A stretch of 41,936 bases of DNA from Deltaproteobacteria bacterium RIFCSPLOWO2_12_FULL_60_19 (lineage in GTDB: Bacteria; Desulfobacterota; Binatia; UBA9968). The notes beneath the pieces are model-generated. The model ran no database searches and was not told the origin of the DNA. It worked only from the letters and a program-made list of their open reading frames with translations. The stretch spans positions 1 through 41,936 of the forward strand of contig MGSS01000132.1 in the NCBI GenBank assembly GCA_001798595.1, given 5' to 3'. The number at the start of each line of letters is the position of its first letter. The stretch's first letter is position 1. Positions 1 through 41,936 of the stretch are shown here, in pieces. The position numbers were made by a program, and so were the translations under genes.

Positions 1-513
1 CACCGCGGCTTCCAGGCCGCGTATTCCTTTCCATTCGGTGGAGGGACGAACGCGACCGTCGCTTCCGATCTGATCGACGCCCCAATAAATTTCCACCGAG
101 TGGCCATCGGGGTCGTTAAACTCGACGGAGATTTGGCATCCGGCCCGGCGCCGTCCTTCAAAGGAGAGCGGAACGTTATGAGCACGCAACCGCTCGCGCG
201 CGGCGAAAACTTCTTCCAGCGTCGCGACCTCGAAGGCCATATGATGCAGTTCCAGTTGTTTTGAATTTCCGGGGCCGGCGCCGACGAGCGCCAGACAGTG
301 ATGGTCGGTGTTGCAGCGGAGGAAAGCGAAGCCGCCGGGTTGCATTTCCTCGGGATAGACGTCCGAGACTTGGAATCCCAGAATCTGCGTGTAAAACGCC
401 AGCGAGCGCTCGAGGTCGCCGACTTGCAAAACCACGTGTCCCAGTTTCCTAATCTTGAACGGCATGCCGGCCGGCGGCGCGACTTTTCTGAGTTTCTCAA
501 CATCCAGAGCCAT
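1..513 (-). CDS. VOC-fold (glyoxalase / extradiol dioxygenase-like) protein, 3' end cut by window edge
   Basis: A 171-codon frame runs off the left edge without a stop, so the C-terminus is missing. The start is ATG at 513, with a good AAAGGAG ribosome site upstream. One complete betaalphabetabetabeta VOC unit is visible: HVVLQVGDLERSLAFY near residue 26, ELHHMAFEV near 90 and FNDPDGHSVEIYWG near 135. H26, one of H90/H91, and E141 are the likely metal ligands, in the order typical of glyoxalase-type and catechol-dioxygenase-like enzymes. The substrate cannot be told from sequence. The gene lies 17 nt downstream of a propeller-protein gene on the same strand, and its ribosome site falls in that gap, so the two are probably co-transcribed. 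Confidence 0.85.
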   Translation of the reverse strand, partial: MALDVEKLRKVAPPAGMPFKIRKLGHVVLQVGDLERSLAFYTQILGFQVSDVYPEEMQPGGFAFLRCNTDHHCLALVGAGPGNSKQLELHHMAFEVATLEEVFAARERLRAHNVPLSFEGRRRAGCQISVEFNDPDGHSVEIYWGVDQIGSDGRVRPSTEWKGIRGLEAAV

Positions 514-530
514 AAACGCGCTCCTTTCAC

Positions 531-1628
531 TCAGGCGGCGACGTGGAGGTTGTGATAATGGTGCGCCTTGGAGACCGCGCCGATCTCCTGAATGATCTTC
601 CGCCAGCTCTCCCCCTCGTCGTCGCTATAGAACACATCTCCGTCCGTGGTGCCGGCAAACAGCGCGAAGCCGCCGTCCCAGACGTCCATCGCCGTCGCTT
701 CGATGTTCGCGCGAATGTGATCCGGCAAGCCCTTGTGCAAAATCTCCCAGCTCTGGCCGCCGTCCCGGCTGCGGGCGACGCGCGCGTCCGCGGTGTGGAG
801 CTTCCGCCACGTGCCGGGGCCGGTCTTTGCGCCTGCGACAAACATGAGGTTGCCGTTGCGCGGATGGATCAGGATCGGATCGACATAGCCGATCCGAAAA
901 TCTCTCGGCGTGAGGCTCGCCCAGCTCCCGCCGCCGTCGCGACTGACGCAGACGCCGGCGACATCGGTCGGCGCGCCGTTGGTCGTCGGCATGACGAGAT
1001 AAACGCTTCCCGGATCTGAAACGGGCGCCAGCACCCGGTGCGCGTCCGGGTTCAAACCCGAAACCGTCTTCCACGTCCTCCCGCCGTCCTTGCTTTTAAG
1101 AAAGCCGCCCACTTCGACCGCGGCATAAATAGTTTCGGCGCGCTGCGGATCGAACGCGAGGCTCTTGACGTGCGCCTGATGCGGCGGGCCGGGGAAGGTC
1201 CACTGCTCGACGCCCGGCACCTGCCGCAGTCCCGGCATCTCGATCCAGTTTTGTCCCAGGTCGTCGCTGTAGAAGAGATGAGCCGGCTGCGTTCCGGCAT
1301 AGAGCCTGGTCCGTCCGCCGACCGGCTGCGCAGCGAGCGTGTAGATCTCCCACCCGCCGATGTCCCGGTCCCGCCTTTCCCAGCTCTTGCCGAGATCTTT
1401 GCTGGCAAAGAGCGCCTCGCCGTAGGTGCCGGCGAAGAGCATGCGGCTCGAAGGCTCAAACAGGATTGCGCTGATATGCTCGCCGGGCAAAAATCTTTGC
1501 TGTAGACTCCATGAACCGTTGCGCCGCGCGAAAGCAAAAATGCCATCGACCGTCCCGACCAGTAGCGTGTCGTTCGGCGACTCCCCTACCGTCGTCGTCT
1601 GACCTCCAGGCGATAAACAGATGAACAT
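531..1628 (-). CDS. BNR/Asp-box beta-propeller protein (YCF48/sialidase-like repeats)
   Basis: The 365-residue protein carries about six Asp-box motifs of the S-x-D-x-G-x-[ST]-W type: SKDLGKSW, SDDLGQNW, SKDGGRTW, SRDGGGSW, SRDGGQSW and SDDEGESW. They are spaced as in sialidase-type or photosystem-assembly-factor-like propellers. No signal peptide is obvious, so it is probably cytoplasmic. Nothing in it identifies sialidase catalytic residues; BNR repeats alone do not imply glycosidase activity. The start at 1628 has a strong AGGAGGG site eight bases upstream. The gene is first in a two-gene unit with the VOC-fold gene. Confidence 0.85.
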   Translation of the reverse strand: MFICLSPGGQTTTVGESPNDTLLVGTVDGIFAFARRNGSWSLQQRFLPGEHISAILFEPSSRMLFAGTYGEALFASKDLGKSWERRDRDIGGWEIYTLAAQPVGGRTRLYAGTQPAHLFYSDDLGQNWIEMPGLRQVPGVEQWTFPGPPHQAHVKSLAFDPQRAETIYAAVEVGGFLKSKDGGRTWKTVSGLNPDAHRVLAPVSDPGSVYLVMPTTNGAPTDVAGVCVSRDGGGSWASLTPRDFRIGYVDPILIHPRNGNLMFVAGAKTGPGTWRKLHTADARVARSRDGGQSWEILHKGLPDHIRANIEATAMDVWDGGFALFAGTTDGDVFYSDDEGESWRKIIQEIGAVSKAHHYHNLHVAA

Positions 1629-1710
1629 AAGCCCGCCCTCCTTTCGGCTCTTGGGAGGATCTGAAAATAACGGCCTAAGTTACCTATTCTTCTCCGCATC
1701 GGTCAAGAGG

Positions 1711-2010
1711 AAAAAACTGATGGGAACCTCGGCTCCCAGGCCGGTCAGAAAGGTCCCAGCTACAAGGCGCGCGAATGCCCGCGAGCGGAGGCGTACTTTC
1801 CTGGTACGTTGACGCGAAGCGGGCCGAGCGCAACCATCACTACCGCCCGCCTGGGGGGTCCCTCGAAGGGCCTATGCGTGGGACGAGAAGGATCAAGCGT
1901 ACCTCACAGATACTCTCAGCTCTTCGGAGCAGCGTAACACCGACGTATCGCATCGGCCCGGAGAGAGATTCCCAGGCGGGCTGACGGTAGACGGGCCTTT
2001 ATGGCCGGGC
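1711..2010 (+). repeat. Dispersed repeat (family R2), copy 1, split by a nested structured element
   Basis: The stretch 1711-1834 aligns with 12820-12933: both have an A-run, a shared AAGG core, then CAAGGCGCGCGAA and CGGAGGCGTACT in the same order. The right end of the family (GGCAGATGGGCCTTT in copy 2) reappears here as GGTAGACGGGCCTTT at about 1986-2000. Between the two parts lies the structured element 1840-1990. The copy stops next to the ychF-like stop codon. No open frame in it looks coding. The family resembles non-autonomous MITE-like intergenic repeats seen in many environmental genomes; that resemblance is from memory. Confidence 0.7.
1840..1990 (+). repeat. Structured hairpin element (family S), copy A
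   Basis: The terminal arms pair: CTACCG at 1840-1845 with CGGTAG at 1985-1990, then GCCCGCCTGGG at 1845-1855 with CCCAGGCGGGC at 1971-1981, with a small TGA bulge. Inside, ATGCG pairs with CGCAT. The element is collinear with 23642-23787 and shares the blocks ATGCGTGGGACGAG, GTACCTC, GGAGCAGCGT and CGGCCCGGAGAGAGAT. Its inner hairpins are more decayed than those in copy B. It may be a MITE-like element, a structured RNA, or both. Confidence 0.75.
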
Positions 2011-2013
2011 TGG

Positions 2014-3045
2014 TCACACGTTGAAGCGGAAGTGGATAATATTGCCGTCCTGGACCAAGTAGTCCTTGCCTTCGAGGCGGAGCTTGCCCGCTTCGCGGCA
2101 CTTGGCCTCGCTGCCGTAGCGGATAAAATCGTCGTAGGCCACGACCTCGGCGCGGATAAAGCCGCGCTCGATGTCGCTGTGGATCTTCCCCGCAGCCTTG
2201 CGGGCGACGGTGCCGCGCGTGATCGTCCACGCCTTGACCTCGTCCTCACCGGTCGTAAAGAAGCTGATGAGATCGAGCAGCGCGTAGGAGGCGCGGATGA
2301 AGCGGTCGCGCGCCGCCTCCACGATTCCCAGCTCCCCCAAGAAAGCCTGCCGGTCCTTCTCGTCCAGCTGCGCGACCTCCATCTCGACCTTGGCCGAGAG
2401 GTAGAGACCGGGCAGCTTGAGTTTCTCCAGCTCCGCTTTGTAAGCGTCGGGGAGTTCTTTCCCCGCCCGCTCTTCCGCCACGTTGAACAGCGCGATCACC
2501 GGCTTGCGGCTCAAAAAGCCGAAGCCCGCAAGCAGCGCCTCTTCGTCGGCGCTGAAGCTCAAGCGTCTCAGGCTCTCTTCGCCTTCGAGCGTTTGCAGGC
2601 AGCGCGCGAGCACTTCCCCCTCGCGCTCCCTCCCCTTCTCCTTCTTGAGCCGCCCCAGGCGATTCTCCAGCACACCCAGGTCCGCGAGAATCATTTCGAT
2701 CAGCAGGCCGCGCAGCTCTTTGAGCGGCTCCGACGCGCCATCGAAGTCGCCGAGCACCAGCGCCATCGCATCGACGTCTTTCATTTGCGCGAGCAGGGCA
2801 GCGTTCGCCTTGAGCTTCTCCTTGCTCTGCGAGGCGGGAAAATCGGTAAAGCGGATCTCGGCATAGGTGGTTTTCTTCGGCTGGAAGATCGCCGCCAGAC
2901 GGTCGACGCGGGTGTCGGGCACTTTGGTCACGCCGAGGTGACTTTCCATCTTTTCACCCTGCCCCAGTTCGGCGTGAAGCCCCGTCAGGGCGTTAAAGAT
3001 CGTCGTCTTGCCGGAACCTTGATGTCCGATCAAACCTACTTTCAA
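2014..3045 (-). CDS. YchF/Obg-like P-loop NTPase (DUF933 family), divergent
   Basis: The 343-residue protein has a P-loop GHQGSGKTT at residues 7-15 and a C-terminal TGS-like domain. The tail has the YchF hallmark: ERGFIRAEVV, then GSEAK, KLRLEGKDYLVQDG and HFRFNV. The N-terminal G-domain departs from classical YchF, which has GxPNVGKST and a DxxG motif followed by a KGEGLGN stretch. Here the equivalent region reads TDFPASQSKEKLK and lacks the glycine. The start is TTG at 3045 with GGAG seven bases upstream; no ATG lies closer to the P-loop. YchF proteins bind ATP or GTP and associate with ribosomes. This is probably a paralogue of the housekeeping gene, so I give no symbol. Confidence 0.85.
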   Translation of the reverse strand: MKVGLIGHQGSGKTTIFNALTGLHAELGQGEKMESHLGVTKVPDTRVDRLAAIFQPKKTTYAEIRFTDFPASQSKEKLKANAALLAQMKDVDAMALVLGDFDGASEPLKELRGLLIEMILADLGVLENRLGRLKKEKGREREGEVLARCLQTLEGEESLRRLSFSADEEALLAGFGFLSRKPVIALFNVAEERAGKELPDAYKAELEKLKLPGLYLSAKVEMEVAQLDEKDRQAFLGELGIVEAARDRFIRASYALLDLISFFTTGEDEVKAWTITRGTVARKAAGKIHSDIERGFIRAEVVAYDDFIRYGSEAKCREAGKLRLEGKDYLVQDGNIIHFRFNV

Positions 3046-3147
3046 CTTTTTTCTCCGTGGGGACGATAATCGCGGATCGCAGTGATTCGTGCAGCGTCAC
3101 GAATACGATTAACAGACAGAAATGGAAAAAGCGAGAAGGGGCGCTTT

Positions 3148-3298
3148 CTTCGTGATGCGTGTTCGTGATCCTCCGAAGCAGTCCTCTGGGCTTTCGTGCT
3201 CGCCGGTCCTCCGGGCACGAGTCGCCATTCGACAAGCTCATGGCCCTGAGCAAAGTCGAAGGGCGAGCACGGCATTTCTCCGATCACGAGCACGATTC
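3148..3298 (+). repeat. 151-bp direct repeat, left copy
   Basis: It matches 7049-7199 over its full 151 bp in the same orientation, at roughly 90% identity with no gaps that I could see by eye. It contains a perfect 10-bp inverted pair (CGTGCTCGCC at 3195-3204, GGCGAGCACG at 3262-3271) and the motif TTCGACAAGCTCA...GTCGAAGGG shared with the repeats at 21101 and 40823. It ends two bases inside the stop codon of the small membrane-protein gene. Confidence 0.9.
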
Positions 3299-3656
3299 AG
3301 AGCGTTGCGATGCAGAAGGCAGGGATCAATGAAGCCCAGCCGATGAGCCAATAGGTCAATGGTCTAAGGGCACAGCCGGATTTTTGGAGGCGTCGCAGCA
3401 GATAATCCGTGGCGATGATTCCCAGCAGACCCGCCACCGAAGAGAAAAGCGCGCGCGGCGGCAGCGGTGTGTCGCCGCCCGGCGCTGTTGCGGATGGAAG
3501 CAGGGAAAGAAACGCGACGAGCCAAGCCGGGAACAGCGCCGCGAGCCCTAGCAGCCAGTACTGCTGTGTTTTCCATTCGGGCCTCTTCGCCTGCAAATAG
3601 AACACCCCTACGCCGGTTGCCACGATACCGACGACTCCGATAACTGCAGATGCCAT
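3297..3656 (-). CDS. Small hydrophobic membrane protein
   Basis: The 119-residue protein has about four hydrophobic segments: VIGVVGIVATGVGVFYL, YWLLGLAALFPAWLVAFLSLL, LFSSVAGLLGIIATDYLL and YWLIGWASLIPAFCIATL. It is therefore probably an inner-membrane protein with four helices. I do not recognise the family. The start at ATG 3656 is chosen because the hydrophobic segment begins there; a longer frame upstream would overlap the methyltransferase gene. It begins 15 nt after that gene's stop, so it is probably last in the operon. The ribosome site is weak. Confidence 0.65.
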   Translation of the reverse strand: MASAVIGVVGIVATGVGVFYLQAKRPEWKTQQYWLLGLAALFPAWLVAFLSLLPSATAPGGDTPLPPRALFSSVAGLLGIIATDYLLRRLQKSGCALRPLTYWLIGWASLIPAFCIATL

Positions 3657-3670
3657 AGCTATTGCACCGC

Positions 3671-4705
3671 CTACTCTTTGAAACCCAGCTCGCGTCTGAC
3701 GATCCTTGCCCCATCGACCATCGCTTTCAGCTTCGGAAACGCGACCCAGCGCGGCGTGGGATTGAAGCCGCAGTCGGGATTGATCCAGAGTTTTTCCGCC
3801 GGGACATGCTTGAGCGCGATCCGGATCCGCTCGGCTACATCTTCCGGCGTCTCGATGTAAAAAGACTTCTGGTCGATCAGCCCGGCGCCCAGCTCGCGAT
3901 CGGCGCCGATCTCCTTGCACAACTCGATCTCCGCCATCTCCCGGTTGGCGAATTCCAGAACAAACTGGTCGGCTTTGGCCGCCAGGAGATCGGGGAAGAG
4001 ACTGCGGTATGTCCGCTTCACCAGGGGGCGGCCACGGTGATTGCCGAAACAGATGTGCATGGCGATTTTCGCCTTTACCCCATCCACCGTGGCGTTGAAG
4101 ATTTGCGCCATCTCTTTTCCATCTTTGTGCAGCTCGCTGAAAGCCGGCTCATCGACCTGAATAAAATCCGCTCCCGCCGCGGCGAGCGCTTTCAGCTCCT
4201 TGTTGATGAGGCCGACGAAGTCCCACGCGAGCTCCCTCTGGTCTTTGTAGCCGCTCTTGATCCGCACTCCGGAGGCAAACGTCGTCGGGCCGGTGCAGGT
4301 CGCTTTAATCGCGTTGGCGGCGTGCGCCTTGAGATAACGGAATTCATCGACCACGCCCAGTCCTTGCGGGGCTGAGATTTTTCCTACGACCTCGTAACTC
4401 TCACGCGTGTCGTAGCCCTGGTCGCCCAAACTTCGCTCCGGCGGCAGCATGTCGATCCCGTTGATTCGCCTCAGGTAGGTCCGAAAGAACGAGCCCAAGC
4501 GCCGCATCTCGCCGTCGGTGATGACGTCCACGCCCGCCCGCTCCTGATCCAGTATGGCGATATCCGTCGCCGTGTCCAGCGCCTCGTCAACGTCCCTTTG
4601 GCCCAGCTTCTTGGCCTCCGCCTCCTGGCGCACGAGATACCACCAGCTCATCTTCGCGTGGCTTCCGACGACTGAAGTAGGAAGGAGAGGCAACGAGGTT
4701 TTCAT
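3671..4705 (-). CDS. MetE-like (cobalamin-independent methionine synthase C-terminal fold) methyltransferase
   Basis: The 344-residue protein matches the catalytic C-terminal barrel of MetE but lacks the MetE N-terminal half. Zinc ligands are visible as H217 and C219 (MHICFGNH), E251 (VLEFANRE) and C312 (NPDCGF), the usual His-x-Cys...Glu...Cys set. Stand-alone MetE-like barrels include archaeal methionine synthases and epoxyalkane:coenzyme M transferase; the thiol and methyl donor here are unknown. I chose ATG 4705 because the fold begins right after it. GTG 4726 would overlap the upstream hydrolase stop by four bases and is possible through translational coupling. Confidence 0.88.
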   Translation of the reverse strand: MKTSLPLLPTSVVGSHAKMSWWYLVRQEAEAKKLGQRDVDEALDTATDIAILDQERAGVDVITDGEMRRLGSFFRTYLRRINGIDMLPPERSLGDQGYDTRESYEVVGKISAPQGLGVVDEFRYLKAHAANAIKATCTGPTTFASGVRIKSGYKDQRELAWDFVGLINKELKALAAAGADFIQVDEPAFSELHKDGKEMAQIFNATVDGVKAKIAMHICFGNHRGRPLVKRTYRSLFPDLLAAKADQFVLEFANREMAEIELCKEIGADRELGAGLIDQKSFYIETPEDVAERIRIALKHVPAEKLWINPDCGFNPTPRWVAFPKLKAMVDGARIVRRELGFKE

Positions 4706-4722
4706 ACCATACCCCCGCTCTT

Positions 4723-5811
4723 TCACTTAAGCGCGCCTCGCGCGCCTAAATGTGTTGCTAGAAAATCTCCGATAAGCGGCCGATACCGGAACGGCATATT
4801 GTTGCAGACGTGGTTGCCGCCTTCGAGCACCACCATCTCCTTCAGGCCCGAGGCCTCGGCGTAGATTCGCTTGGGCTGCTCCATCGGCACGAAATCGTTG
4901 GTCCCGTGGACGATCAACAGCGGGCAGCGGATCTTGCGCGCCAGCCCTTCGAGCGTGCAGCGTCGGTGCAGCTCCCCCAACTGGTTCTTGTCGTAGATCT
5001 TCCAGATGTGCGCGATGCGGGCGAACTCGAACGGATCGTCGAAGCGGTTGAGCGAGCGCGTCCGGTCGTACATCCCGCCGGAGAGCGTGCAGGCTTTGAT
5101 GCGGTCGTCGCAGGCGGCCGAGCGCGGCCCGAGATACCCTCCCATGCTCGGGCCGAACACGCCTAGCCGCGCGGCATCGACCTGAGGCAGCTTTTCCAGG
5201 TAGTCGATAACGGCGGAGGTTGCCTGCTCAAAATCAACGACGATTCCGCCCTGAAACCAGCTCTCGCCTTGCCCGGGGCCGTCGAAGGTAAAGGTCGCCA
5301 GGCCACGCCGCAGAAAAACGTCTTCCATCGTGCGCCCCTCTTCCTTCGTCGATTCCAGGCCTGAGATGATTATCACCACCGGCGGCTTATTCACGCCGTC
5401 GGGCACGCGCAGATAAGCAGGCATGCGAAAATGGCGGAAAGGCACTTCGTGCCGCACTGCCGGCGGATTGAGATAGGGCGCGGCCTTCGCGTAGCACTCC
5501 ACGCGCTTGTTGTGCGCCGGCACGTACTGCTCCATATCGTCGGGCGAGTTGTTACACGCGAAATGATAGGCCATGGCCGCGAGGAGATAGGCGTCGGTTG
5601 CGCTCTCGCGGTTGCCCTTCGCCTCTTGCTCGCGCGCGAACTCCCCGTGCCCCGCCGCTGTCACGCACCACTCGTGGCACCAGTCGCTCCAGATGCGGAT
5701 GCGCGCGCTGGTTGTGACGAGATCGTTATAGTCGATTCCCTGGACCACCATCCGCGGCGCCCAGGTCTTCAGGACGTGATCGACGGTCGGATCGGGATGT
5801 TTGGCGAGCAT
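4723..5811 (-). CDS. Alpha/beta-hydrolase of the FrsA / dihydropseudooxynicotine-hydrolase-like group
   Basis: The 362-residue protein has a helical N-terminal cap (about 1-125) and an alpha/beta-hydrolase core. The nucleophile elbow is G-P-S-M-G-G with S222. The acid is probably D306 in VHGTNDFVP and the base H334 in GGNHVC. The oxyanion-side motif FDGPGQGES at about 177-184 is typical of this group, which includes C-C bond hydrolases acting on diketone-like substrates. The gene lies between two MetE-like genes with a 6-nt gap upstream and an overlap or short gap downstream, so it is clearly in one operon with them. The start at 5811 follows a GGGGGAG site. The substrate is unknown. Confidence 0.88.
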   Translation of the reverse strand: MLAKHPDPTVDHVLKTWAPRMVVQGIDYNDLVTTSARIRIWSDWCHEWCVTAAGHGEFAREQEAKGNRESATDAYLLAAMAYHFACNNSPDDMEQYVPAHNKRVECYAKAAPYLNPPAVRHEVPFRHFRMPAYLRVPDGVNKPPVVIIISGLESTKEEGRTMEDVFLRRGLATFTFDGPGQGESWFQGGIVVDFEQATSAVIDYLEKLPQVDAARLGVFGPSMGGYLGPRSAACDDRIKACTLSGGMYDRTRSLNRFDDPFEFARIAHIWKIYDKNQLGELHRRCTLEGLARKIRCPLLIVHGTNDFVPMEQPKRIYAEASGLKEMVVLEGGNHVCNNMPFRYRPLIGDFLATHLGARGALK

Positions 5812-5817
5812 TGCCGT

Positions 5818-6972
5818 CTATCTCCCCCACAACTGCTTCGTCGCGATTCGCGCTCCTTCCGCCATCGCCTCGAACTTCGCCCAGGCGATCTTGGCGTCGC
5901 CCACGCGCGGGCCGAGGCCGCAGTCGGTTCCGCCCATGACGTTCTCGCGGCCGACGATTTTGGCGTATCTCACGAGCCGGTCCGCGATCAACTGCGGATG
6001 CTCGACGATGTCGGTGGCGTGGCCGACGACGCCGGGGACCAGCACTTTGCCCTCCGGCAGCTTGACTTCCTCCCACACGCGCCACTCGTGCTCGTGGCGC
6101 ACGTTGGAGGCTTCGATGGAATAAGTATTCGCGCGGATTTTAAGAATGAGATCGACGATGTCGCGAAGCGGGATATCGTACTTGTGCGGCCCGTGATAGC
6201 TGCCCCAGCAGGTATGAAAGCGCACGCGGTCGGGCGGAATATCTCTCAGGGCGTGGTTCAGCGCATCGACCCGCATCCCGGCGTACTTGCGATACTCCGC
6301 CACGCTCATCTCGGGATAGATCTGCCAGGCGTCCGGCAGATCGGGATTGTCGATCTGCAGCAGGAAGCCACCCTCGACGATCGCCTTGTATTCCTCCCTC
6401 ATCGCTTCGGCCAGCGCGAAGAGATACTCTTCGTCGCTCCGGTAGTAATCGTTTTTGAGCCAATGCTCCAGCGTCCCCGGCGCGACTGCGGGAAGAAACG
6501 CCTCCTCGTATTTCACCCCCTGAAGCGCGGCTTTGAAATTCTCGATCTCGGTTTTGACGGCGTCGTGCCCGACGTATTTAAGCGGGCCGTTACAGAAAAC
6601 GCGCCAGAGGTTCTCGCCGCGCATCGTGGCAAGCCGCTTCTGGAAATACTCCGGAAAGTCCTTCAAGTCGCGGCCGAAGATTGTCGACGCGCGCTCGTCC
6701 GGCTTGGCGGGCCGCTCGACAAAGCCGCTCAGCCGCTCGCGGGCGTAGCGCGAAAAATTGGGCTTGCCCACCTCGCCGTCGTTGATCACGTCGAGGCCGC
6801 AGGCAATCTGTTTCTTCACGACTTCCACGACCGTCTCGCGCACGCGCTTCGCCAGCGCCTCCTTGTCGTAGGGCTGCCCGCTGTTCCTCGCAACCAACAT
6901 CCCCCTCAAGTCGGGCGGCAGCGGCAGGCTTCCGGCGTGCGTGGTGAGAATGCGCTCCGTGCTGTGCTTCAT
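5818..6972 (-). CDS. MetE-like zinc methyltransferase, longer paralogue
   Basis: The 384-residue protein has the MetE C-terminal barrel, starting TTHAGSLPLPP. Predicted zinc ligands are H253 and C255 (RFHTCWGS), E287 (IEASN) and C351 (GTDCGLG). It is only distantly similar to the second MetE-like protein of the operon and has extra sequence near residues 70-170. It is probably the first gene of the leftward operon 6972-3297. The ribosome site (GCGGAAAA) is weak. It is unlikely to be the housekeeping methionine synthase, because the N-terminal folate-binding half of MetE is absent and because it is paired with a hydrolase; that is inference. Confidence 0.88.
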   Translation of the reverse strand: MKHSTERILTTHAGSLPLPPDLRGMLVARNSGQPYDKEALAKRVRETVVEVVKKQIACGLDVINDGEVGKPNFSRYARERLSGFVERPAKPDERASTIFGRDLKDFPEYFQKRLATMRGENLWRVFCNGPLKYVGHDAVKTEIENFKAALQGVKYEEAFLPAVAPGTLEHWLKNDYYRSDEEYLFALAEAMREEYKAIVEGGFLLQIDNPDLPDAWQIYPEMSVAEYRKYAGMRVDALNHALRDIPPDRVRFHTCWGSYHGPHKYDIPLRDIVDLILKIRANTYSIEASNVRHEHEWRVWEEVKLPEGKVLVPGVVGHATDIVEHPQLIADRLVRYAKIVGRENVMGGTDCGLGPRVGDAKIAWAKFEAMAEGARIATKQLWGR

Positions 6973-7048
6973 CGTTTTTCCGCTTTCATCCGCAAGACGA
7001 GGCTATAGATATGCCTGCCGGTAGGACGCGTCAAGGGGAAGCCCATCG

Positions 7049-7199
7049 CTTCGTGATTCGTGTTCGTGGCACTCCGAGGCGCTCCTCTGCGCTTTCGTGC
7101 TCGCCGCTCCTCAGAGCACGAGTCACCATTCGACAAGCTCATGGCCCTGAACAAAGTCGAAGGGCGAGCACGGCATTTCTCCGATCACGAGCACGATTC
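7049..7199 (+). repeat. 151-bp direct repeat, right copy
   Basis: This is the partner of 3148-3298, with the same length and orientation. Together they bracket the four-gene MetE-like/hydrolase operon. It ends 61 bp before the start of the next rightward gene. Confidence 0.9.
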
Positions 7200-7259
7200 C
7201 GATGAGCCCCTTTCAGCGGCCTGTTGACCGCACAACTCGACGGTAGTACAGAGCAGGGC

Positions 7260-8270
7260 ATGGCTAAATTGAGATTGAGTTTCGTTTCCGCATTTAATGA
7301 GCGCGTCCAGCCTCTGATGGACGGCACGGTTCAAGCCGAGGGGCTGGAGCTGGTCCCGACCTATTCGCACCCCGGCGAAACCTTCTGGCGGCAACTCAAG
7401 TTCGGCGAATTCGAGATCGCCGAGATGTCGCTCTCTTCCTATCTCATCGCCCGCTCGCACGGCGTGGAGATGATGGCGATTCCGGTCTTTCCCAGCCGGC
7501 GCCTCTTCCACGGCGAGATTTTGGTCCACGCGGACTCCGGCGTGAGAGAGCCCGGCGATCTCGTCGGCAAGCGCATCGGCGTCGCCGAATACCAGCAGAC
7601 CGCCGCGCTGTGGCAGCGGGGAATTCTGGAGCACGACTTCGGAGTGTCGCAGTACAAGGTTGACTGGTATATGGAGCGGACGGAAGAGCTGAGCCACGGC
7701 GGCGCGACCGGCTTCAGGCCGCCGGCGGGAATATCCTTTCACCGCATCCCGCCTGACAAGAGCCTCGCTTCGATGCTGCTGGCTCACGAGATCGACGCCG
7801 CGGCCGTCGCCGGGCCGTGGACCCGGCAGCCGAGCTTCGTCGATCGCTCAAGCCGCATCCCCGGCAGCGGCGACTGGAGCAAAGTCAAGCCGCTCTTCCC
7901 CGACCGCATCCCCGAAGCGAAACGCTTCTTTAAAAAACACGGCTTCATCCCAGCCAACCACACCTACATCATCCGCGGCGACGTCTATCAAAAATATCCC
8001 TGGGTCGCCTTCAACCTCTACGCCGGCTTCGTCAAGGCCAAGGCTTTCTTCCAGGAGAAATTGCTCGAGCGTATCCCGTCGGCGCTCTTCTTCGGGCGGG
8101 AGTATCTGACGATGACGCGGGAGGTTCTCGGCGACGATCCCATTCCTTACGGTCTCAAAGCGAACCGCGCGATGCTTGAAACGCTCGTCAATTTCTCCCA
8201 CGAGCAGGGGCTGACGCAGAAGAAGCCGAAGCTTGAGGAATTATTCGCGGAGAGCACGAGAGATCTGTAG
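7260..8270 (+). CDS. THI5/Pht5-like (4,5-dihydroxyphthalate decarboxylase-related) periplasmic-binding-fold protein without signal peptide
   Basis: The 336-residue protein has the two-lobed type II binding-protein fold of the NMT1/THI5 and 4,5-dihydroxyphthalate decarboxylase group. The typical blocks are LMDGTVQAEGLEL, FGEFEIAEMSLSSYL, FPSRRLFHGEI, LVGKRIGVAEYQQTA and YPWVAFNLY. No signal peptide or lipobox is visible after ATG 7260, so it should be cytoplasmic, which favours an enzyme over a transport protein. A TTG start 36 nt upstream is less likely. No permease gene is adjacent. It ends just before a hairpin shared with the convergent aldolase gene. Confidence 0.85.
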   Translation: MAKLRLSFVSAFNERVQPLMDGTVQAEGLELVPTYSHPGETFWRQLKFGEFEIAEMSLSSYLIARSHGVEMMAIPVFPSRRLFHGEILVHADSGVREPGDLVGKRIGVAEYQQTAALWQRGILEHDFGVSQYKVDWYMERTEELSHGGATGFRPPAGISFHRIPPDKSLASMLLAHEIDAAAVAGPWTRQPSFVDRSSRIPGSGDWSKVKPLFPDRIPEAKRFFKKHGFIPANHTYIIRGDVYQKYPWVAFNLYAGFVKAKAFFQEKLLERIPSALFFGREYLTMTREVLGDDPIPYGLKANRAMLETLVNFSHEQGLTQKKPKLEELFAESTRDL

Positions 8271-8273
8271 AAG

Positions 8274-8371
8274 CAGGGATTAGGAATTAGGGGTTGGGAA
8301 TTAAGGTAAGAATGCTTACCAGCTTGGCGTTCGTTGCTATTCCTTACCCCTAATTTCTAATCCCTGTTTTT
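8274..8371 (+). terminator. Long inverted repeat between convergent genes, likely terminator
   Basis: CAGGGATTAGGAATTAGGGG at 8274-8293 pairs almost perfectly with CCCCTAATTTCTAATCCCTG at 8347-8366, followed by TTTTT. A second small hairpin (GGTAAG-AATG-CTTACC) lies in the loop at about 8305-8320. The T-run favours the rightward transcript. The right arm includes the last codons and stop of the leftward aldolase gene. Confidence 0.65.
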
Positions 8372-9076
8372 CAATCTGCTCACGTAATACTCCCAGCCGC
8401 GCGCGGGGAAGCGCTCGTCCGCGCTGAAGGTGTCCAACTCCCGGGCGCTGAGATACTTCGGCTCGCCGTGGAGCAACGCCAGATGGGCCAGCTCGCCCAA
8501 CTTGGCGAGACGGATTGTCCGCTGCACCGCCTGCTCGATGCTGGCGCCGACCACGGTGTCGCCGTGGGCACGCATCAACACCGCCGGACCGTCGCCCAAA
8601 GTCCTGGCCAAAAGCTCGCCGCGCTCGATCGTCCGCACCAGCCCCGCCGCTTCATACACCGGCGGGCCGTCGGCGGAGAGAAATTTCCCGTAGTGGTGCA
8701 GCGGCCGGAGCTTGACCGGCAGGACACTGAAGAGCGTGCTCCACACGGAGTGCGTGTGGCAGACGCCCAGCACGTCGGGCCGCGCTTTGAGCACGCAAGC
8801 ATGGATCGGCCATTCGTTCGGCGGCGGCTCAGCGCCGCCGAGATATTTTCCGTCGAAGTCGAGCATGATGAGCCGCTCTACGGTCGCGCAGCCCGGACTC
8901 ACGTTGGCGATCGTCAGAAAGGCGTCGGCGCCCGGCACGCGCGCCGCAACGTGGCCGTAGCCGTCGGTAATCCCCTCGTGGTCGAGAATATGGCAGGCGG
9001 TGACCAAGGTTTGCTTGATCTCGTCCAGTTCCATGGAGTCAAAGACGGGCACGCCCGCTTGCGTTGAAGAAGCCAT
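8357..9076 (-). CDS. Class II aldolase/adducin family protein
   Basis: The 239-residue protein has the zinc-binding set of class II (fuculose-phosphate) aldolases: HTHS with H107 and H109, and H171 in MRAHGDTVVG. E88 in NEWPIHACV sits at the usual catalytic acid position. Such enzymes cleave or decarboxylate hydroxy-acid or sugar-phosphate substrates. The start at ATG 9076 is preferred because a GGAGGA site sits five bases upstream; an upstream GTG (9106) has none. The stop codon lies inside the inverted repeat shared with the convergent gene. The substrate is unknown. Confidence 0.88.
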   Translation of the reverse strand: MASSTQAGVPVFDSMELDEIKQTLVTACHILDHEGITDGYGHVAARVPGADAFLTIANVSPGCATVERLIMLDFDGKYLGGAEPPPNEWPIHACVLKARPDVLGVCHTHSVWSTLFSVLPVKLRPLHHYGKFLSADGPPVYEAAGLVRTIERGELLARTLGDGPAVLMRAHGDTVVGASIEQAVQRTIRLAKLGELAHLALLHGEPKYLSARELDTFSADERFPARGWEYYVSRLKNRD

Positions 9077-9174
9077 AGTTCCTCCGGGATTCAAACTCGA
9101 ATTCACCGCTGTCGTCTCGCAGTTTTATTAAGCAGCCTCCGCCCTGTCAAGTGGCGTCGAGCGTAACGCCAGTC

Positions 9175-9203
9175 TTGACTGCCCGGCGACCGACCGCTAT
9201 TCT
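9175..9203 (+). promoter_or_regulatory. Sigma70-like promoter upstream of the HEAT-repeat gene
   Basis: TTGACT at 9175-9180 and TATTCT at 9198-9203 are 17 bp apart, about 100 bp before the HEAT-repeat start codon. Seen by inspection only. Confidence 0.5.
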
Positions 9204-9301
9204 CTCCCGCTAATGGGAGTCGAGGCTTTGCGCGAAGTCTCTTGTTTTTCGCGTCGAGTTGGGTTTGAACTTGCCACTTGACGCTCGACACTCTTAACAA
9301 G

Positions 9302-10927
9302 ATGGACGCAACCATTCAAAAGATACTTACCCTGGTCGAGAGGGGAACGGTCGAGCAGCGCTGCGCGGCGCTGCTCGTCCTGGCCGCTCTCAGGTTGCAG
9401 AATTCCGCGATTCTCAAAACCGTCGCGGCAACGTTGAACCACGCGAATCCGCTGCTGAGGGATTTCGCCCTCCGCTACTTCGAGGAGGTCGAGCCTAAGA
9501 CGGCCATTTCCCTGCTGCCCAAATTTCTCGAAGACCCGGACAAAGACGTGCAGGAACGGGCGGCCCGTCTGCTCACCAAGGCCGGCCAGGCGGCGGTCCC
9601 CGCGCTGCTGCAGCGCGCGCCTTCCGCCTCGCGCATATGGCAGTTGAACGCGGCGCGCGTTCTGTGCGCCGTGCGGGGAAAAGCGGCGTTGACGGGATTG
9701 CTGCGCCTGCTCGTCGCGGGCACGGACGAGTTCAACAAAGCTGTTTGCGATTTAATGACGCCGGCGATCCGGGAGATGAATCCCAAAGAGCAGGAGCAGC
9801 TTTACGGCGAAATCGAAAAATTCGCCGCGAAGTTGGACCCGAAGGAGCAGCGGCCCGCGGTCGTCTCGGCCATCCGGATGTTCGGACAGCTAGGCCGATC
9901 CAAGGCCCGCCGCCGGCTGTTCCGTTTTCTCGATCGCGAACACCACCCCGCTCTCCGCTCCCATGCCCTGGTCGCGTTGCTTCACTGTCTGGCAAAAGAG
10001 GATTTGCACAAGGACGAATATGCCAGGCTCTTTTCCCTGCTCGAAGAAACGGAACTCTCCGAGGTCACGCGTTTGGCATTGGACCTGCTCGACGCGCATC
10101 CGCTGCCGGATGACTCGCGCTCGCTGCTCTCCCGCCTGGTCGAGAGTCCGCACGAAGCGGTAAAACAGTTCGCGCTGCGCCGCATGGGAGAGTTCGGCTC
10201 GGCGGCGACCGTGCGCACGCTGGTCCAGCAGTTGGCTGACCCCGACTACCGGCGGCGCGACATCGCCGCGCTCTCGCTGCACAAGATTCCGGAAGCGCGC
10301 GCCGCGCTCATCAAAGAGCTGATCGAGTGCGACAATCCAAGCAAGGCCTGGACGATAGCCGAAATATTGCCCACGTATGAGGGAAAGTGGCGGCAGGAAA
10401 CTTTGACCGCGCTATGGAGACGGCTGCAAGCGGCGGTCGAGGCCGAGGACCGGATTCAGGCGTCTTTTCTGCACGTGCTCAAGCATGCAAGCGCGGAGTA
10501 CGTTTACGAACAGCTCGCCGACCAGGGCGCGCGTCTCGTCAAGGCCAAAAAGTACAAAGAGGCGCTCGGCTTTCTGACGCCGCTGAAAGAATTCTCCGGC
10601 TTCAAGCCCGAGGACAAGTTCCGGCTCGCGTTCGCGCAGCTCAAACTCCACTCTCACGCCGTCGCGCCTGCAAGCCACCGCCATGGCCCCGCGGTGGACC
10701 TGCTCAGCGATCTCTACCGCGACTCCGCCTACCCGGTGTTCGAGTCGCTGAGAAAAGAAAAGAGCCTCGCCCCGGAGGATTTCTTCTATCTCGGCTTCAG
10801 TCTGGTCGAGCGCCCCGGCGAAGAGCGGAATCTTGGAAAGAGTTTATTGGAGCACGTCGCCGCAAAAGTTCCACGGACGAAAATCGGCAAGGGCGCGAAG
10901 AATAAATTGAAGCTGCTGAAGTGGTAG
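9302..10927 (+). CDS. HEAT-repeat protein
   Basis: The 541-residue protein is almost wholly alpha-helical with HEAT/PBS-lyase-like repeats. Examples are RDFALRYFEEVEPKTAISLLPKFLEDPDKDVQ, VKQFALRRMGEFG and RRDIAALSLHKIPEARAALIKE. No enzymatic motif, signal peptide or membrane segment is visible, so a cytoplasmic scaffold role is the best guess. The last 120 residues look like a TPR-type helical region rather than HEAT. ATG 9302 is preferred over a TTG 24 nt upstream, although neither has a strong ribosome site. The gene stands alone. Confidence 0.8.
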   Translation: MDATIQKILTLVERGTVEQRCAALLVLAALRLQNSAILKTVAATLNHANPLLRDFALRYFEEVEPKTAISLLPKFLEDPDKDVQERAARLLTKAGQAAVPALLQRAPSASRIWQLNAARVLCAVRGKAALTGLLRLLVAGTDEFNKAVCDLMTPAIREMNPKEQEQLYGEIEKFAAKLDPKEQRPAVVSAIRMFGQLGRSKARRRLFRFLDREHHPALRSHALVALLHCLAKEDLHKDEYARLFSLLEETELSEVTRLALDLLDAHPLPDDSRSLLSRLVESPHEAVKQFALRRMGEFGSAATVRTLVQQLADPDYRRRDIAALSLHKIPEARAALIKELIECDNPSKAWTIAEILPTYEGKWRQETLTALWRRLQAAVEAEDRIQASFLHVLKHASAEYVYEQLADQGARLVKAKKYKEALGFLTPLKEFSGFKPEDKFRLAFAQLKLHSHAVAPASHRHGPAVDLLSDLYRDSAYPVFESLRKEKSLAPEDFFYLGFSLVERPGEERNLGKSLLEHVAAKVPRTKIGKGAKNKLKLLKW

Positions 10928-10966
10928 ATTGGGGCAAGCAATTAGTGGAGCGGCTGGCCTGCCGTA

Positions 10967-11278
10967 TTACTCACCGCGCCACCAACGGTTGAAATCGCGT
11001 GCCCCGTGAAGGAAACCGAGCACGGTTATCTGGGAAGCCGCCACCTCGTATAATAGCCGGTACTTCTGTACAAGAATCTCACGGACTGTAGGGTTGTCGA
11101 GTTCGGGCACAATGCGGCCCCGCTCACTCAGGGTATCGAGCGACTCGGCGGCATCCAGAGCGCGCTCGATAAGGTCCACTGCCCTCTCCGGGGAATCCTG
11201 CGCGACATACGCCGCCGCTTCGTCGAGAGCATCGCGCGCCCGCCGCGTCCAGATCACCTCTCGGCGCTGCGTTGCCAT
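10967..11278 (-). CDS. ParE/RelE-superfamily toxin
   Basis: The 103-residue protein has the ParE-like signature: ARDALDEAAAYVAQDSPERA, then VREILVQKYRLLYEV and ITVLGFLHGARDF near the C-terminus. ParE-type proteins poison gyrase, and RelE-type ones cleave mRNA on the ribosome. The DFNRW tail fits the ParE/RelE superfamily, but the target is not decided by sequence. It overlaps the upstream antitoxin gene by 25 bp, which implies coupled translation. Confidence 0.85.
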   Translation of the reverse strand: MATQRREVIWTRRARDALDEAAAYVAQDSPERAVDLIERALDAAESLDTLSERGRIVPELDNPTVREILVQKYRLLYEVAASQITVLGFLHGARDFNRWWRGE

Positions 11279-11451
11279 TTTCTGCGAAGCTGTTCCGCCA
11301 CTTCCGCGTGTGTGATCGTTCGACCCGCTTCAACGTCAGCCCGGCCCTTGGCAACCTCGTGCAGCACGTAGAGGTGGTACAGAACTTCATCGAGGCTACA
11401 ATTGTCCGGGAGGCGATCCAGGAGGGCTCGTACAGTCTCTTTGGCTTCCAT
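11254..11451 (-). CDS. Antitoxin of the ParE/RelE-type pair
   Basis: The 65-residue protein has a helical N-terminus (ETVRALLDRLPDNCSLDEVLYHLYVL) of the type found in small antitoxins upstream of ParE/RelE genes, and a basic C-terminal tail (AEQLRRKWQRSAER). The start ATG 11451 follows GAGGAG seven bases upstream. Its 3' end overlaps the toxin start. Confidence 0.8.
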   Translation of the reverse strand: MEAKETVRALLDRLPDNCSLDEVLYHLYVLHEVAKGRADVEAGRTITHAEVAEQLRRKWQRSAER

Positions 11452-11508
11452 AACGTTCTCCTCTGGGTGAATCCTAGCAAACCCAAAAGCGGACTGTTGT
11501 GCGATGCT

Positions 11509-11709
11509 TCACAGATCCTTGAGAGTGCTCTTGGCTTTTTCGTCCAGCGCCTCACGCACCAGGAAATCGAGCCTTCCCGCCTCGGAGTCGGCTTCGATCT
11601 CCTTGTCCCACCTCTCCCACTCTTTTTCCGACAGCCACCGGACCAATTCGGTAAACTCCTCTTTGGGAAGTCCCTCGATTTCCGTTTTGAGCTTTTCTAC
11701 CTTCGACAT
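11509..11709 (-). CDS. Small antitoxin-like protein without its own toxin
   Basis: The 66-residue acidic helical protein (MSKVEKLKTEIEGLPKEEFT, then LVRWLSEKEWERWDKE) resembles a common family found directly upstream of RelE/ParE toxins. Here the next gene, 57 nt away, is another antitoxin that already has its own toxin. ATG 11709 was chosen because the conserved part begins there; the ribosome site (AAGG) is weak. Confidence 0.7.
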   Translation of the reverse strand: MSKVEKLKTEIEGLPKEEFTELVRWLSEKEWERWDKEIEADSEAGRLDFLVREALDEKAKSTLKDL

Positions 11710-11886
11710 GGCCTTATGATGCCACATCAAATGTCTGCTGGCAATGTACATCATCCAGTTTAACTACGGCGTCTTTGTGGTCAACGGAATACATAAAAAA
11801 AATTAGTTTACCACACTGAGGTCAGCCGCTGCTACAAGCGATCGGCCTGAAGCGAACCGTTAGAACTTACCTTGCAAAGCCACTTC

Positions 11887-12558
11887 CTATTCCAGACCCG
11901 ACGCTTGAAACAAACGATGAAAGAACTGCTCGATTGTATCGAGAAAGCGCCGGCAGAGAGCTGGCGAAACCTTAACCTCACTGTCAGGGCTATCTTTAGA
12001 TCCAAGCAGACGTAGGTCCCTCTTATATTTTTCGATCAACCTCCCCACAGTTTTTTGATGCTCTTCGTCAGCACCCCGAACACCCCCACGATGGACAATG
12101 ATGTTGCGAAGCTCCGCGAGGTCCCGGAGTTCCCGCCACGCCCTATCGCCCGATACGTTCAGGTTCACTACCTTGTTAAAGTATAGCTTCGCTTGCTCGA
12201 TGGGAGTCCCCCGGAAATCTTTGATTCGTAGTGAGAGCTTCTTTTCCTCTTTCAGATATTTGGCTAAACGGATCAGCTGAGTTTTTACAATCGTATGGAG
12301 CAAGGTAACGATTGAATATCGAAGAAGCTTTGGAAAATCGGAGTCAAATCTCGATTCTCGAATCTCAATTTCATACTCAAGAGTATGTTGATCCCGTTTT
12401 TGGCGCTTGGCTATTTCGGAAACTCTCTTGATGGCGCGGCGTTTCGCTTCAGGTATTGTTGTTTCCACTTCTGCGAGATATGTACGGACGATTGACAGCC
12501 AGGTCAACGTCTCGAGAATGAAGGGGTCGTAATCAAATTCACCTATTCGAACGGCCAT
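11887..12558 (-). CDS. HEPN-like helical protein of unknown function
   Basis: The 223-residue, charged, largely helical protein is not a family I recognise by name. Residues 151-156 read RNIIVH, an R-x4-H motif like that of HEPN-domain nucleases, preceded by a helix rich in ELRDLAEL. That placement is typical of HEPN active sites, but the assignment is motif-level only. Codons are visibly more AT-rich than in neighbouring genes, suggesting recent transfer. ATG 12558 has GAGG six bases upstream; an upstream ATG at 12606 has no ribosome site. It lies next to toxin-antitoxin genes on the same strand, but 180 nt away. Confidence 0.55.
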   Translation of the reverse strand: MAVRIGEFDYDPFILETLTWLSIVRTYLAEVETTIPEAKRRAIKRVSEIAKRQKRDQHTLEYEIEIRESRFDSDFPKLLRYSIVTLLHTIVKTQLIRLAKYLKEEKKLSLRIKDFRGTPIEQAKLYFNKVVNLNVSGDRAWRELRDLAELRNIIVHRGGVRGADEEHQKTVGRLIEKYKRDLRLLGSKDSPDSEVKVSPALCRRFLDTIEQFFHRLFQASGLE

Positions 12559-12806
12559 AGGCGCCTCGTAGTCGTGTGAGCATCGCAGTAAAAAAGCCCG
12601 AACCATTGAATGGCTTGCGTCACCGCATCTCGCCTATCGGCTTCCCGATGCTCGCGTGATTGTGTACCGCCTCCGAGGCCTTGTCAACTTATCTGATAGC
12701 CGGTCGTCGATACACCAGTCAGCGGATCGCGTCAACGCCTGACACCACGGCTTGACAACTTCCACCCTGCCGCGTTACACGCCACATAGAGTTTTTAACG
12801 GTCTAT

Positions 12807-12982
12807 CAGCAGGTTGCTAAAAACTGCTTCTTGGAGCCTGATCAAAAAGGTTCCAGATGCAAGGCGCGCGAAGAATCGGGAACGGAGGCGTACTCTACGT
12901 CGAGCGAGCGATTCGAGCGGAACTATCGTCACCCCTGCCGTTGGCAGGCTATGGCAGATGGGCCTTTTTCAGGAGGCTCCTG
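12807..12982 (+). repeat. Dispersed repeat (family R2), copy 2, with terminal inverted repeats
   Basis: The ends are imperfect inverted repeats: CAGCAGGTTGCTAAAAA at the left and TTTTTCAGGAGGCTCCTG at the right. The middle shares CAAGGCGCGCGAA and GGAGGCGTACT with 1745-1800 and has an internal CCTGCC-GTT-GGCAGG hairpin at about 12939-12953. The right end overlaps the ribosome-binding region of the next gene. Confidence 0.75.
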
Positions 12983-12993
12983 GAGGTTTACCC

Positions 12994-13980
12994 ATGGCAC
13001 AACAAAAACCACGCATCACTTTCGGCTCTCCCCCCGAGCCGCGCAATCGCGCGTTGATCGACGGGCTGGTCGAGATCGACGGGTACGAGATCGAGCACAT
13101 CGGCAAGTACTCGCCGGGCGAGTTTCATTACCGCTTCGTTCAAGGCGAGTACGACCTCTGCGAGATGTCCACCGCGACTTTCATGCGGGCGAAGGAGAAG
13201 GGCAAGCGTTTCATCGCCCTGCCGGTCTTTTTTCAGCGCGGGCCGCGCCAGCGCAACATCTTTTACTGCGAGGGCAAGCTCAAGCACCCGAGCGAGCTGA
13301 AGGGCAAGAAGGTCGGCGCTTTTCGCTACGGGGCGACGGCAGTCGCCTGGGCGCGCGGCTTTCTCCTTGACGAGTGCGGCATCAAGACGACGGACGTGGA
13401 CTGGTTCGTCTCGGGACGCGAGGTTTTCATCGCGGATAAACTACCCGTGAAAGTCGAAAGGCTCGACCCCCCGCCACCCTTCGGACAGGAGAAAGCTCAG
13501 CTCGCGGAGCTGGTGAGCAAGGGAACGCTCGGCGCCGCGCTCGTCCCCGGAGACTCCGGCTACCTCGGCCTTTTCGGCGGCGGCGAGGTTCCCGGAGAGA
13601 TGGGAAAATTTCCCGGCGTGAAGCCGCTGTTCGAGGACACCGACGAGATTGTCCGCTGGGTGAAGCGGAGCGGCATCTACCCGATTATTCATCTGATGGC
13701 GATGAAAATGGAGACCGCCGAGAGATATCCCGATCTTCCGGCGAAGCTGATCGAGGCTTTCCGGGAGTCTATGAAACTGGCGACGAAGTATATGACCGCC
13801 GGAGAAGTCGCCGGCTACGCGAAAGAGCGGGAAGTGTTGGGCGAAGATCCCTACGCCTACGTTTTGGGAGAGACGGAGAAGCGCACCATGCGCGCCCTGA
13901 ACCGCTACCAGATCGAGCAGGGATTGATGAAAACGGAGCTGCCGCTCGAAAGCCTCTTTGTGCGCGAGGCGTTTGCATAA
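12994..13980 (+). CDS. THI5/Pht5-like (4,5-dihydroxyphthalate decarboxylase-related) protein
   Basis: The 328-residue protein is of the same superfamily as the protein at 7260. Blocks include LIDGLVEIDGYEIEHIG, FVQGEYDLCEMSTATFM, LPVFFQRGPRQRNI, ELKGKKVGAFRYGATAV and EREVLGEDPYAYVL. No signal peptide is seen, so it is probably a cytoplasmic decarboxylase-like enzyme; a binding role cannot be excluded. The start is ATG 12994, preceded by GGAGG. The open frame continues 60 codons upstream only because it reads through the R2 repeat. It heads a rightward cluster with amidase, CMD-like, SDR and MFS genes. Confidence 0.85.
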   Translation: MAQQKPRITFGSPPEPRNRALIDGLVEIDGYEIEHIGKYSPGEFHYRFVQGEYDLCEMSTATFMRAKEKGKRFIALPVFFQRGPRQRNIFYCEGKLKHPSELKGKKVGAFRYGATAVAWARGFLLDECGIKTTDVDWFVSGREVFIADKLPVKVERLDPPPPFGQEKAQLAELVSKGTLGAALVPGDSGYLGLFGGGEVPGEMGKFPGVKPLFEDTDEIVRWVKRSGIYPIIHLMAMKMETAERYPDLPAKLIEAFRESMKLATKYMTAGEVAGYAKEREVLGEDPYAYVLGETEKRTMRALNRYQIEQGLMKTELPLESLFVREAFA

Positions 13981-14000
13981 TCTAGGCGAAGGAGAGTTGA

Positions 14001-15494
14001 ATGGCGTCACTGACGTTTAATGTTCTGGAAACGACCATCGCCGACATTCACAGCGCCTTCCGGTCGGGGCAGCTCACGGCGCGGCAACTGGCGCAGATGT
14101 ATCTCGATCGCATCGAGGCCTACGACAAAAAAGGCCCCGCGCTTAACGCGATCATCACGCTGAACCCGAAAGCTCTCGACGAGGCGGACCGGCTCGACGC
14201 CGCCTTCAAGACTTCCGGCTTCATCGGGCCGCTTCATGGGATTCCGATCATCGTCAAGGACCAGGCCGACGCCAAAGGCATGCCGACGACGCTCGGCTCG
14301 CTGTTGTTCAAAAACTACTACCCGGATCGAGACTCCTTCGTCGTCGAGAAATTGAAAAAGGCAGGCGCGATTATTCTGGCGAAGGCGACGCTCGGCGAAT
14401 TGGGCGGCGGCGACACGCATGGCTCGCTTTTCGGCTCGACGAGAAATCCGTACGCGCCGGACCGGACCGCGGGCGGTTCCTCCGGCGGCTCGGCGGTAAG
14501 CGTCGCGGCGAACTTCTCGACCGTGGCGGTCGGCCAGGAGGGCTTCGCGTCGATCCGCAGGCCTTCGATCTGGAACTCGATCGCCGGCATGCGGCCCAGC
14601 GCGGGCCTCGTGAGCCGGGGCGGCGTCTTTGCCGGTTGGCCGGAGATCGCCGGTTCGCTCGGCCCGATGGCGCGCACGATCAGGGACCTGGCTGTTCTGC
14701 TGGACGCCATGGTCGGCTACGACCCGGAGGATCCGCTGACGTCGCGCGGTGTCGGCCATGTTCCGGAGAGCTACGCGAAATTTCTCGACAAAGACGGCTT
14801 GAAAGGCGCGCGTATCGGCATCTTACGCGAGTCGATGGGTTTCGACTCCGAGCCCGACTCGGAGGATTTCCAAAAGATTGCAGAGATTTTCGACCGGGCC
14901 GTCGCGGAGTTGAAAGCCGCCGGCGCCGAGGTCGTCGATCCGGTCGCGATCCCGAAGCTCAAGGAGCTGCTGGCGAAACGGGCCGGAAGCTACACCGAGG
15001 GAGAAGAATCGTTCAAGAGATATTTCGGCAGGAGCGCCAAGGCTCCATTCCAATCGCGTCAGGAGGCGGCTGAGTCGCCGGATTTTCAGAAAGTCGTCCG
15101 CCGCTCGCAGGATCGATGGAAGAGATCCGTAGATTCGAGCAAACACTACGAGTATCTGCTGGCGCGGGATGAGCTGACCGTCAATTTTTTAAAGGTGATG
15201 GCCGACAACAAGCTCGACGCCATCGTGCACAAAGCCGTCGAGCACCAACCGACGCCGATCCGTGACGGCATCAACCCGCCGTACGTCGATCAGAAGGGCG
15301 CGCCGCATCTGAACACGTTCCTGGTCTTCGTTCCCACGTTAGTAGTCCCCGCGGGATTTACGCGCGACAACCTTCCCGCCGGGATCAGCTTTTTGGGACG
15401 GCCTTACGACGACGCCAACATGATCAAGCTTGCTTATGCGTACGAGCAGGCAACCCGCCATCGCCGCCCGCCCGCCAGCACGACGCCGCTTTAG
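14001..15494 (+). CDS. Amidase signature family enzyme
   Basis: The 497-residue protein has the Ser-cisSer-Lys triad of amidase-signature hydrolases. K86 is in HGIPIIVKDQ, S160 in the GGSSGGSA loop and S184 in FASIRRPS, with the usual 24-residue spacing between the serines. The length is typical for stand-alone amidases. It hydrolyses an unknown carboxamide; it is not GatA, as no gatB/gatC is adjacent. A GAAGGAG site precedes the ATG, 20 nt after the upstream gene. Confidence 0.92.
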   Translation: MASLTFNVLETTIADIHSAFRSGQLTARQLAQMYLDRIEAYDKKGPALNAIITLNPKALDEADRLDAAFKTSGFIGPLHGIPIIVKDQADAKGMPTTLGSLLFKNYYPDRDSFVVEKLKKAGAIILAKATLGELGGGDTHGSLFGSTRNPYAPDRTAGGSSGGSAVSVAANFSTVAVGQEGFASIRRPSIWNSIAGMRPSAGLVSRGGVFAGWPEIAGSLGPMARTIRDLAVLLDAMVGYDPEDPLTSRGVGHVPESYAKFLDKDGLKGARIGILRESMGFDSEPDSEDFQKIAEIFDRAVAELKAAGAEVVDPVAIPKLKELLAKRAGSYTEGEESFKRYFGRSAKAPFQSRQEAAESPDFQKVVRRSQDRWKRSVDSSKHYEYLLARDELTVNFLKVMADNKLDAIVHKAVEHQPTPIRDGINPPYVDQKGAPHLNTFLVFVPTLVVPAGFTRDNLPAGISFLGRPYDDANMIKLAYAYEQATRHRRPPASTTPL

Positions 15495-15505
15495 GAGGAG
15501 GAGCC

Positions 15506-16057
15506 ATGACTCGTTTGCCGAATGTTAAGCGCGATGATCTCTCGCCGGAGGATCAGAAGATCTGGGACCGCATCGCCGCCGTCCGCGTCGGCGTGCGCAC
15601 CGGAGCGGGCGGGCCGTTCGGGGTGTTGATGCACTTGCCGGCGCTCGCCGACCGCGTGGCCGCGTTGGAGGATTACTTTCGCTTCGACGCGGCGCTGCCC
15701 GCTGTGGATCGCGAGTTAGTGATTTTGGCCGCCGCGCGTGAGATGGGCGCGCGCTACGCCTGGGTGCGCCACGAGGCCCGGGGCCGCGAGGTCGGCACGC
15801 GAACGGAAGCGATCGAGACCGTGCGCGCCAACGGTTCCTTGGATAAACTCACGCCGCGCGAGCGGCTGTTGGTCGAGATCGTGCGGAGCCTGCTGCGCGA
15901 GCGACGGCTATCGGATGAGCTGTTCGCCCACGCTCTGGCCGAGCTGGGCCGCCAACAGCTTATCGAAACCGTTACGCTCACCGGCCACTACGGCCTGGTC
16001 GCGTTGGTCGTGAACGGATTCGACGTGCCGCCGCCGATAGGCAGCGTGACGTTTTGA
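15506..16057 (+). CDS. Carboxymuconolactone decarboxylase / AhpD-like fold protein without cysteines
   Basis: The 183-residue helical protein matches CMD-domain proteins (RELVILAAAREMGARYAWVRHE, then LGRQQLIETVTLTGHYGLVALVVNGF). The CxxC of peroxidase-type AhpD is absent; I see no cysteine in the protein, so a redox role is unlikely. A lactone or carboxylic-acid processing role would fit the catabolic cluster, but that is inference. The start has a long TAGGAGGAGGAG ribosome site. It is 11 nt from the amidase stop. Confidence 0.85.
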   Translation: MTRLPNVKRDDLSPEDQKIWDRIAAVRVGVRTGAGGPFGVLMHLPALADRVAALEDYFRFDAALPAVDRELVILAAAREMGARYAWVRHEARGREVGTRTEAIETVRANGSLDKLTPRERLLVEIVRSLLRERRLSDELFAHALAELGRQQLIETVTLTGHYGLVALVVNGFDVPPPIGSVTF

Positions 16058-16098
16058 GGGATGCGGGATGAAGGATAAGGGATAAAGGGGAAGCGCAC

Positions 16099-16125
16099 GG
16101 ATTTTTCCGAACACGAGCACGATTC
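16099..16125 (+). repeat. Fragment of the 151-bp repeat
   Basis: The last 27 bases of the 3148/7049 repeat (ending CACGAGCACGATTC) recur here with small changes, just before the ribosome site of the SDR gene. Confidence 0.7.
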
Positions 16126-16140
16126 AAAGGAGATCAAATC

Positions 16141-16869
16141 ATGCTTAAAGATAAAGTGGTGATCGTGACGGGCGGCGGCAAGGGAATCGGGCGGCACGCG
16201 GCCAGGACTTTCGCGCAGGAAAAGGCGAAAGTCGTGATCGCCGACGTCAACGGCGAATGGCTGCAGAAGACGGCGAGCGAGCTTGGCCGGCTAACCGAGA
16301 CTCTGGCGATCGACGCCGACGTGCGCGATGAAGTTGCGGTGAAAAAAATGGTCGACCAGGTCGTCAGCCGCTTCGGCCGGATCGACGTGCTGGTCAACAA
16401 CGCCGCCATCGTGCCGCACTTTGCCTGGGGAATCCCGCGCTGGCCGCGCATCCGCGATATGGAGAAAGATTTCTGGGACCGCGTCATACAGACCAATCTC
16501 GGCGGCACCTTTCTCTGCACCAAGCAGGTTTTGCCGCACATGGAGGCGAAAAAGTCGGGCCACGTCATCAACCTTTACGGCGGAGGCGGCCTCAAGCCGT
16601 TCGGCGCCTGCGCCTACAAGGCAACGAAGGAGGCGATCCGCGTCTTCACCCGCTATGTCGCCGAAGAAGCGCGGGAGTATAGTGTTTGCGTGGTGATTTT
16701 CTCGCCGGGCGTTCCCATCGCCACGGAAGGCGCGCCGGAGGAGGCGCTCAAGCGCCTGCCCGGCCCCGAGATTTTAGGAAAGGGCTTCGTCCTCGCGGCC
16801 GAGCTTCCCATGGATCAATCCGGCCAGTGCTTCGCTCACGAAAACGGCAAGCTGGTGATTGAGACCTAG
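16141..16869 (+). CDS. Short-chain dehydrogenase/reductase (SDR), atypical active site
   Basis: The 242-residue classical-length SDR has the nucleotide motif TGGGKGIG at 10-17 and NNAA in the fourth strand. The YxxxK pair lies in ACAYKATKEAIRVF. The catalytic serine expected 13 residues before the tyrosine is replaced: that stretch reads NLYGGGGLKPFG, with tyrosine at the position. It may have altered or no activity. AAGGAG precedes the ATG. It lies in the rightward catabolic cluster between the CMD-like and MFS genes. Confidence 0.88.
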   Translation: MLKDKVVIVTGGGKGIGRHAARTFAQEKAKVVIADVNGEWLQKTASELGRLTETLAIDADVRDEVAVKKMVDQVVSRFGRIDVLVNNAAIVPHFAWGIPRWPRIRDMEKDFWDRVIQTNLGGTFLCTKQVLPHMEAKKSGHVINLYGGGGLKPFGACAYKATKEAIRVFTRYVAEEAREYSVCVVIFSPGVPIATEGAPEEALKRLPGPEILGKGFVLAAELPMDQSGQCFAHENGKLVIET

Positions 16870-16909
16870 CCCGGCACACACACAGAATCCTCTCGACACG
16901 ATCGACTCC

Positions 16910-18091
16910 ATGACAACCACCAAACCCGATTCCATCTGGACCCCCGCCTTCGCTCTTCTGTGTCTGGCGCAGTTTCTGGGCTACGCGCAGCACTTCATCC
17001 TCACGCCAGCGTTTCCGCTCTACGTCACCCATCTCGGCGGGTCGCCGTTCGTCGTCGGCTTGGTCCTGGCCTCTTTCGCCGTCACCAGCGTGATCTTTCG
17101 GCCGCTGATCGGCCACTGGGTCGATCGCTGGAACGAGGCGGGAGTGATGGTTTCGGGCATGCTCCTTCAAGGCGCCAGCACGTTCTTGTGCTATCTCCCT
17201 TTCGTCGAGGCCTCGATGCTCGCCAACGGCCTCAGAGGCGTCGGCTGGGCGGGCTTCAACACCGGCGGCTACGCGCTCCTGGCGCTCAGCGCGCCCAGCG
17301 AGCGGCGCGGCGAGGCTTCGGGTTATTACAGCGGCGTCCAGAGCAGCGCCACGATCCTGTTTCCCGCCGTGGCGCTGTGGTTGATCGATGCGCCGTTCGG
17401 GGGCTTCGGAGTGACGTTTTTTGCGGCCTCGGCGCTGCCGCTCATCGGCGCGGCCGTCGGCGCGCTGTTGACGCGCACCGCGCGCCGCCCGAGTCACGAC
17501 ACGCATTCCAACGAATCGAAGTCCGCGCAGGCCGCAGGCGAAGCGTTCTGGGACCGCGCGGTGCTCCTCCCCTCGGCGCTGCTCTTCTGCGTCCAGCTCA
17601 CGATCCCGGCGGCCACCAGCTTTCTCGTCCTCTACGCCAAAGAGATCGGCGTCGGCAACGTAGAGTGGTATTTCGTGGTGAGCGGGATCACGAGCCTGAT
17701 CGCCAGGCCGCTGCTCGGCCGCTTCTCCGACAAGATCGGGCGCGGCCGCTCGCTTGCGGCGGGCTTTGCGTGCCAGGTCGTAGCCCTGCTCCTGCTGGTC
17801 TGGGCGTCCGGCCTCATGGGGCTGGTGATTTCGGGCATACTCTACATGCTCGGCGCCGGCGTCGGCGGCGCGACGACACTGGCGCTCGCCATGGAACGGG
17901 CAAGCCCCGATCGTCGGGGCCGGGCGATGGCGATGTTTTCCGTCGCCTTTCCGCTAAGCGCCGGAGTCGGCGCGCTGCTGACCGGAAGCGCAGTCGAATT
18001 GACAGGTTACTTCGGCATGTTTCTCCTCGCCGCCGGCTTCGCGGCCGCCGGCCTCGCCCTCACGCTCGCCAAGTTGTCAAGTCTCAGGTAG
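16910..18091 (+). CDS. Major facilitator superfamily transporter
   Basis: The 393-residue protein has about twelve hydrophobic segments and both copies of MFS motif A: GHWVDRWNEAG after TM2 and GRFSDKIGRGR after TM8. A central loop (RTARRPSHDTHSNES) separates the two halves. It is probably an inner-membrane exporter or substrate importer for the catabolic cluster; direction and substrate are unknown. ATG 16910 is preferred; an upstream TTG overlaps the SDR gene. No strong ribosome site is visible, so coupling to the SDR gene is possible. Confidence 0.88.
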   Translation: MTTTKPDSIWTPAFALLCLAQFLGYAQHFILTPAFPLYVTHLGGSPFVVGLVLASFAVTSVIFRPLIGHWVDRWNEAGVMVSGMLLQGASTFLCYLPFVEASMLANGLRGVGWAGFNTGGYALLALSAPSERRGEASGYYSGVQSSATILFPAVALWLIDAPFGGFGVTFFAASALPLIGAAVGALLTRTARRPSHDTHSNESKSAQAAGEAFWDRAVLLPSALLFCVQLTIPAATSFLVLYAKEIGVGNVEWYFVVSGITSLIARPLLGRFSDKIGRGRSLAAGFACQVVALLLLVWASGLMGLVISGILYMLGAGVGGATTLALAMERASPDRRGRAMAMFSVAFPLSAGVGALLTGSAVELTGYFGMFLLAAGFAAAGLALTLAKLSSLR

Positions 18092-18334
18092 AGCCGAGTT
18101 GTCACCAGACTGACTCGCTAAACCCGCCGGGACGCCTGGCGTAAATGAGTCAACGTTTGACAGCTTTGTACAACTCCCGCTGATCGAGACTGCAAACATC
18201 CCCTCCTGCACGGCGCGGTGCTCGCGCAACTCCTTGATATATCGAGCTTCTCGTACAAGCCGTAGGCTCGGCCTCTCCTCGGAATGAAGATTGCAAGAGA
18301 CATTGAAGCGATCCGCCGGGCAGAGGAGAACCCC

Positions 18335-19876
18335 ATGCGAGATCAAGAAGCGCGCTACACGGAAGTCATCAAACTATTCGGCCTGGTCTTAAACCAGTAT
18401 CGCCTGTACTCCGAACGCCACCCTGCCGCGCAACTCGCGGTGCAAAATTTTCAGGCCAGACTTGAGGCGATCCTGGCTCAGGAATCTACTTTCACCTTGG
18501 GCGCCGCCGGGAGACGCCTGATCGTCAACGACCTGCCGCTGGACGCCAAACAGAACGGCATTGCCGGGTTGCAGAAAGACTACGAGCGGTTGGCTATCGA
18601 GAGCCTGACCTTCGAGCAGGGGTCGAGCGGCGACGAGATCGTCGCTTTTTTCAAATTGATGGCGTTGCCGCCGAAGAACCTCCAGGAGAAGGGCGGATTT
18701 GCCCGGGCCTTTGCCGCGGCGAACTTGCCGCATGTTCGACTCGGAACGATCCGTTATCTGGCGGTCGGAGAAAACGACACCGTGGTGGAGAACGCCGAGG
18801 AGAAAGCTCCCGCGAAGCAGCCGCGCAGAATTGAAAAAATGGACGAGGCGATCGAGCGTTGCCTTACAGGCTCCTCGGACGACGTCACCTTTGACCTCGA
18901 ACGGCTCGGCTACGAGCTGGAGCGAAACCCCAAAGGCGTCGCGCAGGCGATGGTGCGCCGCTCCCTGCAGATGGACATGCTGAAAATCATTGTGAAGGCG
19001 GTGGAGAGTTTTCTCGAGGAGCGGCTCGCGCCGCTTTATCTCCATCAGGGGAGGGATCTGTCGCAACCGATCTACGCGCTCGTCAGGGAGTTCAAGAATG
19101 CCCTGAAGGAGGCGGGAATTAAGAGAACCGGCGACCTGGTTTTTCCGCTGGAGCGCTGCGCCGATACGGCCAAAGTGGAGCTGATGGTCAAGGCCTATAG
19201 GGAGGGCGATCAACAGGCCCTGGAGAACAGCGCCCGGCTGTGCCGCAAAGGGGCCCGCGAGCAGCTCAGGGAGAAGCTCGCCGACCTCGGCGCCGAGGGA
19301 GCGGTTTTCGACCGGCTCTTTCCCGAGACGGTGAAACGTAAGTCCCACAAAGTTTCTGTGCCCCTCGAAGAGCTGGAGGAGCTCCGCCGCATACGGGACC
19401 GCTTTGAGGAAGAGGTTGCCCTGCGAGTCGCGCAAAGGACGGAGGTTCTCCAACAGGAAAGGGCCAAAGCAGTGAGGGAGAAAGAACGGATGGCGGCTAT
19501 CCTCAGACACCTCGGGCAGGCGCTGGTGGTGGTGGACATCGACGGGAAAGTCGAATTTATGAACCCGGCGACGGAGAAGCTTCTCGGAATCAGGGAAGCG
19601 GACGGCAAGGGCGTCGCCCTGCGCGAGCTTTTGAAAGAGGAACATCTCCTGGTGTTGGCTAAGGATTCTCTCAACGGCGATAGCCGGGACGCGGTTCAAG
19701 AGATCGAGGTAACGAGCAAAAAGGACGAAACCCGCCAGATGCTCCAGCGGAGCGGCGTGGTCATCGAAACCAGGGACGGCGAGATCGTGGGAATGTTGTC
19801 GCTCCTGAACGACAGCGCCAAACAACAGAGGCCCGCTGAGCTAAAACCCGGACTTATGGCTGATGCCGGCAGCTGA
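18335..19876 (+). CDS. PAS-domain protein with long helical N-terminus
   Basis: The 513-residue protein has three parts. Residues 1 to about 330 are helical and of no family I recognise. A coiled coil follows (LEELEELRRIRDRFEEEVALRV), then a PAS domain beginning AILRHLGQALVVVDIDGKVEFMNPATEKLLG. No histidine kinase, GGDEF, methyl-accepting or sigma54-activator domain follows; the chain ends about 40 residues after the PAS core. It may pass signals by protein contact. The start ATG 18335 follows GAGGAG; an in-frame upstream ATG (18284) lacks a site. It has no obvious operon partner. Confidence 0.75.
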   Translation: MRDQEARYTEVIKLFGLVLNQYRLYSERHPAAQLAVQNFQARLEAILAQESTFTLGAAGRRLIVNDLPLDAKQNGIAGLQKDYERLAIESLTFEQGSSGDEIVAFFKLMALPPKNLQEKGGFARAFAAANLPHVRLGTIRYLAVGENDTVVENAEEKAPAKQPRRIEKMDEAIERCLTGSSDDVTFDLERLGYELERNPKGVAQAMVRRSLQMDMLKIIVKAVESFLEERLAPLYLHQGRDLSQPIYALVREFKNALKEAGIKRTGDLVFPLERCADTAKVELMVKAYREGDQQALENSARLCRKGAREQLREKLADLGAEGAVFDRLFPETVKRKSHKVSVPLEELEELRRIRDRFEEEVALRVAQRTEVLQQERAKAVREKERMAAILRHLGQALVVVDIDGKVEFMNPATEKLLGIREADGKGVALRELLKEEHLLVLAKDSLNGDSRDAVQEIEVTSKKDETRQMLQRSGVVIETRDGEIVGMLSLLNDSAKQQRPAELKPGLMADAGS

Positions 19877-19973
19877 TCCCGAGCGCCACTGCCCGGTTCC
19901 CATTCTCATCCCTCAGTCTTCCCCTTTTCCACGTTAGCGCCACGAACACGATACACGGCCACGACTTTTCCCC

Positions 19974-20002
19974 TTGACCCGAGGCGCGATTGCGCCTACT
20001 TT
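19974..20002 (+). promoter_or_regulatory. Sigma70-like promoter with palindromic spacer
   Basis: TTGACC at 19974-19979 and TACTTT at 19997-20002 are 17 bp apart. The spacer holds a perfect inverted repeat AGGCGC-GATT-GCGCCT (19982-19997), placed as an operator would be. It lies about 80 bp before the binding-protein gene at 20079. Confidence 0.45.
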
Positions 20003-20078
20003 GAAGGCGAAAACCGAGAATCAACTGGCCATGCAGAACGGCAAGTAAACAGCCCGCGGACAAAGGAAAGGATCAATC

Positions 20079-21065
20079 ATGCTGAGCAAATTGGCACGCG
20101 TCGTTTTTATTCTCTTCGTCCTTCCAGCGGCCGCTTTCGCGCAAGAAAATTACCTTATCGCCTACGGCGGCTTCGCCGGATTCCAGGCGCCGGTGTGGGC
20201 CGCCAAGGATCTTGGACTGTTCGCCAAATACGGCTTCAACGGCGAGGTGGTGATGGTCCCCGGCTCGACCCGCGAGATCCAGGCCCTGGTCGGAGGCAGC
20301 GTTCACTTCGCCCAGGTCGATGCGGTCACCACCGTCAATGCCGTCAACCAAGGGGCGGATATCGTCATGATCTCCGGCTCGCTCAACACCTTCCCGTTCA
20401 GCTTCGTCGCCCAAAAAGAGATTCGCAAGCCGGAAGATCTCGCCGGAAAAAAAATCGGCATCGTGGGCTTCGGCGGCGCCAACGAGCTGGCCGTGACGCT
20501 CGCTCTCAAGGAATGGAACGTCCCGCGCCAGTCGGTCACGATCATCCAAAGCGGCAGCGCTTCCACCCGCCTGGTCGCCCTCTCCGCCGGGGCGCTCGAC
20601 GCCACTGTGCTCGCCTATCCCGAGGTCGGCGAAGCCGTGCGCATGGGCATGAACATGCTGGCGCACATGCGCGACATGAAGACCGCGGCGTTTCCGATGA
20701 ACGTGATCGTCGTCCGCCGCTCCTTTCTGGAGAAGAACCGCGACGCGGTGAAGCGCTTCCAGCAGGCCTACGCCGAGGCCACACGGCAGTTCCAGACGAA
20801 CAAGGAAAAGGCGCTGGCGATCCTGGCGAAGCGCATGCAGCAGAAAAATCCCAAGGCGATCGAGGAGACCTACCAGTACGTCGCGCCCGGCTTCTCCTTC
20901 CCGACGCGGATATCGCACCAGGGGCTGCGCAACACGCTGGAGATGGCCGCGCAGCGGACTCCGGGCGCCAAGCCGGAAACTAATCTGGAAAAATTTCTCG
21001 ACGAAGGGACGCTCGACGAGCTGGAGAGAGAAGGCTTCTTTAAGAGGCTGGGCGGAAAAGGTTGA
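20079..21065 (+). CDS. NMT1/THI5-like ABC-type substrate-binding protein, secreted
   Basis: The 328-residue protein has an N-terminal signal peptide (KLARVVFILFVLPAAAFAQ, cleavage likely after AFA). The fold is that of the SsuA/THI5 group: WAAKDLGLFAKYGFNGE, then FAQVDAVTTVNAVNQGADI, DLAGKKIGIVGFGG and LSAGALDATVLAYPE. It should bind a small organic ligand in the periplasm for an ABC importer. No permease or ATPase gene is adjacent, so it must share components encoded elsewhere. AAAGGA precedes the ATG. Confidence 0.88.
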   Translation: MLSKLARVVFILFVLPAAAFAQENYLIAYGGFAGFQAPVWAAKDLGLFAKYGFNGEVVMVPGSTREIQALVGGSVHFAQVDAVTTVNAVNQGADIVMISGSLNTFPFSFVAQKEIRKPEDLAGKKIGIVGFGGANELAVTLALKEWNVPRQSVTIIQSGSASTRLVALSAGALDATVLAYPEVGEAVRMGMNMLAHMRDMKTAAFPMNVIVVRRSFLEKNRDAVKRFQQAYAEATRQFQTNKEKALAILAKRMQQKNPKAIEETYQYVAPGFSFPTRISHQGLRNTLEMAAQRTPGAKPETNLEKFLDEGTLDELEREGFFKRLGGKG

Positions 21066-21100
21066 CGGCGGGACTGTAACTTATATGGACAGTCCGCTGT

Positions 21101-21176
21101 GGTTCGACAAGTCTCACCACGAACGGCTTGTTTCTCGTCCGTTCGCCCTGAGCCCGTCGAAGGGTGAACGAAAGGG
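21101..21176 (+). repeat. Palindromic intergenic repeat (TTCGAC-type), copy 1
   Basis: A central hairpin (CGAACGG at 21120-21126, CCGTTCG at 21139-21145) is flanked by GTTCGACAAG...CTCACCA on the left and CCCTGAGC...GTCGAAGGGTGAAC on the right. It lies between convergent genes. It is the same family as 40823-40902, in opposite orientation, and shares its flanks with the 151-bp repeats. Confidence 0.75.
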
Positions 21177-21213
21177 GTTTCACCAGCTTGCGAGTTCAGT
21201 TAACTCTCCCCCG

Positions 21214-21579
21214 CTATACTGCGCGGGGACGCTTGGCGCCGTCGGGAACGTAAAGCTCCACGGAGACCGTGACCTTACGGTTTTCTTTTCCCTTCAAAAC
21301 CCCGACCCCGACGATCTGGCGCGTGATCTCCTCGCCACGGTCGTTGTGTACCGTGACCACGATGGCGTACTCGTAGCCCTCTGCGAGCGACGACTGTCTG
21401 AGGATGCCTTCGAGCCTGAGCGGCTGGAATGCGGCCACCGGCTCGCGCGCGCCGCGCACCGCCTCGAAGCGGAGAAAGTGGCCGCAGGCGGGGCAGGTAG
21501 CGGCGCTCTTGAGGATCGTGCCCTTACAATGCGGGCAGGTCCTGGTCTCCCCGCGGGCCGCGCCGCCGGGTATTTTCAT
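21214..21579 (-). CDS. Zinc-ribbon protein coupled to bactofilin
   Basis: The 121-residue protein starts with a zinc ribbon (CPHC at about 15-18, CPAC at 29-32). It is followed by a beta-rich domain (YEYAIVVTVHNDRGEEITRQIVGV, then NRKVTVSVELYVPD) that looks like a FxLYD/immunoglobulin-like fold. The function is unknown. Its ATG overlaps the bactofilin stop as ATGA, a sign of coupled translation and probably joint function. Confidence 0.75.
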   Translation of the reverse strand: MKIPGGAARGETRTCPHCKGTILKSAATCPACGHFLRFEAVRGAREPVAAFQPLRLEGILRQSSLAEGYEYAIVVTVHNDRGEEITRQIVGVGVLKGKENRKVTVSVELYVPDGAKRPRAV

Positions 21580-22115
21580 ACAAAGGGCCTGGCTTCACTG
21601 GGCCGGGCGTCGCTTTTCTCGGCCGGTTTCTTGGTCTCCACCCTCTTCACCTCCCTCGCCTCCTTCAGCTCCCCCTCTTCCCAGCCGAACTCGACCTTGC
21701 CGCGCATGCGCGAGCCGGCGGCCACAGTCAGCTGTTTGGCCCTCAGGTCGCCCACCAGCTGGCAGGTTTCGAGGAGATTGACTTGATTCGAGGCGTGGAT
21801 GTTCCCAACCACATCTCCACCAAGGGTGACGGTCTCCGCGCTGACCTCGCCGCTCACGTGGGCGCCCTGGTCGATGATCAGATTGCCTTTCACCCGGACA
21901 TCCCCCTTAAAGCTGCCTGCCAGCCGGACGTCCCCTTCCCCCTCGATCTTCCCTTCGATCGTCAGCCCCACGCCGATGACCGACTCTTTCCGCGCGCCTT
22001 GCGCCGGCTGCGTATAGGAACGCGGAGGAGTCTCCACGACGGGCGGCGATGCGCTCGGCGGCTGCGTCTCGCCGGTGATCGGGTCGATCCTCATCGATTC
22101 TTTCCACATGGCCAT
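21576..22115 (-). CDS. Bactofilin (polymer-forming cytoskeletal protein)
   Basis: The 179-residue protein has the bactofilin beta-helix core at about 45-145 (GLTIEGKIEGEGDVRLAGSF, then KGNLIIDQGAHVSGEVSAET). Flexible proline-rich N-terminal and charged C-terminal tails flank it. Bactofilins self-assemble into filaments at the inner membrane and help place envelope machinery. A GGGGGG stretch precedes the ATG; a second ATG two codons later is also possible. It overlaps the zinc-ribbon gene downstream. Confidence 0.9.
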   Translation of the reverse strand: MAMWKESMRIDPITGETQPPSASPPVVETPPRSYTQPAQGARKESVIGVGLTIEGKIEGEGDVRLAGSFKGDVRVKGNLIIDQGAHVSGEVSAETVTLGGDVVGNIHASNQVNLLETCQLVGDLRAKQLTVAAGSRMRGKVEFGWEEGELKEAREVKRVETKKPAEKSDARPSEARPFV

Positions 22116-22508
22116 ACAAGTCCCCCCTTTTCTCGGAAAATTTTACTGCGCCTCTCGTTGGTTAAACGTATGATTTGCAGGCAAAAGGCATACCAAACCC
22201 ACGGTGCTCCTGTCAACGGCCTTAGAAGCGCGATTGCAAACTTTCAATCGAGCCAAGCTTCGCCGCTCTTTCGGTGAGTTAGGCGAGCGTGAGAGAATTT
22301 CTTGGCGCAGCGCGGCCGAAGCCGCAAGAAATTGTTCGAGAGCGCCGGCGAAGAGAAATTACCGGGCGAATAGGAAAAATTACCGTAGTGCGCGCTCAAT
22401 ACCGAGCGCTCATGACACAAAACAGGAAAGTCGTGTGCCAAAGTCGGTCACAGGCTCTAAATATCAAGCGGTTCACCCGCCGCAGGTCTGGCCGTTTTTT
22501 GTTTGGGG
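22116..22508. other. Long divergent intergenic region with hairpins
   Basis: This gap between the leftward bactofilin gene and the rightward TRAP genes holds no convincing gene. It contains an inverted repeat AATTTCTT (22296-22303) / AAGAAATT (22326-22333) enclosing GCGGC-CGAA-GCCGC (22312-22325). A second hairpin is GCGCTC (22392-22397) / GAGCGC (22404-22409). Neither is followed by a T-run, so leader or operator roles fit better than termination. There is also a short direct repeat of AAATTACCG near 22360 and 22378. Confidence 0.45.
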
Positions 22509-22538
22509 TTGACCTCGATACCAAAGGTGTCCTATCTT
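22509..22538 (+). promoter_or_regulatory. Sigma70-like promoter for the TRAP operon
   Basis: TTGACC at 22509-22514 and TATCTT at 22533-22538 are 18 bp apart, ending 45 bp before the binding-protein start codon. Confidence 0.5.
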
Positions 22539-22582
22539 CGGGGCCGCTTTAGAATCGGATGCGCAAAAGGAGGGTGCTTTGT

Positions 22583-23629
22583 ATGAAGCCAAGAAAGCTT
22601 CGTTTCACGGCTCTCGTCGTCCTCTGGATCCTGGTTGGGACACTGCTTGATCCTGCGCCTGCGCTCCTGGGCGCTAAGATCGACTGCGGCCCGGTCACAA
22701 ACAGCGCCGCCGACCTGCCGCGCATCGCGGCTATCGCCACCAATCCGGCGGGGACCGGCGCTCACGCCATCGCCGCCTCGCTGGCTGCGGTAGGCAGCAA
22801 GGCCACGCCGATCTCCGTCAGAGTGCAGTCCTACAACGGCCCGAACGCGTGGATGCCGCTGCTGCAGAACGCCGAGGTGGAATTCGGCATCATGAATATC
22901 CTTGACGCCTATATGGCCATGGCCGGAACCGGCGGCTATGGAAAGCCTTTCCCCGCCGTCCGGGTGGTTTCCGGCGGCGTGTTTCCTTTCACGGTCGGAA
23001 TTCTCGTTCGGGATAAGTCCGACATCAAGCAGTTCACCGATCTCAAAGGCAAGCGGATGGCATGGGATTACGGCGGCCATGCGATCAACCAGACCTGGGT
23101 GGAAGCGATGCTGGAGGCCAGCGGGCTCAAGCCCGCCGATGTCGTCCAGGTGCGCGTGTCTAATCTAAACGACGGCGTGCGGGGCGTGGCCGAAGGGAAG
23201 ATCGACGCCAGCATCACGGGCATCGGCATCGCCGTGGTCGAGGAGGCCAACGCCACCGAGCCTATCCGGTTGCTGAGCATGCCGACGACCGACGGCGCAA
23301 AGGCCGTGCTTGCAAGGTATGGCGCCTCCGTCGTCAAGCAACCCCAGGCCACGGGCGTTAAGAGCGAAACCTACGTCGTGGGCTATCCGCTTCAACTGGT
23401 AGGCTCGACCAAGGTGAGCGAAAAGACCGTCTACACCCTGGTCAAGGCGTGGTGGGAGAACATGGCGGAACTCCAGACCAAGCATCCGCTGTTCAAGCAG
23501 TGGACTAAAGAGACGCAGGCGATCGCGAATTTTACCGTCCCCTATCATCCGGGGGCGATCAAGTTCTACAAAGAGATGGGGATTTGGACGGCCAAGCATG
23601 ACGCTCATCTCAAGGCGATCTGCGGGTAG
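22583..23629 (+). CDS. TAXI-family TRAP transporter solute-binding protein
   Basis: The 348-residue protein has a signal peptide (LRFTALVVLWILVGTLL then an ALLGA-like site). It carries typical TAXI blocks: NPAGTGAHAIAASLAAV, AEVEFGIMNILDAYMAM, VRVVSGGVFPFTVGILVRD and EGKIDASITGIGIAVVEE. TAXI proteins deliver organic acids to TRAP permeases in the periplasm, and the adjacent fused permease gene fits this. ATG 22583 follows AAAAGGAGG. The ligand is unknown. Confidence 0.92.
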   Translation: MKPRKLRFTALVVLWILVGTLLDPAPALLGAKIDCGPVTNSAADLPRIAAIATNPAGTGAHAIAASLAAVGSKATPISVRVQSYNGPNAWMPLLQNAEVEFGIMNILDAYMAMAGTGGYGKPFPAVRVVSGGVFPFTVGILVRDKSDIKQFTDLKGKRMAWDYGGHAINQTWVEAMLEASGLKPADVVQVRVSNLNDGVRGVAEGKIDASITGIGIAVVEEANATEPIRLLSMPTTDGAKAVLARYGASVVKQPQATGVKSETYVVGYPLQLVGSTKVSEKTVYTLVKAWWENMAELQTKHPLFKQWTKETQAIANFTVPYHPGAIKFYKEMGIWTAKHDAHLKAICG

Positions 23630-23641
23630 GAGCGTGTCGAA

Positions 23642-23787
23642 CCACCGCCCGCCTGGTGGTCTCTCGGAGGGCCGATGCGTGGGACGAGGAGTATCAACCG
23701 TACCTCCCGGTTACTCTTATCTCGTCGGAGCAGCGTGACATCGATGTATCGCGTCGGCCCGGAGAGAGATGGCCAGGCGGGCGGTGG
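23642..23787 (+). repeat. Structured hairpin element (family S), copy B, inside the TRAP operon
   Basis: The ends are perfect 15-bp inverted repeats: CCACCGCCCGCCTGG at 23642-23656 and CCAGGCGGGCGGTGG at 23773-23787. Inside, TCTCTC and GGGCCGATGCG pair with CGCGTCGGCCC and GAGAGA. GACGAG pairs with CTCGTC, GAGTA with TACTC, and AACCG with CGGTT around a TACCTCC loop. The whole thus folds into one long branched hairpin. It fills the gap between the binding-protein stop and the permease start. Confidence 0.8.
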
Positions 23788-23800
23788 CACCTAAAGCATC

Positions 23801-25744
23801 ATGCCGGATGAACTAGCCACGGAGGAAACCGCGCGCTCGCGCACCTTCAGGGGGCCGTTAGGCCGGAGCGCGGTTTTTTTTCTGATCGCGATCCCGGCCG
23901 TCGGCGTGCTCTTCTTGCTCGACCTGCCCCAACGGTTTGGCTGGCTGATCTTTCCCGAACAATCGGCGGGTCTTATCCTCGGCCTGGTGCTCTGCGCGAC
24001 ATTTCTCTTGATTCCCGCGACTCGACGGTCGCCCTACGACCGTGTGCCCTGGTATGACGCTCTGGCGGCGCTGGTGGGCCTCACCATCGGCCTCTATCTC
24101 TTTATTGTGTTTCCGAAGATCGCCAACACCATCGGGGAGATTAGCCTGGAGCGGGTGATCTTAGGCTGCTTCACAGTGCTGCTGCTGGCCGAAGCATGCC
24201 GCCGGCTGGTGGGTTTGCCCCTGGTCGTTATCGTCGGCTGTTTTGTCTTTTATGCCCTGTTTGCCGATTACTTCCCCGGCCAGCTCTATGGCCGCGCCTT
24301 GTCGGTCAGCCGCTTATCCACTTATTTGTTCCTCGATACCAACGGCATCCTCGGTTTTCCGATCAAGGTCGCAGCGACTACGGTTTTGGTCTTCGTCGTT
24401 TTCGGACAGACTCTTTACTCGACCGGCGGCGCGAGTTTTCTGAGCGACTTCGCCCTGGCAGCAGTGGGACGGTTTCGCGGCGGACCGGCGAAGATCGCGA
24501 TTGTCTCTTCGAGCCTGTTCGGGAATATCAGCGGCAGCGCCGTGGCAAACGTTGTGGTGGACGGAGCCTTCACGATTCCGATGATGAAAAAGGCGGGCTA
24601 TGCCACGCCGGTGGCCGCCGCCGTGGAGGCCGTTGCTTCCACCGGCGGACAGATCATGCCGCCGGTCATGGGGGCGGCCGCGTTCCTGATCGCCGAATAT
24701 CTCCAGATTCCCTATGCGAAGGTTGCGCTGGCGGCGCTCGTGCCGGCGATCCTCTACTACGTTGCGTTGTTCATCGAGGTCGATCTGTTGGCGGCGCGAG
24801 ATGGGATTCATGGCCTGCCCCGAGATCAGCGCCCCAGGCTGCTTCCGGTCCTGCGCGGTTCGGCGGCCTTTGTGGTTCCTCTCGCCGTTCTCATCGGTTG
24901 GATGTTTTTTCTTAGACGGCAGCCCGAAGAGGCCGGCCTCGTGGCGGTGCTCGCGGCGCTCGTTACGGGATTGCTCACGCCCGGAGTGAAGCTCGGCCTG
25001 CCCCAGCTCAAAGAGATATTGGTCACAACCGGCCGGGGCCTGCTCGATATCGTCGTCACCACAGGACTTGCCGGCGTAGTCATCGGTATCCTTCAGTTGA
25101 CGGGCCTTGGCTTCAGCTTGACCTTCATGCTGCTCACGGTCGGTCAAGCGAGCGCGATTATTCTCCTTGTGCTTACCGCCATCGTCAGCATCATTCTCGG
25201 CATGGGTCTGCCGACGACCGCGGTCTATATCCTTCTGGCGGTGCTGGTCGCTCCGGGGCTGGCGCAAATGGGAATCATGCCGCTGGCGGCTCATCTCTTC
25301 ATCTTCTATTTCGGCATGCTGAGCATGATTACTCCTCCGGTCTGTCTCGCCGCCTACGCCGCCGCTTCGATCGGCAAGACGGATCCCATGCGAACCGGCT
25401 GGGAGGCGATGCGCCTCTGCGCCATCGCTTATATCGTGCCGTTCCTGTTTGTCTTCTCGCCCGCGTTGCTCTTGATCGGCCCGTGGCATGAAGTGGCGCT
25501 GTCGAGCGTGACCGCCATCGCCGGCGCGGTACTTTTGGGAGTCGGGTTGGTGGGTTATCTGTTCCGCCCGATCGGCCCGGTCCTGCGGGTGCTATTCCTC
25601 GTTGCGGCGATCGGCCTGCTCGTTCCTATCGTGGATCGCGGCGCGCACGTGAGTTTGAGCTGGGCGAGCAATGGGATCGGGCTCGCGCTGGGAGTTGCGT
25701 TGGTGATTTCGGAACGCCGCGCGAGATCGCGCGCCGCGTGGTGA
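23801..25744 (+). CDS. TRAP transporter fused permease (DctQ-DctM type, TAXI group)
   Basis: The 647-residue protein has many hydrophobic segments. The DctM core includes FGNISGSAVANVVVDGAFTI, EAVASTGGQIMPPVMGAAAF, IILGMGLPTTAVYILL and MLSMITPPVCLAAYAAASIG, all typical of fused TAXI permeases. It imports an organic acid using a sodium or proton gradient with the TAXI binding protein encoded upstream. ATG 23801 has no good ribosome site: the bases just upstream belong to the edge of the structured element. Translation may therefore depend on that element or on coupling. Confidence 0.93.
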   Translation: MPDELATEETARSRTFRGPLGRSAVFFLIAIPAVGVLFLLDLPQRFGWLIFPEQSAGLILGLVLCATFLLIPATRRSPYDRVPWYDALAALVGLTIGLYLFIVFPKIANTIGEISLERVILGCFTVLLLAEACRRLVGLPLVVIVGCFVFYALFADYFPGQLYGRALSVSRLSTYLFLDTNGILGFPIKVAATTVLVFVVFGQTLYSTGGASFLSDFALAAVGRFRGGPAKIAIVSSSLFGNISGSAVANVVVDGAFTIPMMKKAGYATPVAAAVEAVASTGGQIMPPVMGAAAFLIAEYLQIPYAKVALAALVPAILYYVALFIEVDLLAARDGIHGLPRDQRPRLLPVLRGSAAFVVPLAVLIGWMFFLRRQPEEAGLVAVLAALVTGLLTPGVKLGLPQLKEILVTTGRGLLDIVVTTGLAGVVIGILQLTGLGFSLTFMLLTVGQASAIILLVLTAIVSIILGMGLPTTAVYILLAVLVAPGLAQMGIMPLAAHLFIFYFGMLSMITPPVCLAAYAAASIGKTDPMRTGWEAMRLCAIAYIVPFLFVFSPALLLIGPWHEVALSSVTAIAGAVLLGVGLVGYLFRPIGPVLRVLFLVAAIGLLVPIVDRGAHVSLSWASNGIGLALGVALVISERRARSRAAW

Positions 25745-25820
25745 GTCAAGTCGAACCACTGTCGCTACCGAGAAGATTGAGACCGGATAAGCGGCTCGGG
25801 ACGCGTAGGATAAAGCTTCA

Positions 25821-26411
25821 GTGATATCACGACGAGAATATCCCTTCGTTTTCACCCCGCGGATGAAGAAGCGGCTGAGCCGCAGGGCGCTTACGATGCT
25901 GGATAAGGCATTGCGTCGTTTCCCCGAATTGCAGAGCAGAAAAATCACCGTCGGCTACACGTCGGCCCATCTTGGCAGCGCGGTTGTGCCGCTGAGCGCC
26001 GGAGCCGCTGCGAAGTTGACGATTCGGCTCAAGGTGAGAAAACTCACCTATAACACTATCGGCCACGAGCTGACCCATCTGCTCCAGGGTCTCTCCAGGG
26101 TCCGTTTGAACCGAGACAAGCGGAAGGCTGATGGGAGGATTCCCGGCGGCGAGAAGCAGTGCGATATCTGGACGCTCGCGCGAAGCAATTTGTTTTGCGA
26201 CGACGCGCCGACTTACATTCGACTGCCGCGCTCCGTTCGGGAAAACTGGCCGGTCTACGCCCGATCGGTGCGCACGCTCTGCATCGCCGCGCTGGAAAAA
26301 CGCAAGAGCCACCGCTTTTACATGCAGTGGCTCGAATCACGGATCAAAGATCTGGCCCGCAGGCCTCGCGGCGAGGCGAAAGCTGGCGAGCAATTGTCGC
26401 TACCGTTTTAA
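25821..26411 (+). CDS. Small HExxH metallopeptidase-like protein
   Basis: The 196-residue protein has HELTH at 82-86 (an HExxH zinc motif), preceded by a helix start TYNTIG. A possible third ligand is E111 or D115 in GGEKQCDIW. It is small and basic, with no signal peptide or membrane segment. SprT-like and other small metallopeptidases share this pattern, but I cannot assign a family. GTG 25821 is chosen as start, with AGGA eleven bases upstream; ATG 25863 has no site and would shorten it by 14 residues. Confidence 0.6.
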   Translation: MISRREYPFVFTPRMKKRLSRRALTMLDKALRRFPELQSRKITVGYTSAHLGSAVVPLSAGAAAKLTIRLKVRKLTYNTIGHELTHLLQGLSRVRLNRDKRKADGRIPGGEKQCDIWTLARSNLFCDDAPTYIRLPRSVRENWPVYARSVRTLCIAALEKRKSHRFYMQWLESRIKDLARRPRGEAKAGEQLSLPF

Positions 26412-26635
26412 ACTTGAAAGAAACACAGTATCCTCATTGATAAGGAACTTGCTCAACCGACTGCCAAGTTAGGCATTGGATTTACTGCGAGGCATATGAA
26501 ACCTGATGATAAAAACGATCCACCGCTGATTCGCTATTACCGCGGAAAGTAGGACGGTTCGCAATCACAACCGTTTTTGGCCAGTTTCCCGACGCGTCCT
26601 TTAACGAAGGGAGCCCGGCCGAAGGGCCTTCTAAA

Positions 26636-27811
26636 TTAGATTTTCGTAAACGACGTGCCGCTCGACTTCACGCCTTGGATCTGAAGCCCCCCGGGCTTTT
26701 TCAACAACTTATCCTGCTTGTCCAACAGCTTGTCGATGCCTTCGTCCCCCTTCAACCCCTCGAGCTTCACCTTGAGCCGCAGGTTGTTGGCGCTGTCGGC
26801 GTTGATCAACGCCTGCTCCAGGCTGATCTTGCCGTCTTTATAGAGCTGGAGCAGCGACTGATCGAACGTCTGGCAGCCTTCGTAAACGCCCTGCTCCATC
26901 GCCTCCTTCAAAACGTCCACCTCGCCCTGCTTGATCAGGTCGGAGATCCTGGGCGTGTCCATCAGGATCTCGACGGTCGGAACGCGCCGGCCGTCGAGCG
27001 AGGGAACCAGGCGCTGCGCGATAATGGAGCGGAGATTGAGTGAGAGCTGCATCAGGATCTGTGCGTGCCGCTCGCGCGGGAAAAAGTTGACGATGCGCTC
27101 GAAGGACTGGTTGGCGTTGGTGGAATGGAGCGTGCTGAGACACAGGTGGCCGGTATCCGCGAAGGTGATCGCCGCCTCCATCGTGTCCGAGTCGCGGATC
27201 TCGCCGATCAGGATCACGTCCGGCGCCTGCCGCATCGCATTCTTCAACGCCTCTTGAAACGAGTGGGTATCGAAGCCGACCTCGCGCTGGTTGACGATCG
27301 CCTTTTTGTGGCCGTGGACAAACTCGATCGGATCTTCGACCGCGATAATGTGGCCCGACTGGTTGCCGCTCCGATAATCGATCATCGAGGCCAGCGTGGT
27401 CGATTTCCCCGATCCCGTAGCGCCGACGACCAGCACCAGCCCGCGCTTGGTCATCACGATGTCTTTGAGCACCGGCGGCAAACCGAGCTCCTCGAGCGAC
27501 GCGATCTCGACTTTGACCCGCCGGATCACCATCCCGGCCGACCCGCGCTGGCGGAAGATATTGACGCGAAAACGGCTCACTCCCGGCAGCGACATGGCGA
27601 GGTTCATTTCGTGTTTCTCGCTGAACTCTTTCTGCTGGCGCTCGTTCATTACGGAATTGGCCAGCTGCTCGAGCTCCTTCGGAAGAAACACATGATCTCC
27701 GATCGGCTGGACCACCCCATCGATGCGGTACATCGGCGTGCTGTGCGTGGTGAGGTACACGTCCGAAGCCAGGTGCTCCATCATCGTTTCGAGAAAATCG
27801 CGAATTTGCAT
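26636..27811 (-). CDS. pilU: Type IV pilus retraction ATPase PilU-like
   Basis: The 391-residue secretion-type ATPase has Walker A GATGSGKST, a Walker B-type block (ILIGEIRDSDTMEAAITFADTG) and the His-box LCLSTLHSTNANQSFERI. The longer C-terminal tail and the order downstream of pilT fit PilU, a PilT-dependent retraction motor that acts at the cytoplasmic face of the pilus machine. ATG 27811 follows GGAGGGAA, 19 nt after the pilT stop. No other pilus genes are in view. Confidence 0.88.
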   Translation of the reverse strand: MQIRDFLETMMEHLASDVYLTTHSTPMYRIDGVVQPIGDHVFLPKELEQLANSVMNERQQKEFSEKHEMNLAMSLPGVSRFRVNIFRQRGSAGMVIRRVKVEIASLEELGLPPVLKDIVMTKRGLVLVVGATGSGKSTTLASMIDYRSGNQSGHIIAVEDPIEFVHGHKKAIVNQREVGFDTHSFQEALKNAMRQAPDVILIGEIRDSDTMEAAITFADTGHLCLSTLHSTNANQSFERIVNFFPRERHAQILMQLSLNLRSIIAQRLVPSLDGRRVPTVEILMDTPRISDLIKQGEVDVLKEAMEQGVYEGCQTFDQSLLQLYKDGKISLEQALINADSANNLRLKVKLEGLKGDEGIDKLLDKQDKLLKKPGGLQIQGVKSSGTSFTKI

Positions 27812-27830
27812 AACTTCCCTCCAAAGAAGT

Positions 27831-28910
27831 CTAACGGCCGCGGCCGGCCGGCCCGCCCACGCCGAACGCCCCGCCACCGAACAGGTTGGGCGTCATGCTT
27901 CGAGATTGCGCCTCGTCCTTTGTCACCAGACCCCGAGCCACCAGGTCCATCAGCGCCATATCCATGGTCTGCATGCCGTCTTTCTGGCTCACCTGCATGG
28001 TGCCGGGCAGCTGGTGGATCTTGCCCTCCCGGATCAAGTTGCGCACCGCCGTGGTGCCGATCATGATTTCCACCGCCGCCGCTCGACCGCCGCCCTTCTT
28101 CTTCAGCAGCGTCTGCGTGACGACGGCCTCGATCGACTCGGCAAATTGGGTGCGAATCTGGGCCTGTTGCGAAGGCGGAAACACGTCGATGATCCGGTTG
28201 ACCGTGGACGGCGCGCTGGAAGTATGAATGGTGCCGAAGACCAGATGGCCGGTCTCCGCCGCGGTCAGCGCCAATTGGATGGTCTCCAGATCGCGCATCT
28301 CGCCGACCAGGATCACGTCGGGATCCTCGCGCAGCGCGGCTCTCAGCGCGTTGGCAAAGGAAAGGGTGTGCGGGCCCAGCTCGCGCTGATTGATCAGGCA
28401 CTTCTTTGCTTGATGCACGAACTCTATAGGGTCTTCGATGGTGAGGATGTGGCCTTCAAAGTCGTTATTGATGAAGTCGATCATCGCCGCCAGCGTGGTG
28501 GACTTACCGGAGCCGGTGGGACCCGTGACCAGGACCAGCCCTTTTTCCTTCCGGCAAAGCTCTTTCATCACCGCCGGCATCGCGAGCTGGTCGAGCGTCA
28601 GCACGGTGGTGGGAATCGTGCGGAAGACGGCGGCTTCTCCCCTGAGTTTCATGAAGGCGTTGACCCGGAAGCGGGCGATGGCTCCCAACTCGAAAGAGAA
28701 ATCGACTTCGTGGAATTCCTCGAAGGTTTTGCGATTGGCGTCGTTCATGATGTCGTAGATCATCGCGTGGACATCTTCGCGGCTGAGCGCGGGGTGCTCC
28801 AGCTTCTTAAGGTCTCCATGAATGCGCAGCATGGGGGGCTCGCCCGCGCTCAAGTGACAGTCGGAAGCGCCCTGCTCGACGCCGAAAGCGAGTAACTGGG
28901 TAATGTCCAT
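27831..28910 (-). CDS. pilT: Type IV pilus retraction ATPase PilT
   Basis: The 359-residue protein has Walker A GPTGSGKST, Walker B ILVGEMRD, an Asp box and the His-box TGHLVFGTIHTSSAPSTVNRIID. The N-terminal region (DITQLLAFGVEQGASDCHLSAGEPP) is the PilT PAS-like domain. It is a hexameric motor that disassembles type IV pili. The C-terminus is glycine-rich. A GGAGGG site precedes the ATG. It heads a two-gene unit with pilU. Confidence 0.93.
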   Translation of the reverse strand: MDITQLLAFGVEQGASDCHLSAGEPPMLRIHGDLKKLEHPALSREDVHAMIYDIMNDANRKTFEEFHEVDFSFELGAIARFRVNAFMKLRGEAAVFRTIPTTVLTLDQLAMPAVMKELCRKEKGLVLVTGPTGSGKSTTLAAMIDFINNDFEGHILTIEDPIEFVHQAKKCLINQRELGPHTLSFANALRAALREDPDVILVGEMRDLETIQLALTAAETGHLVFGTIHTSSAPSTVNRIIDVFPPSQQAQIRTQFAESIEAVVTQTLLKKKGGGRAAAVEIMIGTTAVRNLIREGKIHQLPGTMQVSQKDGMQTMDMALMDLVARGLVTKDEAQSRSMTPNLFGGGAFGVGGPAGRGR

Positions 28911-28933
28911 AGAATCCCTCCGCAGGTGGCCCT

Positions 28934-28963
28934 ATAATACACCACTCGACGGCAACCTGTAAA
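28934..28963 (-). promoter_or_regulatory. Sigma70-like promoter upstream of pilT
   Basis: On the minus strand TTTACA (28963-28958) and TATTAT (28939-28934) are 18 bp apart, 24 bp before the pilT start codon. Confidence 0.5.
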
Positions 28964-29043
28964 TGTGTGGGAAACTCTGCTAGTTTATGGCAATATTCGC
29001 GTCTAAGTAACCAGAGCGACCATTGACCCGGAGGCATGAGTTC

Positions 29044-30201
29044 ATGAGCCATTGCACAGCCCTAGCGCCGGCAGCCAAGCGATTGACGCAGCGAAGCTGC
29101 CGGATTTTGCCGGCGTTTCTGGCTGCTTTTCTTTCGGCGCCGCCGGCCACCTCTCACGCCTGCCCGCTCGTGATCCGGACCGGCGCCAAGCAAAGCGCCC
29201 AGGCGATGATCGGGGGTTATTGCCGGATCAACGGGAGTCCGATTACCGCCGCGCCCACGACCGGGGCGCAAGTCCGGCGAAGAGCGTTCATCACCAATAG
29301 CGATGGAGACAGCGTCTCCATCATCGACCGGGACACCTATCAGGTTCTTAAGACGCTGCCGGTGGGGGATTACCCTCACCATATGATCGTTTCCCTCGAC
29401 GGGCACTACCTCTACGTCGGCAATACCCATTCCAACACGGTTTCGGCGATCGACCTGGCGACCGAGAATATCGTTAAGACGATTCCCCTCCTCGACCCCT
29501 ATAATCTCTTCTACTCGCCCGATCGCCGGCTTCTGGTCACGACCGCGACGCGCCTGGGGCGAGTGGAAGTGCACGCCGTGGATGGCTGGACTCACATGGG
29601 CGAGGCCAAAGGCTGGAACCGTCTCGCGCAAATCCAGACCGGCAAAGACCCGAATCACTTCGCCTTCAGTCCCGACGGTCGTTTCATGTACGTGAGCAAC
29701 GAATACTCGCATCAGCTTTCCGTGATCGACCTGCTGGAGCATAAGCTTGCGCGCCAGGTCGACACCGGCCGCAGGCCCGTCGATATGGCGCTGGCGCCGG
29801 GGGGCAAGACCCTCTTCGTGGCGATTTACGGCGAGGGCCACGTGAAGGTTTTCGATACGGAAAGTTTTAACGAGCTGGAGCGGATTCCAACCGGCGCCGG
29901 CGCGCACGGCATGGCGATGAGCGTGGACGGGAAACGGCTGTTCGTCACCAACCGGGACGCCGGCAGCGTATCGGTGATCGATGTCGCCACTCGCAAAGTG
30001 ATACAGACCGTTTCTGTTCCGACCGGGCCGGACATGATGGAGGTAACGCCGGACGGAAAAGAGCTTTGGGTCACGGGACGCTACGGCTCGCACGTGTATG
30101 TGGTCGATCTTGCGACATACAAAGTCACCCAGCGGATTCGCACCGGCGCGGCGCCGCATGGAGTCGTCTTGATCGATCTGGTCACTTCCCCGGAGAAATA
30201 G
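29044..30201 (+). CDS. Secreted YVTN-family beta-propeller protein
   Basis: The 385-residue protein has an N-terminal export signal (RILPAFLAAFLSAPPATSHA). About seven YVTN/NHL-like blades follow, for example RAFITNSDGDSVSIIDRDTYQ, HYLYVGNTHSNTVSAIDLAT, RFMYVSNEYSHQLSVIDLLE and KRLFVTNRDAGSVSVIDVAT. Such propellers are periplasmic or surface proteins, often with a binding role. ATG 29044 follows GGAGG. A lone C at 38 of the precursor is not in a clear lipobox. It is divergent from pilT. Confidence 0.85.
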   Translation: MSHCTALAPAAKRLTQRSCRILPAFLAAFLSAPPATSHACPLVIRTGAKQSAQAMIGGYCRINGSPITAAPTTGAQVRRRAFITNSDGDSVSIIDRDTYQVLKTLPVGDYPHHMIVSLDGHYLYVGNTHSNTVSAIDLATENIVKTIPLLDPYNLFYSPDRRLLVTTATRLGRVEVHAVDGWTHMGEAKGWNRLAQIQTGKDPNHFAFSPDGRFMYVSNEYSHQLSVIDLLEHKLARQVDTGRRPVDMALAPGGKTLFVAIYGEGHVKVFDTESFNELERIPTGAGAHGMAMSVDGKRLFVTNRDAGSVSVIDVATRKVIQTVSVPTGPDMMEVTPDGKELWVTGRYGSHVYVVDLATYKVTQRIRTGAAPHGVVLIDLVTSPEK

Positions 30202-30306
30202 ATCAAACGTGCGGCTCAATAGGATAGTTATCTGAGGAAGACCGTAAAAATTTTTCTCATACCGCTGTGTCTCAAGGGGTCGCTAGATTCTAGGTTTGTC
30301 TTTTCG

Positions 30307-30377
30307 CAATCCAAAATCTAAAATCGGCTCAGCCCAAGGCTGATCAGTCCTTCGGCTGAAATCGAAAATCTAAAATC
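30307..30377 (+). repeat. Duplicated AATC(C/G)AAAATCTAAAATC motif
   Basis: CAATCCAAAATCTAAAATC at 30307-30325 and ATCGAAAATCTAAAATC at 30361-30377 are direct repeats around a CAGCC-AAGG-CTG-type hairpin. The same motif recurs, partly inverted, at 32912-33010. Confidence 0.6.
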
Positions 30378-30538
30378 ATTTAATGACTTTGTCCGCCCGC
30401 GCCAGCACGTTCGGCGGAATCGTCACGCCGATCTGCTTTGCCGCCTTCAGGTTGATGAACAATTCGAACTTCATCGGCTGCTCCACCGGAAGGTCCGCGG
30501 GCTTAGTTCCTTTGCAGTATTGCCCCCATCCCATGATG
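30376..30538 (-). pseudogene. C-terminal fragment of a PF04392-like ABC substrate-binding protein
   Basis: The minus strand reads [20 protein letters not shown], then [26 protein letters not shown] and a stop. This is the characteristic end of the ABC_sub_bind (PF04392) family. About 50 residues remain; the other roughly 270 are missing. Homology stops where the promoter region of the VapBC-like module begins. Confidence 0.8.
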
Positions 30539-30558
30539 AATTGGACTTTTGCACCGCT

Positions 30559-30579
30559 CTGCATTACACTGCAATGCAG
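30559..30579 (+). promoter_or_regulatory. Palindromic operator candidate of the VapBC-like module
   Basis: CTGCATT-N7-AATGCAG is a perfect 7-bp inverted repeat, 15 bp before the antitoxin start codon, overlapping a weak TACACT -10-like sequence. Ribbon-helix-helix antitoxins bind such sites to repress their own operon. Confidence 0.6.
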
Positions 30580-30593
30580 ACGGAGGGGACTGT

Positions 30594-30842
30594 ATGGAGC
30601 GTCAATTAACCATGCGATTACCGGCGGAGTTAGCGAACAAATTAGACCATTCGGCCAGACGGCTAAAACGCAAGCGCTCCGAAGTGGTGCGCGAGGCTTT
30701 GGAACACTACTTAGACACCCAACCGGAGGTGCGCCCAATCGAGCGCGTCCGCGATCTCCTAGGCAGCATTGAGAGCGGTCGGCCCGATTTGGGTCAGCGA
30801 CATCGCGATTATTTGATCCGCCGGTTGCGCCGTGGTCGATGA
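30594..30842 (+). CDS. Ribbon-helix-helix (CopG-type) antitoxin of a VapBC-type module
   Basis: The 82-residue protein has an N-terminal strand and helix ([20 protein letters not shown], then [13 protein letters not shown]), a clear ribbon-helix-helix DNA-binding fold. The C-terminal part ([20 protein letters not shown]) would wrap the toxin. ATG 30594 follows GGAGGGG. It overlaps the PIN toxin gene by 11 bp. Confidence 0.88.
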
Positions 30843-31245
30843 ACTTCTGCTGGATACCGGGCCGTTCGTTGCCCTCGTGGACCGTAGCGAGACGGCGCAT
30901 GACGACTGTGTGGCGGCGCTGGAAAGTTGGACCGGACCGATCGTAACGACCGAAGCCGTTCTGACCGAGACACTCTACTTGGTTGGGCCGCAATGGAAGG
31001 CCCAAAAAGCGGTTCTTGAGTTTATCCTGAGGGGGGCGTTTCAACTGGTTCCTTCGTCTCAAGCCAGTTTGCGACGGGTTGCAACTCTGATGGAAAGGTA
31101 CCGCGACGTCCCGATGGACTTCGCAGACGCCACTTTGGTTGCCCTGGGAGAAGAGCTGGAAACCGACCGGGTTTTCACGTTGGATCGCCGCGGGTTTTCG
31201 GTCTACCGCCTCGGACGGAGAAAAGCCTTTCAAATGATTCCTTGA
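30832..31245 (+). CDS. PIN-domain ribonuclease toxin (VapC-type)
   Basis: The 137-residue PIN domain has acidic residues D8 ([11 protein letters not shown]), E41/E46, D96/D99 ([10 protein letters not shown]) and D118 (FTLDRRGF). These form the magnesium site of VapC-type RNases. It is expected to cleave RNA when free of its antitoxin. The start is GTG 30832, inside the antitoxin gene. Confidence 0.88.
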
Positions 31246-31279
31246 TTTAAGCTTCATTCCAATATCTTTTCTGTTGATT

Positions 31280-31297
31280 GCCGCCTCACCCCTCACG
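31280..31297 (+). repeat. 18-bp direct repeat, left copy (right copy 32012-32029)
   Basis: GCCGCCTCACCCCTCACG here and GCCGCCTCACGCCTCACG at 32012-32029 differ at one position. They bracket the segment with the binding-protein N-terminal fragment and the HicAB module. Confidence 0.7.
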
Positions 31298-31450
31298 TTA
31301 GCGGAATGCCTCGACGGTGGCCGCAGAAGTGGAAGCCGAGCCGCCACCTAGAAAACCTAACCGAGGAAATTTCTTCGTCTGCTGCGCGTCAACGGGATAG
31401 GCGCAGGCCAGCATTGCGGCAGTTAGTACGAGGAAGAGCTTCTTAACCAT
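31298..31450 (-). pseudogene. N-terminal fragment of a PF04392-like ABC substrate-binding protein
   Basis: A good ATG with GGGGG upstream starts a 50-residue frame. It has a signal peptide (KKLFLVLTAAMLACAYPVDA), the mature start [15 protein letters not shown], and EAFR before a stop. In intact relatives this would continue with the first binding lobe. The break coincides with the 18-bp direct repeat. Confidence 0.75.
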
Positions 31451-31523
31451 TTTGCCCCCAATCCGCAGAATCTTGTTTTCGCAAGAGTAGCGTGTTACAA
31501 AATTGTCTGTTAGCGGGATCATT

Positions 31524-31766
31524 ATGCGTTACTCTGTTCTTCTTGAGCCGGTAAACGAGCCTGAATTTCAGGGCTACTACTACGCTCATATCCCGACCCT
31601 GGACCTAACCACTCACGGCCAAGGCATCGAGGGAGCTCTCGCCGCTGCCCAAGAACTGATTGAGGCCTGGATCGGCGAAAAGCGGGCACGCGGCGAGACC
31701 GTTCCTGTCGAAGCGAAATCTTTGATTGCTCAGGTCGAAGTTTCCGATGCCCTACTCCGCCCGTGA
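31524..31766 (+). CDS. HicB-type antitoxin
   Basis: The 80-residue protein has the HicB fold ([20 protein letters not shown], then [20 protein letters not shown]), the degraded RNase-H-like domain. No DNA-binding domain follows, so it is a short HicB. Here HicB precedes HicA, the less common order. It overlaps the HicA gene by 20 bp. Confidence 0.85.
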
Positions 31767-31953
31767 GGTCTTCGCGAAACTGATTCGCGCCGGATTCGTA
31801 GAAGTACGGCAGACCGGAAGCCATAAAGTCTTGCGACATCCAGACGGGAGGCAGACCTACGTGGCCATGCACCCTGGGACACTGCCCACCGGAACCTTCC
31901 GTAAGATCCTCAAACAAGCCGGTTTGACCGAAGAGCAATTTCGCGCCTTGTGA
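31747..31953 (+). CDS. HicA-type mRNA interferase toxin
   Basis: The 68-residue protein has the HicA dsRNA-binding-like fold: [20 protein letters not shown], then [11 protein letters not shown] with catalytic H26, and a [13 protein letters not shown] end. It is expected to cleave mRNA unless bound by the HicB-type antitoxin. Confidence 0.88.
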
Positions 31954-32011
31954 AAGCGCAAATCGCATCAGGAAACCTCCGAATTCCCCTTCATCAATCC
32001 GAAAAGTTTCT

Positions 32012-32029
32012 GCCGCCTCACGCCTCACG
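32012..32029 (+). repeat. 18-bp direct repeat, right copy
   Basis: This is the partner of 31280-31297, placed directly after the stop codon of the second binding-protein fragment. Confidence 0.7.
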
Positions 32030-32030
32030 C

Positions 32031-32081
32031 CTATCGAATCACCTTGTCCGCCCTTGCCAGCACGTTGGGCGGAATCGTTAG
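32031..32081 (-). pseudogene. Second C-terminal fragment of a PF04392-like binding protein
   Basis: The minus strand reads [16 protein letters not shown] and a stop, nearly the same as the fragment ending at 30376. Only about 16 codons remain. This implies two related genes or a duplication before decay. Confidence 0.65.
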
Positions 32082-32092
32082 CCGGTAAACCC

Positions 32093-32134
32093 CCAAAAAC
32101 AAGAAGGCCCGACCGGTAAGAACCCGATCGGGCC
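32093..32134 (-). terminator. Rho-independent terminator downstream of the MBL-fold gene
   Basis: On the minus strand GGCCCGATCGG-GTTCTTA-CCGGTCGGGCC is followed by TTCTTGTTTTT. It lies about 120 bp after the stop of the MBL-fold gene. Confidence 0.75.
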
Positions 32135-32257
32135 GAAGAATAACAGTCAAAGGTGCCTGCCGGAGCAGGATCAGCCGGGAAAAGCTTAAGCGTCTTGCTT
32201 ATCGCACACCCACCCTACCCCGTCAATGCGGAGGGTTTTAAAACGGGTGAAAGGTTC

Positions 32258-32860
32258 TTAACCAGGGAAGGCTTCTACAAGCTCCTTAAGCCGGGCGTTG
32301 GCGCCCTGAAGAATCGGTTCTCCGTCGCCGGGCAGGAGAGCGTCGAAGTCGAGGGCGAGCAGCAATTTCACGCTCTCGCGCAGCCGAGCCGGGTCGTCCA
32401 CCACCTTGTCGGGGAGGAGCTTCAGGCGGCCCGGCGGGTCTCCGACCGCGGCATCGCCGACGATGAGTATTTTCCGTTCCGGCCAGTGAAAGACAACTTC
32501 TCCGGGCGATTTCCCCGGCGCGCCGACCGCCACAAGCGGTCCGATCTTTTGTCCTACGTTGATCTCATCGTCGAGCTCGGTGCCCTGGCTGCGGGCGTGG
32601 GGCGCGTCCGCCGCATGAATCGCCGTGCGCGCGCCGGTCAGCGCGCGGATTTTGTTGGCGGCGCGGGAGTGGTTGCGGTTGGTAAGTAGAATCCGCGACA
32701 CGCCGAGACGGGTGATCTCTTCGAGATCTTCCGCGCCCGGCTCCACGGGATCGATGCAGAGGTTTCCCGTCGGATGGAGAATCAGGTAGCCGTTGAAATT
32801 ATAGCCGTGCGGCGCCGAGAACCAGGGCCAGGTGTATATATCAGTTACAACTTCTCGCAT
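32258..32860 (-). CDS. Metallo-beta-lactamase-fold protein with altered metal motif
   Basis: The 200-residue protein has the short MBL fold: NFNGYLILHPTGNLCIDPVE, a strand VSRILLT, then GDAAVGDPPG and LLPGDGEPIL. The canonical HxHxDH is replaced by NRNHSRAA at 61-68, and the late GHxxP becomes GDGEP. Metal binding by the standard mode is therefore unlikely or partial. It is probably cytoplasmic. ATG 32860 has only a weak site. It stands alone with its own terminator. Confidence 0.8.
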   Translation of the reverse strand: MREVVTDIYTWPWFSAPHGYNFNGYLILHPTGNLCIDPVEPGAEDLEEITRLGVSRILLTNRNHSRAANKIRALTGARTAIHAADAPHARSQGTELDDEINVGQKIGPLVAVGAPGKSPGEVVFHWPERKILIVGDAAVGDPPGRLKLLPDKVVDDPARLRESVKLLLALDFDALLPGDGEPILQGANARLKELVEAFPG

Positions 32861-32911
32861 GCACCGAACTCTTTATTCCACCTGACGAATCCCGAGTGCC
32901 GAGCCGCTGTC

Positions 32912-33010
32912 CATTTTGGATTTTAGATGGTTCGACGTTGCTCACCACAGGTTGCCGATTTTAGACTTCGTCGTGAGCTCAGTCGAACGATTGAATCGAA
33001 AATCTAAAAC
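32912..33010 (+). repeat. Composite palindromic repeat
   Basis: The outer motif ATTTTGGATTTTAGAT (32912-32927) and the motif ATCGAAAATCTAAAA (about 32995-33009) are inverted relative to each other. Inside, GGTTCGACGTTGCTCAC pairs with GTGAGCTCAGTCGAAC. It combines the 30307 motif with the TTCGAC-type repeat. Confidence 0.6.
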
Positions 33011-33015
33011 TCTTA

Positions 33016-34623
33016 TCAGTGATGGTGATGATGTCCGTGCGTGTGCGCATGGTCGTGGCTGAGTCCCCGGCCCCACTCCGTGTGACGGAAGATCAGCGAC
33101 TTGATCACCACCGGCACCGCGCGGGCATCCGGCAGCTCCTCGCCGATGTCGATGAAGTCGAAATCTTTGAGATCGATGCCGTCGATCGAAATGATGCCGC
33201 AGCCGGGCAGCAGCTCCCGCTCCAAAATATTGCCCACCAGCTTGGCGATATCGGCGTCGAACACCAGCACCAGGGGCTGCCCCTTGTCCACGTGCTCTTT
33301 CATCCCCTCCGCCACGCCCTGCGCCAAGTTCCGAATCAAAGGATAGGAGGGGCCGAGCTCCCAGTGAATCGCCAGGGCCGCCGCCCGCTCGCCGTCGTTG
33401 ATGTCGAAGCGCTGCAACGCCTTTTGGACCGCTTCCTTAACATGAGCCGGCGAGAGCGGCTCTTCCTGAGCGATCTGCGGAATCACAACCTGGACGTTTC
33501 GGAGCGGCAGAAGATCGGCATGTGAGAGGTAAATCGTGTTGCCGCTCACCTGAACCGTGTACTGGGACGCGCCGATAACGGTGGCCCGGATGCGCACGTC
33601 CGGGGTCTTGAGAGGAATCTTCCCCGCTAACTTCTGGGCCCGCTCGCGCACTCCCCGCCCGACGTGGTCGCCGAGATCTCCGAGGTTCCGTTTCTCGAAT
33701 TCATAGATATACTCGGAGACGCCGCCGGAAAACATCATCGCATCGATCCGGCCTTTGTAGCCGACCTCGGGCGTGAGCATCAGACTCTGCGTCAGCGGCG
33801 AGAGCGGCCCGCGCGCGAGGACCTCAAAAAGGCTGTCGCAGAGCACCGTCGCCATCTTTTCTTTCTCATCTTCTTTGAGCAGGTTGCCGAGCGCGAGGTT
33901 CACCCCGGCGGCATTGCCGATTTTCACCCCGGCGTCTTCAAGGCGATCGATCTTGCCCTGTTCGTCGAGCGCGACCAGCCGCGCGCCCACCTCGAGGGCG
34001 GAGGTGTCGATCACCGCTCCCCGTTGCGTGATGGCGATCTTGCACGTGCCGCCGCCGACATCGACGTTCATCACCGTAAAGTCGCCGCCTTCATTGGCGG
34101 ACATCGCCACGGCGCCGGAGCCGAACGCCGCCAGAATGGCTTCGAGGTTGTGGCCCGCCGTGGCGCAGACGAACTTTCCCGCCTGGGCGGAGAACAGCGC
34201 GGCGATCGCCTCGGCGTTCTTTTTTTTCGCCGCCTCGCCCGTGACGATGACCGCTCCCGTGTCGATGTCTTTGGGCGTCAGTCCCGCCTGACGGTAAGCC
34301 TCGTGGACGAAATCGCCGAGCTTGTCGGTATCGATGGTCGTCTTGTCCACGTAAGGCGTGAGCAGGATCGGCGACTCGTGGAGAATCTCCCGCTTGACGA
34401 CGACGAAGCGGCTGGAAAGCGCGATGCCCTGGCGGCGCAAAACCAGACGCGAAAAGATCAGATGCGACGTGGAAGAGCCGATGTCGATGCCGACCGAAGT
34501 GAGCTGTATGCGCTCGGAGCGCCACATCGGGTGCTCTTCGTCCATCGGCAGCTCGCCATGCTCGTGCTCCTCCTCGTCGTATTCTTCGTGAAAATAATAA
34601 CCCTCGCTGATTCCTTCGATCAT
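33016..34623 (-). CDS. EutA-like actin-fold reactivase-type protein with His-rich ends
   Basis: The 535-residue protein matches the EutA (ethanolamine ammonia-lyase reactivase) family. It has actin-like phosphate motifs (GIDIGSSTSHLIFS, VNVDVGGGTCKIAI) and an adenosine-type motif (MMFSGGVSEYIYEF). EutA uses ATP to exchange damaged cobalamin on EutBC. No eutB, eutC or other eut gene is in the window. Both ends are unusual: the first 35 residues are Glu/Asp/His-rich and the last 13 are mostly histidine (HDHAHTHGHHHHH), as in metal-storage or nickel/cobalt chaperone tails. It may serve another cobalamin or metal enzyme. The start has a GGAAAGGAAAA stretch upstream. Confidence 0.85.
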   Translation of the reverse strand: MIEGISEGYYFHEEYDEEEHEHGELPMDEEHPMWRSERIQLTSVGIDIGSSTSHLIFSRLVLRRQGIALSSRFVVVKREILHESPILLTPYVDKTTIDTDKLGDFVHEAYRQAGLTPKDIDTGAVIVTGEAAKKKNAEAIAALFSAQAGKFVCATAGHNLEAILAAFGSGAVAMSANEGGDFTVMNVDVGGGTCKIAITQRGAVIDTSALEVGARLVALDEQGKIDRLEDAGVKIGNAAGVNLALGNLLKEDEKEKMATVLCDSLFEVLARGPLSPLTQSLMLTPEVGYKGRIDAMMFSGGVSEYIYEFEKRNLGDLGDHVGRGVRERAQKLAGKIPLKTPDVRIRATVIGASQYTVQVSGNTIYLSHADLLPLRNVQVVIPQIAQEEPLSPAHVKEAVQKALQRFDINDGERAAALAIHWELGPSYPLIRNLAQGVAEGMKEHVDKGQPLVLVFDADIAKLVGNILERELLPGCGIISIDGIDLKDFDFIDIGEELPDARAVPVVIKSLIFRHTEWGRGLSHDHAHTHGHHHHH

Positions 34624-34709
34624 CCCGCTGTTTTCCTTTCCTTCGTGAGTTTCCCGACCGCCCCACGCAATTAATCAATTTTCATAGCATAAGGCCGATC
34701 GAGTTGCTA

Positions 34710-34773
34710 CCCGAAAGATAGGTTTCACCGCCCGAAGGACAGGCTTCATCGGCCCGAAGGATAGGTTGGATAG
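34710..34773 (+). promoter_or_regulatory. Three direct repeats in a divergent promoter region
   Basis: CCCGAAAGATAGG (34710), CCCGAAGGACAGG (34731) and CCCGAAGGATAGG (34753) share CCCGAARGAYAGG and are 21 and 22 bp apart, about two helical turns. They lie between the divergent EutA-like and DUF4175-like genes, which fits a set of regulator binding sites on one face of the DNA. Confidence 0.55.
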
Positions 34774-34797
34774 ACAAGCAGCGGCTTCGATAGTAAG

Positions 34798-37700
34798 ATG
34801 CTTTCGTCGCATATGGGCCAGGAAGAGTACAGCGAACTCTCGTCGTTTCTCCAGCGATTTATCCGCCGGTTCAGGGCCGCCAAGGAGCTTGAGGGCTTCT
34901 GCCTGATCGGGATGTCCCTCGCTCTGCTTTTCTCCCTGGGCCTGGCCGTCCGCGAGATTAAACCCTCTCTGCCTTATGCGCCCGCGCTCTACAGCGTTAC
35001 GGCGGCTCTGGTGCTGATTCTCCTTTTGGGCTGGATGGCGTTCCAGTTGCGCCGCCGGCTTTCGCGGGAATGGGCCGCGCGCTCCATTGAACTGCAATGC
35101 CCCCAGCTGAGAAATAATCTCATCAACTCGCTCCAGCTCTATCCTCAGATCGCCGCGCCGAAGCCGGAAGCGGGGATTTCCGTCACCATGGTCCTCGCCC
35201 TGCTCCGGGCGACGCGCAAACAGGTCCATTCTCTCCGCGTCGAAGAGCTGGTCAGCGCGCAACCGGTGCGGACCAAAGCTCGACTGCTGGGATTGCTCAT
35301 GGCTCCCGTGCTCGCCGCGATCCTGCTCGACCCGTCCTCGCTGAGCGATACCTTCAGCCTCCTGGCTTATCCGCTGAAGGATCTCCCGCCGTCCGAGACC
35401 AGGTTCGATGTGACGCCCAAAGGGAGCCGGGTGGCCTACGCCTCAGGCGTAACGGTCCAGGCCACGGCGTCCGGAGCTATCCCCAAGTTTGTAGAACTCG
35501 CGGTCCAACCGGCGGAGGGCGGCCCGGAGGAGCGGCTTGTCATGGAGTCGCTCGGCCAGGGAAAATTCACGATCACGCTGCCGAATGTCAAGAATAGTTT
35601 CCACTACCGCGCGGTCGCCGGCGTTTTCTCCTCTCCCAGGTATCTCCTCGAGGCCGTCGAGCCGCCGGAAATCGTAAACGTAAAGATCACAGTCTATCCG
35701 CCGCACTACACCGGCCTGCCGGCGCAAACCCTCCAGGGCGGAAATGCCGAAGGACTCAAGGGCTCGACGATCCGTTTGGAAGCGTCGTCCACCAAAGAGA
35801 TCACGAAGGCTAAGCTCGTGCTGCAGAACGGGAGAGAGCTTCCGCTAAAAATCGATGCCGCCGGGAAGAAGCTGCAAGGGAACCTGGTTCTGTTCGAATC
35901 CCAGCGGTATGAGCTCCAGGTCGAGGACGCGCTCGGCTTCCGCAACAAACCGATTTCCTACGAACTCCGCGCGCGCCCCGACGGCTTCCCCACGGTCGAA
36001 CTGTTGCGGCCGACTGAAGATCTCGAGATCAACGGCGACGAGACCCTGCCGGTCGAGTTCAGCGCCCGCGACGACTTCGGCGTCCAGGAGGCGGCGCTGA
36101 CGATCAAGATCGGCGACAAACAGGAGAAAATTCCGATCCGGCTCGACGGCGTGAAGAAGCTGGTTCTCCGGGAGCGATTCAGCTGGGACCTGGGAAAACT
36201 CGGCCTCCGGGAGGGAGAGGAGGCCGTCTATCAGGTCGAAGTTTTGGATAACGACACGATCTCGGGGCCGAAACTCGGCCTCTCGCGTCCGCTCCGGCTG
36301 AGGCTTAAGAATCTCAAGGGAGAGCACAAGCAGGTGGCAGAGATGATCCGCGAGCTTTCCGGGCGCATGGTAGACTTGCTCTCGGACCATCTCGAAAAGC
36401 CGGCCGCAACGGCGAAAGATCCCACGAAACAGGATAGCGCTCAGGACAAAGCCTTTGAGCAAAAGCTCGACGAGACGTTGAAGAGCGTGGAAAACCTCAT
36501 GCAGCGCACCGAGAAAGACCGGCTGGCGGATTTCGCCACCTGGTCGGATTTGGATGCGCTCAAGCGCAATCTCAAATTCACCAAAGACGAGTTGTTGAAG
36601 AAACAGGAGCAGGCGGCCTCGGCCCAGGACCGAGAGCAGGCTCGCGACGAGATCTCGACGGAGCTGGAGCGGATGTCCTTGCTCTCGGAGGAGATCGGCA
36701 AACGGCTCAAGGCCGAAGAGCTGGCCGCGGCGGCGCGCGACCTGATGAAGAGCCAGGAGCGGTTGATGGACTCCCTGGAGGCGCTGAAAAGCGGGGATAA
36801 AAACCTCGACGCGGTTTTGAAGCAGATCTCCGAGTTGGCCAAGCTGTTAAGCTCGATGCAGCAGGCCCTTTCCCAATTCGCCTCGCGCCTGCCGGACGAC
36901 TTTGTCAACAACGAGGCGCTGCGCGGCTTGAACTTCAACGAAATGTTCTCGGCCCTCGACGAGATCCGCAAAAAGCTCATGCAGGGCGACTTCGAAGGGG
37001 CGATGCAGTTGGCGCGCGAGCTGTTCAACCAGATGGCCTCGATGGTCGCCTCGCTCCAGAACGCGCAGCAGTCCGCGATGTCTTCTTCAATGGGAAGAAT
37101 GCAGGGCGAGATGATGCGCTCGGCCAACGAGCTGCAGCAGATCGCGCGCGAGCAGCAGGAGATCCTGGTGGATACCGAAGACGTCAACAAGCAGCGCCAG
37201 GGCGAGCGGGAGCAGGCGCTGAAAGAGAAGCTCGACCGCTATCTGGCTCAGGCACATGCCGAGCTTGCCAAACTGGCGGAGCTTTTCCCCGACGAGGAGC
37301 GGGAGAGCGGTGGGGGCCGGGGGCCGCGGGAAGATGTTCTCGACGAGGCGACGGTCAACAACCTGGTCAAGGAGATGATCTCGCGGCTGCTCAAGAAAAA
37401 CTTCCCTGGTTTCGAGGAAATACTCGGAATGGCCCAGAAGGAGCTGGAGAAGAAACGCGCGCCCGAGCAGGAACAGAAAAGCCAACGAGGGCAAGCGAGC
37501 CTCAAGGGCCTCAAGGACGACCTCGACGCGCTTTTCGGGATACCGCAGACAGCGCTCCGCGACGAGGACAAGCAAAATCTGCGGGAGCTCTCCCGCCGCC
37601 AGGAGAATCTTAAAGAGCGCACCGAGGAGCTGTCCGAGAAGCTGGATTCCCTGTTTCAGCTCTTCCCTGCCCTCGATCCACAGATTACGAGGAACATCCG

Positions 37701-38127
37701 CGAGGCGGGCGCGTCGATGGGACAGGCGCAGGGCCGCCTCGGCGACCTGGATGCCAGGGGAGCGGTCCCGCCGGAGCGGCAAGCGCTCGACCGCCTCTCC
37801 CAATCGCAGCAGCAGATGCAGAGTTCCATGCAGCAGATGGCGCAGCGCGGGCAGCTCGGCCGCATGCCGGTCTCCCGCCTGTTCCGCATGGGGCGCTTTC
37901 TCCCTTCAGGCGAGCTTATTCCGCTCCCCGGCATGCCGCAGTTTCCGCAGTTCGACGTAGAGGGGGGCGTCACCGGTCTCGACACGGAGAGGTTCCGCCT
38001 GCCGGGCAAGGAGGACTACCGGGCGCCGCGCAGCTTCCGCGAAGAGATCCTGGAGTCGCTCAAGCAGGGCGTGCCGCGCCGGCTCAAGGAGCAGATCGAA
38101 AGCTATTTCAAAAATCTCACCGAGTAG
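34798..38127 (+). CDS. Large DUF4175-like membrane protein with coiled coil
   Basis: The 1109-residue protein has membrane segments near residues 35-55, 62-85 and 158-175. A beta-rich part of about 200-490 follows (VTPKGSRVAYASGVTVQATA, then KITVYPPHYTGLPAQTL). A long charged coiled coil of about 500-900 and a proline-rich tail complete it. This is the layout of DUF4175 family proteins, inner-membrane proteins of unknown role often near MoxR genes. ATG 34798 has a weak site; an ATG five codons later is also possible. It begins an operon with the next two genes. Confidence 0.82.
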   Translation: MLSSHMGQEEYSELSSFLQRFIRRFRAAKELEGFCLIGMSLALLFSLGLAVREIKPSLPYAPALYSVTAALVLILLLGWMAFQLRRRLSREWAARSIELQCPQLRNNLINSLQLYPQIAAPKPEAGISVTMVLALLRATRKQVHSLRVEELVSAQPVRTKARLLGLLMAPVLAAILLDPSSLSDTFSLLAYPLKDLPPSETRFDVTPKGSRVAYASGVTVQATASGAIPKFVELAVQPAEGGPEERLVMESLGQGKFTITLPNVKNSFHYRAVAGVFSSPRYLLEAVEPPEIVNVKITVYPPHYTGLPAQTLQGGNAEGLKGSTIRLEASSTKEITKAKLVLQNGRELPLKIDAAGKKLQGNLVLFESQRYELQVEDALGFRNKPISYELRARPDGFPTVELLRPTEDLEINGDETLPVEFSARDDFGVQEAALTIKIGDKQEKIPIRLDGVKKLVLRERFSWDLGKLGLREGEEAVYQVEVLDNDTISGPKLGLSRPLRLRLKNLKGEHKQVAEMIRELSGRMVDLLSDHLEKPAATAKDPTKQDSAQDKAFEQKLDETLKSVENLMQRTEKDRLADFATWSDLDALKRNLKFTKDELLKKQEQAASAQDREQARDEISTELERMSLLSEEIGKRLKAEELAAAARDLMKSQERLMDSLEALKSGDKNLDAVLKQISELAKLLSSMQQALSQFASRLPDDFVNNEALRGLNFNEMFSALDEIRKKLMQGDFEGAMQLARELFNQMASMVASLQNAQQSAMSSSMGRMQGEMMRSANELQQIAREQQEILVDTEDVNKQRQGEREQALKEKLDRYLAQAHAELAKLAELFPDEERESGGGRGPREDVLDEATVNNLVKEMISRLLKKNFPGFEEILGMAQKELEKKRAPEQEQKSQRGQASLKGLKDDLDALFGIPQTALRDEDKQNLRELSRRQENLKERTEELSEKLDSLFQLFPALDPQITRNIREAGASMGQAQGRLGDLDARGAVPPERQALDRLSQSQQQMQSSMQQMAQRGQLGRMPVSRLFRMGRFLPSGELIPLPGMPQFPQFDVEGGVTGLDTERFRLPGKEDYRAPRSFREEILESLKQGVPRRLKEQIESYFKNLTE

Positions 38128-38137
38128 CGCCTCTTTG

Positions 38138-39724
38138 ATGTCCAGATTTTTCCTCCCTTTAACGCTTCTAACCCTTCTGGCCCTTCAACCCTCGTGGTGT
38201 TGGGCGGCGGAAACCGACCCGAGGATCGGACAGGCCGAGGAGCGCATCGAGGCCTGGCGCTTGGCCGAAGCCCAGGAGATCGTCGCCGCGCTGCTCAGCG
38301 AAAATCCCCGCTCGGCCGAAGCGCTCGACCTGAGCGCGCGGGTCCATTTTTACCAGGGCCGGTACGACGAGGCGCTCAAGCTCCATGAGCAGGCGCTCGC
38401 CATCGACGCGAAAAACGACCGGCGGCAGGCGCTCAGGCTCTTCGCCCAGCGAACGCTCGACACGCTAAAGAAGCTCAAGCGCTTTGAGAGCGAACACTTC
38501 ATCGTCTATCTCGACGAAGAGCGGGACGGCATCCTGCTGCCTTACGTGCTGGACACGCTGGAAAAAAGCTTTCGCTCCATCGGCCGGGCGCTCGGCTACT
38601 CTCCCGCATCGAAAGTCCGCGTCGAGATCGCGCCGGATGTCGCCTCGTTCAACGCGATTTCGACCCTGTCATTGAGAGACATCGAAGAGACCGGCGCGGT
38701 CGGCATCTGCAAGTTCAACAAAATCATGACGATCTCGCCGAGAGTGCTCCTCCAGGGATACCGCTGGCTCGACTCGCTGAGCCATGAGTATCTTCACCAC
38801 GCGATCGTCCCGCTGAGCGACAACAAAGCGCCCATCTGGCTGCACGAGGGGATGGCGCGCTTTTATGAAACGCTCTGGCGGCGGGCGGAGACCGCCAAGA
38901 TGCGCGAAGACTATCTCTCCCCCGCCAACCGGACGCTGTTGGCCCAGGCGCTGGACAGAGATAAGTTCGTCGGCTTCAAAAAGATGGAGCCGTCGCTGAT
39001 TTATCTGGAAACGCCGGAGCAGGTCCAACTGGCTTACGCGGAGGCGGCCTCGGCGATCGACTTTTTCATCCAGCGCAAGGGCGAAGCGGGCGTCCGCGAG
39101 CTGCTGTCCGAGTTACGATCCAAGCCGACGCCGGAGGCGATCGAGAAGGTCGTCGGCCTGCCGTTTGCCGCCTTCGAGACCGAGTGGAAGCGATTTCTTA
39201 GAGCCAAAGGGTTTAAGGAGATCGAAGGCGCCCGCGTGCGAAGGTTCAAGGTCAGAGAAAGTCAGAAAGCAGACGAAGAGACGGTGGAGCTGAGAGAGAT
39301 CCAGTCGGTGGTGGCGCGTAACCGCACGCACCTGGCGGATCAAATGCTGGAGCGAGGAAGAAGCGCCGCCGCCGCTCAGGAGTACCGCCGCGCCTTGCAG
39401 GCCAGTCCCCATTCCCCTATCATTCTCAACAAGCTCGCGCGGCTGCTCATCCGGCAGGCAAAATACCAGGAAGCGCTTCCCCATCTGCAAAGGGCGCTGG
39501 AGCTTGACCCGGATTCCGGCGGCACGTTGGTGCAGCTAGGGCGGCTCTATCATGGGATGAAAAACTTTGCCGCCGGCAAAGCCGCCCTCGAAGAGGCGAT
39601 CCAGATCAATCCGTTCAATCCCGAGATCTACCGCCTGTTGCATGATATTTATTCCGCTCTCGGCAATGAGGCTGAGGCCAAGAGCGCCAGGACAACCTTG
39701 GAAAGACTCATCAGAATGAGATAG
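38138..39724 (+). CDS. TPR-containing gluzincin (peptidase MA-like) protein, secreted
   Basis: The 528-residue protein has a signal peptide (RFFLPLTLLTLLALQPSWCWA), N-terminal TPR repeats and a zinc peptidase core. HEYLH at 216-220 and E237 in WLHEGMARFYE form an HExxH...E gluzincin site of the peptidase MA-like type. C-terminal TPRs follow (PIILNKLARLLIRQAKYQEA, GTLVQLGRLYHGMKNFAAGK). It should act in the periplasm. ATG 38138 is preferred over the preceding TTG. It follows the DUF4175-like stop by 10 nt. Confidence 0.88.
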   Translation: MSRFFLPLTLLTLLALQPSWCWAAETDPRIGQAEERIEAWRLAEAQEIVAALLSENPRSAEALDLSARVHFYQGRYDEALKLHEQALAIDAKNDRRQALRLFAQRTLDTLKKLKRFESEHFIVYLDEERDGILLPYVLDTLEKSFRSIGRALGYSPASKVRVEIAPDVASFNAISTLSLRDIEETGAVGICKFNKIMTISPRVLLQGYRWLDSLSHEYLHHAIVPLSDNKAPIWLHEGMARFYETLWRRAETAKMREDYLSPANRTLLAQALDRDKFVGFKKMEPSLIYLETPEQVQLAYAEAASAIDFFIQRKGEAGVRELLSELRSKPTPEAIEKVVGLPFAAFETEWKRFLRAKGFKEIEGARVRRFKVRESQKADEETVELREIQSVVARNRTHLADQMLERGRSAAAAQEYRRALQASPHSPIILNKLARLLIRQAKYQEALPHLQRALELDPDSGGTLVQLGRLYHGMKNFAAGKAALEEAIQINPFNPEIYRLLHDIYSALGNEAEAKSARTTLERLIRMR

Positions 39725-39736
39725 AAAGAGAGCACG

Positions 39737-40777
39737 ATGGAAGCAACGGAGATCAGAGACCAGGAGGCCCAGGAGATCAAGGAGATCGAAGAGTTCGCGG
39801 CCAAACGGGACGCGATGGTGGCTGAGATCGGCAAGGTGATCGTCGGCCAGGAAGAGGTCATCGAGGAAGTGTTGATCGCGCTGTTCGCGCGCGGCCACTG
39901 CCTGCTCGTCGGCGTCCCCGGTCTGGCGAAGACGTTGCTCATCAGCACGCTGGCGGAGATCCTCCACCTCGACTTCAACCGCATTCAGTTCACGCCGGAT
40001 CTCATGCCCTCCGACATCACCGGCACCGACATCCTGCAGCAGGACAACGCCGCTCCCGGCAGACGCCAGTTTCAGTTCATGCGCGGCCCGATTTTTACCA
40101 ACATTCTGCTGGCGGATGAGATCAACCGCACGCCGCCCAAGACGCAGGCGGCGCTGCTTCAGTCGATGCAGGAGTACAAGGTCACAGCGGGCGGCGCGAC
40201 CTATCCGCTGGAGCTTCCCTTCTTCGTCCTGGCGACGCAGAATCCGATCGAGCAGGAAGGCACCTACCCGCTGCCCGAGGCGCAGCTCGACCGCTTCATG
40301 CTGAATATCGGCATTCACTACCCGCCCTTCGAGGACGAGGTTCAGATCGTGACGCAGACGACGTCGGTTAACAAACCCAAGCCGCAAAAAGTCATGGACG
40401 GCGCCGCCATCCTGCGCTATCAGGAGCTGGTGCGGCGCGTGCCGGCGTCGCCGTTCGTGGTGGACTACGCCGTCTCGCTCTCGCAGAAATCCCGCCCGCA
40501 GAATCCAGCGGCCCCTCAGTTCGTCAAAGACTACGTCGAATGGGGCGCGGGGCCGCGGGCCTCGCAGTGCCTCATCCTCGGCGCCAAGGCGAGGACAATT
40601 CTACAGGGCCGCTACGCCGTCTCGATCGAAGACATCCAGGCGCTCGCGCCCGCCGTCCTCCGCCACCGCATCATCCCCAACTTCAAGGCCCAGGCCGACG
40701 GCCAATCCTCCCTCGACATCGTCGGCAAGCTGCTGACCGAAGTGAAGCCGTCGGAAGATGGGAAGGGGAAGAGATAG
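39737..40777 (+). CDS. MoxR-family AAA+ ATPase
   Basis: The 346-residue protein has Walker A GVPGLAKT at 59-66, Walker B ILLADE at 123-128 with the MoxR block NRTPPKTQAALLQSMQE, and sensor ATQNPIEQEGTYPLPEAQLDRFM. MoxR ATPases remodel or activate protein complexes at the inner membrane. They normally precede DUF58 and VWA genes, which are absent downstream here. AAGAGAG precedes the ATG, 12 nt after the peptidase stop. Confidence 0.93.
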   Translation: MEATEIRDQEAQEIKEIEEFAAKRDAMVAEIGKVIVGQEEVIEEVLIALFARGHCLLVGVPGLAKTLLISTLAEILHLDFNRIQFTPDLMPSDITGTDILQQDNAAPGRRQFQFMRGPIFTNILLADEINRTPPKTQAALLQSMQEYKVTAGGATYPLELPFFVLATQNPIEQEGTYPLPEAQLDRFMLNIGIHYPPFEDEVQIVTQTTSVNKPKPQKVMDGAAILRYQELVRRVPASPFVVDYAVSLSQKSRPQNPAAPQFVKDYVEWGAGPRASQCLILGAKARTILQGRYAVSIEDIQALAPAVLRHRIIPNFKAQADGQSSLDIVGKLLTEVKPSEDGKGKR

Positions 40778-40822
40778 TTAAGTGGTGACTGATTTTGGCA
40801 TTGCTCGGCGAAAATTGCCGTT

Positions 40823-40902
40823 GCCCTTCGACAAGGGCTCAGGACGAACGGCTACTGTGCTCACGGCCCGTTCGTGGTGAGCCAGGTCGAACCATGAACG
40901 GG
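40823..40902 (+). repeat. Palindromic intergenic repeat (TTCGAC-type), copy 2
   Basis: The repeat reads CCCTTCGACAAGGGCTCAGGA, then CGAACGG (40845-40851) ... CCGTTCG (40868-40874), then TGGTGAGCCAGGTCGAACC. This is the 21101 family in the opposite orientation, directly downstream of the MoxR gene. Confidence 0.75.
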
Positions 40903-40936
40903 CAAGATGAGTCGTTACCGGTAGTTAGGTCCGGAT

Positions 40937-40959
40937 GACCGCGTTTGATAAAAGCGGTC
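40937..40959 (+). promoter_or_regulatory. Hairpin at the DUF4160 start codon
   Basis: GACCGC (40937-40942) and GCGGTC (40954-40959) form an inverted repeat ending one base before the ATG at 40961. An operator or a translation-blocking hairpin is possible. Confidence 0.4.
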
Positions 40960-40960
40960 C

Positions 40961-41221
40961 ATGCCGATCATTTCAACTTTTTTCGGGATTATTGTCCGGA
41001 TGTATTTTGGGGATCATAATCCTCCGCACTTTCACGTCGAGTTTCAGGGAGAGAAGGGCACGTTCAATTTTGACGGCGAACCTATGACTGGACTTATTTC
41101 CTCGGGGACAGCACGGAAACTGGTTCGCGACTGGGCTCGTCGTCACAAACTCGAACTTATGATAAACTGGAAAAACATCGAGAGGGGGCGCCCACTCAAC
41201 CGAATTGAGCCCTTGGAGTAA
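40961..41221 (+). CDS. DUF4160 family small protein
   Basis: The 86-residue protein has the DUF4160 signature: MYFGDHNPPHFHVEFQGEKG at the start and a C-terminal helix plus NRIEPL end. DUF4160 genes usually pair with DUF2442 genes and are suspected toxin-antitoxin-like modules; the biochemical role is not established. The DUF2442 gene starts 5 nt after its stop. Confidence 0.85.
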   Translation: MPIISTFFGIIVRMYFGDHNPPHFHVEFQGEKGTFNFDGEPMTGLISSGTARKLVRDWARRHKLELMINWKNIERGRPLNRIEPLE

Positions 41222-41225
41222 TGTT

Positions 41226-41519
41226 ATGAATTATCTGCCGCAGGTGATCCGAGCGCGCTATGTCAGCGGATTTATCGTCTCAACTCGTTTCGACGACGGA
41301 ACTGAGAAGCACATCGATGTCTCTCAGTGGTTCAAAGGTCCCGTCTTTGAACCTCTCAAGGATCCGAAGCTTTTTAGAAAGTTCTTCATCGAAGCGGGAA
41401 CGCTGGCCTGGCCGAACGGTGTGGATATAGCTCCTGAAGCCTTGTACGCCGCGGCGGATTCAAAGAAGCGGCACGCCAAAAGGATGGAGCGAACACGCAA
41501 AACCCGGCGTTCATCCTGA
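41226..41519 (+). CDS. DUF2442 family small protein
   Basis: The 97-residue protein has the DUF2442 core (GFIVSTRFDDGTEKHIDVSQ, then FKGPVFEPLKDPKLFRKFFI and TLAWPNGVDIAPEALY) followed by a very basic tail (KKRHAKRMERTRKTRR) that could bind nucleic acid. ATG 41226 follows GGAG. It is the partner of the DUF4160 gene. Confidence 0.87.
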   Translation: MNYLPQVIRARYVSGFIVSTRFDDGTEKHIDVSQWFKGPVFEPLKDPKLFRKFFIEAGTLAWPNGVDIAPEALYAAADSKKRHAKRMERTRKTRRSS

Positions 41520-41522
41520 GCG

Positions 41523-41729
41523 GTGAAACTCCATTTAACCTCCGGCTGCGAGAAAAATAGCCCAAGCAGCGTAGAGCGAGTAAGATGCAAAGCCTTCAAC
41601 GTGACCCCCCTGCCGGAGAATTTCTGCTCGCTCGAAGAGTTCTGGACGTTCTGGGACACGCATAGTACTGCCGACTACGAGGATCTGATGGAAGACGTGG
41701 ACATGGATGTGAACATTCGCTCTAAATGA
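41523..41729 (+). CDS. Antitoxin-like small protein (CopG-type family), possibly partial
   Basis: The part LPENFCSLEEFWTFWDTHSTADYEDL matches the N-terminus of small CopG-type antitoxins. The frame ends soon after (VDMDVNIRSK), whereas relatives often continue, so it may be truncated. The start is unclear: GTG 41523 has no ribosome site and GTG 41601, where the conserved part begins, is equally possible. No toxin gene is seen after it before the window ends. Confidence 0.45.
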   Translation: MKLHLTSGCEKNSPSSVERVRCKAFNVTPLPENFCSLEEFWTFWDTHSTADYEDLMEDVDMDVNIRSK

Positions 41730-41936
41730 ATCTGAGAAGCGGCAATGCAGTACACTGAAACCCAGCGGTGTTTCGCGGCCGGCAGGTTGTTGACCAGTTG
41801 GAGTAGCTGGCGGATATTGCAACCGATTCGGATTTGATTGGTGGAGCTGTGTTAGGAGATAGTCCGACCGGCATTTTTCACCCGCTAAAGCGACTCACTT
41901 AATAGCTCGATCTCAAGAGAAGACAATGAGGAAAAA

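What the first reader, a model, noticed from the sequence alone, without database searches (positions are those of the whole stretch)
23642..23787. Two-copy structured 146-151-nt element with long terminal inverted repeats
Copy B has perfect 15-bp terminal inverted repeats and several nested stems that together would fold into one branched hairpin. Copy A (1840-1990) is collinear, keeps the outer stem in a changed but still paired form, and shares single-stranded blocks (GTACCTC, GGAGCAGCGT). Retained pairing plus conserved loop-like blocks suggests selection on RNA or DNA structure, beyond a simple MITE. I know no named family with these motifs.
Basis: partly seen in the sequence, partly recalled or inferred. 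Interest (0 to 1): 0.75.

Follow-up and report, generated by a model that had tools for sequence, protein, structure and literature searches.

The report
A spreading hairpin repeat in bacteria
The 146-base hairpin is one of about 57 scattered copies of a small mobile DNA repeat that cannot move by itself, and its paired shape is preserved for one strand and in the lineages that spread rather than in each resting copy, so the shape looks like part of how it multiplies.

Summary
Copy B (23642-23787) has perfect 15-bp terminal inverted repeats and folds at -95 kcal/mol (z -8); copy A (1842-1981) is collinear. It is not a two-copy element: the genome has 57 full-length copies plus at least 15 with a replaced interior. 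Relatives occur in 11 of 35 genomes of the order; none were found beyond it in the sets searched. Rfam has no match. The arms covary strongly across genera (15 of 30 pairs changed on both sides; 92% paired against 30-48% for slid controls).

It is mobile: both window copies are absent from orthologous sites in relatives, and other empty sites exist. About half the copies sit in a TIR-bearing MITE shell that lands just behind stop codons; others stand alone.

Most informative: private mutations fall evenly on paired and unpaired columns (p = 1.0), whereas shared variants avoid paired columns (p = 2e-6) and favour G-U over A-C. So single-strand structure appears to be kept in the propagating lineage, not in each resident copy. 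The enzyme is unknown: reverse transcriptase is absent from several copy-rich draft genomes, and Y1 transposase genes have unrelated flanks. It works like a REPIN or ERIC/NEMIS repeat but fails the REPIN membership tests.

The parts
23642..23787 (+). Copy B: complete core hairpin, shell not recognisable, between two genes of one operon
23642..23679 (+). 5' arm of copy B, including unpaired GGA of the 3x3 internal loop (23666-23668)
23680..23749 (+). Head domain of copy B, conserved blocks GTGGGACGAG, CAANCGTA, GCAGCG, GTATCGC
23750..23787 (+). 3' arm of copy B, including GGA (23761-23763) opposite the 5' GGA
1842..1981 (+). Copy A: core hairpin
1737..2012 (+). MITE-like shell with TIRs around copy A; right end 1 nt from the ychF stop codon
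22559..23629 (+). NMT1/TAXI-like periplasmic binding protein gene upstream of copy B
23801..25744 (+). DctM-type TRAP transporter permease gene downstream of copy B
2014..3045 (-). ychF-like GTPase gene whose stop codon abuts the shell of copy A

Best explanation
This is a non-autonomous mobile palindromic repeat: a stem of about 30 bp with a conserved asymmetric head of about 60-75 nt. It has spread to 57 full-length copies in this genome and to several related genera. Shown: high copy number, empty orthologous sites, occurrence inside a TIR-bearing MITE shell and also without a recognisable shell, and compensated pairing that tolerates G-U more than A-C. Also shown: this constraint is visible in variants shared between copies but not in private mutations. 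Inferred: the folded single strand (ssDNA or RNA, in the + orientation given here) is what an unidentified trans-acting enzyme recognises during spreading, so selection keeps the structure in the active lineages while each inserted copy then drifts. Also inferred: copies inside operons, such as copy B, are transcribed as a long hairpin that could incidentally alter mRNA processing or segmental stability.
For: 57 full-length copies. Covariation of the arms: 92.2% cells paired, 15 pairs changed on both sides against 7.6 in shuffles, slid controls 30-48%. In 54 own copies one-sided departures are GU 46, AC 11, other 24, and 33 of 34 two-sided cells stay paired. Private variants uniform over paired and unpaired columns (p = 1.0), shared ones depleted in paired columns (p = 2e-6), spectra differ with Fisher p = 0.003. 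Empty sites: no core at ychF in 15 family genomes or at the copy B operon in relatives; L178 against L209 and L153 against L207. Shell without core and core without shell.
Against: No autonomous partner with the same ends was found in the listed sites, and target-site duplications were not demonstrated. Eleven private haplotypes are doubly compensated, which fits in-place selection or arm-to-arm templated repair. Shared variants are not fully independent events. Two insertions are shared between species, so some copies are old and kept. ssDNA and RNA cannot be told apart.
Confidence: 0.65

Rival explanations
1. Resident functional RNA: many copies act as cis mRNA hairpins (processing site, 3'-end stabiliser, attenuator) or as small RNAs, and the structure is kept by selection on host fitness.
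For: Strand-specific covariation across genera; position just behind stop codons or between operon genes; one insertion behind a fabI-like gene shared by two genera; doubly compensated private haplotypes.
Against: Private mutations ignore the paired columns. Both window copies are lineage-specific. At both shared sites the head differs between the two genomes. No fixed gene partner.
Confidence: 0.2
2. REPIN-like element moved as ssDNA by the Y1 (RAYT/TIRYT) transposases of these bacteria.
For: Same logic as REPINs: long hairpin, compensatory changes, element-level selection (PMC3116915). Y1_Tnp genes in 34 of 35 genomes of the order.
Against: Y1 genes are as common in genomes without the element. 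None of 21 Y1 genes checked is flanked by core or shell; many have their own GGGGTCAGGYCTTG-type inverted repeats. No GTAG tag at the hairpin base.
Confidence: 0.1
3. Plain decaying MITE: palindromy is only a by-product of TIRs and of quasi-palindrome correction during replication, with no selection on a single strand.
For: Arm-to-arm correction would also give compensated changes; doubly compensated private haplotypes exist.
Against: It predicts no difference between GU and AC, but shared variants are 14:2 (p = 0.004) and cells 46:11. Wobble pairs persist across genera (columns 16-130 and 17-129). The unpaired head is also conserved across subfamilies with different stems.
Confidence: 0.15

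Closest known systems
REPINs / REP doublets with RAYT (PMC3116915, PMC3733652)
   Same: High-copy extragenic long hairpin, compensatory changes on both arms, selection at the level of the element
   Different: No GTAG tag, no REP-type short palindrome in each arm found, no adjacent RAYT, conserved unpaired head, often nested in a TIR shell
ERIC, NEMIS/Correia, RUP and related bacterial MITEs (PMC2229807)
   Same: About 100-200 bp, non-coding, intergenic, transcripts predicted to form long stem-loops, filled and empty sites
   Different: Occurs nested in a second TIR element; conserved head across different stems; different bacterial group; direct sequence homology was not tested
IS110 bridge RNAs (PMC11208160)
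   Same: Structured RNA of a mobile element with covarying stems (abstract only)
   Different: No recombinase gene adjacent at the loci examined; conserved rather than variable loop blocks; relationship not tested

Membership tests
MITE (non-autonomous TIR element) | Short, non-coding, interspersed, multi-copy | tested here: met
   57 full-length copies of about 139 nt on many contigs
MITE (non-autonomous TIR element) | Terminal inverted repeats | tested here: met
   Core arms and separate shell TIRs
MITE (non-autonomous TIR element) | Filled and empty orthologous sites | tested here: met
MITE (non-autonomous TIR element) | Target-site duplication | tested here: inconclusive
   Not evident in flanks printed for shells; boundaries uncertain
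MITE (non-autonomous TIR element) | Autonomous relative with the same ends | tested here: inconclusive
   No transposase-sized TIR pair among the listed sites; lists were truncated and the genome is a draft
REPIN / RAYT system | GTAG tag at the hairpin base | tested here: not met
   Hairpin flanks of 30 copies carry no 5' GTAG
REPIN / RAYT system | Association with a RAYT gene flanked by the repeat | tested here: not met
   21 Y1 genes in 8 genomes, none flanked by core or shell
Known Rfam RNA family | Match above the gathering score | tested here: not met
   (only an unrelated TPP riboswitch in L057)
Reverse-transcriptase-driven element | Reverse transcriptase in genomes that carry it | tested here: not met
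   RVT_1 not found in copy-rich G018, G022, G012, G002; these are 78-87% complete
ERIC / NEMIS / RUP | Sequence homology to those families | not tested
   No reference set was aligned

The most novel reading that the evidence does not exclude
The conserved head is a true RNA module (ribozyme or protein-bound RNA) that drives dispersal through a folded RNA or ssDNA recognised by an unknown enzyme. It would be a bacterial mobile repeat whose fold itself is the unit of selfish selection, carried in several different outer stems and vehicles.
Probability: 0.15. Interest if true: 0.85.

Novelty: new variant of a known kind. Interest (0 to 1): 0.52.

Why it matters
High-copy palindromic repeats are common in bacteria, but it is rarely clear whether their conserved fold serves the host or the element. 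Here the spectrum of shared against private variants separates the two and points to the element. If that holds, the same test could be run on ERIC, NEMIS, BOX and similar families. The family also offers a defined single-stranded ligand (arms plus conserved head) with which to look for the missing enzyme.

Tried and rejected
Known RNA family: Rfam at gathering and lax thresholds on the window, and at gathering on ten diverged loci; no match to the element. Retro-mobility: RVT_1 not found in several copy-rich genomes. RAYT: Y1 genes are ubiquitous with unrelated flanks. Phage or plasmid origin: no match. Broad RNA class: a 395-genome phylum sample gave only two genomes, both of one family, and the GTDB pattern scan gave only 'Deltaproteobacteria bacterium' MAGs. 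Intrinsic terminator: judged by eye, the 3' flanks lack a consistent U-run; no terminator scan was run. Secondary structure of the head: several registers were tried and none held across subfamilies, so only the arms are claimed. The exact taxon of the window was not determined.

Full report
What is there. Copy B (23642-23787) is an almost perfect palindrome around an asymmetric interior: arms of 38 nt, 82% complementary, 70 nt apart. As + strand RNA it folds to -95.4 kcal/mol (z -8.1); the minus strand folds to -81.6. Copy A's core is 1842-1981; its stretch folds to -67 (z -3.1).

It is a high-copy family. A search of the window's own genome gave 40 scored near-full-length matches, from 100% (copy B itself) down to 81% identity. 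A covariance model gave more, and 57 full-length copies were fetched and scored. At least 15 further copies keep the arms but carry an unrelated TCTCAAATCTCAGATCT-type interior.

Relatives. A second model (R2), built from 27 diverse sequences, finds the element in 11 of 35 genomes of the same order, in 7 of 15 genera. In a 395-genome sample of the phylum it appears only in this genome and one family member. A GTDB-wide scan with an exact head motif returned 24 loci, all from 'Deltaproteobacteria bacterium' MAGs. It was not found in viral contigs, phages or plasmids. The exact taxon of the window was not determined.

Structure. On the 27-sequence alignment the arms give 30 pairs: 92.2% of cells paired, 15 pairs changed on both sides (shuffles 7.6), covariation score 0.270 (shuffles 0.145). 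Slid controls reach 30-48% paired. Column 7-139 shows all four Watson-Crick pair types. A symmetric 3x3 internal loop (GGA/GAA/GAG opposite GGA/UGA/GAA) is kept. The head keeps blocks such as GAUGC, NCGNGNAG, CAAGCGUA, AGCGUA and UAUYGCAUC across at least four subfamilies with different outer stems and lengths of about 110-140 nt. I do not claim a secondary structure for the head.

Which strand, and at what level. In 54 own-genome copies, one-sided departures from Watson-Crick consensus pairs are GU 46, AC 11 and other mismatches 24; of 34 two-sided cells, 33 are still paired. A duplex-level constraint would treat GU and AC alike, so the constraint is on one single strand. Counted as distinct shared variants over three subfamilies the bias is 14:2 (p = 0.004); among private ones it is 13:11. 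Private base variants are spread evenly (30 in 60 paired columns, 37 in 76 unpaired, p = 1.0), whereas shared variants avoid paired columns (29 against 95, p = 2e-6). The two spectra differ (Fisher p = 0.003 in the main subfamily, 0.0005 pooled). The simplest reading is that structure is required in lineages that spread, and that resident copies then drift. Caveats: shared variants are not all independent events, and eleven private haplotypes are doubly compensated, which suggests some arm-to-arm templated repair or in-place selection.

Vehicle. About half of the copies (28 of 54) keep a recognisable 3' flank of a TIR-bearing shell. The shell also exists alone as a unit of about 127 bp (CAGGCCGGTCAAAAAGGTCC...GGCCTTTTTCAGCGGCCTG). 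Its TIR pattern has 131 sites in this genome against 8 for the reversed control, and it is also enriched in some genomes without the core. In composites the core lies between GAGCGCAAC and GCAGATGGGCC, in one orientation. The shell's right end tends to abut stop codons (TAG directly before it in 15 of 90). Of 46 own copies with both neighbours called, 31 have a convergent gene downstream, most ending 22-60 nt from the core (genes were called by a simple script). Copy A shows this: the ychF stop codon is 1 nt from the shell end.

Mobility. No ychF locus examined in 14 family genomes (64-83% identity), nor a partial gene in a fifteenth, carries the core. The binding-protein locus of copy B also lacks it in the relatives examined, including one at 85% identity with a different spacer. 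One relative (L248) has a shell-like end right at its own ychF stop. Further empty sites are L178 against L209 and L153 against L207; in L207 a simple shell and a shell-less core lie about 36 nt apart. Two insertions are shared between species: one behind a fabI-like gene (86% identity) in two genera, and one at L058/L195. At both, one genome carries the head and the other the swapped interior, which implies exchange between dispersed copies.

Enzyme. Y1 transposase genes are in 34 of 35 genomes of the order, irrespective of the element. The 21 examined are not flanked by core or shell, and many have their own GGGGTCAGGYCTTG-type inverted repeats. RVT_1 was not found in several copy-rich, though incomplete, genomes. 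The enzyme remains unknown.

Possible effect on the host. Copy B lies 12 nt behind the binding-protein stop codon and 13 nt before the permease start codon, so it would be transcribed as a hairpin between two cistrons. By analogy with NEMIS (RNase III substrates) and ERIC, reviewed in PMC2229807, it may alter segmental mRNA stability. This was not tested.

Comparison. In working principle it is nearest to REPINs (PMC3116915), which are also long hairpins with compensatory changes and element-level selection. It fails the REPIN tests of GTAG tag and adjacent RAYT. It resembles ERIC/NEMIS/RUP-type MITEs in size and fold, but is often nested in a second TIR element and has a conserved head. I file it as a new variant of a known kind.

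Noticed in passing
1737-2012; also L031, L032, L040, L046 and others: A 127-bp MITE-like shell (TIR CAGGCCGNTNAAAAAG) is a family of its own, with ends that often abut stop codons; it occurs with and without the hairpin core.
   Followed up: partly
L081-L083, L085-L095, L097, L195, L196: Copies whose arms are kept but whose head is replaced by a TCTCAAATCTCAGATCT-type palindrome; found in two genera.
   Followed up: partly
L171, L174-L194: Mosaics of several palindromic modules (for example GTTCGCTCGGGGACTTACCTCGCTCCCCGAAAGCAATA) around the core; several copies keep the shell ends.
   Followed up: no
L269-L287: Y1 transposase genes of this order often flanked by GGGGTCAGGYCTTG-type inverted repeats, TIRYT-like.
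   Followed up: no
L057:1340-1456: A TPP riboswitch (RF00059) lies directly beside the only core copy found in genome G025.
   Followed up: no
L072, L097, L100, L113, L195: A further repeat (GGTGGTTCGACNAGCTCACCACCCTGAGG...CGAAGGG) is inserted next to or inside several copies.
   Followed up: no
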